In this document: one piece after another, positions 1-64,000 of the stretch | Layout of the letters: every line of letters starts with the position of its first letter | Numbering within the stretch: the first letter of the stretch is position 1 | DNA from: Frankia casuarinae | GTDB taxonomy: Bacteria; Actinomycetota; Actinomycetes; Frankiales; Frankiaceae | Length of the DNA: 64,000 bases | Direction: 5' to 3' | Assembly: GCF_000013345.1 (NCBI RefSeq) | Contig: NC_007777.1 | Location: forward strand, 1,240,001-1,304,000 | Made by a program: the position numbers and the translations under genes | Notes under the pieces: model-generated | The model's database searches: none | Seen by the model: only the letters and a program-made list of their open reading frames with translations | Told to the model about the DNA's origin: nothing

Positions 1-290
1 TGGAGCACTTCGCCCACAGTTCGTGGTCGACGGCGTACCCGGCCTGTTGCATCAGGGTGATCGTACGAGCGTGCCTGGCTGCGCTGATGCTGCGGTCGGG
101 TGGCGCGTCGTCGGGCACGTGGTGGATGAAGTGGCCGGCGACCTGCCGGCAGAACAGCTTGTACTCCTTGGTGTGCAGCAGAAAGGTGTGCCAGCCCAGG
201 TCGATGGTGTGGCTGGGCACATGCGGCGTGTCCGGGTCCTCGCCGCACGCGGCGAGGAAGGCCAGAGCCCGGAGGCACCGACCACCATCG
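1..290 (-). pseudogene. Glycine-rich-domain-type hypothetical protein, 5'-truncated and cut by the window edge
   Basis: The minus strand holds an open frame that runs off the left edge. It encodes a segment containing IDLGWHTFLLHTKEY, then CRQVAGHFIHHVP, then AGYAVDHELW. These resemble the core of actinobacterial glycine-rich domain-containing proteins, which carry a D-x-x-W-H-x-F block followed by F-x-x-x-A-G-x-x-x-H-H. No usable start codon lies in this frame before it runs into the oppositely oriented XRE remnant, so the 5' end looks lost. No function is known for the family. Family recognition is from memory of the motif pattern. Confidence 0.45.
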
Positions 291-675
291 GCGCGCGTAC
301 CCGTTCGTGTCGCCGTTACCGGGGCATGACCCTTGAGACCCTTGCCGGCCTGACTGGCCTGTCCAAAGTATCGCAGTCGAGCGGGGCGACGGCGGGAAGG
401 CACCCGAGATCATGCGTGGTGTGGATACGTCGGTGCTCGGTTCCGGACGTCGCCGCGCACAGTTCCTCACCGATTTCGGCCGAGGACTTGCCCAGTCGCG
501 CGGCAAGGACAAACAAGCCCTCGCGGTACTCCGCGAAGCGGAACGGCTCGCGCCAGAGCTGGTCCGGACTCACCCGCTCGTGCGGGAGACTGTTGCCGTC
601 ATGCTCCAGCGTGCCAGAGCGAACGTCGGAGGACGTGATCTACGCGGACTGGCCTACCGAATGGGCATCGCTTGA
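287..675 (+). pseudogene. XRE/helix-turn-helix regulator remnant
   Basis: Two pieces of one gene lie in different frames. The first, at about 287-372, encodes CRRYRGMTLETLAGLTGLSK, a typical helix-turn-helix beginning of actinobacterial XRE regulators. The second, at about 412-675, encodes the C-terminal part with FLTDFGRGLAQSRGKDKQAL, LREAERLAPELVRTHPLVRE and a final GRDLRGLAYRMGI. The middle of the usual ~400-residue protein is missing and the frame changes at the junction, so this is an internally deleted pseudogene. It abuts the truncated minus-strand gene head to head. Confidence 0.55.
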
Positions 676-1016
676 CATAGCCACGGGCCGGCGGGATGGA
701 GGGGAGTGGTGGACCGTTGGCCACGTGGGAGCACGGGTTGTCGGATTCGTGTCCTGTTTTCGTGTATTCGGGATTTGTGGTCCGGCTGGGCCGGGTCTGA
801 TGGGTTCAGGTCGGCGGGGCGGCGTTTCCGAGTGTTCCATCATGCCACATTTCCCCTGGGCCTCACTAGTACCGCCGCTGGGCGTATCCCGCCGGTCAGT
901 AGCCCGCTCTCGAACGACACAGCGCCTGCCCGGTCTGGGTCAGTCCGTGGCGCTGCTGGGCGTATTCCCCCCGCCTGGTGTGATTACCATACGTTGATGG
1001 TACCTTCGACATGTTA
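676..1016. other. Intergenic stretch without a recognisable gene
   Basis: No frame here gives a recognisable protein. The only structure seen is an 11-bp direct repeat, GCTGGGCGTAT, at 877-887 and 955-965, each followed by a C-rich run. It lies between the regulator remnant and the lon remnant, in a decayed block. Confidence 0.4.
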
Positions 1017-1521
1017 ATGCTCCCGGAAGGTGTGGTTCTGCTCGGGGTCGAGGACCTCCAGCAGCGCCGCCGTCGGGTCCCCCCGGTAGTCGGCGCCCAG
1101 CTTGTCGACCTCGTCGAGCAGCACCACCGGATTCATTGAACCCGTCTCGCGGATCGCCCGGACGATGCGGCCGGGCAGCGCGCCGACGTAGGTCCGCCGG
1201 TGACCGCGGATCTTCGCCTCGTCCCGCACGCCGCCGAGGGCGACCCGGACGAACGACCGGCCCATGGCCCGGACGATCGACTCGCCGAGTGATGTCTTGC
1301 CGACGCCGGCGGACCGGCGAGTGCCAGCACGGCACCGCCGCGCCGGGAGCGCCGCGGGATCCGCCGGCACGGGCGGCTTCGACGGCGGCTCGGATCTCAC
1401 CATCGGACATGTCGAGAGACACGACCATGCCCGGTAGCACGACGGCGTCGTCAATGGGCAGGACGGGCAGCACCCGGATCTGTGGCATGTGGTCCACCCT
1501 GACGTGAGGAAGTTGAGTCAC
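1017..1521 (-). pseudogene. lon: lon ATP-dependent protease, degraded remnant
   Basis: The remnant begins with the N-terminal domain start of Lon ([20 protein letters not shown]). After about 50 codons it jumps directly to the AAA+ module, so roughly 300 residues are missing. At the Walker A loop the frame reads LALAGPP and then continues in another frame as [16 protein letters not shown], a one-base lesion. The Walker B region ([19 protein letters not shown]) is intact. The frame stops right after NHTFREH, where Lon normally continues into the rest of the ATPase and the Ser-Lys protease domain. There are thus three lesions: internal deletion, frameshift and 3' loss of the catalytic half. It cannot encode an active protease. 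Confidence 0.85.
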
Positions 1522-1734
1522 CTACACTGAAGTCCTTTCAGCTTGCCGTTGTTCCCAGGGTTTATCGCTGAGGGTGAACGATTCCCGCTCGTGCCCTGAT
1601 GATCAAAAAATTCGCGGGAAGGATCGAGGGTGGCCCGTGGTTGCGCGGGTTGGTAGTTGCATCTACAAGTAGAGGCGCCGGGATGAGCTGCTCGAACTGC
1701 TCGAACTGCGACCTGAGCCCGCCAGGAGGACGAC

Positions 1735-2703
1735 ATGCCTGCCGTCACCGCCGATACCGTCCGTCTGCCGCGGCTGGCTGAGCCCGTGCTCGGCGAGGTC
1801 GACCGTCCGGTGCGGAGGATGACCACCGCGCCCACCGGGTTGGAGGGCGAGGGCTTCCCGGTGCGTCGGGCCTTCGCCGGAGCACGGCTCGCCGAGCTGG
1901 ATCCGTTCATCCACATGGACGAGATGGGCGCCGTCGACTACGGGCCGGGCGAGCCCAAGGGAACCCCGTGGCATCCCCACCGCGGATTCGAGACCGTCAC
2001 CTACATGATCGACGGAACCTTCCAGCACCAGGACTCGCACGGCGGCGGCGGACTGATCGCAGACGGCGCCACCCAGTGGATGACCGCCGGCGCGGGCATC
2101 CTCCACATCGAGACGCCGCCGGAGGAGCTCGTCGTCAGCGGCGGCCTGTTCCACGGTGTCCAGCTCTGGGTGAACCTCCCGGCGAAGGACAAGTTCTCCC
2201 CGCCGCGGTACCAGAACCTCGAGGGTGGCCAGGTCTGCCTGGTGTCCTCACCGGACGGCGGTGCCCTGCTGCGGGTCATCGCCGGTGACACCGGGGGCCA
2301 CCGGGGCCCGGGTGCCACGCATACCCCGATCTCCGTCGTCCACGCGACGCTGACCCCCGGCGCGGCGGTGCACGTGCCGTGGAACCCCGAGTTCAACGCC
2401 CTTGCCTACGTCCTCGGTGGCCGGGGGACGGTGGGCCCGGACGCCACGGCGATCCGGGCCGGTCAGCTCGCGGTCTTCGGAACGGGGGATCTGCTCGGTG
2501 TCACCGCGGACGACCGGCAGGACGCGTCCTCGCCGAACCTCGAGGTCCTGCTGCTGGGCGGTCGGCCGATCCGGGAACACGTCGAGGTGTACGGCCCGTT
2601 CGTCATGAACACCCGGGCCGAACTGCGCCAGGCCGTCGAGGACTATCAGGCCGGCCGGCTCGGGGTCATTCCGGCGAACGCACTTATGCCGCATCGCGCC
2701 TGA
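1735..2703 (+). CDS. Pirin family protein (bicupin)
   Basis: A 322-residue protein of two cupin domains. The N-terminal cupin carries the pirin metal-binding set: HPHRGFETVTY with His at about residues 80 and 82, a further His in the HQDSHGGGG block, and Glu in ILHIETP. The WMTAGAGILH block is diagnostic for the family. The ATG follows AGGAGG at an ideal distance. Pirins are cytoplasmic iron proteins; some have quercetinase activity and others bind transcription or metabolic enzymes, and the sequence does not decide between these. It stands alone, convergent with the nickel permease gene. Family is certain, function is not. Confidence 0.9.
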   Translation: MPAVTADTVRLPRLAEPVLGEVDRPVRRMTTAPTGLEGEGFPVRRAFAGARLAELDPFIHMDEMGAVDYGPGEPKGTPWHPHRGFETVTYMIDGTFQHQDSHGGGGLIADGATQWMTAGAGILHIETPPEELVVSGGLFHGVQLWVNLPAKDKFSPPRYQNLEGGQVCLVSSPDGGALLRVIAGDTGGHRGPGATHTPISVVHATLTPGAAVHVPWNPEFNALAYVLGGRGTVGPDATAIRAGQLAVFGTGDLLGVTADDRQDASSPNLEVLLLGGRPIREHVEVYGPFVMNTRAELRQAVEDYQAGRLGVIPANALMPHRA

Positions 2704-2720
2704 ACCCGACGGCATTCCGG

Positions 2721-2766
2721 GGTTCGGGGCGGCCGCCCGGCCCGTGCTGTCGGTGGTCCCCGAACC
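2721..2766. terminator. Possible shared terminator between convergent genes
   Basis: The 76-bp gap between two convergent stop codons contains a perfect 9-bp inverted repeat (GGTTCGGGG at 2721-2729 and CCCCGAACC at 2758-2766). The loop is itself GC-rich. There is no T-tract, as is usual in high-GC actinobacteria. Confidence 0.4.
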
Positions 2767-2779
2767 GGACGCCAGGCGG

Positions 2780-3925
2780 TCAGCCGGTGGGTTCGACCCG
2801 GCCGTCCTCGGGCCGGCCCGTCGCCCACCTCTCCTCAATGCGGCCGTACTTCCAGACCAGCAGAGCGGCGGCCCAGGTGGCGACGAACAGGCCGACGACG
2901 AAGTAGCCGACGACGTTGAGATCCAGACCCGCGATCCAGCCCCAGAACTCGCCGGTGAGATGTGCCTTCTCGGCGAGGATGCCGAGCAGTTCGACGCTGC
3001 CGATGAGGAACGCGATCGCGACGGACAGCCCGGTAATGGTGATGTTGTAGTAGAGCTTGCGGACCGGTTGGGAGAAGGCCCAGGCATAGGCGAAGTTCAT
3101 GAACGAGCCGTCGATGGTGTCGAGCAGGCTCATGCCGGCGGCGAACAGGATCGGCAGGACGAGGACGGTGTACCAGGGCAGGCCGGCTCCGGCGGCGCCG
3201 GCGGCGAGGAGGAGCAGGGCGACCTCGGTGGCGGTGTCGAAGCCGAGACCGAACAGCACGCCGAGCGGGTACATCTGCCAGGGTCGGGTGACCGCCCTGG
3301 TGAAGCGGCCGAGGACGCGGTTCATCAGCCCGCGGGAGTTCAGCTGCTCTTCCAGGCCGGCCTCGTCGTACCCGCCGCGGCGCATGTCCCGGAAGACCCT
3401 GATGATGCTGAGGAGAATGCCGAGGTTGATCGCGGCGATGGCGTAGAGAAAGCCGCCGGAGACGGCGGTGCCGATCCAGGCGGTGATGTCGTGCAGGGTC
3501 GAGCCGTCGGCTTCGATCTGCCCGGCCAGGGAGCGGACGCCCACGCTGAACAGCAGCATCAGGGCGAACACAATCGTGGAGTGGCCGAGGGAGAAGAAGA
3601 AGCCGACGGACAGTGGGCGCTGACCGTCGGTCATGAGTTTGCGGGTGGTGTTGTCGATCGCGGCGATGTGGTCGGCGTCGAAGGCGTGGCGCAGGCCGAG
3701 GATGTAGGCGGTGACTCCGAGACCGACCCCGAAGACCTGGCCGTCGGCGCCGAAGCGGTAGTGGTGCGGCGCGATGATTGCCGTGAGCGTCACCCAGCCG
3801 ATCACGTGTAGCCCGACGATGACCGCGGCCATGCCGCCGACACGCGCCCACTCCCGGCGGTCGAGCGCCCCGCGGACCCGGGCGGGAAGACCCCCCCTCG
3901 GCATGGTGCCGGCCTGCGCGACCAT
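2780..3925 (-). CDS. HoxN/HupN/NixA family nickel-cobalt permease
   Basis: A 381-residue integral membrane protein of the NiCoT family, importing Ni2+ and/or Co2+. The signature HAFDADHIAAIDN lies in an early transmembrane helix, preceded by LGVTAYILGL. The second family block (GFFFSLGHSTIVF) and the later LFGLGFDTATEVALL and MSLLDTIDGSFM blocks are all present, so the permease is complete. The open frame extends upstream into non-homologous sequence. The ATG at 3925 was chosen because GAGGGGA lies about 8 bases before it and the membrane core follows. An ATG at 3904 is possible. A Nur-like palindrome lies 79 bp upstream. The obvious customer in this window is the [NiFe]-hydrogenase. Ni versus Co specificity cannot be read from the sequence. 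Confidence 0.92.
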   Translation of the reverse strand: MVAQAGTMPRGGLPARVRGALDRREWARVGGMAAVIVGLHVIGWVTLTAIIAPHHYRFGADGQVFGVGLGVTAYILGLRHAFDADHIAAIDNTTRKLMTDGQRPLSVGFFFSLGHSTIVFALMLLFSVGVRSLAGQIEADGSTLHDITAWIGTAVSGGFLYAIAAINLGILLSIIRVFRDMRRGGYDEAGLEEQLNSRGLMNRVLGRFTRAVTRPWQMYPLGVLFGLGFDTATEVALLLLAAGAAGAGLPWYTVLVLPILFAAGMSLLDTIDGSFMNFAYAWAFSQPVRKLYYNITITGLSVAIAFLIGSVELLGILAEKAHLTGEFWGWIAGLDLNVVGYFVVGLFVATWAAALLVWKYGRIEERWATGRPEDGRVEPTG

Positions 3926-4003
3926 GGCAGGGCTCCCCTCGCGGTGCACCCGCCGACGTGGACGGGGAAGTTTTTGTGCGGCGGGCAGAGGAACGATAAC
4001 CAG

Positions 4004-4046
4004 ATCATGGATGCTTCTGCAACTAAGTTGCAGAAGCATCCATGAT
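4004..4046. promoter_or_regulatory. Perfect 43-bp palindrome with a Nur-like operator core
   Basis: Two perfect 21-bp arms (4004-4024 and 4026-4046) flank a single central A at 4025. The centre reads CTGCAA-CTAAG-TTGCAG. This matches the Streptomyces Nur consensus tTGCaa-N5-ttGCAA in 10 of 12 positions with exactly the N5 spacing. Nur is a nickel-responsive Fur-family repressor of nickel uptake. The site is 79 bp upstream of the nickel permease start and 82 bp after the end of the aftD-like gene, so it most likely controls the permease. The arms extend beyond a normal operator, so the palindrome could also form a stable hairpin in the leader. Confidence 0.65.
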
Positions 4047-4127
4047 GCGGAGCTTTGCCGCCGCCGCGAGCCGCGGCCCCGGTCGCTGGGCATCTCCGGT
4101 CGCTGGGCATCTCCGCTCGCCCGACCT

Positions 4128-7100
4128 TCAGTGGCCCGGAGGCTCCTCCCCCGGGCCCGTCCGGGGAGACGGCGGGCCCGGCTGCCCCGCCTCGCGCCGT
4201 CGTTGCAGCTGGGCGACGAGCTGGTCGCTCGCCAGTAGCAGCACCGTGAGCCAGGAGATCGTCGCCACCTTCCCGAACGCGGCGACCCAGTCTCCGTCCG
4301 TCGGCAGCGCATGCCGGGCCTGCACCTGCAGCACGTACAGGGCGCTGACGCCCAGGCAGACCACCGGGCCGACGCGGGTCAGCAGCCGGCCGCGGGGCAC
4401 GAGCAGCGCCACGGCCGTCGCCAAGGCGACGATGACCCCCGCTACCGGGGAGACCAGCACCGCCGAGAGCAGACCCATCCCCAACACGGCGAGCACGGTG
4501 GTGCGCGGGCCGACACGCCCCGCCCGGACGGACCACGGCTCGGCTGTCGGCAGATCCGGCTCCGGTGCCCGGGACGACCGGGACGACCGGGACGCCCGCG
4601 TGGCCACGGTCGCGCGGGCTCGGCGGGTGTAGAAGATCACCAGTGCTAGGGAGAGCAGCACCGTCACCGCGGACAGCGCCAGGGCGAACCACACGATCCG
4701 TTGTGGGGTCCAGGTCAGCGTGACGGTGAACCCGGCGGCCGTCGGGGTGATCCGCCAGCCGTTCGCGTAGCCGTCCACCAGCCTGGGGGTGCCCAGGTCG
4801 GCGCCGCCCACGGTCGCCTTCCAACCCGGGGAGAGGCTCTCCGCGAGCACCAGCCAGAACGGGGTACCGGGCCGCGCCCCCGTCACGTCGACGGTGAAGG
4901 ATGTGTCGCCGGCCGATCGGACCGTCACCCGTGGCGTGGCGGCCGACGTCGTTCCGGTGGTGCCCGTCGTTCCGGTGGTGCCCGTCGTTCCGGTGGTGCC
5001 CGTCGTTCCGGTGGCGGCCGACGTCGTTCCCGTGGTGCCCGTCGCGGCCGGTGGGGTCCCGGCGGGGGAGACGGCGGAGGCGGCGCCGGTCGCGTTCAGC
5101 CACGGGCCGCCGCCGACGTCCGAGGCCAGCAGCAGGCGATCGAGATCGATGCCGGCGAGGGCCCCGTCGGCGGTCCGGATCACGTGCTCCCCCGGGCCGA
5201 GGGTGACCGGCTGGCCGCAGGTGGCGACGGTCAACCCGAGCCGGTTGACCGCGTCGGCGGTGCCCCCGGTGACCTGCACCCCCACCGGCTGACCGTCGAT
5301 GCTCAGCAGGTCGGTCCGGCAGGGCGCGGGGATCTGGGCCGGCAACAGCCCCGTCGCGGTGCTCCCTGCCGTGCCTGCCGTGGGCTGACCGGTGCCCGCC
5401 GTGGGCTGACCGGTGCCCGCGGCAGGCACGGTCGCGAGGCCGGGTATCCCGATCTCGGCGAGGCCCACCGGCATCGCCAGCGGCGAGCGACTGATGGGGT
5501 CGATGCTGGTGACGGTCCGGGCATCGTCGATGACGAACTTCCACGTGCTGCCGGTGACGGCCGGGAAGGTGAGGGTCACCTCGCGGGTGCCCCCGCGCGC
5601 CGAGGTGTCGGTGACCGCAGGCACGGTCACCGCGCCGACCCGCTGGCCGTCGACCTCGATCCCGATGCGGGTCGGGATCGAGTGCCGACCGTCGGCGACG
5701 ATCGACATCGTCATCGACGAGACCGTCAACGGGGTCGGCGAGGCGACCTGGATCCAGCTGCCTCGCGGGTTGCCGATGCCCGGGCTCCACGCGGTGGCCG
5801 GGTTTCCGTCGAAGGCGCTCGACGCCCGCGCGGCGAGCGATCCCGGCAGCCGGCCGGAGGAGGTCACCACCGGGAGGGTGGCCGGGCGGCCCAGCACCTG
5901 GTCGACGCGATCGTCGGGGGAGTAGGCGGAGACGCGGGCGGTGCCGGTGAGCGCGAACGTCCGGGCCGTGGGCAGGGAGAACGACCGGCTGATGACCGAC
6001 TCGGTGTCCTGCTTGAACGGTTCCGACGGGTTGGCCCGGTCCCGGGACACCTCCAGTGCCAGCCGGTGGCCGAGGGAGGCGGCACCGGCGGCGTCGAGGC
6101 TGTCACTCGGCATCCGCAGCACCTCCTCGGCCGTCAGCGGTGCCCCGTTCGCTCCGGGGATGGCGACCTCGGCGAACCCGACCGCGGAGACGTTGTCGTA
6201 GCTGCGCTGCCGGCCGGTGTTCGTCGCGTCGATGTGGATGCGTAACGTTCGGAAGGCCCGGGTGGGGAAGCGCACGACCTGCCCGGCGGCGGTGCGGGAG
6301 GCGTCGGTGAGCGCGACGGTCACCGGGGAGCCGCCGTCGAAGGTCAGCGTCGCCCGGGTGATCCACCGGTTGCGCGGCCCGGTCAGCGGCTGGACGAGGC
6401 GGATCTGGTTCGTCGTCGTCGGCTCGGCCAGCGTGGTCTGCCAGGCCTCCCCGGTCGGGTCGGTGAAGGCGCCGACCCGCCACGCGGTGCCCGGGTCGCC
6501 GTCGATCGCGCGGACCGGTCGGTCGGACGCCCCGTAGGAGAAGCTGTTCCCGTAGCTGGTGGCGGTCACCTCGGCGATCTTCGCCGGGGATCCCGGGGCG
6601 TGCAGGGTGGCTGTGGTCTCGCTGGTGACGTTCTGATCGGGGAACAGCGGCAGCCGGTTGTCGTTCGGGTCCTTCGCCAGCGGCCTGACTCCGGGTTGCT
6701 CGACGTAGCCGAAGTTCTCCCGGATGCCCGTCCACCGTTCGGCGCGCCGCCGGTTGGTGTCGGTGACGAGCAGGTCCGCACCGTCGTCGAGGGCTTGGCG
6801 CATCGCGGTGGGATCGGTGGCGAGTTCCGGGGCGTAGAGGATCGCCCGCCCGTCGGCGATTGGCTCGGCGAGCAGGCCGGAGGCCGCCGCGTCCACCAGC
6901 GCCTCCCCGTTGCCGCTGACGAGCAGGGGCCGCGCGGTGGTGGCGGTGCGCACGATCGGCTGCGCGCCGCTGACCGGGAAGACGGCCAGCGCCGGCGGAT
7001 CGGGCACCGACGGGTCGGTGCCGAGGGTGACCTCGTCGGTGAACGGGATGCCGGGATCCTCGGCAACCGGCGGTCCGAAGGTCTGTGGTACACCCAGCCC

Positions 7101-8984
7101 GTCCGGTCTGTTCGAGGTGAACAGGTTCCAGGTGGCCCGGGGGCGCGGGGTCCGGTACCGCTCGTAGGCGAGGTTGCTGCGCAGCACCACGTCGCCTACG
7201 CCCATCAACCGGGCGAGGTCCGGCAGGGCGGAGGTCTCGAACACCCCCTCCTGCAGCCGGCGGTCCAGCGAGCGGACCAGGTCGACGCTGCCCGCCTCGC
7301 CGTAGGGGATGAGTTCCCGCATGACCAGCGGACGGTCCATCAGCCCCTCGGTGACCGGGTCGAGGGTGCTTCCCCAGCGGTAGTGGGAGAAGTCGGCACC
7401 GGGAAGCTCCAGCACCCGGGTGCCGTTGTTCCTGGTGTCCAGGGCGCGCGCGAGTTCGGTCTCGTAGGCGGGGACGTGCTCGGGGCGTTCGAGTAACGGC
7501 TCGACGAACTCGCCGCGGAACAGCGGTGACATGTCGAGGGCCAGCAACAGCAGGACCACCCCGGTGGCGAGCGGCGGAACCAGCCGTCGGCGCCGGCCCG
7601 ACCGGACCGGCCGCCCACCGGGGGCAGCCGTAGCGGTCGGACCGGCCGCCGCGTACCGCTCCCAGAGAGCTGCGAGCCCGCCCGCGAGCAGCACCGACAT
7701 GCCCAGTGCCACCATGGGGACCGCCCGGGGCAGCGAACGCAGCGCGAGACCGGCCGTCGATCCCTCGGCGAAGTCCTTGAACAGCCGTCCCCAGGGAGAG
7801 GGATCGTCGTACGGGTAGACGCCGACGGCGATCGTGGTGCCCAGCAGGATCAGCGCGACGAAGTAGCCGCGCTGGCCCCAGCGGATGGCCGAGGCGCCGA
7901 TCAGGGCGAGGATGGGTATGGTGAAGCTGACCGCGATCAGCCAGATGCTCTGGGTGTAGTGGGTGGCCGGCCCGATCCACGGACCGAGCGCGTCCTGTCC
8001 ATAGAAGAACCAGTTGCCCAGGCCCCGCAGCACCTCGGAGGCCTGCGAGCTGCTGGCGACCGTCTCGATCGTCTCGGTGAAGGCGAGGACGTTGAGGCCA
8101 TAACCGGCCTGGGTGTAGAGCCCCGCGATCCACCACGCCGACGTGACGAGGACGACCAGCACCGCACGGGTGCACATACTCACGGCGGCGCCGAGTCGGA
8201 CCTCGCGGGTACCCCAGACGGCGAACGGTATCCACAGCAGTGGGGCGAACAGGATGAAGATCAGGCTGGAGGCGTTGATGCTGCCGATCGTCGTGACCAC
8301 GAGGGCGAAGGCGGCGGGGAAGCGCCATCCGGCGGGACGCCAGCCGGCCCGGCCGGGCTCCGCCTCGCGCAACCCGCGCACGGTGATGCCGATCAGCCAG
8401 CCCAGTCCGGCGTAGGGCAGCAGGATCGCCGAGATCCGCGCCTCGTATTCCAGGATGTAGGGCGAGAGCATGTAGCCGAACGCGGCGACGAACGCGAAGC
8501 GGTCGGGCCAGCGCAACGAGCGGAGCAAGAACAGCACGCCGGTGCCGGCGCCGAACAGGATGGAGCCCGTCCACAGCCGCTGCGCGACCCAGTCGGGCAG
8601 GCCGACGAGATCCAGCAGCCAGTAGAAGGCGCCCTGCGGAAACAGATAGCCGATGTTCTGATGGGTGACGGTGCCCATGCCGATGCCGGGGTCCCACATG
8701 GAGACCGCTCGGCGCAGCATCCGGCTCGGATCGAGGTAGAGGTATGCCTTGGTGTCGGCGCCGATCTTTCCCGGTGCCGTCGCCAGCAGCGGCAGATACG
8801 CCACGGCGGCCAGCACCAGGGTCGGCCAAGAGGGCGGTCGCCGCCGGCGGATCGCCGCCGAGGCCGGACCGGACTCGGGGCGACCGGACTCGGGGCGACC
8901 GGAAGCGGGGCGATCGGACGAGGCCGGACCGGAGGGCGACGTGGTCACGGTCACCGGATCACCGCAGTCACCGGTGCGGCCCAA
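4128..8984 (-). CDS. AftD-like alpha-(1->3)-arabinofuranosyltransferase (DUF3367)
   Basis: A very large membrane protein of about 1,600 residues. The N-terminal third is a GT-C fold with many transmembrane helices and an early acidic loop (KIGADTKAYLYLDP). Two discoidin (F5/8 type C) carbohydrate-binding domains follow at about residues 795-930 (AIDGDPGTAWRVG) and 1035-1150 (AFDGNPATAWSPG). A final membrane region lies at about 1430-1530. This is the layout of mycobacterial AftD, which adds arabinose branches to arabinan in the outer cell wall. A Thr/Gly-rich tandem repeat sits near residues 1315-1345, and a Ser/Gly/Arg/Pro repeat near the N-terminus. The frame opens with TTG at 8984; a GTG at 8954 is an alternative. 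It overlaps the upstream glycosyltransferase stop, suggesting an operon. Donor and acceptor in this organism are unknown. Confidence 0.85.
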   Translation of the reverse strand: MGRTGDCGDPVTVTTSPSGPASSDRPASGRPESGRPESGPASAAIRRRRPPSWPTLVLAAVAYLPLLATAPGKIGADTKAYLYLDPSRMLRRAVSMWDPGIGMGTVTHQNIGYLFPQGAFYWLLDLVGLPDWVAQRLWTGSILFGAGTGVLFLLRSLRWPDRFAFVAAFGYMLSPYILEYEARISAILLPYAGLGWLIGITVRGLREAEPGRAGWRPAGWRFPAAFALVVTTIGSINASSLIFILFAPLLWIPFAVWGTREVRLGAAVSMCTRAVLVVLVTSAWWIAGLYTQAGYGLNVLAFTETIETVASSSQASEVLRGLGNWFFYGQDALGPWIGPATHYTQSIWLIAVSFTIPILALIGASAIRWGQRGYFVALILLGTTIAVGVYPYDDPSPWGRLFKDFAEGSTAGLALRSLPRAVPMVALGMSVLLAGGLAALWERYAAAGPTATAAPGGRPVRSGRRRRLVPPLATGVVLLLLALDMSPLFRGEFVEPLLERPEHVPAYETELARALDTRNNGTRVLELPGADFSHYRWGSTLDPVTEGLMDRPLVMRELIPYGEAGSVDLVRSLDRRLQEGVFETSALPDLARLMGVGDVVLRSNLAYERYRTPRPRATWNLFTSNRPDGLGVPQTFGPPVAEDPGIPFTDEVTLGTDPSVPDPPALAVFPVSGAQPIVRTATTARPLLVSGNGEALVDAAASGLLAEPIADGRAILYAPELATDPTAMRQALDDGADLLVTDTNRRRAERWTGIRENFGYVEQPGVRPLAKDPNDNRLPLFPDQNVTSETTATLHAPGSPAKIAEVTATSYGNSFSYGASDRPVRAIDGDPGTAWRVGAFTDPTGEAWQTTLAEPTTTNQIRLVQPLTGPRNRWITRATLTFDGGSPVTVALTDASRTAAGQVVRFPTRAFRTLRIHIDATNTGRQRSYDNVSAVGFAEVAIPGANGAPLTAEEVLRMPSDSLDAAGAASLGHRLALEVSRDRANPSEPFKQDTESVISRSFSLPTARTFALTGTARVSAYSPDDRVDQVLGRPATLPVVTSSGRLPGSLAARASSAFDGNPATAWSPGIGNPRGSWIQVASPTPLTVSSMTMSIVADGRHSIPTRIGIEVDGQRVGAVTVPAVTDTSARGGTREVTLTFPAVTGSTWKFVIDDARTVTSIDPISRSPLAMPVGLAEIGIPGLATVPAAGTGQPTAGTGQPTAGTAGSTATGLLPAQIPAPCRTDLLSIDGQPVGVQVTGGTADAVNRLGLTVATCGQPVTLGPGEHVIRTADGALAGIDLDRLLLASDVGGGPWLNATGAASAVSPAGTPPAATGTTGTTSAATGTTGTTGTTGTTGTTGTTGTTSAATPRVTVRSAGDTSFTVDVTGARPGTPFWLVLAESLSPGWKATVGGADLGTPRLVDGYANGWRITPTAAGFTVTLTWTPQRIVWFALALSAVTVLLSLALVIFYTRRARATVATRASRSSRSSRAPEPDLPTAEPWSVRAGRVGPRTTVLAVLGMGLLSAVLVSPVAGVIVALATAVALLVPRGRLLTRVGPVVCLGVSALYVLQVQARHALPTDGDWVAAFGKVATISWLTVLLLASDQLVAQLQRRREAGQPGPPSPRTGPGEEPPGH
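4948..5040. repeat. 18-bp in-frame tandem repeat inside the aftD-like gene
   Basis: Three identical units GTCGTTCCGGTGGTGCCC run from 4948 to 5001. A variant unit follows at 5002-5019, and after a 3-base step another variant at 5023-5040. On the coding strand it encodes Gly-Thr-Thr-Gly-Thr-Thr-type residues in a linker, and the frame is kept. Confidence 0.9.
8870..8914. repeat. 15-bp in-frame tandem repeat at the aftD-like N-terminus
   Basis: Units CGGACTCGGGGCGAC at 8870-8884 and 8885-8899 are identical; 8900-8914 is a variant. They encode repeated Ser-Gly-Arg-Pro-Glu residues in the cytoplasmic N-terminal tail, ahead of the first membrane helix. Confidence 0.85.
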
Positions 8985-10305
8985 CCAGGTCCGCGGCCCG
9001 GGCCGCGCTGGAGCGGCGGCCTTGATGCCGGGCCGCCTCCCGGACTAGCGCCGCGAACGTCGAGCGAGCCGTCTGCGCCCAGGTGAAGGTCGCCGCATGC
9101 GCCAGCGCCCCGGCGGACAGGCGGGCGCGCAGATCGTGATCGGTCAGCACGCCGGCCAGTGTCTTGCCCAGGTCGGCCGGATCCTCCACCAACACGCCGG
9201 TCTCGCCGTCGACGACCGCGTCGGTGTGTCCGGCGATCTTCGTCGCGACCGACGGCGTGCCGCAGGCGGCGGCCTCGGTGATCGTCATGCCCCAGCCTTC
9301 ACGGGCCGAGGCCGAGGCCAGCACCCAGGCGCGCCGATACAGCGTCAGCAGGGCGTCGTCGTCGACCCGCCCGACGAGGCGCAGCCAGCCGCCGGCTCCG
9401 GCAGCGGAGATCCGCTTCTCCAGCTCCACCCGCTCGTAGCCCTCGCCGACGATGACCGCCTCCATCGTCGGATGTTCGTCGTGGGCGTGGACGAGCCCGT
9501 CGATGAGGACGTCGAACCGTTTCACCGGCACCAGACGCCCGACAGCGAGGACGAGGGGATGCGGCGAGCGCTCGCCGGCGGGGGAGAAGGACGGGTCGAT
9601 ACCCGGCGGCACGACCGAGATGTTGCGCGGCGGCAGGCCGAGCAGGTCGATGATCTCGTGCCGGGACGACGGGGACAGCGTCAGGATGCGCGTACGCCGG
9701 TACAGCGGTGGTGCGATCTTGAATTCGACGGTCTCGCCGATCCTGGCCAGCTTCGGGGACAGCACCATCCGCCACATCTCGGCATGCACGTGGTGCAGGA
9801 ACACCACCCGGGGGCAGCGGGCCCAGACCGGAGAGAAGAACGGCATCCCGTTCCAGATCTCGACCAGGCCGTCCCAGGGCCCGCCGCGGCCCAGCGCGCC
9901 GGACACCGCCGTGCGCGGGAAGACCGAGTACCGGCCCGCCTTGCGGACCACCGTGTAGCCGTTGCGGTGGACGGATTCCGGATGGCCGGACGCCACGGCC
10001 GTGCGCAGGCTCACGTCGATGCCGGCCTGCGCCCACAGCTCCGCGACCTTGTCGGCGTGCAGCTCCGACCCGCCCGACTCGGGGTCGTCGAGGTCACGCC
10101 AGGCCAGCATGTGCACGCGGCGCAGCCCCGAAGTCTCGACCAGCTCGGCGAGGGAGGGCCGGTGCGGCGCGGCCTCGATCCCGGGCGCTCCCACCTGCGC
10201 GGCCAAGAGGCCCGGCGGGACCGGGACGGCCGGCGGCACGACGAGGCCCGCGGGGGTCGGCGGGATCGTCGCGCCGGGGCCGCGCCGATTGCTCGCGGCG
10301 CTCAT
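8968..10305 (-). CDS. Glycosyltransferase family 4
   Basis: A 445-residue GT-B enzyme. The N-terminal half has the acceptor-domain pattern VHMLAWRDLDDPESGGSE and FLHHVHAEMW. The C-terminal half is a Glycos_transf_1 donor-binding domain: VVPPGIDPSFSP, LAVGRLVPVKRFDVLIDGL, then REGWGMTITEAAACGTPSVA with the E-x7-E-type motif of retaining GT4 enzymes. The ATG overlaps the stop of the flippase-like gene (ATGA), and its own stop overlaps the start of the aftD-like gene, so three genes are translationally linked. It likely adds a sugar to a lipid-linked or cell-wall glycan at the inner membrane face. The actual substrate is not evident. Confidence 0.85.
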   Translation of the reverse strand: MSAASNRRGPGATIPPTPAGLVVPPAVPVPPGLLAAQVGAPGIEAAPHRPSLAELVETSGLRRVHMLAWRDLDDPESGGSELHADKVAELWAQAGIDVSLRTAVASGHPESVHRNGYTVVRKAGRYSVFPRTAVSGALGRGGPWDGLVEIWNGMPFFSPVWARCPRVVFLHHVHAEMWRMVLSPKLARIGETVEFKIAPPLYRRTRILTLSPSSRHEIIDLLGLPPRNISVVPPGIDPSFSPAGERSPHPLVLAVGRLVPVKRFDVLIDGLVHAHDEHPTMEAVIVGEGYERVELEKRISAAGAGGWLRLVGRVDDDALLTLYRRAWVLASASAREGWGMTITEAAACGTPSVATKIAGHTDAVVDGETGVLVEDPADLGKTLAGVLTDHDLRARLSAGALAHAATFTWAQTARSTFAALVREAARHQGRRSSAARAADLVGPHR

Positions 10306-11654
10306 GCCCGAGCCGTCCGACGGGCGGCGGCGAGCACCGACAGGCCGGTGACGATGGCCAGCACGGCCTGGCAGGCGAGGTCGGCGCGGGCGGTGCTCGT
10401 CGGTGATCCGTCCGCCCACAGCATGAGGGGGACGGTCGCGGCGGCGGCCAGCCCCAGGGCCAGCAGTACGCCTCGCTCGCCGAGAGCGAGCAGGTAGTGG
10501 GTGAACAGCACGGTAGCTCCGAGACAGGTCATCGCTGCGGCCAAGGGGAGAAGCGCGCCGGAGGCATCGGTGAAGCGAGGGCCGAAGGCCAGGGAGAGAA
10601 GTGTGTCGGGTGCGAGGAGAGCGGCGGAGAGCAGCCCCAGCGCGGGGACGAGGAGTATCGCTAGCGTTGCTCCGAGTTGATGGAGGGCGTGCTGTCCGAG
10701 ATGTCGTCGATCGGCGGCCTCCGGCAGCAGGAAGCCGGCCAGCACGACCGCCGCCAGTACGAGCACCTTGCTGGCCACCGAGACGGCCGCGTAAGAGCCC
10801 GACCGGTCGGGGGCGAGCCGGCCCTGCATGAGGACGTCGATGTTCTGCAGGAGGCCGAGCATCGCCAGCGCGACGAGAGCGGTGCCGACCTCGACGGCCA
10901 GCCGGGCCGTGGGCGCCGCGGGCGAGCCCGGCTCGGGCGACATTCCCACGACCGCGTCCGGGTGGCGGCGCAGCGTGGACCGCGTGTGGGCGAGGGCGGC
11001 CAGCACACCGAGCAGGACGGCGATCGCCGCGCCGGTCTCGTCCAGACCGGCGAGCACCAACCCGATCGTGAACACCGTCTTCACCGCGGCGTCGACGAGC
11101 AGGTTGGCGGCCAGCGCCGGATAGAGCCGGCCGCACTGCAGCAACCCCCGGTCGACGCAGAGCAGACACCAGGCGGCACCGGCGGTCACGATCTCGGCGA
11201 CGCCGCCGGGACCGGGCAGCGACAGTTCGTGGGCCACGAAGCCCCGAGCGGCCACCGCGAGCATGGCGACGACCAGCACGAGCGCGACCCCGACCCGGCG
11301 GACCCGGCGGACCCACTGCGCCACCAGGTCCAACTGCCCGCTGTGCTGCCAGGTGGTGATCCGCCGGACCACCCCCACGAGCAGGGCGCTGCCCGGCATG
11401 GACACGATGAAGAAGATCGCGATCAGTTGGGCGACCGCGCCGTAGGATCGGGTACTCAGCGCGCGTGCGATGATCAGCGTGACGCCCATGTTGGCGAGGT
11501 TGGCGAGCAGGCCGGCCAGCGCCAGCGGGATGGCGCCGCGCACCGCCCCCCGCAGCCGGGTGCCCCGGGTCTGTTTCAGGCGTTTACGCAGCGTCCAGCC
11601 GTCGGCCGCGATCGCGGCCGACGCGCCGCCCGGCTGGGCGGTATTGCGCTTCAT
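10302..11654 (-). CDS. Polysaccharide flippase-like membrane protein (MOP superfamily)
   Basis: A 450-residue polytopic protein with a basic N-terminal tail. Helix 1 begins GAIPLALAGLLANLANMGVT and is followed by RALSTRSYGAVAQL, the usual start of Wzx-type and oligosaccharide flippases. About 12 hydrophobic segments follow. It lies upstream of, and overlaps by ATGA with, a GT4 glycosyltransferase gene. This suggests export of the lipid-linked glycan that the neighbouring enzymes build. Assignment rests on topology and context, as MOP proteins have weak motifs. Confidence 0.7.
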   Translation of the reverse strand: MKRNTAQPGGASAAIAADGWTLRKRLKQTRGTRLRGAVRGAIPLALAGLLANLANMGVTLIIARALSTRSYGAVAQLIAIFFIVSMPGSALLVGVVRRITTWQHSGQLDLVAQWVRRVRRVGVALVLVVAMLAVAARGFVAHELSLPGPGGVAEIVTAGAAWCLLCVDRGLLQCGRLYPALAANLLVDAAVKTVFTIGLVLAGLDETGAAIAVLLGVLAALAHTRSTLRRHPDAVVGMSPEPGSPAAPTARLAVEVGTALVALAMLGLLQNIDVLMQGRLAPDRSGSYAAVSVASKVLVLAAVVLAGFLLPEAADRRHLGQHALHQLGATLAILLVPALGLLSAALLAPDTLLSLAFGPRFTDASGALLPLAAAMTCLGATVLFTHYLLALGERGVLLALGLAAAATVPLMLWADGSPTSTARADLACQAVLAIVTGLSVLAAARRTARA

Positions 11655-11775
11655 GCGGAGTCCTCCCCGACGACATACGCAGGGGTACTCCCCGCCCCGC
11701 GCAACGGAATGCCCGCGTGGGGCCGGTTCACCCGCGCCGGGGTGGTCGGCCGCCTGGTACGTCCGGGAACGGTGC

Positions 11776-12777
11776 TCAACGGATTGTCAGTGCCTTGTCG
11801 GCCGATTCCGTCTCGGTGGCGACGTCGGCGTCCACCATCATCGCCACCAACTCCTCGAACCCCACCCGCGGCTTCCACCCCAACACCTCCCGCGCCTTCG
11901 ACGAATCCCCCACCAGCACATCCACCTCAGCCGGCCGGAAAAACCGGGGATCCTGCCGCACGAACCCCGACCAGTCCGAGATCCCCACCCGCCCGAACGC
12001 CACATCCAACAACTCCCGGATACTGTGCGTCTCCCCGGTCGCCACCACATAATCGTCCGGCGCGTCCTGCTGCAGCATCCGCCACATCGCCTCCACGTAA
12101 TCCCCCGCGAAACCCCAGTCCCGCCGCGACTCCAGATTCCCCAACGACAACGAGTCCTGCAACCCCAACGAAATCCGCGCCACCGCCCGCGAGATCTTCC
12201 GGGTCACGAACTCGATCCCCCGCCGCGGCGACTCGTGATTAAACAACAACCCCGAACACGCGAACGCCCCGTACGACTCCCGATAATTCACCGTCAGATA
12301 GTGACCAAACGTCTTCGCCACCCCGTACGGCGACCGCGGATGAAACGGCGTCGACTCCCGCTGCGGCGTCTCCCGCACCTTCCCGAACATCTCCGACGAC
12401 GACGCCTGATAGAACCGCACCCCCGACATGTCGTTACCACCCGCGATCCGCAACGCCTCCAGAACCCGCAGCACCCCCATCCCCGTCGTCTCCCCGGTCA
12501 GCTCCGCCTGCTTCCACGACAACCCCACGAACGAGATCGCCCCCAGGTTGTACACCTCGTCCGGCTGCGAGATCTCCACCGCCCCGATCAACGACGGAAG
12601 ATCCGTCAGATCCCCCTCCAACAACACCACCCCCGGCACCAGCCGCTCCACCGTCGCCACCTTCGGGTTCGACTGCCCCCGCACCAACCCGAACACCTCA
12701 TAACCCTTCGCGGTCAGCAACTCACCCAGATACAACCCGTCCTGACCGGTAATCCCGGTAATCAGCGCGCGAGGCAC
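11776..12777 (-). CDS. gmd: GDP-mannose 4,6-dehydratase
   Basis: A 333-residue short-chain dehydrogenase that converts GDP-mannose to GDP-4-keto-6-deoxymannose, the precursor of fucose, rhamnose and related deoxysugars. The Rossmann start [18 protein letters not shown] gives the NADP-binding GxxGxxG. The catalytic serine/acid region reads [10 protein letters not shown] and the YxxxK pair reads [27 protein letters not shown] is the family GDP-sugar site. The start is GTG at 12777 with AGGAGG seven bases upstream; the longer open frame ahead of it is non-homologous. No GDP-fucose synthase is adjacent, so the final sugar is open. It supplies the surface-polysaccharide genes around it. Confidence 0.95.
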
Positions 12778-12841
12778 GTCGAATCCTCCTGTAGACCGCC
12801 CGGTACTGGGCGGAAGGTTAGCGTCGGGTAAAGCGGGCGGG

Positions 12842-15208
12842 TCAGCCGGGTCCCGCTCCCGTGGTCGGCGTGGTCGGCGCGGGTGCGGCGGCCGCTGCTC
12901 CCCGGGCGATCCGGAGAAGCTGGGGAATGATCGCGACACCGATCCGTCGGGCACCGCCATTGGAGATGTGCACACCGTCGTCGTCGCGTAGCCGGACACC
13001 GTCCAGTTCGTCGACGTACTTGTCACCCGGAGTGAGAATTGACGTGATGTCGATCACGGTGACGCCGGGATGGCGAGCCGCCGCGGCCCGCAGCAGCGCG
13101 TTGAACCGCACCACCCGTTCGGCCTTCGTCTCCGGGTAGATGCCGCCGTTCGGCGCCTCGGTCGGCTTGAACACCGGGGTCGTCAGGAGCACCACCTTGG
13201 CACCCTTGGCGCCGAGCGTGTCGATGGCGAGGTCGAGTTCCCGGCCGAGGTAGGCGTCGAACCCCGGATCGCCGATGTGCGTCCACCGGCCGTCCCGCAT
13301 CTGGTCGGTGACCTCCCAGCGACCGACCAGCAGGATCGCGAGCGCGGGGTTGACCTCGTTCACCCGTTGGGCGAACCGTTGCGGCCACTGGTCGCATCCG
13401 TCGGTGGTGGGACCGGCGCTGCCGAGGATGCGCCGCTGCATCCCCCGTGCGACGCCACACCCCAGCTTGGAGAAGTCGTGGATCTCCATACCCTGCTGGG
13501 CGGCCATCGAGGAGAAGTCGCTGAACCCCAGGGTGAGAGCCACCGAGTCGCCGCCGAGCAGGACCTTGATCGGGGGGTTCCCGCCGGCCTTGACGGCGAC
13601 GGCCGGTTGTGGGGAGGTCGCCGCCCGCCGCGCCAACGCCTCCAGGTCCGCGGGAGTGCGCACCGACGCCGACGTCCCGGCGGTCGCCAGCAGGATCACC
13701 GCGAGCACCCCGCCCAGGGCGGCGGGCACCGTCACCCGCGGGACGGGGAAGCGTACTTTGCCCCGCCGGATCGGGTTCTCCACGAGGTGGAACGAGGCCA
13801 GTGTGATCGCCAGCGTGGCGGCGAGGCGGAGCCCCAGCAGGACCACGCCGTTCGTCCCGGTGCGGGTCGCCGTCAGCGTGAGGAAGATCGGCCAGTGCCA
13901 CAGGTACAGGCCGTACGAGATGCGGCCGACGAAGGTCAGCGGGGCGGTGGCCAGCACCCTCGCCACCGGGCCTCGGGGCGCTTCCACGAGCGAGGCGACC
14001 AGCAGCATCACGATGATCGCAACCCCGAGGAAGCCGCCGGCGTAGAGTCCGCGGCTCTCCCCACCCACCGTTGTCCAGAGGAGGATCATCGCAGCCGTGG
14101 CGACACAGCCGACGACCGACATGACCGACCGGGCCCGGGCGGAGATCGGGGTCGTCCGCTGGGCCCGCCAGACGGCGAGGGCGGCCCCGACCAGCAGGGC
14201 CTGGGCGCGGCTGTCGGTGCCGTAGTAGATCCGGGAGGGGTTCGTCCCGACCACGAGCAGGGCGAGGCCCACCAACGCGGACGCCTCGGCGCCGAGGACC
14301 GCGACCGTGAGCGCGAGCGACTGGGCCTTCTGGCGCTGCCGGCGCCAGCGGTCCACGGTCTTCGCGCTGTGCCGCATCAGCAGGTAGACGATCAGCGGCC
14401 ACAGGACGTAGAACTGCTCCTCAACGGACAGTGACCAGGTGTGCAGCAGAGGTGACGGAGCCGAGAAGTGGTCGAAGTAGCTCTGGTCGGACAGCGCGAA
14501 ACGCCAGTTTGCGACATAGAGCAGCGTGGAGAGCGCGTCCAGCCGCAGGGTTCCCACGTCGCCGGGGGAGGCGATCCAGCGGGCGTAGGCCGCCACCCCG
14601 AGCAGCAGCAGCAGCAGCGCCGGCATCAGGCGGCGGGACCGGCGGATCCAGAAGGCGCGAAGGTCGATGCGCCGGTTGTAGCGGTACTCGGCGATCAGCA
14701 GGCCGGTGATGAGGAACCCGGAGAGGACGAAGAAGGTGTCGACGCCGAGCAGGCCGCCGGGCATCCACGAGACGCCGGCGTGATATGCGATGACGGCCGT
14801 GACCGCGAGCGCGCGCAGGCCGTCGAGCGCGGGGGAGTGCCCGAGCGGCGCGAGCACGGGTCCGGTGGCGTCGAGATCCTCCTCGACCCGCAGCGGCCCC
14901 GTCGCCTCGCGCGTGCCGGTCCGCGGCCGGGTGCCGGCCCGGGCTCTCGCCCCGGGTGCCGTCACCGTCCCGGGAGACCGGTAGGGAGGTCCGGCCGGCG
15001 GCCGGGTGGCCCCGGGCGCCGGGCGAGTCCCGCCCAGGCGGGTATTGATCGGGACGGTGTCGGTGGGCTCCGGTCCGGGTGCCACCCGGCGGTGGCGCCC
15101 ACCGGAGGCGAGCGGGAAGGTGTCGGCGTCGTTGCTGGTCAGCCTCGTTCCCTCCTCGTCGCCGGGGGTTGCGTCGGCTGCGACCTCGCCAGGACATACG
15201 ACAGGCAA
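12842..15208 (-). CDS. OafA/YrhL-type acyltransferase with C-terminal SGNH domain
   Basis: A protein of up to 788 residues. A disordered Pro/Gly/Arg-rich N-terminal tail of ~125 residues is followed by an acyltransferase-3 membrane domain ([20 protein letters not shown] with the essential His, then [17 protein letters not shown] and about ten helices). The last ~200 residues form an extracytoplasmic SGNH-hydrolase-like domain with [13 protein letters not shown] (block I Ser) and DGVHISNGG (the D-x-x-H block). Such fusions O-acetylate extracellular polysaccharides or peptidoglycan. The frame opens with TTG at 15208. A strong GAGGAGG lies about 8 bases before a CTG codon some 25 codons further in, so the true start is uncertain. 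The next downstream gene is gmd. Confidence 0.88.
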
Positions 15209-15310
15209 GGCTAATCGCAGCGGCGTGGAAGGACGTACGCGCGGTGTGCTCGCCGCTGTCGCGGCGGACGCGGTGTCGAGCCGTTATCGGGACATTGGTA
15301 CCTTCCGCGC

Positions 15311-16699
15311 GTGTCTGAGACCACGGCGGGGCTCCCCCGGATGGTGGCCCCGGCGCCGGCGGTGTCCACGGGCCAACCCACGTCTCGATTCCCCGTGATG
15401 TCGGGGTTCTCCGCGATGCTGGGGCGGGCGCGGCCCGTGCGCTGGCACCTGTGGCTGGCCGCGATCGGGCTGCTCGGTCTCGCCGTCCGCCTGTTCTACC
15501 TGTTCCACTGGCTGCATCCGGCGGTCGTGGAGGGGGACCCGTACTACTACCACGAGGCGGCGAACCTCTTCGCAGCCGGCCGGGGCTGGCCCGATCCCTA
15601 CGAACTCGCCCTGTCCGGCCGCTACGTCCCCGACGCCCAGCACCCCCCACTGACCAGCGGGCTGCTGGCCGTGCCATCGGTGCTCGGATTCACCAGCTTC
15701 CTGTCCCACCAGCTGTTCTCATGTCTGCTCGGCGTGCTGTCGATCGTGCTTGTCGCCCTCGCCGGGCGGCGGATCGCCGGCCCCGTGACCGGACTGGTGG
15801 CGGCCGGGATCGCCGCTGTCTATCCGGGCATGTGGCTCAACGACCCGCTGTTGATGTCGGAGACGACCGGGATCCTCACCTGCGCGTGGATCATCCTTGC
15901 CGCCTACCGGTTCCGAGACCGGCGGACAGTCGCCGACGCCGCCTGGCTCGGAGCGGCCCTCGCTGCGGTGATGCTCGCGCGAGCGGAACTGGCGCTGCTC
16001 GCCGTGGTGCTGGTGGTGCCACTCGTCGCCACGGCCCGTGAACTCGCCTGGCGGCGCCGGATCGCCCTGGTGGCCGTCGCGGCGGCGGTGAGTGCGCTCA
16101 CGATCGCGCCCTGGACCATCTACAACCTGTCCCGGTTCAGTGAGCCGGAGTACCTGTCCACCGGGCTCGGCTCCACCCTGGCGGTCACCCACTGCCCGGC
16201 CAGCTACTCCGGCCGGTACGTCGGCTGGTGGTCGTTTGACTGCATCCTGGCGTTGCCACCCTCGCCCCAGGAACGCTCCGAACGGGATGTGTTCTACCGC
16301 CGGGCCGCGTACGACTACATCAAACACAACGAGCGCAGCCTGCCCCGGGTGGCCGCGGCGCGGCTCGGTCGGACGTGGGGGGTCTACCGGCCCTGGCAGC
16401 AGGCCCGGCTGGACACCATCGAGCGGCGCCCCCTGCTCCTCAGCCAGGTCGGGATGGTCACGCTGTGGCCGTTGGAGATCGCGGCGCTCGCCGGGGTCGT
16501 GGTGCTGCGCCGCCGCCGGGTCGTGCTGCTGCCACTGCTCGCCGTGCCGATCGCCCTGAGCCTCGCCTCGGTCGCGATCTACGGGACGACCCGGTTCCGG
16601 GCCGCCGCGGAGCCCGCGATCGTGCTGCTCGCCGCCGTCGCGATCACGGCCGCCGCGCGGTGGCTCGGGCGTCGTGTAGTGGCTCGGGTGCCGCGGTAG
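15311..16699 (+). CDS. GT39/PMT-like membrane glycosyltransferase
   Basis: A 462-residue membrane protein with about ten helices. After a short tail, helix 1 (LWLAAIGLLGLAVRLFYLF) is followed by an acidic extracytoplasmic loop EGDPYYYHEAANLFAAGRGW. Another conserved block is PDAQHPPLTSGLLAVPSVLG. This is the pattern of ArnT/PMT_2-type GT-C enzymes that use polyprenyl-phosphate sugars; the loop Asp is the likely catalytic residue. Start is GTG at 15311. It is divergent from the acyltransferase gene, with a 102-bp shared promoter region. The acceptor is unknown. Confidence 0.75.
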   Translation: MSETTAGLPRMVAPAPAVSTGQPTSRFPVMSGFSAMLGRARPVRWHLWLAAIGLLGLAVRLFYLFHWLHPAVVEGDPYYYHEAANLFAAGRGWPDPYELALSGRYVPDAQHPPLTSGLLAVPSVLGFTSFLSHQLFSCLLGVLSIVLVALAGRRIAGPVTGLVAAGIAAVYPGMWLNDPLLMSETTGILTCAWIILAAYRFRDRRTVADAAWLGAALAAVMLARAELALLAVVLVVPLVATARELAWRRRIALVAVAAAVSALTIAPWTIYNLSRFSEPEYLSTGLGSTLAVTHCPASYSGRYVGWWSFDCILALPPSPQERSERDVFYRRAAYDYIKHNERSLPRVAAARLGRTWGVYRPWQQARLDTIERRPLLLSQVGMVTLWPLEIAALAGVVVLRRRRVVLLPLLAVPIALSLASVAIYGTTRFRAAAEPAIVLLAAVAITAAARWLGRRVVARVPR

Positions 16700-16892
16700 G
16701 TTCGCGGACCGGCCGGCCGGGGCCCCTGGGTGCGGATCCGCTGGCGGGCTTCTGTGCGCGGACTGGCTGGCCGGGTAGACCGTCCGGCCGGGTAGAAAGG
16801 GTGGGTTCGCTCGGGGTGTCGACGTGGTCGCGCACACCGGACTGGTACGTTGCCTGGGTGCCGGACCTCGCTGATCTCCGGGCGCTCGGTCG

Positions 16893-18578
16893 GTGAATGG
16901 ACCCGCCCTTTCCCTCACGGCCGCAGCCGATTCCGGCGCAGCCGCCGGCCCGGCCGGCACCGCTTCCATCCCCGAACCGCGCACTCCCGCGCCGGTCCGT
17001 CCACCCAAGGTCGTCTTCGACGGCTTCGACGGCCTGCGCGCGATCGCAGCGGTCCTCGTGGTCGTCGTGCACACCGCGTTTCCCGCTGGTTTCACCACCA
17101 GCAGCCGGCTGGGCCCCTACACCGCCCGGGGTGAGATCGGTGTCGCGGTCTTCTTCCTGATCTCGGGGTTCCTGCTCTACCGTCCGTTCGTCGCCGCCCG
17201 GTTCGCCGGCATCCGCGGCTCGGACGCCGCCGGCTACCTGGTCCGGCGGTTCATGCGGATCGTCCCGCTGTACTGGGTGGCGCTCGCCGTCACGCTGACC
17301 GTGGTCAGCAGCAAGCGGGTCGGCGTGCACGGCTTGGCCGGTCTGCTCCAGACGGCGTTCTTCGTCCAGGGTTATCAGGAGCACTGGGCGATCCAGGGCC
17401 TCACCCAGGCCTGGACCCTGGACGTCGAGGCGGCGTTCTACCTGGCGATACCGGTGTACGCGTGGCTGCTGCGGCGGCGGGACCGTCCGCCCGCCGCCCA
17501 GTTGCGCGTGGAACTCGCCGCGCTCGCGGTTACGTTCGTCGCCGCCAAGATCGTTCACTACCTGGTGATTCCGTCCACGCAGACCTGGATGAACGGCTGG
17601 AACGTCTGGCTGCCGGTCTGGTGGGACCTGTTCGCCATGGGCATGCTGCTCGCCGTGCTCTCGGCCTGGTACTCCCGGCAGGGCAGGTCGCCGCGCTGGG
17701 CGGAGCTGCCCGGCTCGGGCACGGTGTGCTGGGGCATCGCCGCGTTCTTCTACTGGGTGTCGAGCAGGCATCTCGGCCTGCCGCTCGTGCCGATCTTCGA
17801 AGCCACGCGGAGCCAGGACATGGGCAAGCACCTGGGCTACGGGTTGTTCGGCTTCTTCCTGCTGCTCCCGGCGGTGTTCGGCCACGGCGACCGCGGCTGG
17901 GTGCGGCCGCTGCTGGCCAGCCGTCCGCTGGCCTTCCTCGGAGCGATCTCGTACGGCATCTATCTGTGGCACTCGGCCGTCATCGACCTGGTGCTGGAGC
18001 ACAGCGGCTGGCGGCTGTGGAAGATCCCCTACCCGCCGTTTCTCCTGGTGGTCCTCACCCTGACCGTCGGGGTCTCCACCGTGACGCACTTTTTGATCGA
18101 GCGTCCCTGCATCACCCTCTCCCGGGAGTGGGCCCGGCGGGCCGACAGATGGGTGGCGAGGCGCTTCGAAGGGGCGGCGAGGGGCGGGGAGGGTGGCCTC
18201 GTGAGCGGGGCCGGCGGATCGCCGGGCGAGGTCGAGGTGATCGGAAAGCCCGTCGATAGCCCGACGGTGCCACTCGCGTCAGGCCTCATGTCACCACGGA
18301 ACATGACGGACCGGGACGCGCGAGACCCGTCCCCTCCGGTCCGGTCTCTCGATCCCGACCTGCCCGGCGTGCCGGATGGACGGGCGTCGCGCGCCGGGTG
18401 GAAGCAGCCCCGGGTCGAGTTCGACGGTCTGGAATGGCTCGGGCCGCAGCCCGCGCCGCAGCCCGGTGGGCCTGGGGCACAGCCGGCCGAGCGCGGGGGG
18501 CCCGAGCGCGGGGGGCCCGAGCGCGGGGGGCCCGAGCGCGGGGGGCCCGAGCGCGGGGGATCGGCGAGCCGGCGCTGA
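16893..18578 (+). CDS. Acyltransferase-3 family membrane O-acyltransferase
   Basis: A 561-residue protein with an AT3 membrane domain at about residues 45-400: FDGFDGLRAIAAVLVVVVHT carries the conserved Arg and His, then GVAVFFLISGFLLYRPF, RRFMRIVPLYWVAL and AISYGIYLWH. Unlike the 12.8-kb paralogue there is no SGNH domain. Instead a ~130-residue hydrophilic tail ends in a Gly-Gly-Pro-Glu-Arg tandem repeat. It probably transfers an acyl group to a cell-surface glycan or antibiotic-like molecule. The start at 16893 is a weakly supported GTG. It is followed by the rpsA promoter region. Confidence 0.85.
   Translation: MNGPALSLTAAADSGAAAGPAGTASIPEPRTPAPVRPPKVVFDGFDGLRAIAAVLVVVVHTAFPAGFTTSSRLGPYTARGEIGVAVFFLISGFLLYRPFVAARFAGIRGSDAAGYLVRRFMRIVPLYWVALAVTLTVVSSKRVGVHGLAGLLQTAFFVQGYQEHWAIQGLTQAWTLDVEAAFYLAIPVYAWLLRRRDRPPAAQLRVELAALAVTFVAAKIVHYLVIPSTQTWMNGWNVWLPVWWDLFAMGMLLAVLSAWYSRQGRSPRWAELPGSGTVCWGIAAFFYWVSSRHLGLPLVPIFEATRSQDMGKHLGYGLFGFFLLLPAVFGHGDRGWVRPLLASRPLAFLGAISYGIYLWHSAVIDLVLEHSGWRLWKIPYPPFLLVVLTLTVGVSTVTHFLIERPCITLSREWARRADRWVARRFEGAARGGEGGLVSGAGGSPGEVEVIGKPVDSPTVPLASGLMSPRNMTDRDARDPSPPVRSLDPDLPGVPDGRASRAGWKQPRVEFDGLEWLGPQPAPQPGGPGAQPAERGGPERGGPERGGPERGGPERGGSASRR
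18489..18559. repeat. 15-bp in-frame tandem repeat at the 3' end of the acyltransferase gene
   Basis: Four identical units GAGCGCGGGGGGCCC run from 18489 to 18548, followed by a partial fifth. They encode Glu-Arg-Gly-Gly-Pro repeats immediately before the stop codon. Confidence 0.9.
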
Positions 18579-18866
18579 CCCGAAAATGACCGGGCGTCGG
18601 GCGCCGCGAGGCCAGGCCGTCGGCAGGTGTCGGGAATCGGACGCCACGAACTCACCCATTTATCCACTTTTCAACCGATCTGCGCCGTCAGTCCCTGTCG
18701 TGTCCCGTCCGCACACGTTCCCACCCGTGTGCCGCGACGATCCGTGGGACGGCGTTGTCCCGCCTACCGCGGTGCCACGCCGCCACCAAAAACTACATAT
18801 GGACGTCATGTGTCTGCGCAGAGTGAGAGTGATGGCGGACGGCGCACGTCTTGGTACGGGCGCCCG

Positions 18867-18896
18867 TTGACCACCCTGGACACCCGTCCCTAGACT
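18867..18896 (+). promoter_or_regulatory. Putative sigma-A-type promoter of rpsA
   Basis: TTGACC at 18867-18872 and TAGACT at 18891-18896 are separated by 18 bp, close to the vegetative -35/-10 consensus. The pair lies 165 bp before the chosen rpsA start, leaving a leader of about 160 nt. Confidence 0.55.
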
Positions 18897-19061
18897 TGGG
18901 GGCGTGCACGAGGGTCTGTGGGTCTCAGACCGAGCGGATCCACTCGAGCGTCGTTATCGTTTCTGACAGTTTCTTCGTTTTTGGCGTTGTTTCTGTCCCT
19001 CGGTCCCGGCGGTTCGATCCGGCCCTCGCGCGGACGACCACCCCTAGCCGGAGCCGACCCC

Positions 19062-20540
19062 TTGACGAGCACCACCGACGTACGACCCGTGGAGACCGTG
19101 ACCATCTCGCCCAGCCCGACCACACCACAGGTAGCGGTCAACGACATCGGCTCGGCCGAAGACTTCCTTGCGGCCGTCGACAAGACGATCAAGTTCTTCA
19201 ACGATGGCGACATCGTTGACGGCATCATCGTCAAGGTCGACCGCGACGAGGTGCTGCTCGACATCGGCTACAAGACCGAGGGCGTGATCCCGTCCCGGGA
19301 ACTGTCGATCAAGCACGACGTCGACCCGCACGAGGTCGTCAGTGTGGGCGACCACGTCGAGGCCCTTGTCCTCCAGAAGGAGGACAAGGAAGGCCGCCTG
19401 ATCCTGTCCAAGAAGCGTGCGCAGTACGAGCGCGCCTGGGGCACGATCGAGAAGCTCAAGGACGAGGACGGTGTCGTCACCGGCACCGTGATCGAGGTCG
19501 TCAAGGGTGGTCTCATCCTCGACATCGGCCTGCGTGGCTTCCTGCCGGCTTCGCTTGTGGAGATGCGCCGGGTCCGCGATCTGCAGCCCTACGTGGGCCG
19601 CGAGCTCGAAGCCAAGATTATCGAGCTGGACAAGAACCGCAACAACGTTGTGCTCTCGCGGCGGGCCTGGCTCGAACAGACCCAGAGCGAAGTCCGTTCC
19701 GAGTTCCTCGCCCAGCTGGCCAAGGGCCAGATCCGCAAGGGCGTGGTCAGCTCCATCGTCAACTTCGGCGCCTTCGTGGACCTCGGTGGTGTGGACGGCC
19801 TCGTGCACGTCTCCGAGCTGTCCTGGAAGCACATCGACCACCCGTCCGAGGTGGTCGAGGTCGGCCAGGAGGTTACCGTCGAGGTCCTCGATGTCGACTT
19901 GGACCGCGAGCGGGTCTCGCTGTCGCTGAAGGCGACGCAGGAGGACCCGTGGCGTCAGTTCGCCCGGACCCACGCGATCGGTCAGGTCGTTCCAGGCCGG
20001 GTCACGAAGCTGGTGCCGTTCGGTGCGTTCGTCCGGGTGGACGAGGGCATCGAGGGTCTGGTCCACATCTCCGAGCTGGCCGAGCGGCACGTGGAGATCC
20101 CCGAGCAGGTCGTGAACGTCGGTGACGAGATCCTGGTGAAGGTCATCGACATCGACCTCGACCGCCGCCGCATCAGCCTGTCGCTCAAGCAGGCGAACGA
20201 GGCGACAGGGCTGGCTGTCGACGGCGAGGCGTTCGACCCGAGCCAGTACGGCATGGAAGCCAAGTACGACGAGCAGGGTAACTACGTCTACCCCGAAGGC
20301 TTCGACCCCGAGACCGGGGAATGGCTCGAAGGTTACGAGGAGCAGCAGGCGGAATGGGAGCGGCAGTACGCCGAGGCCCAGGCCCGCTTCGAGGCGCACC
20401 AGGTCCAGATCCGGGCCGCGCAGGAGGCCGATGCCGCCGCGGCGGCCCCCTCCTCCTACACCTCCCAGTCCGAGCAGCCTTCCTCGGCGATCGATGAAGA
20501 GGCGCTGCGTCGGCTGCGTGAGCAGTTCGGTCGGGAGTAG
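19062..20540 (+). CDS. rpsA: 30S ribosomal protein S1
   Basis: A 492-residue protein of four S1 RNA-binding repeats (about residues 35-360). It starts with [20 protein letters not shown] and [20 protein letters not shown], the usual actinobacterial S1 beginning. Later repeats carry [31 protein letters not shown] and [20 protein letters not shown]. The acidic Gln/Glu/Ala-rich C-terminal tail is typical of the phylum. TTG at 19062 was chosen because it gives the normal N-terminus with CGGAG upstream; the open frame continues ~48 codons further without homology. It binds mRNA on the 30S subunit. It has its own promoter and a strong terminator, so it is probably monocistronic. Confidence 0.96.
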
Positions 20541-20557
20541 CCGACTCCCGTCACCGA

Positions 20558-20596
20558 CGGTCGGGGCCCGGGGATCTTCTCCCCGGGCCCCGACCG
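20558..20596 (+). terminator. Strong hairpin terminator after rpsA
   Basis: A perfect 17-bp GC-rich stem (20558-20574 with 20580-20596) closes a 5-nt loop TCTTC. It lies 18 nt after the rpsA stop and is followed by a short T-containing stretch. Confidence 0.85.
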
Positions 20597-20689
20597 ATTT
20601 CCGATCCTTTCCCCTGCCCGTCCCAGACCCGGCGGAAGCCCAGTCCCGGGTAGAAGCTCAGCCCGGGCAGAGGGAGGTCCTGGGCCGGA

Positions 20690-20872
20690 TCAGGACGAGG
20701 AGCGTGCCACGGCCGGGTCGACGTGATCCGGCCTGAGCAGGATCGGAACGTCGTCGCGGATCTCGTAGCGATGGCCGAGACGCGGGTTGACCAGCCAGCC
20801 GTCGACGAGCTCCAGCGGTCCCTTGTCGACCGGGCAGGCGAGGATCTTCAACAGTTCGGGTTCGATGGTCAT
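20690..20872 (-). CDS. Trm112 family / UPF0434 small protein
   Basis: A 60-residue protein beginning MTIEPELLKILACPVDKGPL, then LVNPRLGHRYEIRDDVPILL. This is the Trm112/UPF0434 pattern. Eukaryotic and archaeal Trm112 activates methyltransferases; the bacterial role is less clear. Zinc-binding cysteines of the full family are reduced here to one (Cys in ACPVDKG), as in many short bacterial members. ATG at 20872 was chosen because the longer open frame upstream has no family similarity. It is convergent with rpsA across its terminator. Confidence 0.85.
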   Translation of the reverse strand: MTIEPELLKILACPVDKGPLELVDGWLVNPRLGHRYEIRDDVPILLRPDHVDPAVARSSS

Positions 20873-21159
20873 CTCTGACGTTCCTGTTCGTCGTCTTGGG
20901 GGCCGTCGCGGGACCCGTGAGTATCCGTTCCGGATCCCATGAGCATCGCAGACACCCAGGTCGGCCCTGACCGGTCCCGACCGGGGGGCGCCAGCCATCC
21001 CGGTGTCGATCCCGGTCGTGAGGCACCGGTTCGCCTCGCTGACGGGTTATGCAACCAACTCGATGACATAAAAACTTCTGGGGGATAGCGTCGAAGTCGC
21101 TCGGCGGCCGGAGACCGGCCGCGAAGTCCCAGCTCGCCCTCATCGAGAGTCAGGTGTCC

Positions 21160-21696
21160 ATGACTGTCCATGACTTCACCGTCGATGCCGCGGACGGAAC
21201 CTCCCGCTCGCTCGGCGACTACGCCGGCCAGACGTTGCTGATTGTCAACGTTGCCAGCAAATGCGGTCTGACGCCGCAGTACGAGGGGCTGGAGTCCCTG
21301 TACCGGGATCTGCACGGCCGCGGCCTGGAGATCCTCGGCTTCCCGTGTAACCAGTTCGGCGGGCAGGAGCCGGGCACCGATGCCGAGATCCAGGAGTTCT
21401 GCGCCACGAAGTTCGACGTCACCTTCCCGGTCCTGGGGAAGATCGAGGTGAACGGACCCGACGCGGCCCCGCTGTACACCCACCTGCGTTCCGAGGCGCC
21501 CGGTGACTTCGGGCCCGATGCCGGTTTCCTCTACGAGCACATCAAGAAGACCCGGCCGGAAGCGATCGGCACCGACGAGATCAAGTGGAACTTCACCAAG
21601 TTCCTTGTCGACCCGGACGGAAAAGTGGTCCGCCGGTACGAGCCGACTGTCACCCCCGAGGAGATCCGCAAGGACCTCGAGGCCACCCTGGCCTGA
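21160..21696 (+). CDS. Glutathione peroxidase family (thiol peroxidase)
   Basis: A 178-residue thioredoxin-fold peroxidase. The peroxidatic Cys is at residue 35 in NVASKCGLTPQY. FPCNQFGGQEPG supplies the second conserved Cys and the Gln, and IKWNFTKFLVD the Trp and Asn of the catalytic tetrad. The enzyme uses Cys, not selenocysteine. As actinobacteria lack glutathione, the reductant is probably thioredoxin or mycothiol-linked (inference). The ATG at 21160 gives the usual N-terminus; a GTG two codons earlier is possible. It stands alone, convergent with a glycoside hydrolase-like gene. Confidence 0.95.
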   Translation: MTVHDFTVDAADGTSRSLGDYAGQTLLIVNVASKCGLTPQYEGLESLYRDLHGRGLEILGFPCNQFGGQEPGTDAEIQEFCATKFDVTFPVLGKIEVNGPDAAPLYTHLRSEAPGDFGPDAGFLYEHIKKTRPEAIGTDEIKWNFTKFLVDPDGKVVRRYEPTVTPEEIRKDLEATLA

Positions 21697-21706
21697 TGGT
21701 TCTCCC

Positions 21707-21768
21707 GTGCCCGGCCTGCCGCTATCGCCGGCCGGGCACGCCGAAGCCGACGGTGCCCGCCGGCTTCG
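21707..21768. terminator. Two consecutive hairpins between convergent genes
   Basis: The first hairpin has a perfect 10-bp stem, GTGCCCGGCC (21707-21716) with GGCCGGGCAC (21730-21739). The second has an 8-bp stem, CGAAGCCG (21742-21749) with CGGCTTCG (21761-21768). They fill the gap between the glutathione peroxidase and glycoside hydrolase stops and could serve both strands. Confidence 0.65.
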
Positions 21769-21790
21769 CGGCAGGAGTAGGCGAGCGCGG

Positions 21791-22846
21791 TCAGCGGTCG
21801 CCGAACAGCGCCAGATAGCGTTCCGCCGCGTTCGGGTTCAGTACCGGCCTGTACAGCGAGGACTCCACGTTCCCCTCCTCGGCGTTGTTGAAGTACGCCT
21901 CGTAGGCCAGGGCGTCGGCGTTCGCGGTGAAGGTCTCGTACATCTTCTGGATGTAGTAGGGGTTGTCGCCACCGCCGCCGGTCGTGCGCACCAGACCCCA
22001 CTCCGGAACGGCGAACTTCTTGCCGTGGGCGCGGGCGAAGGCGATCACCGTGCACAGACCGGACCGCAGATGACATTGCCGGTCCCAGATCGTCTTACTG
22101 ACGGACGCGGGGTAGGAGTCGTAGGAGTCGATGCTGACCACGTCGACGTAGTCGTCACCGGGATAGGCATCCCAGATGTCCTGACCGCTTACCGGCAGGT
22201 GATCCCGGTGCGCGGTCATGTTCCAGTCGATCCGCACGTGCGGCGCGGTCGACCGGATCGCCAGGACCGTGCGGCGGTAGCAGGTCTTCCAGGTCTCGAC
22301 GTCGCGTGGATACCACCAGAACCAGTCACCGTTGAACTCCCAGCCGAGCCGGACGAAGGCGTCGCCGCGGCCGAACGTCGTCAGCGTGGTGCCGAACTGC
22401 CGCCAGTAGTTGTCGTAGGCGCCAGTCGCGCAGGTGGCCTCGTCGCCGTCTTTGGGAAACATCGGCTGGGCGACCGACAGGCCGCCGGGGAACTTGTCCC
22501 GGGTGAAGGCCTGCGTCGGCCAGCCGGCCGAGACCAGGTTGGTCCAGTCCTGCCGATCCGTGAAGACGACGGCCAGGTCCACCTTGCGGCCGGTGAAGAC
22601 CGACCAGAGGTTGACGTCCGCAGGGTAGTTGCCGTTGGCGCCGGAGACCCAGCGCACGCCGCCGGGCTGGGGCGGCTTGGGTTTGTTCGAGCAGGAGCTG
22701 AGCCCGCCGGCGACCAGGCCGATGACCAGCAGGAGGAGCAGCGGCAGCGGGAGCGGATGGGCGGCACGTCTGTTCCTCGTCCGGGCGGCGCGGACGGTGC
22801 GGCGGCCGGCAGACCCCCACCCTCGCGGTGCCGGTCGCGGTCTCAC
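21791..22846 (-). CDS. GH26-like glycoside hydrolase lipoprotein
   Basis: A 351-residue exported protein. A basic N-region and a long hydrophobic segment end in the lipobox LSSC (Cys at about residue 52), so it is probably a lipoprotein. The mature part is a TIM barrel resembling GH26 beta-mannanases: LGWEFNGDWFWWYP holds the likely acid/base Glu (about residue 170) and FAVPEWGLV the likely nucleophile Glu (about 280). The GTG start overlaps the stop of the glycosyltransferase gene (GTGA). It may trim or release an exopolysaccharide made by the neighbours. The substrate is not determinable from sequence. Confidence 0.75.
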   Translation of the reverse strand: MRPRPAPRGWGSAGRRTVRAARTRNRRAAHPLPLPLLLLLVIGLVAGGLSSCSNKPKPPQPGGVRWVSGANGNYPADVNLWSVFTGRKVDLAVVFTDRQDWTNLVSAGWPTQAFTRDKFPGGLSVAQPMFPKDGDEATCATGAYDNYWRQFGTTLTTFGRGDAFVRLGWEFNGDWFWWYPRDVETWKTCYRRTVLAIRSTAPHVRIDWNMTAHRDHLPVSGQDIWDAYPGDDYVDVVSIDSYDSYPASVSKTIWDRQCHLRSGLCTVIAFARAHGKKFAVPEWGLVRTTGGGGDNPYYIQKMYETFTANADALAYEAYFNNAEEGNVESSLYRPVLNPNAAERYLALFGDR

Positions 22847-23847
22847 GCGACGGAGGGTCTGTGCATGGTGGAGGGTCCGTGCATGGTGGAGGATCGCTGC
22901 GTACCCGAAGCCGTGGCAATGGCGCCGAGCAGCGGCGTCTCCACCGGGCCGGGCCGCCGAGCCTGTAGCCAGGCCTGCACGGCCTCGGCCTCGACCGCCC
23001 AGTCGTGACCGGGAACGAGCGCCTCACCCAGCTCCATGTGCGTGGCCATGGAGGGCTCCGGCACCAGCATCGTGCGGCGCAGCCGTTCGGGCCGCGCCAA
23101 GGCGACGGCGTTGAGTGTCGTGCGCAGCCCGCTCAGCACCACCCGACGAGCGATCCGCGCGGCGGGGGGTGGCGGGGCGAACGCAGGCGGTTCCCCGCTC
23201 AGCTCGGCCAGCCGGAAGGGCTGGAAACCCTGCAGAGTGAGACAGGTCGCGCGGTCGAAGGCGCCGCCGACGAACGGGATCGAGCGCAGCAGCAGTTCGT
23301 CCTCGAGCAGGGTGCCGACCCGCAGACCGAACGTGCTGGTCGTGGTGGCGGCCCTGGCCCAGGTCACGCCGTCGACCACCGGCGCGTGGGAGTGGCTGCC
23401 GCCGTCCCGGTGGATCATTGGCCGGCGGCGGGTGGTGGTTGAGGAGAATCGCAGCGTGCTGTAAAGGGTGAAGTAATCGACTGCGGGGAGCGCGGTCGCT
23501 GCCGCGACGAGACTGGAAAGCGATTTTTCCGTGTACAAATAGTCATCTTCGGCGAGCCAGACCAGATCGTCCGGCGACCAGCGCCGGACCCGCGGCATCC
23601 GCAGCACGTACCGGTAGGACGCGCGATTGCTGCCGCACTGCACCGACTGCACCTCGCCGGCGGACGTCATCACGGCAAGACGCTCCGCCGGCATAGGGCC
23701 GTCATTGACGAAGACGATCCGTACCGGGATGTCGACGTTCTCGACGGCCCGGAGGAGAGAGGCCAACGCAAGCATCTTGCTGTAGAAGGTCGGTCGGTTC
23801 TTCGTGTTCTCCGAACCGACCGACCGATAAAGAATACGCAGAATCAT
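22843..23847 (-). CDS. Glycosyltransferase-like protein (GT-A fold likely)
   Basis: A 334-residue protein beginning MILRILYRSVGSENTKNRP, with an apparent nucleotide-sugar region (VRIVFVNDGPMPAERL) and an acidic block LVWLAEDDYLYTEKSL that may be the DxD metal site. The ATG is preceded by a G-rich Shine-Dalgarno (GGGGGG, 5 bases away). The open frame upstream is non-homologous. It lies between a flippase and a GH26-like lipoprotein and overlaps the latter. No exact GT family was recognised; the call rests on the EDD motif and context. The C-terminal tail (Ser/Thr/Met/His-rich) looks disordered. Confidence 0.6.
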   Translation of the reverse strand: MILRILYRSVGSENTKNRPTFYSKMLALASLLRAVENVDIPVRIVFVNDGPMPAERLAVMTSAGEVQSVQCGSNRASYRYVLRMPRVRRWSPDDLVWLAEDDYLYTEKSLSSLVAAATALPAVDYFTLYSTLRFSSTTTRRRPMIHRDGGSHSHAPVVDGVTWARAATTTSTFGLRVGTLLEDELLLRSIPFVGGAFDRATCLTLQGFQPFRLAELSGEPPAFAPPPPAARIARRVVLSGLRTTLNAVALARPERLRRTMLVPEPSMATHMELGEALVPGHDWAVEAEAVQAWLQARRPGPVETPLLGAIATASGTQRSSTMHGPSTMHRPSVA

Positions 23848-23974
23848 CGCAACCCCCCTACCGGCCCTGGCCCGGCAGCGCTCATCGTGGTGGCCTCGAC
23901 GCCTCGGACACCGCCTCGACGCGGTCGGCCGAACATATTGCACACAGCTCGTACGTTACTGTGAAACATCATTA

Positions 23975-25822
23975 TCATTGATCATTGCCGGTCCCGGTCG
24001 GGTGCTCCGGAACTCGGCCCTGTACGGCCGGTCCGGCCGGCTCGCCGGAAAGGGCGATCGCCGTGTCCCGTTCCACCTCCCGTGCGGCCCGGCGGACGAG
24101 GATGAACCAGATGGGGACGGTCACCCAGAAGGCAAGTATGTAACCGCAGACCGCGCCGGTGCCGCCGCCGATCTCCAGACCGACGATCGGATAGACGACA
24201 AGCTGGGGGGCGAGCACCGCATTCGCGCGGAAGGTGAGCTTGGCCTTGCCGAGCGCGTAGAGCATGCAGGCCGGCCCGACCGTCGCCGCGGGGCCCGCCT
24301 GCTGCACGATGGACAGCGCCAGCAGGTCGTGGGTCTGCTCCCAGGTCTGGCCGAGCAGCGAGTGCCCGATGCTCGTCGGCAGGACGAGAAAGATCGTCCC
24401 CCAGGCGGCGCCGGCCGCGACGATCACCGCGGACAGGGCGTAGGCGGCGCGGACCCGGGCTGCGGCCGAGAGGTCCTTGCGGCGGGAGAACTCGGGGATG
24501 GCCCAGCTCACGATCCCGACCGCGAGAATGGTCGTCGGTCCGAGCAGAGTCTGCACCCCGCGCAGCGCGCCGACCAGGTCGATCGCGCCCAGCGTACCGA
24601 GCAGCAGAGTGGATGCCTGCTGGGCGCCTTGGACGGTGAGGTACTCGGCGCTCATGTACCCGTTGACATCGCGGTGTTCGACGACCCACTGGCGCACGAG
24701 GCTCGGCGCCGGCTTGAAGCCGGCCTGCGTGACGCCCAGCATGGCGGCGACCGCGGCGGCGCCACCCCAGGCCAGCAGCATCGCCCACGAGGTGGAGACG
24801 TCGCGGACGATCAGCGCGTAGATGGCGGCGAACTGGACGATCGCCCAGATCCCGTCGTTGGCGGCGGCGGCGGCCGGGCGACCCTCGGCGAAGAAGACCT
24901 GCCGCCAGGCGTCCTGGAGCAGCAGCGTGGGAAAGACCAGTCCCATCGCGACCAGCGAGGCGCCGACCGAGCCGCCCATCGCCGCACCGACGGCAAGCGT
25001 CACGACCCCGCAGACCAGCCCGATCACGAGGGCGGTGCCGGTCCCCGCCGCGCCGGCCACCCGAAACACCCGCGGCGGCACGTCGGAGAACTTCATCCCC
25101 AGCGGAGCGGTGCCGACAGCCTTCGAGAACCCGATCATCAATGAGAAGATCGCGAAGGCGACGGCGAAGGCCCCGAACTCGGACTTGCTGACGCTGTGGG
25201 CGATGACGAAGGACATCACGGCGTTCGTCCCGCTGGAGAGCACCTGGTCGACGAGTGTCCAGATGGCCCGCGAGCGGCTGGAACCCCGGGTCGGTCGCTC
25301 GTCATGGTGGCGACCACCGGCCGGACCGCCGTCGTCCAGGATGGTCAGCCCGTAGTCGACCGGTTCCCCACAATCCGGGACTGCCGGTGCCTCGCGCCCC
25401 CGGTGGATCTCGCCGCGGCCGATCGGCGGGATGAGCCATTCGCCGGTCGCGGGACCCCACAGGGGGAGTAGCCCCTCGGGGGTCGGCCCGTCCAGTGCCG
25501 TCCCGAAGGCTTCCACGGCCGGGATCCGGCGGCCGCGCAGGCCGCGGATGACCTGGGTCCGCTCCCGGTCGAACTGTTCCGGTCGCGGCGACAGGGCGGC
25601 GGTGACCTCCGGCACGGGTTCCGTCCGGGGGCGTGGTGACTCGTGCTGCTGGGCCGTGGCCGGCGCGGATGTGTCCGGGCCGGTCACCGGAGCCCACCCG
25701 GCCCTCCGCCGGGTGGTACTCGGACGGTGGAGGGATCGCGGAGAGTCCTGATGATCGTCTTTTGCCGGGGGTCGGTGGCCGAACTCATTGATCCACCGCC
25801 GTCCGTCCTCTCCGTGCCGCAT
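23975..25822 (-). CDS. Lipopolysaccharide/O-antigen-type flippase with long cytoplasmic tail
   Basis: An open frame of 615 residues. The first ~190 are hydrophilic and Pro/Arg/Asp-rich. The rest is a polytopic membrane protein that begins SRAIWTLVDQVLSSGTNAVM and SVSKSEFGAFAVAFAIFSL, the typical start of polysaccharide exporters. The start is uncertain: the frame opens at 25822, and a GTG about 44 codons in is possible. It heads a minus-strand set with a glycosyltransferase and a GH26-like lipoprotein. A 127-bp AT-richer gap (23848-23974) separates it from the glycosyltransferase and may hold an internal promoter. Confidence 0.7.
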   Translation of the reverse strand: MRHGEDGRRWINEFGHRPPAKDDHQDSPRSLHRPSTTRRRAGWAPVTGPDTSAPATAQQHESPRPRTEPVPEVTAALSPRPEQFDRERTQVIRGLRGRRIPAVEAFGTALDGPTPEGLLPLWGPATGEWLIPPIGRGEIHRGREAPAVPDCGEPVDYGLTILDDGGPAGGRHHDERPTRGSSRSRAIWTLVDQVLSSGTNAVMSFVIAHSVSKSEFGAFAVAFAIFSLMIGFSKAVGTAPLGMKFSDVPPRVFRVAGAAGTGTALVIGLVCGVVTLAVGAAMGGSVGASLVAMGLVFPTLLLQDAWRQVFFAEGRPAAAAANDGIWAIVQFAAIYALIVRDVSTSWAMLLAWGGAAAVAAMLGVTQAGFKPAPSLVRQWVVEHRDVNGYMSAEYLTVQGAQQASTLLLGTLGAIDLVGALRGVQTLLGPTTILAVGIVSWAIPEFSRRKDLSAAARVRAAYALSAVIVAAGAAWGTIFLVLPTSIGHSLLGQTWEQTHDLLALSIVQQAGPAATVGPACMLYALGKAKLTFRANAVLAPQLVVYPIVGLEIGGGTGAVCGYILAFWVTVPIWFILVRRAAREVERDTAIALSGEPAGPAVQGRVPEHPTGTGNDQ

Positions 25823-26361
25823 CGGTCCGACCCCGGCTCCCCGTGCCGGCCGGGCGAGCGACGCCGCCGCTTCCGCGGCGGACGACGATCGAGCCCACCG
25901 CGCCGCTTCTGACCAGGGCGCCAGTCGGCCAGGGTGCTAGCAGGATGGTAGCCCGATGGGATCGGAACGCTCGGCTAGGGCCGCTCGGGTGGATCTGGTC
26001 CGAGCGGACCCGACAACGGTGGTTGGCCAGAGCGGATCGCGGGGGCATGAAACGGGCGATGAGATCGCGATTCTCCGGCATGTGCCTGCCCCGTAGACGG
26101 TTCGCTCGCCTACGTCCGCAATCTTCCGCATCCAGGCTGATGGTCCGTAAGTTTAGCAGTCGGGCCTCGGCCCGATCCCCTTGTTACGTCGGTCACCCCC
26201 GGCAGGGCGGTACTCGGTGGCGGATCCAGTGAGGTGGGGTGCGCCATCCGATCCGCTTCCGGGACACCGGCTGCCGGCCGGATCAGGGCATCCCTGATGC
26301 CGGTGGCCGCGCTCGCGGAGGCCTGGACAAGGCAGGAGCGGGGCGTGGGCCGCATCATCAA
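25823..26361. other. Non-coding stretch between two minus-strand genes
   Basis: About 540 bp with no frame that gives a recognisable protein. As both flanking genes are on the minus strand, it should contain the promoter of the flippase set and the 3' end of the acyltransferase transcript. No convincing -35/-10 pair or repeat was seen. Confidence 0.4.
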
Positions 26362-28236
26362 TTACCTGGAATAGCCCGCCTTGAATGGCCCGTCGCCCGT
26401 CTCATCGGTGGCGAGCAGGTCCTGCAGCTCGGTGACGACCTGCTGGAGCTGGTCGGCGAACGCGTACATCCCGTCCGCGACCGCACGCGGCGTGCTCAGG
26501 TAGAGGTTGAACCGGTCCGGCAGCAGCACGTAGGCGATGCCGATGCACTGGCTGCTGGTAGACCCGAAGCCGAAGAACTCGACGTTGGTGGACGGCGCGG
26601 AGCTGGTGCTCAGGTAGTCGTCGCGCGCCTTGAGCCAGCCCGGGGCCTCGTAGAGCGCGATCGGCTCGGTCACCCCCAGCCGCTCGCCTTGGCTGCGGGC
26701 GATGAACTGCAGCTCCCACAGGTGCTGCTCGGGGGCCCGCCCGGCCTGGCAGTCCTTCGCGCGCCGCACGTGCGCGTCGGCGGCGGCGCGGAACGCGGTC
26801 CGGCGGGTGGCGGTGTCGGTGTCCGGGTCGTTGAGTACGGTCACGAACCGCTGGATCTCCGGGGTGACGACCCGCATCGCTTCCGTGCGGCCGCGCCGCC
26901 AGTGCCGGGTGGCGATCGATTCGTAGGTGGCGCCGATGTGCCCCTTGGCCCGGCTGTGCGCCAGCTGGTAGGCGAGCTGCACGAATGCGTCCGGTGACGT
27001 CTTCAGTGCCTTGGCCCGGTTTTGCCCGAAGTCGGTGAAGGACAACACCGTTGAGGCGGTCGCCGCGGCGAACTCCGCGAACGACGCGCCGGCGGCGGCC
27101 ACATCCGCCCGCAGGCTGGCGTCGAGGACGAACTCGACGGGCTCGATGACGGGTAGCCCCTGGGGCCGGGCGCCAGAGCTCGCCGAGTGCTCCGCGGGCG
27201 AGGTACCCAGCAGGTCGTCGACGAAGCTGAGGATCGTCGTCCCGTCCAGCCCGCAGTGCTCGACGTTGATGCCCGCCCGGCCGTCGGCGAAAACGATCAG
27301 TGACACCGCCTTGTCGAACCACCGGTTGGCGCTGTCGCCGTGGAGCAGGTGGTCACACGCGGCCAGGTTGTCCTTGGGGGTGAAGTCTTCCAGGCACAGG
27401 GCGAACAGCGCGGTCTCGATCGTGTCGAGCGCGGCCGCGTTGGCGGGGTCCAGAGCGAGCAGCGTCTGGCGGCTCGCGGCCCAGTCAGCCCGGGCCTTGG
27501 TGGTGAGCTGGCCGACGGCGGCGTCCGCCGGAATCCGCGACGCGGCGGCCTTCACCACGGCGCGCAGGCCCGCCGCGAGGTCGTCCAGGGTGTACGGGTG
27601 ACCGTCCGGCCCGACGACGTCCAGCCGGACGATGTTTCCCCGGTGGAAGACGACGATGTGGCGGGCCTGGGACGGCCCGGGCCACTGCTCGCTGTACGGG
27701 GTGCGCACGGTGTCCTGGACCGTTCCCGGGATCCGGGTCGTGGAGAACAGGAACGTGTTCTGCGCCATCGACAGCGTCTGGCCGCGCTGGACGATCGGCT
27801 CGACCCGCTCATCGTCGAGGCGCAGCTTGTAGTCGACGGCTGCCGCCACGAGCCCGGCGGCCCGCTCCACCTGCGGCTGCTCGGCGGACAGACCCTCGGC
27901 GTCCTTGAACAGGAAGATGTAGTTCGCGTTGAGCGCGATGCGGTCGCGCCGGCCGAGGTAGCGGGAGTCCCAGAAGCCGTCCAGCCAGCTGTGTACGCCC
28001 TCGGTGGCGTCGTAGCGCTCCAGCGCCGCGTGCAGGGTGGGGCCGGGGCCGCCCGGTGCCTGGAAGGCCGCGACGGCTGCCTCGGTCGTCGCCTGCTCGG
28101 CCGGGGTCAGCAGCGGCGCGGACCAGGCAAGGAAACGTTCGCAGCTCTCCGCCAGCGTGGGCAATGGCACCCGGGGCAGCAGATCGTCGTTCGCGAAGGT
28201 TCCGGTGGATTGCTGGGAGCTACTGATCGCATTCAT
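26362..28236 (-). CDS. Choline/carnitine O-acyltransferase family protein
   Basis: A 624-residue protein with the length and motif order of carnitine acetyltransferases. The N-terminal block LPRVPLPTLAESCERFLAWS is the family start. NVEHCGLDGTT near residue 326 contains the catalytic His in the E-H-x3-D-G pattern. Later blocks include GKG-like AKGHIGATYESIATRHWRRG and GFGSTSSQCIGIAYVL. Members transfer acyl groups between CoA and carnitine or choline. The ATG at 28236 is preceded by GAGG; the longer open frame is non-homologous. Such enzymes are common in eukaryotes but sparse in bacteria. Here it follows a methyltransferase and an Fe(II)/2OG oxygenase on the same strand, so its substrate may be a product of those enzymes. 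Confidence 0.85.
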   Translation of the reverse strand: MNAISSSQQSTGTFANDDLLPRVPLPTLAESCERFLAWSAPLLTPAEQATTEAAVAAFQAPGGPGPTLHAALERYDATEGVHSWLDGFWDSRYLGRRDRIALNANYIFLFKDAEGLSAEQPQVERAAGLVAAAVDYKLRLDDERVEPIVQRGQTLSMAQNTFLFSTTRIPGTVQDTVRTPYSEQWPGPSQARHIVVFHRGNIVRLDVVGPDGHPYTLDDLAAGLRAVVKAAASRIPADAAVGQLTTKARADWAASRQTLLALDPANAAALDTIETALFALCLEDFTPKDNLAACDHLLHGDSANRWFDKAVSLIVFADGRAGINVEHCGLDGTTILSFVDDLLGTSPAEHSASSGARPQGLPVIEPVEFVLDASLRADVAAAGASFAEFAAATASTVLSFTDFGQNRAKALKTSPDAFVQLAYQLAHSRAKGHIGATYESIATRHWRRGRTEAMRVVTPEIQRFVTVLNDPDTDTATRRTAFRAAADAHVRRAKDCQAGRAPEQHLWELQFIARSQGERLGVTEPIALYEAPGWLKARDDYLSTSSAPSTNVEFFGFGSTSSQCIGIAYVLLPDRFNLYLSTPRAVADGMYAFADQLQQVVTELQDLLATDETGDGPFKAGYSR

Positions 28237-28447
28237 GCTGGGCCTCGGGTTGTCTCGGGGAACTCGTCTCGGGGACACGGTCATGGTGAACGCCACAGGC
28301 TGCGTTGGGTCCATGGTCGCCGAGATTCCACGGGTGGCGGGCGTTCCATCGGACATTCGGCTCGTACGGTTCATCCGACTCGCATGATGGCCGGGGCGCC
28401 CTCGACCTACCGGCCGCGCGGGGGACGCTGCCGGCACCGGTCGCCCG

Positions 28448-29419
28448 TCAGCCTGGCGGAACCGGCCGGGTGGATGTCGCCGCCGGTCGCCGGCCGGAGG
28501 CGGGATGAGCGGTCGAGGGACTGGTCACCCCGCGCGGCCGAGAGATGTGCAGCTGGGCGTACAGCCAGCCCTCGGCCTCCAGCCCCCGTGGATCGACGCC
28601 GACGGTGGACAGCGTGTCGAGCACGAGCGACTGCTCCTCGGCGGAGGCGAAGCGCCGCTGCCGGAAAACGCCGTTGACGTGCACGGTCTCATACCCGAGC
28701 CCCGCGAGCGTCGCCTCGACCGGTTCGAACGGGAACATCCGCAGCACGAAGTGGGCCATCCACGGCCTGCGCTCACCGGCCGCGCGGGCCACCCGGGCGA
28801 TGGTCCGCTCGGTGACGTACCCGAGGCAGCCCGTCGAGACGACGATGTCCGTTCCGACGAGCCGCTCCCGTTCGGCGTCGGTCGGGTCCCGGTCCTCCAG
28901 GTTGGCGTGCACGGCGTCATCGAGGAACCCAGCCGCGGACGCATAGGAGATGGCCGGCCCCGAGCTGTCCAGACCGAGGAACCGGCTCGTCTCCAGCCCG
29001 TCGCGGGACCGGACGAGTTCGCGGTCACGGGCGAGCAGCACGTCCCGGGTCGGCCGGGTTCCGGGCGGTGCGTAGCGCTCGTGCAGGTCGTCAAACGTCA
29101 CGTCACAGCGGAGCAGCGCGGCGTTGATCCCGTAGGAGCAGCCCACGTCCAAGACCGTCGGCGGTCGTCCCCGGACCATCCGGAATTCCCGGATGAGCTG
29201 GCTGAAGTACGGTTTGGCGAGCTGCGGGATACGATAGTCGAGTTTCCGCAGGGTACTGAAGTAGGCGTGCGGGTCGGGCTGCGTGTAGATGTGGTCGAGC
29301 GAGATCTTCCCGCTGTCGTCGAACCGCCTCGTCCCGGTGGGGTACGCGGCCTCGGAGGAATTCGTGGTTCCGTCGGAGTCGGTGGTCTCGGCAGAATATC
29401 TGCTGTCGTCGGAATACAC
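28448..29419 (-). CDS. SAM-dependent methyltransferase-like protein
   Basis: A 323-residue protein. TVLDVGCSYGINAALL at about residues 88-102 is motif I of class I SAM methyltransferases. FLGLDSSGPAISYA gives the acidic residue of motif II, and DIVVSTGCLGYVTER fits motif IV. The N-terminal ~40 residues are Ser/Thr/Asp-rich and probably disordered. GTG at 29419 has AGGAG nine bases before it. No substrate-specific motif was recognised. It sits between the oxygenase (81 bp upstream) and the acyltransferase (211 bp downstream), all on the minus strand. Confidence 0.8.
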   Translation of the reverse strand: MYSDDSRYSAETTDSDGTTNSSEAAYPTGTRRFDDSGKISLDHIYTQPDPHAYFSTLRKLDYRIPQLAKPYFSQLIREFRMVRGRPPTVLDVGCSYGINAALLRCDVTFDDLHERYAPPGTRPTRDVLLARDRELVRSRDGLETSRFLGLDSSGPAISYASAAGFLDDAVHANLEDRDPTDAERERLVGTDIVVSTGCLGYVTERTIARVARAAGERRPWMAHFVLRMFPFEPVEATLAGLGYETVHVNGVFRQRRFASAEEQSLVLDTLSTVGVDPRGLEAEGWLYAQLHISRPRGVTSPSTAHPASGRRPAATSTRPVPPG

Positions 29420-29499
29420 GCGTCTGGCGCTCCTTGTGACGGGCGGTCGGGGCAGACAGGCCGGTGCTGAAGCAGCTCGCCGACCGAGTTCTGGTCCAG

Positions 29500-30369
29500 C
29501 TAGTCCAGCAGCTGGTCGACGCGGACCGCGCTCTTCTCCGCCGCCAGGTGCCGCGGAAGGACCCGGCCGAAGAGCTGCTTCGTGCGCGCGACACTGCCGA
29601 CGACCCCGGGGTGCCCGGTGTAGGCGAAGATTGCGGAATGCCGGGCCGTGTCGCCCTCGACCGGGCTCACCCGGTGCATCGAATAGCGGCCCAGGAAAAG
29701 CTGGAGATCACCCGGTCGGAGGGCGAGACGCCGGACCAGATGGCCGCCCTCGCCCGCCAGCACGGCCCGCACGTCGGCGAAGTTCTCCGCCTGCGCGGAC
29801 CTGATGTTCGGGCAGTACTCGAAGTCGCCCCCGGCCCGCGGCGCCTGCGTGAGCAGGCTCACCGCGAATTCGTTCGTGTCGAAGTGCCAGGGGTGCTCCA
29901 GCCCGGGGGCGATGATGTTGAGGCACAGCCCGGCCAGCGGGTCGGCGAGTTCGTGGACTCTCGGCAGGTCGAAGCAGCCGGCGATGAAATGCTGGAAGAG
30001 CTCGCTGGTGTAGAGGCGGTGGACGGCGAATTCGGTGGGAATCTGGTCGCGGGCGACGAAGGCATTCCCCCGCCGCATCGTGAACCGGCCCGGATGATCG
30101 GCCGGCAACGACGGGTCGACCGCGATGTTGTAGGCGTTGACCGTCTCGACCTCGTCATACGCGAGCGGAGCGACGGTGGCGCACTCCTGTGCGACCGCGG
30201 TGAATGCGGAGGGCCGGACGAATTCCGGGAGGACACAGCATCCGCGAGTGCGCAGTTCCTCCCGGGCCCACGAGACGACGTCCCGCCAGGCGTGGCTCGA
30301 AGGTTCGGTGAGAGGGTAACGAACGGTATTGATCAGCTCGCTGATGGACCAGGTTTCCGTCGCAACCAT
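29500..30369 (-). CDS. Fe(II)/2-oxoglutarate-dependent oxygenase-like protein
   Basis: A 289-residue protein with a double-stranded beta-helix core. HPWHFDTNEFAVSLL near residue 160 gives the H-x-D metal pair, and MHRVSPVEGDTARHS near residue 229 gives the distal His and the Arg that usually binds 2-oxoglutarate. The retained Asp argues for a hydroxylase and against a halogenase of the H-x-G/A kind. ATG at 30369 has AGAGGAG eight bases upstream; the open frame ahead of it is non-homologous. It is first in a likely three-gene operon with a methyltransferase and a carnitine-type acyltransferase. The substrate is unknown, perhaps a free amino acid or small amine. Confidence 0.78.
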   Translation of the reverse strand: MVATETWSISELINTVRYPLTEPSSHAWRDVVSWAREELRTRGCCVLPEFVRPSAFTAVAQECATVAPLAYDEVETVNAYNIAVDPSLPADHPGRFTMRRGNAFVARDQIPTEFAVHRLYTSELFQHFIAGCFDLPRVHELADPLAGLCLNIIAPGLEHPWHFDTNEFAVSLLTQAPRAGGDFEYCPNIRSAQAENFADVRAVLAGEGGHLVRRLALRPGDLQLFLGRYSMHRVSPVEGDTARHSAIFAYTGHPGVVGSVARTKQLFGRVLPRHLAAEKSAVRVDQLLD

Positions 30370-30774
30370 GTGACTCCTCTCCGCCGCTACGCGGCGGCCC
30401 CGGGTCGCCGATGGGAACCGTCCACGACCTCGATGCGATTTGTCACATGGTCGCCCGATGGTCATGATGGCGAAAGTCAGTGTGAGATGTCACACGCCTG
30501 TGCTCGCGCGGGACGCGAATCCCGCCCGCCTGCCGCCATTCCAGCAACCCGGCCACGACCTGTCGCGGAGCCACCATCTTCGGGGCGTCCCGCGTCCTCG
30601 TCCTGAGCGGCTGTACGTGGGTGCCCGCGGGCCCGGCGGGCGACCGGCCCCGGCCACCGTCGATGCGAACTGGCCGTACCGGCCCCTGTCTGGCCCGGCC
30701 GGAAGGTGCCCGGCGCAGGACGCCAACCGTCGGGATCTCAGCCTTCTCGTGTTCACCGGAGATGCGTCCGGCGG

Positions 30775-30879
30775 GTCCGGTGCAGCGACGTCCGGTAGAG
30801 CCATATCTGGTATCGCCATGTCCGGTGCAGCGACGTCCGGTACCGCCACATTCGGTACCGCCACGTCCCGTACCGGCGT
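30775..30879. repeat. Seven-unit 15-bp minisatellite in non-coding DNA
   Basis: Seven consecutive 15-bp units start with GTCCGGTGCAGCGAC at 30775 and 30820; the others differ at a few positions each. The surrounding 30370-30988 has no recognisable gene. The minus frames give Ala-Pro-Asp-type pentads and the plus frames Ser-Gly-Ala pentads, both simply reflecting the repeat. It lies upstream of the oxygenase gene and beyond the 3' end of the hemerythrin-like gene. Confidence 0.85.
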
Positions 30880-30988
30880 GCCCGGGAGCGATCCCGGCCC
30901 GACCCCGCCGCAACGGCCGATGCCCGAAGGCTGATCCGATGCCTGGAGCCGGCCGTTCCGGGGAGGGAGTCGGTCATCGTACGAGGTT

Positions 30989-31453
30989 TCAGGAGCTTAC
31001 GAGCTTCAGCGCCTGGCGGATCTCGCCGAGACGGTTCCATTGTTCGTTGCTGAGAATCGAGACGGCGGCGTGGAACACGCCGTCCTGTTCCTTCGCGATG
31101 TGCCTGCGCAGCAGGCTCATCGCCTCGATGACCCGTGTCGGCCAAGCGGGATCGACCCGGGCGGTGCCGTCGGTCGCCCCGGCGAGCACAGCCTCGATCC
31201 GGCGGTGCTCGCTCTGCAGGATCGCGATCTGTTCGGGGAACTCGAGTGCCATCGCGGGGAACAGACCCTTCTCCTCCACCACCGTATGCGGCTGGAGAAC
31301 CGCCGACATCTGCTCACAGAGTGTCACCATTGCCCCGACATCACCCTGTCGATATGCCTCGTGCGTGTCGGCGATGAGATCGGTGACCTGGTCATGTTCC
31401 CCGATCAGGGTCGCGATCGCCGGCAGTGACTGACAGTTGCAGTATTCACGCAT
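30989..31453 (-). CDS. Hemerythrin-like HHE-domain protein
   Basis: A 154-residue four-helix-bundle protein with metal-binding motifs of bacterial hemerythrins: IGEHDQVTDLI, LQPHTVVEEKGLFPAM, LQSEHRRIEAVL and LLRRHIAKEQDGVFHAA. These supply the His/Glu set for a di-iron centre. The N-terminus MREYCNCQSLP carries two nearby Cys. ATG at 31453 has AAGGTGGG upstream. Family members bind O2 or NO or sense iron or oxygen. It is next to an iron-regulated lipoprotein operon, consistent with an iron or oxygen role. Confidence 0.88.
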   Translation of the reverse strand: MREYCNCQSLPAIATLIGEHDQVTDLIADTHEAYRQGDVGAMVTLCEQMSAVLQPHTVVEEKGLFPAMALEFPEQIAILQSEHRRIEAVLAGATDGTARVDPAWPTRVIEAMSLLRRHIAKEQDGVFHAAVSILSNEQWNRLGEIRQALKLVSS

Positions 31454-31802
31454 AGTACCCACCTTGGGTAGAAGAAGATCAGCGACGACCCCGCGTCCCG
31501 CGTGCCCCACCGGCAGCGTCGCCATCCCATCCCCACTCGCACGGCGGCGCTCGTGTCGCGCCGCTCATGGTCATCATCGAATGGCCAGGGCGGCTCCCAC
31601 ACGGCCGATAGTCCTGTCCGGTGCCCTACCAATGGCGGCAGGGCAGCGGTCCGCGAGTCGCCCTTCCCCACGGCCGATCGGAACGAACGGGCAGCATCCG
31701 CGCGGTGCCGGCGACAGCGAGCAGCAGCCCCACGACGGCGACGGAGATGGTGTCGGCGGCTGCGACGACCGGTCAGTCCTGACTGTTAGTCCTGACTCTG
31801 GT
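31454..31802. other. Non-coding gap with a threefold direct repeat
   Basis: No supported gene in this ~350 bp. Three copies of AGTCCTGACT lie at about 31775-31784, 31789-31798 and 31805-31814. The last covers the end of the adjacent membrane protein gene, so they sit just past its stop. Their spacing is 14 to 16 bp. Possible roles are a termination region or a binding site for the hemerythrin-like gene; neither is shown. Confidence 0.5.
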
Positions 31803-32426
31803 TCAGTCCTGACTGGCGAGATAGCCGATGACCATCGCACCCCACCATCCGGCCTGGGAGAGCAGGTTACTGATTATCGATCGGGCCAGGAGCGCCCGGG
31901 ACGGAACGGTGGCGGACTGCTCCAGCCGGTGCTGGATCGCCCAGATGTGCAGGCCGTTGAGGGCGATGAGGAGCACCAGTCCGATCTTCACCTGGGTCAG
32001 TCGCCTGGACAGGTCCGGATGCAGCAGGATGCCGCTGAGCACGAGCCCCGCCAGACCAGCCCAGATCATCACGTGCAGGCCGCTGGCCACCCGGATGACG
32101 TCCGGGAAGCTGCGCCGACCGAACAGCCATGACAGGGCGAAGAAGTCGATGGCGAGGACCGCGCCGAACCCGCCCACGAGCGCGGCGAGATGCACGAACA
32201 GGGCGGCGGTGTGCAGGGTCGGGTCGGCGGTGAGGTGGGCGGCGGTCCAGACGGCGGCCGCCCACCCGACGACGAGCGCTGTTCCGGTGGCGAGGAAAAC
32301 GGCCCATCGTGGCAGAACCCCGCTGGCAGGCGGGGAGGGCTGGGCGATGACCAGGACCGGGACAGGCCGCGGGTCCGCGGGCAGGGAAACGAGCCGCTCG
32401 GGGACCTTATCTCCGTGATCATGCAT
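31803..32426 (-). CDS. Five-helix integral membrane protein, unknown function
   Basis: A 207-residue protein with a ~35-residue hydrophilic N-terminus and about five transmembrane segments, including WAVFLATGTALVVGWAAAVW, AALFVHLAALVGGFGAVLAI and IGLVLLIALNGLHIWAI. Several membrane-embedded His (HLAALV, GLHVMIW, NGLHIW) could bind heme or metal. It begins two bases after the stop of the P19-type iron lipoprotein gene and so is translated with it, under the same iron box. I do not recognise a named family. A role in ferrous iron handling is inferred from context only. Confidence 0.65.
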   Translation of the reverse strand: MHDHGDKVPERLVSLPADPRPVPVLVIAQPSPPASGVLPRWAVFLATGTALVVGWAAAVWTAAHLTADPTLHTAALFVHLAALVGGFGAVLAIDFFALSWLFGRRSFPDVIRVASGLHVMIWAGLAGLVLSGILLHPDLSRRLTQVKIGLVLLIALNGLHIWAIQHRLEQSATVPSRALLARSIISNLLSQAGWWGAMVIGYLASQD

Positions 32427-32428
32427 GA

Positions 32429-33040
32429 CTAGTGCCTGAGCGTGACGTTGGTGAAGGTGGCAGTCGTGCCGCTGGCCAACGCCGGCGTGTGGCCTTCCTC
32501 GCCGTGCCGGAAGAAGGTCGGTACCCCGATTGTTGCGCGCAACGTGTAGCTGCCGTCCCGCGGGATCGAGAAGTTGTTCGCGTAGTGGAAGAATTCGGCG
32601 TAGTAGAAGTTGAGTGTCTTCTCCTCCGCAACCGTGCCCTTGCCGTCGATGACCGCGAGCGTGATTGGTACGTTCGGCACGATCCGGCCCGTGGCCGCCT
32701 CCACGGGGATGATCTCAATGTGGTGCGTCTCGTCGGCGGCGGGCTTGCGGAGTATCTGCTGCCCGCCTTTGCCCTCGTACCAGGGTTCCGCGGCCTCGAC
32801 GATGTAGCCGATTTTCCACGGTCCGCTCTGGACCTCGCCTCCTTCGGACCGGATCTCCTTGGCGAGCGTCGTGTACTGCTTGAACACGCCCTCCGGTACC
32901 GCGACGGAGAAGGTGGTCGAGCTGCTTACCGGGTGTCCCGGGGAAGCCGTCGTGGCGTCGGTCGTCGAATCGTCGGAGCAGGCGGTGAGACCGAGCAGCA
33001 GGGAGACGGCCAGTACGGGCAAGGCTGTTCGCTGGGGCAT
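32429..33040 (-). CDS. P19/Tp34-type iron transport lipoprotein
   Basis: A 203-residue exported protein. The signal peptide ends in the lipobox LTAC (Cys 21), so it is lipid-anchored outside the membrane. The mature domain resembles periplasmic P19 of Campylobacter and Tp34 of Treponema, which bind Fe and Cu: GEVQSGPWKIGYIVEAAEPW, then DETHHIEIIPVEAATGRIVP and an Ig-like fold ending FFRHGEEGHTPALASG. His in DETHHIE and FRHGEEGH fit metal binding. ATG at 33040. A perfect IdeR/DtxR box lies 26 bp upstream, so it should be repressed when iron is plentiful. It is coupled to a membrane protein gene. Confidence 0.85.
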   Translation of the reverse strand: MPQRTALPVLAVSLLLGLTACSDDSTTDATTASPGHPVSSSTTFSVAVPEGVFKQYTTLAKEIRSEGGEVQSGPWKIGYIVEAAEPWYEGKGGQQILRKPAADETHHIEIIPVEAATGRIVPNVPITLAVIDGKGTVAEEKTLNFYYAEFFHYANNFSIPRDGSYTLRATIGVPTFFRHGEEGHTPALASGTTATFTNVTLRH

Positions 33041-33065
33041 ACGTCCTCCTCGGGGAAGCCTGATA

Positions 33066-33084
33066 TTAGGTTAGGCTAACCTAA
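33066..33084. promoter_or_regulatory. Perfect IdeR/DtxR iron box
   Basis: TTAGGTTAGGCTAACCTAA is a full 19-bp palindrome identical to the DtxR/IdeR consensus. It lies 26 bp upstream of the P19-type lipoprotein ATG, in position to block the promoter when Fe2+-bound repressor binds. Confidence 0.92.
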
Positions 33085-33234
33085 ATTGATCAGGTTCCGT
33101 CAAGGGAATCACCCTTCCGGTCTATGTAAGCTACTCTCGGTAAGCATTAGCGCCGGGAGGCCTCGGCCTCCCGGCGCACCACGTGCCCTGGCCCGCCGAT
33201 CGTTGGAAAGGTGGGCGCGGCCACGCCGCCGAAC

Positions 33235-34296
33235 TCAGCAGATGCGGGGGAGCTGCTCGCCGAGCGGCCGGTCGACGATGCGGGTTCCCCCGAACGCGGT
33301 GCGCCCGACAACCACGCCCGGATGCTCCGCGGTGACCGTGCCGATGACGGCCGCGTCACGCCCCGCCGGATGCGCCCGCATCGCCGCGAGCGCCGCGTCG
33401 GCGTCGGCGTCGGCGACGAACGCGACCAGCTTGCCCTCGTTCGCCACGTGCAGCGGGTCGAGGCCGAGGAACCCGCAGGCCGCCTCGACCGCGGGCGGCA
33501 CCGGCACGGCGCGCTCGGCGAACTCGATGCCCGTCCCGGACGCGGCGGCGATCTCGCACAGCGCGGTCGCGAGGCCACCTCGGGTCGGGTCGCGCAGCGC
33601 GTGGACCCCCGGGGCGGCCGCCAGCACCGCCGCGACCAGCCCGTGCAGCGCCGTCGTGTCGGAGCGGACCTCGCCGCCGAACTCCAGCCCGTCGCGCACG
33701 CTCAGCACGGCGACACCGTGCTCGCCGACGGGACCGGAGACGATGACCCGGTCGCCGGGTCTCGCCCGTTCGGGGCGGATGTCCACCTCGGCCGGGACGA
33801 GCCCGATGCCGCTGGTGTTCACGTACAGACCGTCGGCCAGCCCGCGCTCGACGACCTTGGTGTCCCCGGTCGCCAGCCGCACCCCCGCCGCGGCGGCGGC
33901 CCGGCCCATCGCCTGCGCCACCCGGCCCAGGACCGCGAGCTCCAGGCCCTCCTCGAGGATGAACCCGGCCGAGAGCGCCACCGGCACCGCGCCGGCACAG
34001 GCCAGGTCGTTGATGGTGCCGTGGACCGCGAGCTCGCCGATGGAGCCACCGGGGAAGAACAGCGGGCGCACCACGTACGAGTCGGTGGAGAACGCGAGCC
34101 GGGCGCCCGCGACATCCAGGACCGCCGAGTCCGCCGGTGCCCGCGCCGTGTCGGTGGTCCCGAACGCGGGCAGGAACAGATGCTCGATCAGCTCGCTCGA
34201 CAGCACGCCGCCGCCGCCGTGCCCCAGTACCACCTGGTGATGGTCACGCAGCGGAAGTGGGCAGGTCCAACCGGTCGGGTCGACGGGGTCAGCCAC
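33235..34296 (-). CDS. hypE: Hydrogenase maturation factor HypE
   Basis: A 353-residue AIRS/PurM-family ATPase that dehydrates the carbamoyl group on its own C-terminal Cys to make the CN ligands of the [NiFe] centre. The C-terminus is PRIC, with the essential terminal Cys. [20 protein letters not shown] is the usual start, [20 protein letters not shown] the ATP-binding region and [12 protein letters not shown] another conserved block. The GTG start overlaps the hypD stop by 8 bp. It is the last gene of the minus-strand hup-hyp run. Confidence 0.97.
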
Positions 34297-35395
34297 GGCT
34301 GCCCGCCGGAGTCAGTCGCCGGAACTGGAAGTAGGCGGCGCATGCCCCCTCCGCCGAGACCATCGTCGCGCCGAGCGGGGTGCGTGGCGTGCAGGAGGTT
34401 CCGAACGCCGGGCACTGCGGCGGTTTGACCAGGCCCTGCAACACCTCGCCGCTGCGGCATTCGGCCGGTTCGGCCACCGTGAGGCCCTCGACGTCGAAGC
34501 GGACCTCGGCGTCGAAGTCCCGGTACGCCGCGGACAGCCGCCAACCCGAGTCCGGGATTGTCCCGATTCCCCGCCAGGCCCGGTCACACACCGTGAAAAC
34601 CTCGGCGAGGATTTCCCGGGCCGCCGGGTTGCCCGCCGGCCGCACCGCCCGCGGGTAGGCGTTCGCGAGTTCTGCCCGCCCCGCCTCGAGCTGCTCGACG
34701 GCGTGGCGCACCCCGTCGAGCAGGTCGAGCGGCTCGAAACCGGTGACGACGATCGGTACCCGGTAGGTCGCCACCAATGGCTCGTACTGGAAGGTGCCCA
34801 TCACCGTGCACACGTGGCCGGCTGCCAGGAACGCCGCCACCCGGTTCGCCGGCGAGGAGAGGACCGCGGTCATCGCCGGCGGCACCAGCACGTGGCTGAC
34901 AAGTACGGAGAAGTTGTCGATTCCACGGCGCCGGGCCGTCACCACGGCCATCGCGTTGGCTGGGGCGGTGGTCTCGAAGCCCACTCCGAAGAACACGACC
35001 TGGCGGTCCGGGTTCTCCTCGGCGAGGCGGACCGCGTCGAGCGGCGAGTAGACCACCCGGACGTCCCCGCCACGCGCCCGGACCATGAACAGGTCCATGC
35101 CGCTGCCGGGGACCCGCAGCATGTCCCCGAACGAGCAGAAGATCACCTCGGGGCGGGCGGCGATCGCCAGCGCCCGGTCGATCGTCTCCAGCGGCGTGAC
35201 GCACACTGGGCAGCCGGGGCCGTGGATGAACTCGACCTGGTCCGTGAGGAGCTGATCGATTCCGTTGCGGATGATCGAGTGGGTCTGGCCGCCGCAGACC
35301 TCCATGATCGCCCAGCGCCGGGTCGCGGTGGCGATGATCGCATCCAGCAGCCGGCGGGCCAACGCCGGGTCGCGGAACTCCGCCAGGTACCTCAC
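34289..35395 (-). CDS. hypD: Hydrogenase maturation factor HypD
   Basis: A 368-residue [4Fe-4S] scaffold that, with HypC, carries the Fe(CN)2CO unit. Key motifs are [10 protein letters not shown] (Cys 34), [10 protein letters not shown] (Cys 62 and 65), a C-terminal [10 protein letters not shown] and a cluster-binding region with Cys in [11 protein letters not shown] and EGACAAYF. The GTG start at 35395 overlaps the hypC stop (GTGA). The longer open frame upstream is hypC sequence read out of frame. Confidence 0.97.
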
Positions 35396-35673
35396 CGGCC
35401 CGGCCCGGTCATGCCCGGTTCCGCCGCGCGCGATCCCAGCTCCTCCTCGAGCAGCCCCAGGTCCCGGAACATCGCGAGGGTCTCCCGCGCCGCGGCCTCG
35501 TCCAGCCTGATCAGCCCGAAGCCGGCATGGATGATCGTGTACTGCCCGACGGTCGCGTCGGGCAGGTAGGCGAGGCACACCGTCTTGGTGACGCCGCCGA
35601 AATCGACGATCGCCATCCGCGTACCACGGTCGTCCCAGATCTCGATGATCCGGCCCGGTATCCCCAGACACAT
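35392..35673 (-). CDS. hypC: Hydrogenase maturation chaperone HypC
   Basis: A 93-residue HypC/HybG protein. It begins [12 protein letters not shown]; the N-terminal Met is normally removed so that Cys 2 binds iron. The beta-barrel blocks [14 protein letters not shown] and [13 protein letters not shown] are present. It delivers the Fe(CN)2CO unit with HypD. It begins 4 bp after hypF and overlaps hypD by GTGA. Confidence 0.96.
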
Positions 35674-35676
35674 GCC

Positions 35677-38223
35677 TCAGGCTTCCTTCCCGCCGAAGGT
35701 CGGCTCCGTCGGGCGGCTCAGCGCCGCGACCGCCGCCTGGCCCAGCGCCAGCCCACCGTCGCCCGGCGGCACCACCCGATGGACGAGTACGTCGAACCCG
35801 GCAGTGGCGAGCCGGGCGCGGCAGGCCCGCGTCAGCACTACGTTGGCGAACACCCCGCCGGTCAGACCGACCAGGCGGACTCCGTACCGCCGCCGCGCGA
35901 GCCCCGCGACCTCGGCCACCGCGTCCGCGACCGCCAGATGGAACGCGCCGGCCAGCACCGGCACCGCCACTCCCGCCCGCAGACCGGCGACGATCCCCGC
36001 GAGCACCCCCACCGGGTCGAGGACGCCGTTCGCCAGGCCGAAGGAGAGCCGGCAGGCACCGGCGCCGCCGAGTCCGGCGCCGCCGAGTCCGGCGCCGCCG
36101 AACTCCGCCGCGGCGAGCGCCTCCAGCTCGACGGCGGCCTGCGCCTCGTAGGTGATCCGGTGACGCACCCCGAGCAGTGACGCCACCGCGTCGAACAGGC
36201 GGCCCATGCTCGTGCAGGGCACGCAGGCCACGCCCCGGTCCAGCGCGGTGCGCAGGGTGCGCAACTCCGCCACGGAGCAGGCCCGCACCGGCGCCAGGTC
36301 CGCGGTCCAGTCCAGGTCGGCGGCGGCCAGATGGGCGAGCGCGACCCGGTACGGATTGCGGACGGCGGCGTCGCCCCCGGGCAGGCCGATCGGACGCAGG
36401 TGCGCGACCCGCTCGGCGCGGGCGACGTCCGGGCCTACCAGCAGCACCTCGCCGCCCCAGATCGTGCCGTCGAGCCCGTAGCCGGTGCCGTCGAACGCGA
36501 CCCCGAGGATGGTGTCGCCGAGCCTGCCGTGCTCGGCGAGTAGGGCGGCCACATGGGCATGGTGGTGCTGGACCAGGTGCGGCAATCGGCCGGCGGACCG
36601 TGACCCGTGGGTGGAGGTCTGGTTCGCCCCCGCCGCCGGGTCCCCGGCTGCCGCCTGTTCGGTCCCCGTAGCCGCCGCGCGTTCGGCCCAGGCCCGGGTG
36701 ACGTATCCCGGATGGAGGTCGGCGGCGAGCGTCTCCGGCGCGACGCCGTACAGATCGGTCAGGTGCGCGGCGGAGCGCTCGAAGGCCCTGAGCGCCGCCA
36801 GGCTGCCCATGTCACCCAGATGCTGGGACACGAACGCGCGACGGTCCGTGGTGAGGCAGAACGTGCTCTTGCCCTCGCCGCCCACGGCGAGCACCGACCG
36901 GACGGGGCGGCCGAGGTCCACCGGCAGCGGAACGTATCCGCGGGAGCGCCGCACCGGCAGCACCTGCCCGTCGTCTCCGTCGTCCCCGTAGCCGCAGCGC
37001 ACCACCGAGTCGTCACACGGCAGGAGGATCGGTCGGTCGTGCCGGAGGAACGCATCAGCGAGGCCGGCGAGCCGGTCCCGCGCGTCGTCGTCGGCGAAGC
37101 AGATGGGCTCGCCCGAACGGTTGCCACTGGTCATCACCAGCATCCGCGGCGGTCGCGGGCCGCCACCCGGGACCGGCGCGAACAGCAGGTGGTGCACGGG
37201 TGTGTACGGCAGCAGCAGCCCCACCAGCGGAGTGCCGGGGGCGACCAGCCGCGACATCCCCGATATCCCTGACATCCCCGCCGCGGGCGAGCGGCGGACG
37301 AGCACGATCGGAGCGGCCGGCGATGCCAGCAGCGCCGCCTCCGCCGACGACAGGTCGGCCACCAGGGCGGCCGTCGCCAGGTCGCGCACCATCACCGCGA
37401 ACGGCTTGTCGGGCCGGTCCTTGCGGGCGCGCAGGCGCGCCAGGGCCGTGTCGCCGGCCGTGTCGCCCGGGTCGTTCTCGGCCGAGCAGGCCAGGTGGTA
37501 GCCGCCGACGCCCTTGACCGCGACCACCGCGCCGTCCGCCAGTGCCCGCTGGGCCGCCGCCAGCGCGGCGTCCGTGCCGTGGACCTCCGGTCCGGTGCCG
37601 TCCGCGGGGCTGAACCACAGCTTCGGTCCGCAGGACGGGCAGGCGACGGGTTCGGCGTGGAAACGGCGGTCCGCCGGGTCGGCGTACTCCGCCGCGCACC
37701 GCGCGCACATCGGGAAGCGGGCCATCGTCGTGGCCGCGCGGTCATACGGCAGCGCGCTGATGATCGTGTACCGCGGGCCGCAGTTGGTGCAGGTGATGAA
37801 CGGGTGGCGGTGGCGCCGGTCGGTCGGGTCGAACATCTCGCGCAGGCAGTCGGCGCACACCGCGGTGTCCGCGGGTACCAGGGTGCGATCGCCGGGAACG
37901 GTCGCGCCGGCCACGATCCGGAACCCGGCGTCGCCGGCGGTCGACCGGGTCACGCTCGTCACCGTGACGCGCTCGATGCGCGCGAGCGGTGGCGCCTGCG
38001 GTTCGAGTCGGCGCAGGAACTCGGCCACGGCCACCTCGTCGCCTTCGACCTCGGCGAACACCGAGGTCGAGTCGTTGCCGACGAATCCCGCGAGCCCGAG
38101 GGTGCCCGCGAGCCGGTGGACGTAGGGCCGGAAACCGACGCCCTGGACGACGCCCTCCACCACGACCCGGCGCCGGACCCGGCGCCCGGTCCGCCCGGTC
38201 CGCCCGGTCCGCCCTCCGGTCAT
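35677..38223 (-). CDS. hypF: Carbamoyltransferase HypF
   Basis: An 848-residue multidomain enzyme that turns carbamoyl phosphate into carbamoyl-AMP and passes it to the HypE C-terminal Cys. Order: acylphosphatase domain ([20 protein letters not shown], about residues 14-105); two zinc-finger pairs (CADC/CTNC near 122-150, CARC/CPSC near 172-200); YrdC-like domain (about 215-400, with ALPYDRAAT just before it); Kae1-like domain ([44 protein letters not shown]). ATG at 38223 overlaps the NHL gene stop (ATGA). Near residue 710 a Gly-Leu-Gly-Gly-Ala repeat encoded by 15-bp units is inserted between conserved blocks. The N-terminal tail is a Gly-Arg-Thr repeat. Confidence 0.97.
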
Positions 38224-39458
38224 ACCCGCCGCCAGATCATGACCCGGTTGTTGCCCGAGTCCGCCACCGCGAGCCGGTCGCCGCGCACCGAGAGGCCGTA
38301 CGGCCAGCAGAAGGTGTCGGCCTCGACGCGGGTCCACCGGTTCTCCCCGGTCTCGGCGAACGACGGCTGGCCGAGCACACCGGTCGCGGGCGTGGAACTG
38401 CGCCGCGGCAGCTCCTCCCACAGCAGGACGCGGTTGTTGGCGGTGTCCGCGACGGCCAGCAGGTGCCCGTAGCTGTCGACGGCGTAGGGGAAGCGCAGGA
38501 CGTCGGCCCGGCCGGGCGCGTAGGGGAACTCCCCGGAGCATGCGAGATCGGGCTGGCCGAGCACCAGATCGGCGTCGCCGTCGGCGTCGGGATGGGGGGC
38601 CCAGCCGAGCAGCCGGTGGTTGCCGGCGTCCGCGACCAGCAGCCGGTCGGCGGTGCCGGCGAGGTCGTGCGGCCACCGGAAGCTCGCCGGACCGGCCGCG
38701 CCGCCACGGTTCTCGTCCCGGCGGGTGGGATCGGGCTGCCCCAGCACCAGGTCGGGTAGCCGGCCGGGCGAGGACGGCAGGCCATTCGACCAGCCCAGGA
38801 TCCGCCGGTTACCGGTGTCGGCGACGTAGAAGCGCCCACCCACCACGGCCACCCCGAAGGGCCAGTAGAAGGTGTCTGGTCCGCACGGGCCGCCCCGGTT
38901 CTCGCGGACGGCGTCGGCGTCCGGCTGCCCGAGCACGAGGTCGGGGGCGGTGTCGGTGACCGTCGGGACCTCGTTCCAGACCAGCACCCGGTGGTGCCAG
39001 GCATCGGCGACCACGAGCCGGCCATCCGTGACGAGCACGCCGGTCGGCAGGTGCAGGCCGCGTTCGGGCCCGCGCCCCGCGGCCGCCGGCCCTTCGCTCG
39101 TCGCGTCGGCCTGGCCGAGCACGACGTCGGCGGGGGCGCCGTCGACGGCCGGCAGACCATGCCAGATCAGCACCCGGTGGTTACCCGAGTCCGCCACCAC
39201 GAGCAGGTCGTCGCCGAGCCACACCCCGCGCGGCGCGTACAGCCGGGACGCCGACGGCCGCGCCGACGGCAGGGCCAGCCCGCCGGGCGCCGGGGCGCCG
39301 ATCCACACCGCCGGTTCCCAGCTCCCCGCCCATCCGCCCCGTCCCGCCTGGCCGCCCCGTCCCGCCTGGCCGCCCCGTCCCGCCTGGCCGTCCTGCCCCA
39401 CCCATCTGGTCGGAGTGCTCGGAGTGGCGTCACCGAGTGTTCCGCTGCCGGGCGTCAC
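38220..39458 (-). CDS. NHL-repeat protein of the hydrogenase locus
   Basis: A 412-residue beta-propeller protein. At least five NHL-type repeats follow one another, each with a V-x-D-x-x-N/H-R/H-V/I-L core: [62 protein letters not shown] and [12 protein letters not shown]. Between them runs a D-L-V-L-G-Q-P-D motif. The N-terminus carries a Gly-Gln-Ala-Gly-Arg tandem repeat. GTG at 39458 overlaps the TPR gene stop (GTGA) and the stop overlaps hypF (ATGA). No signal peptide is evident. NHL proteins are recurrent partners of actinobacterial group 1h hydrogenases; a docking or assembly role is inferred. Confidence 0.85.
39334..39387. repeat. 18-bp in-frame tandem repeat in the NHL gene
   Basis: Three identical units CCGCCCCGTCCCGCCTGG at 39334-39351, 39352-39369 and 39370-39387. 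They encode a Gln-Ala-Gly-Arg-Gly-Gly-type linker ahead of the propeller. Confidence 0.9.
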
Positions 39459-40705
39459 GTCGGCTTCGCGGTGAGTCGGCGGGCGATCTCGTCGAGCACC
39501 CCGCGCACGGCCAGGACGGCGTCGGGGTCCCCGACCTCCTCGAAGATCGCCCGTGCCTCGTGCAGCACCGCCTGCGCCGGGTCGAAGAGGCCGAGGTGGG
39601 CCAGGGCGTTGCCCTGGTTCGCCCGAGCCCGGGCGTAGCCGAGGGGGTCGGCGTCGCGGTCGCGGGCGGCGATGACCTCCTGGTAGCGCGCGACCGCCTC
39701 CCGCAGGTTGTCCTCCCGGTGTGCGGACGGCGCGTAGACCAAGGCGTTGGCCAGGTTGAGCTGGGTGCTGGCCCACCGCTCGGGATGAGTCTCGCGGGTG
39801 TAGACGGACAGAGCGGTCCGCAGGCCCTGCACAGCCACGCCGACCCGCAGCTGGTCGGACGCCTGCGCCATCGGCATGGTCAGATACGCCGTGGCGAGGT
39901 TGACCTGTGCCGCCGCGAACAGCTCCGGGGCGGTGTCGATGCGGACCAGGCGCAGCGCCGAGAGGTAGTGCTCCACCGCGACCTTCAGGCCCGCCGGATC
40001 GTCCCCGGCCAGCTCCTGGTAGGCCGAACCGAGGCTCAGGTGCAACTCGGCCCGGCCGACCGTGAGGTCGGTGGCGGCCAGCGCGGCGAGCGCCGCCGTC
40101 AGCTCTGCGATGACGGCCGGGCTCGGTCCCTCGACTCCGCGACGCAGGTCCGCCGCGGTGGACCTGAGCTGGGCGGCGAGACCGGGGGAGGGTTCCCGCG
40201 CCGCGGCGATGGCCCGCTCCAGCAGCCCCGCTGCCTCGCCCGTCCGGCCGGCGGCCATGGCGTGGGCGGCGTGTGCGGACCACACCATCGCCGCGATCTC
40301 GTCGGTCTCCCCGCCGGGCGGCGGAGGTTCGTCCAGCTCGCCCAGGGCGAACCGGACTACGTCCACCAGGATCCCCAGCTCGTCGCCGAGCGCCCGGCGC
40401 AGTGCCACCGGGTCTTCGGGGTCCGCGCCCGCTGGTCGCAGCACGAAGCGGTTGTAGCGGTCGACCGGGTCGTCGCCGCGCAGCTGCCCGAGGGCCGCGA
40501 CGACCTCCCCGCGGTAGGCGAGCTCCAGCGCGGCCAGCTCCGCCGGCCAGGCCACCGGCACCTTCCCGGCCGCCAGTGTCCGGCGCAGGTCGGCCGTGGC
40601 CTCGCCGCCCGGCACGAGCAGGAAGCCGGCCGGCAGCGGAAAGACCCCGACGGGCTGCGGGCGCGCGCAGGTCACGCCCGTGCTGATGACGTCGTCCTCA
40701 CCCAT
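39455..40705 (-). CDS. TPR-like protein of the hydrogenase locus
   Basis: A 416-residue alpha-helical protein. The C-terminal half has tetratricopeptide-like repeats, for example LHLSLGSAYQELAGDDPAGL, AQVNLATAYLTMPMAQ, TQLNLANALVYAPSAHREDN and ANQGNALAHLGLFDPAQA. The N-terminal half contains AGKVPVAWPAELAALELAYR and no known domain. ATG at 40705 was preferred over 40717 because GAGGAC precedes it. It lies between hupD and the NHL gene and overlaps the latter. It is expected to be a cytoplasmic scaffold for hydrogenase assembly or for a complex with the NHL protein (inference). Confidence 0.8.
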   Translation of the reverse strand: MGEDDVISTGVTCARPQPVGVFPLPAGFLLVPGGEATADLRRTLAAGKVPVAWPAELAALELAYRGEVVAALGQLRGDDPVDRYNRFVLRPAGADPEDPVALRRALGDELGILVDVVRFALGELDEPPPPGGETDEIAAMVWSAHAAHAMAAGRTGEAAGLLERAIAAAREPSPGLAAQLRSTAADLRRGVEGPSPAVIAELTAALAALAATDLTVGRAELHLSLGSAYQELAGDDPAGLKVAVEHYLSALRLVRIDTAPELFAAAQVNLATAYLTMPMAQASDQLRVGVAVQGLRTALSVYTRETHPERWASTQLNLANALVYAPSAHREDNLREAVARYQEVIAARDRDADPLGYARARANQGNALAHLGLFDPAQAVLHEARAIFEEVGDPDAVLAVRGVLDEIARRLTAKPT

Positions 40706-40767
40706 GCGCGTCCTCACCCATGCGTCTGGTCATCTGGACCTGTGCGTCCGGTCATCCATGCGTCCGG

Positions 40768-41334
40768 TCATCCGTCCGTTCCGCCGGTCCCGGGGGCGAG
40801 ACCAGAGATGATCATGTCCCGGACCTGTTCCATCGCCCGGCGCACCGCGGGACTGAGATCGGCGCCGGGCTCCACGCCGCCCGCCTCGATGAGGTAGACG
40901 ACGACGTCGTCCGGGTAGCCGTCGCCGAGCAGCCAGCGCCCGAACGCCAGCGCCTGGTCCCAGCGGAAGGCGTGCGGGTGCGGCGCGTCCAGGGGCAGGT
41001 TCTCCAGCTGTGCGCCCGGGACCTCGAACACGGTCCCGGGCTCGGCCCCGGTGCGGCTGGCGTCGACGACCACGACCCGGCGTGCGCCGCGCATCGCGAA
41101 CGCCGTGTCCATCCCGGCGGTCCCCCCGTCGACCAGGCGCACCCCGGCCGGGACGCCCGTCTCGGCGAGCCGGCGGACCAGGATCGGCCCGACCCCGTCG
41201 TCACCGCGCAGCAGGTTGCCGCAGCCGATCACGGCCACCTCGCACCCTGGTGGTTCGAAACCGGGCGGATCGACCTGCACCCGCGGCCCGACCGGGGGCC
41301 GCGAGGCGGCACCCGCCTCGCGATCCCCGGTCAT
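40768..41334 (-). CDS. hupD: Hydrogenase maturation endopeptidase (HupD/HycI family)
   Basis: A 188-residue M52-family nickel-dependent protease that removes the C-terminal peptide of the large subunit. VAVIGCGNLLRGDDGVGP carries the conserved Asp that binds nickel. VRLVDGGTAGMDTA and RRVVVVDASRTGAEPGTV supply further family blocks with Asp. It starts 13 bp after hupL, its presumed substrate, which still has a 19-residue tail. The C-terminal ~20 residues are variable. Confidence 0.92.
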   Translation of the reverse strand: MTGDREAGAASRPPVGPRVQVDPPGFEPPGCEVAVIGCGNLLRGDDGVGPILVRRLAETGVPAGVRLVDGGTAGMDTAFAMRGARRVVVVDASRTGAEPGTVFEVPGAQLENLPLDAPHPHAFRWDQALAFGRWLLGDGYPDDVVVYLIEAGGVEPGADLSPAVRRAMEQVRDMIISGLAPGTGGTDG

Positions 41335-41347
41335 AGGTCGGTCCCGG

Positions 41348-42955
41348 TCATAGGTTGTCGTTGATGACGAACCTGCTGAGCTCCCGGCCGGTCCTGCCGT
41401 CGTAGGCGTGGACCGTGCAGACCAGGCACGAGTCGAAGCTGCGGGCCACGTGGCCGAGCTCGATCGGGTTCTCCGGATCCACGATGGGCGTGCCGACGAG
41501 GGCCTGCTCGATGGGACCGGGCGCCTCGGAGCCGTCGCGGGGGCCGATGTTCCAGGCGGTCGGGGTGACCACCTGGTAGTTCGCGATCTTGCCGTCCTCG
41601 ATGACGATCCAGTCCGAGAGCGAGCCGCGGGCCGCCTCCGTGGAACCGAAGCCGCGCCCTTCGGTGTACTCCACCGGCTTGAGGTGAAACGGCTCGCGTA
41701 GGTCCAGCTGGTCGAGCCAGGCCCGCGTCCACTGGTAGTACCTGGCGGCCTCGTGCATCCGGGCCAGCAGGCGGACCATCACCGACGGGCCGATGGCCGC
41801 CAGGATGTCCCCGAACAACGGGTCGTCGTCCTGGTGGGCACCCGCGCCGGGAGCCGCGGCTGCGACGCGGCGGGCGAGTGGCCCGGCCTCCAACGGCAGG
41901 TATCCGTGGTTCGGCACCTCGTACCGGGGTGACTTCGCCCAGCTGTACTTGCCCTGCTCCCGGCCGCGCGCCGGATCGATGGGCCGGGTCTCGCCGTCGA
42001 ACGGGTGGCGCGCCTCGGTTCCCTCGTAGAACGAGTGGGTGACGTCCTCCCGCACCCGGGCCTGGTCGAACTCGAAGTACCCGCCGCCCGCGTACACCCC
42101 GGACCGGCCGATGAGTGCCGCGTTGCGGCCGGAGATGGTCGGCCGGGTGTAGAGGTCGGGGGCGAAGTACGTCCCGGTCGCCAGGTAGTTGCCGACTCCC
42201 TGGCCGTAGCGATCCAGGCCGATGTCTAGGCAGTACCGGAGGAAGAAGCCGCAGTCGCTGTCGTGCTGGGCGGGGTTCTCGTCCACCCAGGCGAGCACGT
42301 CCTGCCAGGTACGGTTGGCCAGCCAGCGCTCCACCGAGCAGCCGAGCCACTGCTTCTCCAGCCAGTTGACCTTCCAGTGCTCCAGGATGGCGATGGAGCG
42401 GGTCACGTCCGACAGCGTCGGCGCGCACATCACCCCGCCGGGCACCATGAAGCTGGAGTGCGGCCACTGCCCGCCGAAGATGGCGTAGACCTCCACCGGC
42501 TTGGCCGACAGCACCACCGCCGGGCCGTAGCTGCTGCCGGTGTAGGGCGCGAACCGCCGTACCGCCTCCTCATACAGCGGCGAGGAGGCGTATTTCCGGT
42601 TCGTGAGGTCGATGGCGAACAGCGCGTAGAAGCAGCGCGGGATGCTCTGCAACGTCTCGCACGCCTGCGCGATGTTGCGGACCAGCGTCGCGTTGGGCGG
42701 CATCTCGGTGCGCCACGCGACGTCCAGCGCGTACGCCGACTTGTACAGGTGGCTGCCCCCGCAGATCCCGCAGATCCGCGGGGTCACGATCAGGCCCGCC
42801 TGCGGGTCCTTGCCGCGCAGGATGATCTCAAAACCCCGGAACATCGCCGCCTCGGTCCACGCCGAGGTGACCACCCCGTCGTCGATCGTGACCCGGACGT
42901 CGAGGTCGCCCTCGACGCGCCCCAACGGGCTGACGTTGAGATCGACGGTGGCCAT
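41348..42955 (-). CDS. hupL: [NiFe]-hydrogenase large subunit, group 1h-like
   Basis: A 535-residue catalytic subunit that holds the Ni-Fe centre for H2 oxidation. The L1 motif TPRICGICGGSHLYKSAYALD region gives Cys 62 and 65. The L2 motif SFDSCLVCTVH gives Cys 510 and 513 and ends at His 516; the remaining 19 residues should be cut off by HupD. The usual DPC of L2 reads DSC here. L1 with GGSHLYKS and L2 with CTVH fit the actinobacterial high-affinity group 1h (group 5). ATG at 42955 has AGAGG seven bases upstream; the longer open frame is not homologous. It follows hupS by 75 bp. Confidence 0.96.
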   Translation of the reverse strand: MATVDLNVSPLGRVEGDLDVRVTIDDGVVTSAWTEAAMFRGFEIILRGKDPQAGLIVTPRICGICGGSHLYKSAYALDVAWRTEMPPNATLVRNIAQACETLQSIPRCFYALFAIDLTNRKYASSPLYEEAVRRFAPYTGSSYGPAVVLSAKPVEVYAIFGGQWPHSSFMVPGGVMCAPTLSDVTRSIAILEHWKVNWLEKQWLGCSVERWLANRTWQDVLAWVDENPAQHDSDCGFFLRYCLDIGLDRYGQGVGNYLATGTYFAPDLYTRPTISGRNAALIGRSGVYAGGGYFEFDQARVREDVTHSFYEGTEARHPFDGETRPIDPARGREQGKYSWAKSPRYEVPNHGYLPLEAGPLARRVAAAAPGAGAHQDDDPLFGDILAAIGPSVMVRLLARMHEAARYYQWTRAWLDQLDLREPFHLKPVEYTEGRGFGSTEAARGSLSDWIVIEDGKIANYQVVTPTAWNIGPRDGSEAPGPIEQALVGTPIVDPENPIELGHVARSFDSCLVCTVHAYDGRTGRELSRFVINDNL

Positions 42956-43030
42956 TGGAATCCTCTCTTCTCCCCGTCCGTTCCTCGCGGTCTCCGGTCG
43001 GAGCACGCGCGGCTACCGGCTACCGGCCGG

Positions 43031-44002
43031 CTAGACGACGAACATGTCCTCCTTCGACCACTGCGGGGCGACTATCCGGGCAGCTGCCGCGTGTGCCAGG
43101 TAGCCGAGGTGGCCGCTGCCCGCCGGCACCTCCCGCGGAATGAGCCCGCCGACCTTCCGGGTCCTGAAGATCGTGCCGGGGGCGAGGTCGAAGAATGGGA
43201 ACTCCGGCTCCGTGCACCCGATGCACGGCATGCCGGCGCGGGTCTTCGACGACTGGCGGTTCCACAGGATCCGGTTGCACGGGGAGTGGGTCATCGGGCC
43301 GCGGCAGCCGAACTCGTAGAACAGGCAGCCCTTGCGGGTCCCGTCCCCGAAAGCCAGGGTCGACTGCTTGTATTCGAAGTACTCCGCCCTGGTGCAGCCG
43401 GTCTGGGTGAATGTCGTGAAGAACGTCCGTGGCCGGTGCAGCTCGTCGAGCGCGATGTCGGCGGCCCGGCCGGTGGCCAGCGCCACGATGATCTGCGTGA
43501 TCCAGTCCGGGTGGGCCGGGCAGCCCGGAATGTTGACGACGGGCAGCCCGGAGCGCGATCGGAAGTCCGGGCCGAGGAAACCGCCGCGTTCACGCTTGTG
43601 GAACTGCAGCCCGGTGGAGTCCGTCGGGTTCGGCGCCGTCGCGGGGATCCCGCCCCAGCACGCGCAGTCCCCGATCGCCACCACCACCTGGGCCCGGGCG
43701 GCCAGCTCGCGCACCCAGTCCTGCATGGGCCGCTCGGCGAAGACGTCGAAGCCGCCGGTTCCGTTCGGGCCGCGGATCACCGAACCCTCGAAGACGAAGA
43801 TGTCGACCGGCCGCTCACCCCGCGCGCAGTCGGTGAACAGCTCCCGGGCCTGGGCGCCGTTCTCCAGCCCCAACGACGGGTGCCAGAGCAGTTCCAGCCC
43901 GAAGTCGGTGATTAGGTCGACGACGTTGGGCTCGTCGGCGTTCAGGAAGGACATCGTGTTGCCGCTGCACGCCCCGCCCTGGAACCACAGCACGGATGAC
44001 AT
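43031..44002 (-). CDS. hupS: [NiFe]-hydrogenase small subunit, group 1h-like
   Basis: A 323-residue electron-transfer subunit. There is no Tat signal peptide, so the enzyme is cytoplasmic or peripheral. The protein opens with SSVLWFQGGACSGNTMSFL. At the canonical C-x-x-C of the proximal cluster the second Cys is replaced by Asn 15, with Asp 23 close by. Group 1h enzymes are known for a non-cysteine proximal ligand. Other cluster ligands are visible in GDCACWGGIPA, IPGCPAHPDW, GCLFYEFGCRG, HSPCN and MPCIGCTEPEFP. ATG at 44002 has GGGAG about 8 bases upstream. It is first in the minus-strand hup-hyp run, divergent from hypA. Confidence 0.95.
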   Translation of the reverse strand: MSSVLWFQGGACSGNTMSFLNADEPNVVDLITDFGLELLWHPSLGLENGAQARELFTDCARGERPVDIFVFEGSVIRGPNGTGGFDVFAERPMQDWVRELAARAQVVVAIGDCACWGGIPATAPNPTDSTGLQFHKRERGGFLGPDFRSRSGLPVVNIPGCPAHPDWITQIIVALATGRAADIALDELHRPRTFFTTFTQTGCTRAEYFEYKQSTLAFGDGTRKGCLFYEFGCRGPMTHSPCNRILWNRQSSKTRAGMPCIGCTEPEFPFFDLAPGTIFRTRKVGGLIPREVPAGSGHLGYLAHAAAARIVAPQWSKEDMFVV

Positions 44003-44429
44003 CAGTACTCCCTTCGTCGGACGGGCCGTGGTCGGCACCGCGGTCCGCCGCACCGCCCACCTCCACGAGCGGACCGAGCCCTCCGTCGAGGTGATCAGAA
44101 GCCGCTGGGCCGGGTGATCGTCGGGTGGCCCGTCGCCTCACGGAGACTTCCGGCAGAGCAGACGCTATGTCCCCCAGCGCCGGACGCCTATCGACAGTGC
44201 GCGGAGGCTGCCACCAACGCGCAGTCACCAACGCGCAGTGCGGTTTGGTGAAGCGCACACGACCGGGCGAGAGTGGGGCATGCACCGGCCATCCCAGCCC
44301 GCCCTCATCGACGCCCGTGGGGCGAGCGCCGAGGTACGGCCCGGCGAAGTGGTGAGCCGGTGCGATGCCGGCTCGGGCGGGTCACCGGATCAGGCGGGTC
44401 GCCGGAGGGTGCCGGGGGAGGACCGGGCG
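44003..44429. promoter_or_regulatory. Divergent hupS-hypA control region with a tandem repeat
   Basis: These 427 bp separate two divergent hydrogenase transcription units, so they should hold both promoters. A perfect tandem duplication of 14 bp, CACCAACGCGCAGT, lies at 44212-44225 and 44226-44239, a plausible activator site. No convincing -24/-12 or -35/-10 element was found, and no Nur-like site. Confidence 0.5.
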
Positions 44430-44924
44430 ATGCACGAGCTGTCCGTCTGCCGATCGATCGCGGACGTCGTCACCCGGCACGCGGCCGGTCGGCCGGTCAC
44501 CCGGGTGCACGTCCGGGTGGGTCAGCTGCGCCAGATCGTGCCGGAAACCCTCGCCTACTGCTGGGAGCTGATGAACGCTGGGCCCCCGGAGAACGCTGGG
44601 CCCCCGGAGAACGCTGGGCCCCCGGAGAACGGCGCCGATCCCCCCGGCGGGCAGGTGCTGGCCGGGTCCGTGCTGGCCGGGTCCGTGCTGGCCGGGTCCG
44701 TGCTGGAGGTCGAGAGCGTGCCGGTCAGTGTGTGCTGCCGGGTGTGCGGGACCCGCGGCGAGTTGGCGGACCGGGCGCTGCGCTGCGGCACCTGCGGCGC
44801 GGCCGGCGTCACCATCGTCACCGGCGAGGAGTTCCTCGTCACCTCGTTCGAGGTGGCTTCCGACCCAGTAGTTCCCGACCCGGCGGCTCCCGGCTCGGCA
44901 GCTCCCGACACCGTGGAGGCGTGA
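44430..44924 (+). CDS. hypA: Nickel metallochaperone HypA with inserted repeats
   Basis: A 164-residue HypA, longer than the usual ~113. MHELSVCRSI supplies the N-terminal His 2/Glu 3 nickel site. The zinc site is VCCRVCG and RCGTCG (Cys 103, 106, 119, 122). Between the two, residues ~49-93 are mostly two runs of tandem repeats (Asn-Ala-Gly-Pro-Pro-Glu x3 and Val-Leu-Ala-Gly-Ser x3). The C-terminus is Pro/Ala/Asp-rich. ATG at 44430 has GGGGAGGA upstream; the open frame before it is non-homologous. It is the first gene of a hypA-hypB unit and inserts Ni with HypB. Confidence 0.95.
   Translation: MHELSVCRSIADVVTRHAAGRPVTRVHVRVGQLRQIVPETLAYCWELMNAGPPENAGPPENAGPPENGADPPGGQVLAGSVLAGSVLAGSVLEVESVPVSVCCRVCGTRGELADRALRCGTCGAAGVTIVTGEEFLVTSFEVASDPVVPDPAAPGSAAPDTVEA
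44574..44699. repeat. Two in-frame minisatellites inside hypA
   Basis: Three identical 18-bp units AACGCTGGGCCCCCGGAG run at 44574-44627. After a gap, three identical 15-bp units GTGCTGGCCGGGTCC run at 44655-44699. Both keep the frame and lie between the nickel and zinc sites. Confidence 0.95.
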
Positions 44925-44930
44925 CACGCC

Positions 44931-45824
44931 GTGGGTCGCTTCCATCCCCACCCGGAAGGGGCGCATCCCCACCCGGAAGGGGCGCCGCACGAGTACTCGG
45001 GTCCGCACCCACCGGCCGGGGTGTCCGTCGGGGACCATGCCGGCTATGGCACCGGGCCCGAACGGGTCGAGGTCCTCGAGCGGATCCTCGGGGAGAACGA
45101 GCGGGTCGCGCTGGCGAACCGGGCCGCCTTCGACGCCGCCGGCGTCACGGTGGTGAACCTGATGTCCGCTCCCGGCGCCGGTAAGACCACCCTGCTGGTC
45201 GGGACGCTGCGCCGTCTCGGCCCGCAGCTGCGGGTCGGGATCATCGAGGGCGACATCGAGACCAGCATCGACGCCGACCGCCTCGACGGGCTCGGCGCGG
45301 CGATCGCCCTGATCAACACCGGTAACGGGTTCGGCGGGGAGTGCCACCTGGACGCGCCCATGGTCGCCTCGGCGCTGGGCCAGCTGCCCCTGCGCGACCT
45401 CGATCTCGTCGTTATCGAGAACGTCGGCAACCTGGTGTGCCCCGCCGAGTTCGAGGTCGGGGAGGACCTGCGCGCGATGGTGTTTGCCGTCACCGAGGGC
45501 GAGGAGAAGCCCCTCAAGTACCCGGTCATGTTCCGCTCGGCCGACCTGGTGCTCGTCAACAAGACGGACCTGCTTCCCCACCTCGACTTCGACCTTGACG
45601 CGTTCCGGAAGAACCTCGCCGACGTCAACCCGGACGTGGCTGTGCTGGAGGTCAGCGCCCGTACCGGCCAGGGGGTCGACGCCTGGTGCGCGTGGCTGCG
45701 CGCCCTACCCGGACAGCGCCCGGAGCCTACGATCGGCGGGGCCGCGCTCGATGACGACGGGGATCCAGCGCGGGCGGGCGCTCGACGGCGGGCGCCTGGA
45801 AGGCGACGGTCTCGACGTCCGTGA
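44931..45824 (+). CDS. hypB: Hydrogenase nickel incorporation GTPase HypB
   Basis: A 297-residue SIMIBI-class GTPase. The N-terminus is His-rich (FHPHPEGAHPHPEGAPHEYS) and may store nickel. The P-loop is MSAPGAGKTTLL (Lys about residue 85). Switch and metal blocks are IIEGDIETSIDADRL and GFGGECHLDAPM, with the Cys-His pair that binds metal at the dimer interface, then LVVIENVGNLVCP and VLVNKTDLLP for the guanine. GTG at 44931 lies 6 bp after hypA. The C-terminal ~30 residues (after RALPGQRPEP) are Arg/Ala-rich and not conserved. Confidence 0.97.
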   Translation: MGRFHPHPEGAHPHPEGAPHEYSGPHPPAGVSVGDHAGYGTGPERVEVLERILGENERVALANRAAFDAAGVTVVNLMSAPGAGKTTLLVGTLRRLGPQLRVGIIEGDIETSIDADRLDGLGAAIALINTGNGFGGECHLDAPMVASALGQLPLRDLDLVVIENVGNLVCPAEFEVGEDLRAMVFAVTEGEEKPLKYPVMFRSADLVLVNKTDLLPHLDFDLDAFRKNLADVNPDVAVLEVSARTGQGVDAWCAWLRALPGQRPEPTIGGAALDDDGDPARAGARRRAPGRRRSRRP

Positions 45825-46101
45825 CCGCGACATCGATGATCTCGACATCAGACAGCCCGAAGTCGGGTGCCTGGAAGAGGCGGATCGTCAGAGGCGGGGG
45901 CTCCTGCCGCGGCAGAGAGCGCGGCGGCTCCGACGCGGAGAAGAGGGGGATCGAGGCGGTGGCGATGAGATGTCTCGCTTTCGGGGTGGGGCTGCCGAGT
46001 GGAACGAGGGGTAGGACGTCAGGGCGGTGACAGGCTTCTCCGCGGGACCTTCCGCCGCCTACGTGGCGTCTTCGGGTTCCGCGAATCGAAGCCTCACGGC
46101 G
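45825..46101. other. Gap after hypB without a supported gene
   Basis: No gene with a start codon is supported. A minus-strand open frame from about 46023 to 45742, antisense to the end of hypB, encodes a stretch such as LTIRLFQAPDFGLSDVEIID that looks protein-like. It has no start codon and I do not recognise it, so it may be the remnant of a lost gene. Confidence 0.35.
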
Positions 46102-46323
46102 TCAGAGACGGGACATCTTGCTGAACGGGCTCAGAATGCGTTCCTGCTGGGAACCGAAATCGACGAGGACGGCGACTTCTGCTTCGACCCCGGTTACCTG
46201 GCCGAGACCGTACATGTCGTGGGTGACCCGGTCTCCTACGGCGAACCGCTTGCACGGCGGGGTGACCGGGGCCTTGAAGGGGCTGGTGGACAGACGGGGC
46301 CTGGGTAGCGCTGACTTGGTCAT
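46102..46323 (-). CDS. Small conserved protein with CarD/TRCF-like barrel pattern
   Basis: A 73-residue protein. The core FAVGDRVTHDMYGLGQVTGV and AVLVDFGSQQERILSPFSKM resembles the short actinobacterial proteins that look like the RNA-polymerase-interaction barrel of CarD/TRCF or the tail of UvrD helicases. It carries no enzyme motif. ATG at 46323; GGAGG lies only two bases from it, so an upstream start is possible. Probably binds RNA polymerase or DNA (inference). It is convergent with hypB, and lies just downstream of the jet operon on the same strand. Confidence 0.6.
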   Translation of the reverse strand: MTKSALPRPRLSTSPFKAPVTPPCKRFAVGDRVTHDMYGLGQVTGVEAEVAVLVDFGSQQERILSPFSKMSRL

Positions 46324-46516
46324 CGCCTCCAGTATGCGCCTGCCGCACCGGGCGCCGCTGGTCGTCGTTGACGAAGACCAGACGATCACCGCTGCTCTCA
46401 CCGGCCATGGCGCCCGGACGAGCGAGGTTGCCGACCTGCTGCCCGCGCGTGTCGCCGGGACTCTACCGGCCGCACCCTTGAGCGCCTGGCCTTTATCTAC
46501 CGAGTGTTATCGAGTG

Positions 46517-47821
46517 TTACCAGGCGTGTGGGGCGCCGAGGTCGTTGATCAGCTCGGCGAGGACGAGTTCCTCGTCCACTCTGATCGCATGGTGCTCCAG
46601 CGCGGGGCGCAGGTCGGGGTCCCAGGCCGCGTCGACCGGCCGGCCAACCAGCTCGCCGCCGGTCACCGTGGTCAGCGCCGCCTGATAGGACCGGGCGTCG
46701 AAACGCCATGGCCGCCAGCCGATCCGTTCCCGCAGGCCGTTGGCGATGCGGATGCCGCCCCAGTCGAAGTCGCCATGGTAGGCAAACCGCGCGCCCTGGC
46801 CGGCGAGCGCCGCGAGCAGGCTGATGACGGCGGCCGACGGCTGGCCGTTCACGCACACCAGCGGCGGGGTGCGGCCCGCCAGCTCGTCGGCGGCGCTGGC
46901 CAGCACGATCGGATTCTCGCACAGGTACACCACTCCGAGGCCCACCCCGAGGTCGCCGCGGTCCTGGCCCGGGCCGACCTGGCGCAGAGTGAGCACGCAG
47001 GGCTCCCCCGCCTCGCGACAGATGGCCAGGATCCGGCCGGTCGGGCTGTCCGCCCCGCCCGGCAGACCCAGGCAGAGCACCGTGGACGACAGTTCGTCAC
47101 GGTGCACCCCGACAGCGGCCCACGCGGCGCGACGGCCCGCGGCCGAGCCGTCACCCGCCGGGTGGGATCCGCCCAGTACCCGGGCCGCCGCCAGGGCCAG
47201 CGTCGCCAGCGGCCGGCCGTCGTCGAGCGCGTGCGCGTCACCGGTGCTGGTGGCGGCCAGCCGGCCCAGCGCCACGCCGGGTGAGGGCAACGCGTCGAGC
47301 ACCCGGAGCAGGTCGGCGGCCAGCGGCCCCGCCGCGTCCGGGGTGCCAGCCAGCCGGCGCAGCAGGCCGGTGCTGTCCAGCCAGGACCGCCAGGGGGTGA
47401 GTTCGGGGCGCCGGGCGAGGAGGTCGTCCAGGGGCTGGTGCGCCTGCGCCCAGGCTCGTGACTGCGCCGCGGCCAGCTCCGCCCGCTCCGTGACATCCCC
47501 GGTGAGCTGGCGGACGGCGGCGGCGAGTCCGTCCGGCGCGGCGCCGCTGGACCGCAGCACCGCGTCGACCTCGTCCAACGACACGGACAGCGAGGCGCCG
47601 GTGCCGGCCCGGCGGCCCAGCAGCCGCTCGACCCCCCGCCGCTGGTCCGCGCTGGCCCGGCCGAGGGTGACCGTCCCGGTGAGCGGCCGGCCCAGCTCGA
47701 TCCTGCGCCGCACCCGGTCGAGCAGCCACGCCGTGTGCTCACCGCCCAGCAGACGACGCAGCCGTTCCACATCGCGGGCGGCTTCCGTACCGCGGGAGGC
47801 CCCGGTCGACGACGCGCTCAC
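46517..47821 (-). CDS. jetD: Wadjet type II nuclease subunit JetD (TIGR02679, DUF3323/DUF2399)
   Basis: A 434-residue protein, the last gene of the jet operon. The N-terminal ~280 residues match the pattern of the DUF3323 region (LLGRRAGTGASLSVSLDEVD, RELPTPxxx-like LATLALAAARVLGGSHPAGD). The C-terminal DUF2399 part is a Toprim-type nuclease: VVYLCENPIVLASAADEL gives the catalytic Glu near residue 301 and FAYHGDFDWGGIRIANGL the D-x-D near residue 348. In Wadjet JetD cuts circular DNA that the JetABC motor has bent. GTG at 47821 overlaps the jetC stop (GTGA). All catalytic acids are intact. Confidence 0.9.
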   Translation of the reverse strand: MSASSTGASRGTEAARDVERLRRLLGGEHTAWLLDRVRRRIELGRPLTGTVTLGRASADQRRGVERLLGRRAGTGASLSVSLDEVDAVLRSSGAAPDGLAAAVRQLTGDVTERAELAAAQSRAWAQAHQPLDDLLARRPELTPWRSWLDSTGLLRRLAGTPDAAGPLAADLLRVLDALPSPGVALGRLAATSTGDAHALDDGRPLATLALAAARVLGGSHPAGDGSAAGRRAAWAAVGVHRDELSSTVLCLGLPGGADSPTGRILAICREAGEPCVLTLRQVGPGQDRGDLGVGLGVVYLCENPIVLASAADELAGRTPPLVCVNGQPSAAVISLLAALAGQGARFAYHGDFDWGGIRIANGLRERIGWRPWRFDARSYQAALTTVTGGELVGRPVDAAWDPDLRPALEHHAIRVDEELVLAELINDLGAPHAW

Positions 47822-50800
47822 TCGAACGGCAGGGGCTCGGTGTTGCCGCTCTGCGCCGGACGGAGCGGCTGGGGCTGGTCGGGTTGGTCGGGCTGGTCGA
47901 GTAGCTGGGGCTGGTCGGGTTGGTCGGGCCGCTCGGGCTGGTAGGGCACCGGCCGGTCGACGCGGGTGCGCTCGTGCCCGTCCCACCGCCACGGCGTGAC
48001 GAGCACGGCATCGATGCCGTCCCGGCGGGACAGCTGCGCGATCGCCAGGCCGGGAACCTGCGGGTAGCAGCCCCACTCGCGCTCGCTGGTCATCACCACA
48101 TCGAGGTCGAACGCGGCGAGCAGACCCAGGCACTTGGCCCGCGAGTCGTCGTCCACTCCGGCGAACGCCTCGTCCAGGGCGACCAGGCGGGGTGCGTGCC
48201 GGTTGCCGGAGGAGTCGTAGAACGACGAGGCAGCTGCGAACAGCGGCACCGACGCCGCGAGCACCCGCTCACCACCGGACGCCGGACCGCTCGCCGGCCG
48301 CCACTGACCGTCCTGGAACCGCTGCACAGCGAACTCGTGCCAGTCGCGGTAGTCCAGGGCACGGGTCAACTGCTCGGCCCATCCGCCGGTGGTGTCCGCG
48401 CTGTGCTCCCGGTTGATCTCCTCCTGGAGGAACGCGCCGACGGCGGTCCGCTCGGCGGGGCTCCAGGCGTCGGCCGTCTGCCGCAGCAACCGGTCGCGCA
48501 CCGCGCCGAGCCCCTCGGGGGCGCTGCGCGCGACCCGCCACTGCAACCGCAGCCGCATGCCGGTCGACGTGGGCCGCTGCGCGAGGTCCGTGTTGATCCG
48601 GCGAACCTGGCCCTCGGCGTCGCTGATCAGTTCCTGCAGGGCGCCGGCCACCTCGTTCACAAGGTGGTTCTCCAGGATCTCGCGTTCCTTCGCGGACAGC
48701 AGCATCGCCCGCTGCCCGGTCTCCGTCTCCAACGCGGCGACCAGGGCCGGGATGTCCTGCTTGCGGCCCTGGAACAGGACGTCGACCACGATCACGCCGT
48801 CGGAGACGACCATCCCGACCGAGTGGCCGTGCCGGGACAGCGCGTCGGTGAGAACCTTGTGCTCGGCCGACACCCGCTGCTGCGCCAGCTCCCACCGGCG
48901 GTCGGTGTCGTCGACGTCGTCGAGGGCGGCGTTGACCGCCCGGGCGAGCGTGATCGCGGGGTACGGTGCCCAGCCGGCAGCCGGGTCCGGGATCTCCAGG
49001 TCCGGGACGGCGACCGCGAGCAGGCCGGTGGCCGCGAACGCCCGGAGCCTCGCGACAGCCGCCTCGCGTTCGGCCGCGGCGGTGGTGATCGCCTCCCGCA
49101 ACGTCTCACGCCGGCCGTGAGCCCGGCCCCGGGCGTCGAGCGCATCCCGTTCGGCGGCCCGGGCCTGCTTCTCCCGCTGCCCGCACCGGTCGAGTTCGGT
49201 GTCGACGGCGGCCAGTTTGCGGAACAGTTCGTCGACGGCGGCGCCGGCCGTCTCGACCAGGACCCGGTGACGTTCGGCGGCCGCGTCGGCCTGCGTCTGC
49301 GCCTCGGCGACCGCCTCGGCGGTCTGTTCCTGGCGTTCCAGCGCGAGGGTGAGTTCGTGTTCCGCCTCGGTCGCCGCGCGGCGGGACCGGTCCAGCGATT
49401 CCGCCGCCGGCCACAGCGCGGCCAGCTCCGCCCGGTAGTCACCCAGGGCGTCCCGGACGTCGGCCAGCGCGGCCGGCTCCGCGGGCAGGCGCACGTCGCC
49501 GGCGAACTCCTCGGCCGCCGCCCGCGCCTCACCCGCGGCCTGCTGCCGGCGGGCCGCGACAGCGGCCGCCTCCTGGTGCTGGGCGTCGATCCGCCGCTTG
49601 GCCTTGTGCTCCGTGGCCAGCTGCGCGTGCGCCTCGCGCAGGTCGCCGTCGGAGGGCCGGGCCCCGTGCTCGGCGGCCAGCGAGAGCTGCCGGTCGGCCA
49701 GCTCCGCGGCGGCCGCGGCCAGCTCTTCGAGCCGTAGCTCGATCCGGGTCGCATCGGCGCGCAGGTGGTCGAGCCGGACCCGCCTGGCCGCCTCGCGGGC
49801 ACCCTCACCGATGTAGCCGGCGGTTTCCTTGCGCCAACCGCCGGTCAGGACCCCGTTACCGAACCGGCCGTCCACGGTGACCCAGGTCTCGGTGCCCGAG
49901 GTCCTGTTGGCCGTCGTCCCGTTGGCCGTCGTCCCGTTGGCCGCCGGCCCGTGGACCAAGGAGCCGCCGGCCGGGCCGGGCCCGCCGCGCAGGCCGATCG
50001 TCGCGAGGACGGCGGCGACCGCGGTGTCGCTCAGCCGGGCCGCGCGTGCGTCGTCGCGGTCGATCGCCGGCGTGAGCACCGCGGCCAGCCCACCCCCCGG
50101 CGCCGGCCGCCCGGGCGTGACCAGAACGTCGTCGCTGACGGGGTCGTGCAGCCGCCCGTCCGGGCCGACCCAGGCGTCGAGGATCCCGGCGGCCTCCAGC
50201 GCCGCCTCGATTCCGGCCCGGTGCTCGTCGGGCACGCCGTCGACGAAGTCGACGACCTTCCACAGCGGGGCGCCGTCCCGGCCGTCCCGCCCGTGCTCGT
50301 CGCGGGTGTGCGGGGCCGGCGGCGAGTCGTGGCCACCGGCCGCCAGCCGCTCGATCTCCTCGGCGAGCCGTTCGAGTTCCCGCCGGGCGGCCGTCTGCTC
50401 GCCGTCGAGGACGGCCTGCCGGCGCCCGAGGTCGGCGGTGGCCAGCCGCGCCGCCCCGTCCACCGCGGTGGCGACCGGGTTGGACCCGTCGAGTGTGTCC
50501 ACCCAGCCGGCCAGGGCCGCCAGCGCGGCGTCCGGGTCGGCCGGCCGCAGGTACGCGCAGCCGGCCAGGTAGGCCGTGCAGGCCACGACGAGGCCCGCCC
50601 CGCGCTGGGCGGTCAGGTCCTCGGCCGCCGCGATCCGCTCGGCGGCGGCCTGCTGCTCGGCAGTGATCCGGTCCAGGTCGTCCCGGGCCGCGCGCAGCGC
50701 CACGCCGGCGTCGGCCGCCGCGCGCAGCAACCCGTCGAGACGGTTCACGGCGGTGCCCTGCTGCCCGACCAGGGCCTCGGCGGATCGCCGGGCGTCGCGG

Positions 50801-52149
50801 TACGGCGGTTCCCCGCCGTCCAGCTCGGTGAGTACCGCGGCGTGCCGGCCGGTGACCAGGGCGGCCTCGGCCGCCAGCCCGGCGGCCCGGACCGCGGCGT
50901 CGAAGCCCGCCGCGTCGGCCTGGACCGTGCGTTCCGCACCCGTGAGCCGGCGCTTCCGGTCGCCGGCAGCCTCGGCCGCGGCCCGGCTGTCCCGCTCCCG
51001 CTGGGCGGCGAACCGGGCGAGCCGCCCGGCATCCTCCTCGGCGCCCCGCAGCGCCGCCGCGTCGCGCATCTCCGGGCTGTCCCGCAGCGCGTCCCGCCGG
51101 GCGGTCAGTGTGGCCTTCGCCTCCTCCACCTCGGTGAGCGCCTGCTGCGCGGCCGTCAGGGCCTCGACCGCCGCCTGATGCGCGGCGTCGGCCTCGGCGA
51201 GATCCCGCCCGTGCTGCTCGTAGCGGCTGTGCGCCTGCCGCGGCGGCGCGGCGTACCGCTTCGCGGCCACTCGGGCGTACCGGCGGTAATGGGTCAGGAA
51301 TGCCTGCGCAGCCGTTTCCGCCTCGGCGAGGGCGCGCAGCGTCTCCCGTTCCTCGTCCAGACCCCGGAACGCCTCGGCCACGATGACCACGAGCGCGGGG
51401 TCCAGCGGCGGCAACGCCTCGGTGAGCGCCCGGGAGAGCAGCTTCTCGTCGGGCTTCTTGGACAGTTGCGGCTGGCGTAGCTGGATCAGGAGGTTGACCA
51501 GGGCCTCGTACCGGTGCCCGCCGAGACCGAACAGCGCTTCGTCCACGGCACGGCGGTAGTCCGACGCGGTGTCGTACACCGCGCCGTGGCCGTCGACGGC
51601 TTCTTTCAGTTTGTCCCTGGTCAGTGGCACCCGGGTCGGGCTGACCAGGGACAGCTGCGGACCGATCCGCTGGCGGGTCACGAAGAACCAGTGCCGGACG
51701 ATGCCGCGCCCGCTGACCGCCTTCAGGCCGGCCCCGATCGTGCGGTACTCGGGGATGCCGTCACCGCCCAGCCGGCCGAACTCCAGCCAGGTGTAGCCGA
51801 GCCGCTCGGGATGCGGATGCCGGCCGCCCAGCAGCAGGTTCCATTCCATCCGCTTGTTGCGGTCACCGTCCGGTTCGACCCGGTGCGCGGCCAGCTCGCC
51901 GTCCAGCAGGAACGGCAGCGTCAGCGCCAGGACCTTCGACTTGCCGGTACCGTTGTTGCCCCGCAGCAGCAGCCGCCCGTCGTGGAAGTGGAACTCTTCC
52001 ACGTCGTAGTAGAAGAGGTCGACCAGGCCGGCGCGCAGCGGCTGCCAGCGGTCCTCCCGGGCCGGTACGGGAATCGAGGCCGACGCCGGTGCCGGTGCGG
52101 GAATCGAGGCCGGTGCCGGTGTCGCGGGCATGCGGGTCGAGGTGCTCAT
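47818..52149 (-). CDS. jetC: Wadjet type II SMC-like ATPase JetC (TIGR02680)
   Basis: A 1,443-residue MukB/SbcC-like ATPase. Walker A (LLRGNNGTGKSKVLALTLPF) is at about residue 60-75. A very long Ala/Arg/Glu-rich coiled-coil region runs from about 280 to 1,100 with a hinge-like globular part near 620-780. The ABC signature SGGERVLAASVPLFA (about 1,291) and Walker B LVALDEAFAGVD (about 1,321) follow. The C-terminal tail is a Pro-Asp-Gln repeat, and the N-terminal ~20 residues an Ala-Pro-Ser repeat. It is the motor that extrudes plasmid DNA with JetA and JetB. The ATG overlaps jetB (ATGA). Length and motifs are complete. Confidence 0.93.
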   Translation of the reverse strand: MSTSTRMPATPAPASIPAPAPASASIPVPAREDRWQPLRAGLVDLFYYDVEEFHFHDGRLLLRGNNGTGKSKVLALTLPFLLDGELAAHRVEPDGDRNKRMEWNLLLGGRHPHPERLGYTWLEFGRLGGDGIPEYRTIGAGLKAVSGRGIVRHWFFVTRQRIGPQLSLVSPTRVPLTRDKLKEAVDGHGAVYDTASDYRRAVDEALFGLGGHRYEALVNLLIQLRQPQLSKKPDEKLLSRALTEALPPLDPALVVIVAEAFRGLDEERETLRALAEAETAAQAFLTHYRRYARVAAKRYAAPPRQAHSRYEQHGRDLAEADAAHQAAVEALTAAQQALTEVEEAKATLTARRDALRDSPEMRDAAALRGAEEDAGRLARFAAQRERDSRAAAEAAGDRKRRLTGAERTVQADAAGFDAAVRAAGLAAEAALVTGRHAAVLTELDGGEPPYRDARRSAEALVGQQGTAVNRLDGLLRAAADAGVALRAARDDLDRITAEQQAAAERIAAAEDLTAQRGAGLVVACTAYLAGCAYLRPADPDAALAALAGWVDTLDGSNPVATAVDGAARLATADLGRRQAVLDGEQTAARRELERLAEEIERLAAGGHDSPPAPHTRDEHGRDGRDGAPLWKVVDFVDGVPDEHRAGIEAALEAAGILDAWVGPDGRLHDPVSDDVLVTPGRPAPGGGLAAVLTPAIDRDDARAARLSDTAVAAVLATIGLRGGPGPAGGSLVHGPAANGTTANGTTANRTSGTETWVTVDGRFGNGVLTGGWRKETAGYIGEGAREAARRVRLDHLRADATRIELRLEELAAAAAELADRQLSLAAEHGARPSDGDLREAHAQLATEHKAKRRIDAQHQEAAAVAARRQQAAGEARAAAEEFAGDVRLPAEPAALADVRDALGDYRAELAALWPAAESLDRSRRAATEAEHELTLALERQEQTAEAVAEAQTQADAAAERHRVLVETAGAAVDELFRKLAAVDTELDRCGQREKQARAAERDALDARGRAHGRRETLREAITTAAAEREAAVARLRAFAATGLLAVAVPDLEIPDPAAGWAPYPAITLARAVNAALDDVDDTDRRWELAQQRVSAEHKVLTDALSRHGHSVGMVVSDGVIVVDVLFQGRKQDIPALVAALETETGQRAMLLSAKEREILENHLVNEVAGALQELISDAEGQVRRINTDLAQRPTSTGMRLRLQWRVARSAPEGLGAVRDRLLRQTADAWSPAERTAVGAFLQEEINREHSADTTGGWAEQLTRALDYRDWHEFAVQRFQDGQWRPASGPASGGERVLAASVPLFAAASSFYDSSGNRHAPRLVALDEAFAGVDDDSRAKCLGLLAAFDLDVVMTSEREWGCYPQVPGLAIAQLSRRDGIDAVLVTPWRWDGHERTRVDRPVPYQPERPDQPDQPQLLDQPDQPDQPQPLRPAQSGNTEPLPFE

Positions 52150-53414
52150 CGGCGGCTCGTCTTCTTCCTTCTGGCCGGACCGCTTCTGACCGGGCCGGCG
52201 CCGCCCGCCCGGCCGTCGTGGATCGTCGGCGCCTCGACGGCGTAGCGCGCGATCGCGGGCCGGGCGAGCACTGCCGGCGGCTCGCCGGCCCGGCCCGGCA
52301 CGTCCGTGACCAGCCGCAGCGCGCGCAGCTTGTCCAGCGCCATGGCGAGCAGCTCGGCGTCGGCACCCGGTTCGGTGACGCCCCGCCGCCAGTAGGTGGA
52401 ATGCTCGGCCGCCATCTTCCGAACGTATCCACGCAGCCGGCCGACCGGCACCGGCTCCGCGGGATCCGGCCGGGTGGCGAGATACTCGGCGACTAGCAGG
52501 GTCACGTGGCCGTCGGTGCGCTGTTCCGGCATCCGTACGTCGGTGAGCTCGTCGTCGGGGTCGACCATCGCGATTCCCTCCGCGCGCATCTCGGCGATCA
52601 GACCGGTGGCGTCCTCGATCCGTCTGGTGATCGCCCGGCGCTGGCTGATCAGGTAGGCGCGCTCGTCCTCGGCGAGCTCGTCGTAATAGACGACGGGATC
52701 ATCGAGCAGCCGGCGGGTCAACCGGCGGCGAAGCGACCGGTTGCGCAGGTCGTCGGTGTCGGGGACGGGCTCGTGGGTCAGCTCGGCGAGCCGCGCCCCG
52801 ATGTCGTCGGCGTCGATGGTCGACGGGCCGCGGGTACCGGTCAGCAGCGACGCGAGCACCCTGCGGCGTACGTCGTACAACGCGTCGCCGCTGTCGCGCA
52901 GATAGGCGTCCTCCTCGCCGGCGACCCGATCCAGCACGCCGAGCGTGAGCAGCAGCCGGACCACCGCCACGAGGTCGGAACGTTCGTCCCGGCGGCTGAG
53001 GGTGAAGGTGACCCCGGTGCGGGCCAGTTCCGGGTCGCTCGCCGCGACCAGCACCCCTTCGGCCAACCGGCCGAGGGTGATCTGGGTGTCCGCCCCCTCC
53101 AGCACTGACAGCGCGAGGCACAGCAGGACGTAGCGGCGCCGCCCGAACGGCGCTCGGCCCTTCCCCTCCCGCGCCGGGTGCGTGTCGTCCTGGATGGTCG
53201 CCGCCGTCTTGAACAGCCGCGCCGATTCGGCGTCGACGACCAGCCGCCAGCCGGTTTCGGCGGCGAGCCACTCGCGCAGCTCGGACGCGTGCCGGCGGAC
53301 CAGCCGCAGGACCTCGTCGTCCGCGCCGGCGGTGCGTAGCGGCCCGGCCAGCAGCGCGCGCAGGGCCCTGCGCCGCGCGGCCCGGTTCTCCTCGGCGACC
53401 GAGTCCGCCGTCAT
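52146..53414 (-). CDS. jetB: Wadjet type II subunit JetB (TIGR02678, DUF2398)
   Basis: A 422-residue winged-helix protein equivalent to the MukE-like subunit. Visible family blocks are RRALRALLAGPLRTAGADDE, LREWLAAETGWRLVVDAESA, GRRRYVLLCLALSVLEGADT and DDPVVYYDELAEDERAYLIS. It bridges the JetA kleisin and JetC ATPase. The ATG overlaps the jetA stop and the stop overlaps the jetC start, both as ATGA. The C-terminal tail is basic. Confidence 0.92.
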   Translation of the reverse strand: MTADSVAEENRAARRRALRALLAGPLRTAGADDEVLRLVRRHASELREWLAAETGWRLVVDAESARLFKTAATIQDDTHPAREGKGRAPFGRRRYVLLCLALSVLEGADTQITLGRLAEGVLVAASDPELARTGVTFTLSRRDERSDLVAVVRLLLTLGVLDRVAGEEDAYLRDSGDALYDVRRRVLASLLTGTRGPSTIDADDIGARLAELTHEPVPDTDDLRNRSLRRRLTRRLLDDPVVYYDELAEDERAYLISQRRAITRRIEDATGLIAEMRAEGIAMVDPDDELTDVRMPEQRTDGHVTLLVAEYLATRPDPAEPVPVGRLRGYVRKMAAEHSTYWRRGVTEPGADAELLAMALDKLRALRLVTDVPGRAGEPPAVLARPAIARYAVEAPTIHDGRAGGAGPVRSGPARRKKTSRR

Positions 53415-55288
53415 CCGGACACCCGTCCGGTCTCCAGCAGCTCGAGCCGGTCCGGCCCACCGGCGAGTACGACCGGAGCGAGGCCGTCCATCCGGCCATT
53501 CAGATCGTTTTGCCGGTTTCGGTCATTCCTGTCGTTCGAGTCGCTCCAGTCGTTCAGGTCGTTCAGGTCGTTCCAGGCCGCCGGACGCGATGCCGCACCG
53601 GCCAGGTCGACGATCTCGACGGTGTGTTCCGGGCCGTCCAGGACGCCATCCTCGGTCTCGATCCGCGCCACCCCCCCGCCGGGGACGAGGGTGAGGCGGA
53701 TCAGGACCGTGCCGTCGCTGGACGTGGTCTCCACCTCGGTATCGCCCGCCAGCCTGGCGGCGAGCGCGTCCCCGAGCAGGCCGAGGAACAGCCGGAACGC
53801 CTGCCGGTCCAGGACGCCGAGCTGGGACAGCAGCACTGGCCCGTCGGTGGCGAGCCGGGCCCGAGCGGACGCGGCCTGCTCCGCCTCCCGCGCGGCCTGC
53901 TCGGCGAGCAGCCGCCGCTGCCGCGCGCGGTCCGTGACCCGGTTCGGCGTTCCGCGCCGCTCGTAGGAACCGGTCCGGCGTAGCTGCGGGCTGATCCGCA
54001 TCGGCGGCGCATCCTGCCACGGCGTGTTCGGTGTCGGCTCGTCCTCCTGCCAGGCGGCGACGGTCTCCTGGCTGACGGTGAGATGCCGGGCCGAGGCCAG
54101 GCCGAATGCGGCCCGCCACAGCCGGTGGGCCGCCGCGTCGTCAGGAGCCTCGGCAAACCAGCGAGCGAGCGTGCGGAAGTCCGCCGACCGGTCCGAACGG
54201 CCGGTACGGCGCTCGTTGAGTGCGGCGACGGTATCGATGAGCTGGGTGATCGCGGTGATAGCCGCGCCCCGCAACAACCGTGCCTGGGAGGGACGGCGCG
54301 AATCCGCCGACACGAACCAGTCGTGCAGGCCGCGCCAGCGGTTGCGCCAGCCGTCCAGGGCCGCGGCGACCGCGGCGTCGTAGGCGGTCCGAATCCGCTC
54401 AGCGTCGGTTCGCCCGGCTCCGGTCCGGCCGGAATCGGATGCCCCGGAGCCGGATGCCCCGGAGCCGGATGCCCCGGAGCCGGATGCCCCGGAGCCGGAT
54501 GCCCCGGAGCCGGATACCTCGGGCACGTCGGGCACGGCGTCGGTCGCCTCCCGACGGGCCGCGAGTAGCAGCAGGCGTTCGACGCCGGCCCCCTCGACCT
54601 GACCCAGCAGGGTGGCGATCTCCGCGCCCCGGTTCGCCAGCTCGGCGATGAACCGGTTGATGTAGTCGATGAGCCGTTGCTTGTAGGCGAGGAACGCGTC
54701 CACGTCACCGTCCGAGAAGTCGATCACTCGGCGGAGGGACGTCATGAACGCCTGAGCGTTGTCGGCCAGTCCGGTGAACCGCTCCGCCAGCCCCAGCAGC
54801 AGCAGGTGTACCTTCGCCGGGTCGAGATCGGCGGCGTCGCCGGCCGTCATCTCCACCAGGGCGCGCAGCTGGGCGGCGATGTCCTCCAGCGCCACCGACT
54901 GCAGGGCGCCCCGGCGGCCGATCGCCACCTCGTAGACGGCGATCGCCTCCTCGGCCGCCTGCCCGGCCGGGGTCAGCTGGTACAGGTAGCGCGCCCGGTG
55001 GAAGTCCGCCACCGTGGTCACCCGGCCGGTGTCCGGGTCGGCCCGCAGGTTGCCCCACTCAACGAGCTTGTCCAGCGCGGCGACGATCGACTCGGTCTGC
55101 CCCGGCCGCCCCAGATCCGCGATCACGTCCTCGGGGCGCATGTGGACGATGAACCGGTCCCGCGCCCGCGCGAACGTCGTCAGCACCTCCCGGTAGACGT
55201 CCGCGTTGGGGGCGCTCAGGTGCGCGAACGGCTGCCGGGGCGGCGCATCACCGCCGGCTGCCGGCCCGGTCTGTCCGTCGCTCGTCAC
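53411..55288 (-). CDS. jetA: Wadjet type II kleisin-like subunit JetA (TIGR02677, DUF2397)
   Basis: A 625-residue protein, first gene of the jet operon. The N-terminal winged-helix block FAHLSAPNADVYREVLTTFA and the following RDRFIVHMRPEDVIADLG are the DUF2397 start; WGNLRADPDTGRVTTVADFH and RARYLYQLTPAGQAAEEAI follow. It plays the MukF-like kleisin role. Two low-complexity inserts are present: a Ser-Gly-Ala repeat (about 260-290) from five 15-bp units, and an Asn-Asp-Leu/Arg run near the C-terminus. It is therefore longer than the usual ~500 residues. GTG at 55288 was chosen to match the family N-terminus; upstream frame is non-homologous. Confidence 0.9.
   Translation of the reverse strand: MTSDGQTGPAAGGDAPPRQPFAHLSAPNADVYREVLTTFARARDRFIVHMRPEDVIADLGRPGQTESIVAALDKLVEWGNLRADPDTGRVTTVADFHRARYLYQLTPAGQAAEEAIAVYEVAIGRRGALQSVALEDIAAQLRALVEMTAGDAADLDPAKVHLLLLGLAERFTGLADNAQAFMTSLRRVIDFSDGDVDAFLAYKQRLIDYINRFIAELANRGAEIATLLGQVEGAGVERLLLLAARREATDAVPDVPEVSGSGASGSGASGSGASGSGASGSGASDSGRTGAGRTDAERIRTAYDAAVAAALDGWRNRWRGLHDWFVSADSRRPSQARLLRGAAITAITQLIDTVAALNERRTGRSDRSADFRTLARWFAEAPDDAAAHRLWRAAFGLASARHLTVSQETVAAWQEDEPTPNTPWQDAPPMRISPQLRRTGSYERRGTPNRVTDRARQRRLLAEQAAREAEQAASARARLATDGPVLLSQLGVLDRQAFRLFLGLLGDALAARLAGDTEVETTSSDGTVLIRLTLVPGGGVARIETEDGVLDGPEHTVEIVDLAGAASRPAAWNDLNDLNDWSDSNDRNDRNRQNDLNGRMDGLAPVVLAGGPDRLELLETGRVSG
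54444..54518. repeat. 15-bp in-frame tandem repeat in jetA
   Basis: Four identical units CCGGAGCCGGATGCC run at 54444-54503, and a variant fifth at 54504-54518. They encode Gly-Ser-Gly-Ala-Ser-type linker residues. Confidence 0.95.
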
Positions 55289-55678
55289 ACCGCCCAGTAT
55301 CGCCCACCATGCTACCGCGTGAACGGCGGGTGACCGGCTACCAGTGACACTGCTGGGGAAGACGGGAGTCTGCGGGGTCGTCGGTGGCTGAAGCGACGGC
55401 CGAGTCTGGCAGGCCTGGACCAGCACCTCGATGCCTCACCTACTCCGCGAACTGATCGACATGCTCGCCGCCGGACACCGGCTCTGCTTCTACCTACCCA
55501 GTAGGTCACAAACCATGAACTATCGATCACGGCAAATCGCCGTCGATTACGTTGGAGATTGCTGCGATTCACGTCATTGGTGAAAGGATTAGAGCCCGAT
55601 GGCGGGGGTATCTCTGGCTCGCAATCCAGTGGGGAACTTCCCCGAGGAGATGGCGGTGCGACACTGGAGGGGGCGGAA
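55289..55678. other. Upstream region of the jet operon, no gene seen
   Basis: About 390 bp between the divergent jetA and small secreted protein starts. Base composition drops in AT-richer patches from ~55,500. It should contain the jet promoter. A short plus frame near 55,432-55,520 (PHLLRELIDMLAAGHRLCFY) looks protein-like but lacks context and was not called. Confidence 0.4.
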
Positions 55679-55903
55679 ATGGCGCTCAGGAAAAGCCCGA
55701 AGTATTTTCTGATGGTTGTGATCGTTGCGCTCGGGACAATTTTGTCTGCGGCTCCTTCGATGGCTTCTCCGCCGAGAAGCGCGCCTGGCGCGGTCCATCG
55801 CAGTGATGTACATTGTTATTGGCGCCATATGAGCGGTCACTGGGTCTGGAGGCATGGACACCGGACCTGGATTCCCCCGCGCACGGTCAGGGTCTGTCGC
55901 TGA
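55679..55903 (+). CDS. Small secreted protein, unknown function
   Basis: A 74-residue protein. It starts MALRKSPKYFLMVVIVALGT and has a signal peptide ending ILSAAPSMASP. The mature ~45 residues have two Cys (CYWRHMSG and the C-terminal VCR) and many Trp/His/Arg (HWVWRHGHRTWIPP), giving a basic, possibly disulfide-bonded peptide. ATG at 55679 has GGAGG about 8 bases upstream, so the gene is well supported despite its size. I recognise no family. It is divergent from the Wadjet operon in a low-GC patch. Confidence 0.7.
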   Translation: MALRKSPKYFLMVVIVALGTILSAAPSMASPPRSAPGAVHRSDVHCYWRHMSGHWVWRHGHRTWIPPRTVRVCR

Positions 55904-56018
55904 GATTCCAATAAAACAGGCATCGATCGCAGGAATCCCTGCGGTCGGTGAGGAGATCTTTTAGAGACAAGTGTTCCGTCCTTGTGCGCTCGCGCGGGGA
56001 CGGAACGCCAAGCCTCGG

Positions 56019-56260
56019 ATGCCCGTTACAACGTCCGCCTCGCCCACGACCGAGGATGAAGAACTGTGCGCCGTGTGGGCCACGGCGCGCCAGCGAGCCT
56101 GGCCGGTCGTCTCGGTGGACGAGCGGGAGAGCCTACAGGAGACCCTGGAGATTCTCGCGGACAGTGATGCGGTGGCGTCGATCCGTCAGATGCGTGAGGA
56201 GATCGCCCGAAAGGTGGGGACGGTCATCAGCCCCAGCCCCAGCCCCAGCCCCAGCGCCGG
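56019..56260 (+). pseudogene. Phd/YefM-like antitoxin remnant
   Basis: The sequence VVSVDERESLQETLEILADS, followed by DAVASIRQMREEIA, is the C-terminal toxin-binding part of Phd/YefM antitoxins. The N-terminal DNA-binding half is missing and replaced by unrelated sequence (MPVTTSASPTTEDEELC). The frame then runs through a Pro-Ser repeat, encoded by CAGCCC units, into the antisense of the oxidoreductase gene. No toxin gene follows. It is most likely a truncated fragment of a toxin-antitoxin module. Confidence 0.55.
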
Positions 56261-56261
56261 C

Positions 56262-57698
56262 TCAGCTTTCGGCGGGGGGGATGTTGGGGTTGAGCCGGAA
56301 GCGGTTCTCCGGGTCATAGGTGCGCTTCACTCGCCGCAGCCGCTCGACGTTGCGCCCCCAGGCCCGTGCCCGGTCGGCGTCGTCGAGATCCGCGTCGCCG
56401 CCGAAGTTGAGGTAAGTGCCCGATGCGGCCCGAAGCCTGACGGCCTCGCCGTAGGCATTGCGCACCCAGCGGATGTTTGCGTCGTCTTCGGCGGGGTCCA
56501 GCCAGTTTCCGTCGATGCTCAGCAGGTACCGAGCGCTGCGGTCACCGAACGCGGTTTCGGTTGTCCCTACACGTGACATGGCCCCTCCCAGGAGAGGCAG
56601 GTGCACCATCGTCGTCGGGTGCGGGCGGTCGTGGCTGATGCGCGCCACGAACGTGGTCGCGTCCTCATCGAGTCTGTCCAGGTAGACGGACTTCCAGTAA
56701 CTCTGGAGCCCACCCTTGGGGAAGAAGGGATCGAGGGAGGATTGCGCTGTCCGGTACGACCGGGCCTGGCTCATATCGGCAAGCGGCGCGCCAAACCCGG
56801 AAAGCGCCCGGCACGCTCGCTGACCCTCGTCCGGGGTGCCGGCATACAGGGCGGCCGTGATGAGCACGTCGCGGTTGTGCACGGCGGGCGGGAGCGTCGG
56901 TGCATCCGGCAGCGACCACAGGAGGGCACGGCTGGTGACCTCGTCAGGGACGGTGGACGTCCAGTCCTGCCAGCGGGAAAGCACCTCGGTAACGGCATCG
57001 ACCGGGTGAACGATCATGCTATTCCAGACCATCGGGCCCAACGGATAGGCCTCGAACTCGAAGGACACCACCACACCGAAGTTGCCGCTCCCGCCACGCA
57101 ACGCCCAGAACAGGTCCTCATGTTCGGTCCCGTCGCACCGTATGATCTTGCCGCTGGCTGTCACGACCTCGGCGGCGCGCAGCGCATCACAGGCCAGACC
57201 GTACTTGCGGTGGAGCCAGCCGATTCCGCCACCGAGTGTCAGACCCGCGACGCCCGTGGTCGACACGACCCCGCCAGGTACCGCGAGCCCGTACAGCTGC
57301 GTCTCACGGTCGACGTCGCCCCAGGTCGCACCACCCGCCACCCGCACACGTCGCTGATCCGGGTCGACCCAGACACCCCGCATCATCGACAGATCGATCA
57401 TCAAACTGTCGTCGGCCGTGCAGGTCCCGGCGATGCTGTGGCCGCCGCCGCGGACAGCGACGAGCAGGTCCCGCTTGTAGGCGAGGCTGACGGCGTCGAC
57501 GACGTCGGCGGTGCCGGTGCATCGGATGATCAGACCGGGTCTGCGGTCGAGCATGGCGTTCTGGACGACCCGGATGTCGTCATACCCCAGGTCGTCCGAC
57601 GTCAGAACCTGCCCGCGGAAGATCGCGCGAATCTCCTCGACCGTCTCGTCCGAGAGCGTCTGCCGTTCGCCATCCAGCGTGAGTATCTGTGCCGACAT
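56262..57698 (-). CDS. FAD-binding oxidoreductase, berberine-bridge (BBE) family
   Basis: A 478-residue flavoprotein of the PCMH/BBE fold. LLVAVRGGGHSIAGTCTADD carries the His that binds FAD covalently. The Rossmann-like VVSTTGVAGLTLGGGIGWLH has no Cys at the position used by bicovalent members. The C-terminal BBE domain ends YLNFGGDADLDD and KRTYDPENRFRLNPNIPP. ATG at 57698 has GGGGAG upstream; the 5' extension of the open frame is not homologous. Such enzymes oxidise sugars or specialised metabolites using O2. The substrate is unknown. It is divergent from the truncated helicase gene and has no pathway neighbours. Confidence 0.92.
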   Translation of the reverse strand: MSAQILTLDGERQTLSDETVEEIRAIFRGQVLTSDDLGYDDIRVVQNAMLDRRPGLIIRCTGTADVVDAVSLAYKRDLLVAVRGGGHSIAGTCTADDSLMIDLSMMRGVWVDPDQRRVRVAGGATWGDVDRETQLYGLAVPGGVVSTTGVAGLTLGGGIGWLHRKYGLACDALRAAEVVTASGKIIRCDGTEHEDLFWALRGGSGNFGVVVSFEFEAYPLGPMVWNSMIVHPVDAVTEVLSRWQDWTSTVPDEVTSRALLWSLPDAPTLPPAVHNRDVLITAALYAGTPDEGQRACRALSGFGAPLADMSQARSYRTAQSSLDPFFPKGGLQSYWKSVYLDRLDEDATTFVARISHDRPHPTTMVHLPLLGGAMSRVGTTETAFGDRSARYLLSIDGNWLDPAEDDANIRWVRNAYGEAVRLRAASGTYLNFGGDADLDDADRARAWGRNVERLRRVKRTYDPENRFRLNPNIPPAES

Positions 57699-58074
57699 CG
57701 AGCGATCTCCCCTCCGCGCCTGCCGATGTCTCCGGTGGGCATCGGTCTGCGTTACTCGCTTCTTACAGGGTGACGCCACGGCTGGATCGTCGCTAGCGTG
57801 TTCGTCCCGCAGGACGGCAGCCAGTTCGGCGAGTGCGGCCAAGATTGCCACTCCGAACCCGGCCCACCGCCATCCCGTCTCTGCGCCGGACAGCGGCGTG
57901 CCTGCGGAATTAGGAAGCTGGCAGGTCCGTCGCTGGCGCCTGGCGTGGCTGCCGGGGGTGCGGGCGCAGCCCGCCCCGGTCCGCCAGCGTGTCGGTGGCC
58001 GGGATCCGGGTCCGCGAATCGGACTGTCGGACCGCTCCAGTAGCGTTGGTCGGCTGTCTATCGGGAGGTCAGTC

Positions 58075-60564
58075 GTGCTGCTGGAAGGACTCAAGCCAGG
58101 GCTGCGCGTCGACGGGCTCATCCCCGCCGAGGTCGTCACGGTCATTGCCGCGCAATGGCACGGTTCCGACGCGCTCGAACTGACCTACAAGACCGCCGCC
58201 GGCGGCCTCGGCCAGCAGGTCGTGTTCCGCAAGGACCAGGACAAGCTCAGCGTCGCCCAGACCGGCAGCCGCGCCTTCGATGCCAACGCCAGCGACTTCA
58301 AACTCGTGGCCGAGGCGCAGCGCATCTCGCTGGCCGGGCTCTTCGACCCGATGCTCGCCGTCGCCACCAGCGACGTGCAGCCCCTCCCGCACCAGATCCG
58401 CGCGGTGTACGGCGAGCTGCTCCCGCGTACCCCGCTGCGCTTCCTGCTCGCCGACGACCCCGGCGCCGGCAAGACGATTATGGCTGGCCTCTACCTCAAG
58501 GAGCTGCTGCTGCGCGACGACGTGAAGCAGTGCCTCATCGTCGCGCCCGGCGGGCTCGTGGAGCAGTGGCAGGACGAGCTCTTCTTCAAGTTCGGCCTCC
58601 GTTTCGATCTGCTGACCAACCAGCTCATGGACTCCCAGGTCAACCTCAACGTCTTCGAGACCAACCCGCTCCTCATCGCACGAATGGATCAGCTCTCCCG
58701 CAACGAGCAGCTCCGGGCCCAGCTCAGGGAGACCGAGTGGGACCTGATCGTCGTCGACGAGGCCCACCGCATGGGCGCCCACTACTTCGGCGGCAAGCTG
58801 GAGAAGACCAAGCGCTTCCAGCTCGGGGAGCTCCTCGGCGAGATCACCCGCCACCTGCTGCTGATGACCGCGACCCCGCACTCGGGCAAGGAGGAGGACT
58901 TCCAGCTCTTCCTCACCCTGCTCGACAGGGACCGGTTCGAGGGCCGGCAGAAGAAGACCACGGACACCAGCGGGATCATGCGCCGCCTGGTCAAGGAGGA
59001 GCTGCTTACCTTCGAGGGCAAGAACCTCTTCCCCGAACGTGTCGCCGAGACCGTTCCCTACGAGCTGACCGCGTTGGAGTACGCCCTCTACGCGGACGTC
59101 ACCCACTACGTCCGCGAGGGGATGAACCGGGCCGACCGGCTCGGCGGCAAGCGCAAGAACACCGTCGGCTTCGCGCTCACCGTTCTCCAGCGGCGACTCG
59201 CCTCCAGCCCGGAGGCGATCTACAAGAGCCTCGTCCGCCGTTCCGAGCGCCTGGAGGGCAAACGGCAGGAGATCCTCAACGGCACCTACCGCGAGTCCGA
59301 GCCGACCGTCGACCTGGGCGAGATCGACGAGGACGGGTACAACGCCGAGGAGATCGAGGAGCTGGAGGAGGACCTGCTCGACGCTGCCACCGCAGCGCAG
59401 ACCGTCGAGGAACTCAACGCCGAGCTGATCGAGCTGGCCGAGCTGGTGAAGACCGCCAAGATCGTCCGCGACGCCGGCACCGACCGCAAGTGGACCGAGC
59501 TGTCGAACATCCTCCAGGACGAGGTGCTGACCGCCGACGCCAACGGCTGGCCGCGCAAGCTCATCATCTTCACCGAGCACCGCGACACCCTCGACTACCT
59601 CCGGGCCAGGATCGGCTCGCTGCTCGGCAAGCCCGACGCGGTCAGGGCGATCCACGGCGGCGTCCGCCGCGGCGAGCGTCGCCAGATCACCGAGGAATTC
59701 ACCAAGAACCGCGACGTCCAGATCCTCCTGGCGACCAACGCGGCTGGGGAGGGCCTCAACCTCCAGGCTGCCCATCTGATGGTCAACTACGACCTGCCGT
59801 GGAATCCCAACCGCATCGAGCAGCGCTTCGGCCGCATCCACCGCATCGGCCAGGACAAGGTCTGCCGACTGTGGAACCTCGTGGCCTCCAACACGCGGGA
59901 GGGTGAAGTCTTCACCCGTTTACTGGCCAAGCTCGACCAGATGCGCCAGGATTACGGCGGCAAGGTCTTCGACGTCCTCGGTGAAGCCTTCACCGAGACC
60001 CCGCTGCGCGCCCTCCTGCTCGACGCCATCCAGTACGGCGAGCGCCCCGACGTGAAGGCGAAGATGCACGAGGTCATCGACGCCAGCGTCGGCGATGGCC
60101 TCAAGGACCTGCTCGACGAGCGGGCGCTCGCCTCAGAGCACCTCGCCGAGGCCGACCTCCAGCGGCTCCGCGCAGCGATGGATGAGGCCCGGGCCAAGAG
60201 GCTCCAGCCGCACTACGTCGAGCTGGCGTTCAAGGCGGCCTTCACCCGTCTCGGTGGCCGGATCGCCAGGCGTGAGCGGGGGCGCTACGAGATCGCGAAC
60301 GTGCCCCAGCACCTCCGCTCGGCCGGCAGGGGACCGATCGCGACGAAGTACGACCGCGCCACCTTCGACCTTGCCCACTGCGATCATGGCTGCAAGGTGG
60401 TTCGTTGGTTGATCGAGTTCCGGCCTGTGCATCGGATGTCTTGCTTCCCGTCGGTAATGCTACGAAACGCGCGCGAATACCCACGCACTGTCGGTACCGT
60501 ACCGGCGCGACACCTAGATCCGAGGAGCGGCAGAGCCAGACGAGGAGGGCCGTCGTGGCGATGA
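58075..60564 (+). CDS. SNF2-type helicase (DrmD/DUF3883-associated kind), 3'-truncated
   Basis: An 829-residue SF2 helicase. The Walker A-like motif is LADDPGAGKTIMAGLYLKEL, motif II is IVVDEAH, motif III LLMTATPHSGKEEDF, and the C-terminal RecA lobe has TNAAGEGLNLQ and RFGRIHRIGQ. The order and spacing match the long helicases found in DISARM (DrmD) and related phage-defence operons. GTG at 58075 follows GGGAGG by 6 bases. Homology breaks off after IATKYDRATFDLAH near residue 765; the expected C-terminal region (about 200-300 more residues, often DUF3883) is replaced by unrelated sequence. The stop overlaps the start of the next gene. Activity is doubtful, and no partner genes remain. Confidence 0.82.
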   Translation: MLLEGLKPGLRVDGLIPAEVVTVIAAQWHGSDALELTYKTAAGGLGQQVVFRKDQDKLSVAQTGSRAFDANASDFKLVAEAQRISLAGLFDPMLAVATSDVQPLPHQIRAVYGELLPRTPLRFLLADDPGAGKTIMAGLYLKELLLRDDVKQCLIVAPGGLVEQWQDELFFKFGLRFDLLTNQLMDSQVNLNVFETNPLLIARMDQLSRNEQLRAQLRETEWDLIVVDEAHRMGAHYFGGKLEKTKRFQLGELLGEITRHLLLMTATPHSGKEEDFQLFLTLLDRDRFEGRQKKTTDTSGIMRRLVKEELLTFEGKNLFPERVAETVPYELTALEYALYADVTHYVREGMNRADRLGGKRKNTVGFALTVLQRRLASSPEAIYKSLVRRSERLEGKRQEILNGTYRESEPTVDLGEIDEDGYNAEEIEELEEDLLDAATAAQTVEELNAELIELAELVKTAKIVRDAGTDRKWTELSNILQDEVLTADANGWPRKLIIFTEHRDTLDYLRARIGSLLGKPDAVRAIHGGVRRGERRQITEEFTKNRDVQILLATNAAGEGLNLQAAHLMVNYDLPWNPNRIEQRFGRIHRIGQDKVCRLWNLVASNTREGEVFTRLLAKLDQMRQDYGGKVFDVLGEAFTETPLRALLLDAIQYGERPDVKAKMHEVIDASVGDGLKDLLDERALASEHLAEADLQRLRAAMDEARAKRLQPHYVELAFKAAFTRLGGRIARRERGRYEIANVPQHLRSAGRGPIATKYDRATFDLAHCDHGCKVVRWLIEFRPVHRMSCFPSVMLRNAREYPRTVGTVPARHLDPRSGRARRGGPSWR

Positions 60565-61055
60565 AGGTCAAGGTGGGCAACTATGCCTATCTGTGGGACG
60601 GTGCTGAGCCCCTCGTGCCGGGGGACCTTGTACTCCTGCCCGAGAACTGGCTCAGTCCCAAGATCCATGGTCCTGGACCCTTCGAAGGCACCGTGACTGC
60701 CGTCGGAAGTGACTATGACGGTCCGATCTCGCGGATCATCGCCAAGATCGGGCACGATCCGGAGTGGAAGCCACCTGCGTCGTACATCCCACCCGCACCG
60801 CGTGTGTCCCTCATCCACGAGGGTCGGTATCGAGTGGCCCTGGCCGAGTACGAACGGCAGCGTGACGAGTGGCGCCAGCGCGCAGGCGGGTCCTCCTCTG
60901 ATCCGGTGACCGTCGAGCGGGCCAGGCTCGTCGCGTGCCCAAAGTGTGGTGCTCCTGAGTCAAGCCCGTGCACAGATGCCACGAAGCCCCGAAAAGCGAA
61001 CCATCAGGAGCGGGTCCGTCGCTTCCGCGAGTGGATGGAGGAGACCCATCCTTGA
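60555..61055 (+). CDS. Small protein with C-terminal zinc-binding motif
   Basis: A 166-residue protein. The N-terminal ~110 residues (MKVKVGNYAYLWDGAEPLVP, GTVTAVGSDYDGPISRIIAK) are not recognised. The C-terminus has LVACPKCGAPESSPC followed by a His and Arg-rich helix (NHQERVRRFREW), a C-x2-C...C...H motif common in small actinobacterial and phage-linked proteins. GTG at 60555 is favoured because GGAGG lies six bases upstream; an ATG two codons later is possible. It overlaps the broken end of the helicase by 10 bp, so the helicase junction is probably recent. Confidence 0.6.
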   Translation: MAMKVKVGNYAYLWDGAEPLVPGDLVLLPENWLSPKIHGPGPFEGTVTAVGSDYDGPISRIIAKIGHDPEWKPPASYIPPAPRVSLIHEGRYRVALAEYERQRDEWRQRAGGSSSDPVTVERARLVACPKCGAPESSPCTDATKPRKANHQERVRRFREWMEETHP

Positions 61056-61086
61056 TTTCCATGGCACGGAGCGCCGTAACTGCCAG

Positions 61087-61317
61087 TCATCGGCCTGATG
61101 AATTTTGCATGATGTGCGAATTCCGAGAATAGCAAGCGGACTCGATGCGGCGGATCCAATTTTTGCCGTCAGCGGCTACTCCTTCGAGAATATGGATCGT
61201 GTGTTGGAGGCCGCCGGCGTCCTGGGTGCGGTTGGCCACCGATGCCGCAGTTTCGTCCTCCGTTAATTCATCGGGTGCGGATTCCGTCGTTTTCATCTGG
61301 ATTTTTTGGCCGTTCAT
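61087..61317 (-). CDS. Hypothetical small ORF in a low-GC patch
   Basis: A 76-codon frame that reads as plausible protein ([52 protein letters not shown]). The DNA here is clearly lower in GC than its surroundings. No good Shine-Dalgarno lies before either candidate ATG (61317 or 61296). I recognise no family. It may be a real foreign gene or the tail of one cut by the adjacent TnpB remnant. Confidence 0.3.
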
Positions 61318-61337
61318 CAGGGCGAGCTGGAACTTCT

Positions 61338-61639
61338 GTGTCGCGGACCGCTGGTATCCAAGCTCGAAGACCTGTTCCGACTGCGGCTGGCGAAACCCAG
61401 GCCTCACCCTGTCGGACCGTATCTTCGCCTGCCAGTCCTGCGGGCTGGTAGGCGACCGCGACCTGAACGCCGCGGTCAACCTGTCCAACCTCGTCGCCGC
61501 CAGTACGTCGGAGACAGTAAACGCCCGTGGAGCCGACCGTAAGACCCCGTCCGCGGGGCGGGCGGCTGGGAAACGGGAACCCGGTACGGCTCCGGCCGGT
61601 CAGACCGGGAGTGCCTCACCGCAAGGTGAGGCGGCATGA
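61338..61639 (+). pseudogene. TnpB (IS200/IS605-family OrfB) C-terminal remnant
   Basis: From about 61338 the frame encodes [20 protein letters not shown], then [20 protein letters not shown]. This is the C4 zinc ribbon (CSDC/CQSC) plus the last RuvC Asp of TnpB. Nothing of the N-terminal ~300 residues is present, so it cannot be functional. It is followed directly by the IS701-family remnant. Confidence 0.85.
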
Positions 61640-61654
61640 GCGCCGCTATCGGGC

Positions 61655-62933
61655 GCTCTTATGCAACGGCTGCTGACCGACGGCAAGCGCAAGAGCATGG
61701 TCCCGATGGCCGCCCGCCTCGGGGTGGACCCTCAGCAGCTGCAGCAGTTCGTCACCAGCTCGACCTGGGACTACCGCCAGGTCCGGCGGCGGCTGACGGG
61801 CTGGGCGGCCGGGTTCTGCGACCCGGTCGCGCTGGTCGTGGACGACACCGGCTTTCCCAAGGACGGGCCGCCTCCCCCGGGGTGGCCCGGATGTACTCCG
61901 GCACCCTGGGCAAGGTCGGGAACTGTCAGATCGGGGTGTCCGTGCACGCGGTCACCGACTGGGCGTCAGCCGCGGTGGCCTGGCGGCTGTTCCTCCCGAC
62001 CTGCTGGGACGACACCACCCTGACCGACCCGACCGAGGTCGCCGCCGCCCGGGCCCGGCGGGAACGGGCCGCGATCCCCGACAAGGCGCGGCACCGGGAG
62101 AAATGGCGGCTCGCCCTGGACATGATCGACGAACTGGCCGGCTGGGGCATGCCTGTGCGGCCGGTCGTGGCGGACGCCGGCTACGGCGACGCCGCTGCCT
62201 TCCGCCAGGGGCTGACCGACCGGAACATCCCCTACGTGCTGGCGGTGAAGCCGACCGCGACCGCCTACCCGGCCGACGCGGTGCCGGTCACCGCCCCCTA
62301 CCCGGGAAACAGCCGGCGGCCCACACCCGCCTACCCCGACCCGCCCCGCGATCTGAAATCCCTGGTCATGGCCGCCGGCCGCCGCGCCGGCCGGTCTGTG
62401 ACCTGGCGTCACGGCACCCACCGGACCCCGGCCAACCCGACCGCGGGGATGCGGTCCCGCTTCCTCGCGCTCCGGGTCCGCCCCGCGGGCCGGAACATCA
62501 CCCGTAACCCCGACCGGAGCCTGCCCGTCTGCTGGCTGCTCGCCGAATGGCCAGTCGGCCAGCCCGAACCCACCGATTACTGGCTGTCCACCCTGCCCAC
62601 CGGCATCCCCCTGCGCGATCTTGTCCGTCTCGCGAAGATCCGCTGGCGGATCGAACACGACTACCGCGAGTTGAAAGACGGCCTCGGCCTCGACCACTTC
62701 GAGGGCCGAACCTTCGCCGGCTGGCACCGTCACGTCACCCTCGTCAGGGTCGCCCAAGCCCTCTGCACCCAGCTGAGACGAACCCCAAAAGTCCCTGCGC
62801 CGGCCTGACCCTCTACGGAGTCCTCCGCACCCTCCAGGCCCTGCTCGCCGTCTGGACCGGCGCCTGCCCCACCTGCCAACGACCCTTCAACCCCACACCC
62901 AACGTCACACAACACCTATCCGGAGTCACCTAG
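61655..62933 (+). mobile_element. IS701-family transposase, 5'-truncated and twice frameshifted
   Basis: Three frames are needed to read one DDE transposase. The first (61661 on) has KRKSMVPMAARLGVDPQQLQ and ALVVDDTGFPKDG with the first catalytic Asp. A frameshift near 61,870 leads into SPGVARMYSGTLGKVGNCQI, VVADAGYGDAAAF (second Asp) and EHDYRELKDGLGLDHFEGR (catalytic Glu). A second shift near 62,790 leads to CAGLTLYGVLRTLQALLA and the C-terminal end near 62,933. The first ~60 residues are missing, and no terminal inverted repeats were found. It is a dead copy of the element. Confidence 0.88.
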
Positions 62934-63429
62934 CGAAGTCCTACTAGTATCGGCTAACGGACAGCGCGCCTCGCCCCGGGCTGATCCTCCTGGATCTCCG
63001 AGTCTGCCGTGAGGGGAAGGGTGCGCCCGGCGCGACGACGCCGGTGATGCGGCGGCCGAGCGGTGCAACTCGCGCAACACTCGCTGGTGGGCGAGGCATG
63101 GACCTTATGATCAAGCGCGGCTGGGGTCGACCCAACAAGACTCGAACCCACAGTCGCAGGTCGATGTACTGCAGCCATCGGCCTCGCTGGTTGCAGACCG
63201 CCCCATTGGGTAGTCAAGCCGCAGGTTATGGCATATGTCGATCTTCGTTGGCGTCGGTGAGTGCACCCAACCAGCACTAATGCGAACCTAAACCTGCAGG
63301 TCAACGGCCCGACCGTTTCCGTCGAGCCCGTCCACGCGAAGATCCGGCGGTCCGGCTACACGGCGATGCGAACGCCAAGAAGATCGGATAGGAACCGGGC
63401 GTCGCGACCATGGCGCGAGTCCCGGCGGC
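62934..63429. other. Gap between the IS remnant and the toxin-antitoxin module
   Basis: About 500 bp in which no frame gives a recognisable protein. On the minus strand near 63,139-63,150 there is a T-arm-like TGGGTTCGAGTC, but no complete tRNA can be folded around it. Confidence 0.4.
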
Positions 63430-63447
63430 GGTATCAGCGGTGATACC
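63430..63447. promoter_or_regulatory. Probable autoregulatory operator of the antitoxin gene
   Basis: A perfect 7-bp inverted repeat GGTATCA-GCGG-TGATACC lies 14 bp before the antitoxin ATG. RHH antitoxins commonly bind such palindromes to repress their own operon. Confidence 0.6.
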
Positions 63448-63461
63448 GTCGGGTGGTGGCG

Positions 63462-63659
63462 ATGACACTGCGCTTGACGGATGACGAGGCAGAGGCTTTG
63501 CGTCTGCGTTCGGAGTTGGAACAGCGGTCGATGCAGGAGATCGCCCGGGAGGCGATCCGGGAGTACATCGAGGCACACAGCCGGGCGGAACTGCTGGATC
63601 AGGTGCTGGACGAGGAGCTGCCGCGGTACGCCGAGGCGCTCCGCTGGCTCGGCGAATGA
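63462..63659 (+). CDS. Ribbon-helix-helix antitoxin of a Doc module
   Basis: A 65-residue protein. The N-terminal MTLRLTDDEAEALRLRSELE with RSMQEIAREAIREYI is a ribbon-helix-helix DNA-binding pattern, and the C-terminal helix (ELLDQVLDEELPRYAEALRW) should bind the toxin. ATG at 63462 is preferred; GTG at 63453 is possible. Its stop overlaps the toxin ATG (ATGA), the normal antitoxin-first order. An inverted repeat just upstream is a likely autoregulation site. Confidence 0.82.
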   Translation: MTLRLTDDEAEALRLRSELEQRSMQEIAREAIREYIEAHSRAELLDQVLDEELPRYAEALRWLGE

Positions 63660-64000
63660 TCTACCTGACGCTTCGCGAACTGCTGTACATCGCCGAGCGG
63701 GCCATCGGTTCCGATCCGGTGGTCAGGGACCACGGCCTGCTCGAATCCGCTCTCGCGCGCCCGCGGGCGACGGTGTTCGGCCGGGACGCCTATCCCTCTC
63801 TTGACGGCAAGGCCGCCGCGCTCCTGCATTCACTGGCTCGCAACCATGCCCTCGTCGACGGGAACAAGCGGCTCGCCCTTGCCGGTCTGATCGCCTTCTA
63901 CGGTGTCAACGGCCGTCGCCTGACGCTGACCAACGACGAGGCCTACGACCTCGTGATGAGCATCGCGTCCGGTGTCCACGATTCCGTCGAGGACATCACC
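63656..64000 (+). CDS. doc: Doc-type toxin (Fic/DOC family), cut by the window edge
   Basis: The first 115 codons of a Fic/DOC protein. HALVDGNKRLALA (His 64, Asp 68, Asn 70, Lys 71, Arg 72) is the Fic/Doc motif in the Doc-like form. LRDHGLLESAL-type VVRDHGLLESALARP and AYPSLDGKAAALLHSLARNH are family blocks. Doc of phage P1 phosphorylates EF-Tu to stop translation. The catalytic motif is complete; only the last few residues lie outside the window. It is translated with the overlapping RHH antitoxin gene. Confidence 0.9.
   Translation, partial: MIYLTLRELLYIAERAIGSDPVVRDHGLLESALARPRATVFGRDAYPSLDGKAAALLHSLARNHALVDGNKRLALAGLIAFYGVNGRRLTLTNDEAYDLVMSIASGVHDSVEDIT

Follow-up and report, generated by a model that had tools for sequence, protein, structure and literature searches.

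A predicted Nur operator within an extended, covarying palindrome at the promoter of a NiCoT nickel permease gene in Frankia casuarinae

Frankia are nitrogen-fixing plant symbionts. The window considered here is a 64,000-nucleotide stretch of the F. casuarinae genome (G000; 5,433,628 bases in one contig), and it contains a perfect 43-bp palindrome in front of a gene for a NiCoT nickel permease. The core of the palindrome (4017-4033) is very probably an operator for Nur, through which nickel-loaded Nur would repress the permease; the nickel-dependence of binding and repression is proposed on the basis of sequence comparison. A Nur operator is a known kind of switch, and this one is unusual solely in having an extended dyad that covaries; the arms of the dyad are not random and Nur alone does not explain them. 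The arrangement gives Frankia a concrete, testable candidate for a nickel-uptake switch with a recurrent promoter geometry. The features, in window coordinates, are as follows:

4004..4046, no strand given: perfect 43-bp palindrome (21-1-21), from a repeat search
4017..4033, minus strand: Nur box core, CTGCAA-CTTAG-TTGCAG, matching 10 of 12 positions of tTGCaa-N5-ttGCAA
4017..4022, minus strand: predicted -35 element, TTGCAG, identical with the downstream half-site of the Nur box, from conserved geometry
3993..3998, minus strand: predicted -10 element, TATCGT, 18 nt past TTGCAG, from conserved geometry
4034..4046, no strand given: upstream-side outer arm of the operator, extending 13 pairs past the box, from arm comparison
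4004..4016, no strand given: outer arm on the downstream side, within the -35/-10 spacer, from arm comparison
2780..3925, minus strand: NiCoT nickel permease of the NicT type (381 aa), from the ORF list and profile matches
4128..8984, minus strand: AftD-like arabinofuranosyltransferase, upstream of and co-directional with the NiCoT gene, from an ORF and a profile match

The arms of the palindrome (4004-4024 and 4026-4046) are 21 nt each and 100% complementary about a 1-nt centre; the preliminary description of a perfect 43-bp palindrome with 21-bp arms around a single central base proved exact on recheck. These are the longest perfect arms in the 464 kb sampled (the window and twenty 20-kb stretches, with a GC content of 70.3%; loops of 0-6 allowed), the runners-up having 19, 18 and 17; arms of at least 21 with a 1-nt centre are expected by chance about 3e-5 times per 5.43-Mb genome at a pair probability of 0.291, in agreement with the rarity first claimed for them. 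The palindrome has a GC content of 42% and is AT-rich for this genome. Other perfect palindromes in the genome sample are found at L208:5650-5687 (19-bp arms) and L208:14339-14375 (18-bp arms), which correspond to about C1:1455650 and C1:1464339; the window also holds a GC-rich perfect inverted repeat (17-5-17) at 20558-20596.

The permease matches NF052500 (NicT-type NiCoT) with 563.6 bits at a cut-off of 450, and has a Pfam NicO match as well. Its position downstream of the palindrome stands as first described, whereas the distance of 79 bp given with it is a difference of positions; 78 bases actually lie between the palindrome and the NiCoT ATG (first base 3925, minus strand). A 17-bp unit occurs twice in exact tandem at 4079-4112, between the aftD-like gene and the palindrome, and tandem repeats of 18 bp occur within the AftD-like gene at 4947-5000.

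The centre of the palindrome was initially recognised as a Nur-like box, and it does have the spacing of the published consensus, tTGCaa-N5-ttGCAA (PMC3919588), besides the 10 matching letters. Boxes of this kind recur before NiCoT genes. The comparison was made on 111 rows, comprising 31 loci (family and class relatives) and 80 named loci among the matches listed, with three duplicate locus records (L123, L125, L182) and four short windows included, the window of L170 (score 8) being faulty at a contig end; L025-L028, L030 and L097, which are fragments or distant relatives, were left out. With the best box per upstream window taken as the score, 58 of the 111 NiCoT rows listed score at least 10, against 5 of 2220 first-order Markov control sequences; at a score of at least 9 the counts are 84 of 111 and 106 of 2220. 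Thirteen rows score 7 or below, eight of them in genomes without a clear Nur and five in Streptomycetaceae with Nur. A literature search, with most subscription papers outside its reach, met no Nur box before a NiCoT gene; the comparison widens the reach of the box from the sod and nik genes of Streptomyces to NiCoT permeases in many Actinobacteria.

The box overlaps the predicted promoter of the nickel-uptake gene, and the geometry of this overlap is conserved across loci. An A2/T6 hexamer is located 16-18 nt past the downstream half-site in all 11 type-I Frankiaceae loci, G000 included (at 18 nt in 8 of them). All 16 type-II loci have it 17 nt past the upstream half-site, and 19 of the 32 other boxed loci have it 17-18 nt past the downstream half-site; the highest hexamer counts at off-peak offsets are 2, 7 and 4 for type I, type II and the others. 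Because the hexamer stands at a recurrent spacing from the half-site, the half-site is considered to double as the -35 element, and the predicted promoter would start NiCoT transcription in G000 near 3986, downstream of the palindrome. Comparison (box recurrence, promoter geometry and a Nur-clade protein) thus gives good support to the putative Nur operator over the nickel-permease promoter that had been proposed from the window.

When nickel is plentiful, a Ni-Nur dimer would occupy the box at 4017-4033; as the downstream half-site of the box is the predicted NiCoT -35 element, RNA polymerase would be excluded and nickel uptake shut off. When nickel is scarce, Nur would let go and the permease would be made. 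The S. coelicolor Nur box lies over the sodF promoter, and nikABCDE is also repressed by Nur, according to the accessible parts of PMC3919588 and PMC7055735; the Frankia system resembles it in the 6-5-6 dyad, the 10 of 12 letters, the promoter overlap (predicted in Frankia), the clade of the regulator and a nickel-uptake gene as the target. It differs in that the target is a NiCoT permease and not an ABC importer, the reader would be a divergent Frankia-type Nur, and the box sits inside a perfect palindrome of 43 bp. Other Frankiaceae and Actinobacteria have NiCoT operators with this box and promoter geometry, but most of these are without extended arms.

G000 contains three Fur-family proteins (L046, L047 and L048), and the search for a nur homologue, suggested at the outset as a check, found the Nur-clade protein L048, so that the refuting case named there, a genome with no such homologue, does not apply. 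Its best match is PDB 3eyy (93.5 bits against 59), the structure of S. coelicolor Nur (PMC7055735). A 33-row tree of the Fur family, in which the outgroup rows stand on long branches, places the Frankia-type proteins (the L048 type) and canonical Nur in a joint clade (96/89) apart from Zur and PerR/Fur, each of the two forming its own group (94/95 and 93/86). L048 keeps H33, H70, H72, H88, H90 and H126. The Ni-site histidines, which we take to be 70, 72 and 126, are kept in the G000 row and in 27 of the 27 locus rows read (3 of the 30 loci have no row); at the M-site, presumably formed by 33, 86, 88 and 90, L048 keeps all but H86, a residue that 13 of the 14 canonical Frankiaceae Nur rows lack as well. 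The protein is divergent, at 36% to 3eyy compared with 58-63% for the 14 canonical Frankiaceae rows; at E <=0.001 it has matches in 35 of 35 family genomes, other Fur paralogues among them. By eye, a gcp/TsaD-like ORF comes after the L048 gene, and the nur of cluster-I Frankia is described as adjoining gcp and ureG (PMC4531530). The Frankia-type Nur protein is not new, since the accessible part of that paper already describes two Frankia Nur groups and a nur beside gcp.

That the box is read by another Fur-family protein, or in response to another metal, is considered very improbable. Such proteins are available in G000, where L046 is Zur-like (3mwm, 167.5 bits) and L047 is PerR-like (2fe3, 82.1 bits; adjoining a rubrerythrin-like ORF, by eye), and 4 of 24 boxed genomes are without a clear Nur; against this, the box fits the Nur consensus (PMC3919588), and box and Nur co-occur. 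Among named loci, Nur is present with 20 of the 24 that are boxed and with 8 of the 26 that are unboxed (P = 2e-4, kinship ignored); outside the Streptomycetaceae the counts are 7 of 11 boxed and 0 of 18 unboxed (P = 2e-4, kinship ignored). In these counts boxed means a score of at least 10 and unboxed a score of 8 or less, score-9 loci being left out; of the named loci, the sample covers 24 of the 30 boxed ones and 26 of the 27 unboxed ones, L153 and L190 share one genome, and L167 (titled Saccharothrix) is grouped with the Streptomycetaceae. A Nur call requires at least 85 bits, there being no score between 86 and 74, and the match of L179, at 86 bits, spans 63 residues only. Gene neighbourhood also favours Nur as the reader: in G019 a nickel-insertion gene and def flank a Frankia-type nur, and the FeSOD gene (sodF) and a NiCoT gene belong to the same cluster.

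Eight Streptomycetaceae loci have Nur in the genome, yet no box before that NiCoT. The boxed L157, L160, L164 and L181 have no clear Nur of either type (Frankia-type best 40-53 bits); as these are 4 of the 24 boxed genomes, a box does not always come with a recognised Nur, and another regulator may read it in these four. Nur-type boxes are located at the NiCoT promoters of L164, L165 and L181 (Mycobacterium), L160 (Nocardia) and L157.

The long arms had been singled out as needing an explanation beyond the box, and the comparison of relatives agrees. At least five perfect pairs beyond the 17-bp box are found in 6 of 25 distinct Frankiaceae operators (shuffled flanks have a mean of 0.41, and 0 of 5000 were as high), and none of the 32 other boxed loci has an extension above 2 pairs. 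The number of pairs beyond the box is 5-7 in L002-L004, L006, L007, L009 and L015, and 13 in L001. Across 11 type-I operators, 87.9% of the cells for the six pairs closest to the box hold a standard pair, with G-U counted as one, and each of the six has changed on both sides, which is covariation; independent events are fewer than cells, as the operators are related (L002, L003, L004 and L006 share arms). Pairing drops to 29-50% if the partners are slid by 1-3. The next eight flanking pairs are 46.6% paired (42 of 500 shuffles as high; 16 of 500 for the covariation score); they show so little that perfect pairing in the outermost arm is a trait of G000 alone, and the genomes examined included no close sister carrying this permease type.

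The arms might provide extra protein recognition, in the form of Nur contacts or a second dimer beyond the 17-bp box, though this is thought to be unlikely. Pyrimidine-rich left arms (GCTTC, GCTCC, ACTTC) are common to L001-L004, L006 and L007, and in L001-L004 and L006 the core TGC has another TGC 6 bp farther out, as recognition would have it; the arms of L009 and L015 are different, however, and the six flanking pairs changed on both sides and the 32 unextended loci also speak against it. Letter recognition fits poorly with concerted arm changes, and the individual letters of the arms are probably not what is read. A double Nur site, one of the second roles offered in the preliminary description, was rejected, as the 43 bp hold a single TGC-N9-GCA pair and the letters of the arms differ between relatives.

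The other proposed second role, an RNA hairpin, fares no better. A transcript across the palindrome would fold very stably (-58 kcal/mol for 101 nt, z -8.5), and the flanking pairs covary as those of an RNA stem would, so the palindrome might be a leader hairpin of NiCoT or a terminator of the AftD-like gene; the conserved -35/-10 geometry, however, places the predicted NiCoT start downstream of the stem, the arm letters vary, and the sole Rfam match is far under gathering (26 against 100 bits). No intrinsic terminator, a stem followed by a T-run, is present in 3900-4200 on either strand. The upstream neighbour is divergent in L007 and L009 (= L125), so no terminator is needed there, yet these loci retain 5 and 6 extra pairs; L091, with a divergent neighbour as well, retains 3. 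Terminator and RNA leader were both rejected as main readings on account of the predicted start, the missing T-run and the divergent neighbours, and a role of the palindrome as RNA is regarded as extremely doubtful.

The arms may be a selected structure, for example a supercoiling-dependent cruciform that competes with polymerase or aids Nur, in which case self-complementarity, and not the letters, would be what is conserved in type-I Frankiaceae NiCoT operators; this is quite unlikely. We lean towards template-switch mutation around the operator dyad as the main process that created the arms and maintained their complementarity, since template switching would yield concerted arm change without function. 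Template switching perfects quasipalindromes in E. coli (PMC7202029) and has been proposed to create and maintain hairpins (PMC8794818), as far as the accessible parts of these papers go. The Frankia operator resembles these quasipalindromes in that its dyad arms turn complementary in concert; it differs in that template switching is known to perfect the arms of the former (PMC7202029), whereas for the Frankia operator a switch is only proposed, from the comparison. The covarying arms lend themselves to the question of which process perfects operator palindromes, template-switch mutation or selection.

A genome-wide scan for the box, also proposed initially, returned the site before the NiCoT gene of G000 and no other convincing nickel target. 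The pattern scans gave weak sites, and no nickel gene was seen by eye in the neighbourhoods inspected (13 loci, then 3); these sites say little, because matches to backward control patterns outnumber those to the real ones (130, 35 and 58 against 33, 13 and 21). A search for Ni-SOD had no match in G000, but none in control genomes either, which leaves its absence unproven. The sodF gene is a known Nur target in Streptomyces (PMC3919588, PMC7055735). Within its genus, G000 and 12 further genomes have no box of at least 10 in any of their 13 sodF loci; boxes at this score occur in the sodF loci L105, L106, L109, L110 and L114 of other genera, some more than 400 nt upstream, and in the relatives G023 and G044 one box is flanked by NiCoT on one side and, on the other, by a small divergent gene followed by sodF. 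Nur-like boxes in sodF loci of other Frankiaceae genera are located at L106:766-799, L109:833-849 and L114:2565-2581. A further Nur-like box, ATGCAACAGTGTTGCAT, lies between the divergent nur and def of G019 (L074:2088-2104), and another where a tsaD-like ORF of G013 begins (L075:2690-2706); these two possibly indicate autoregulation or a wider regulon.
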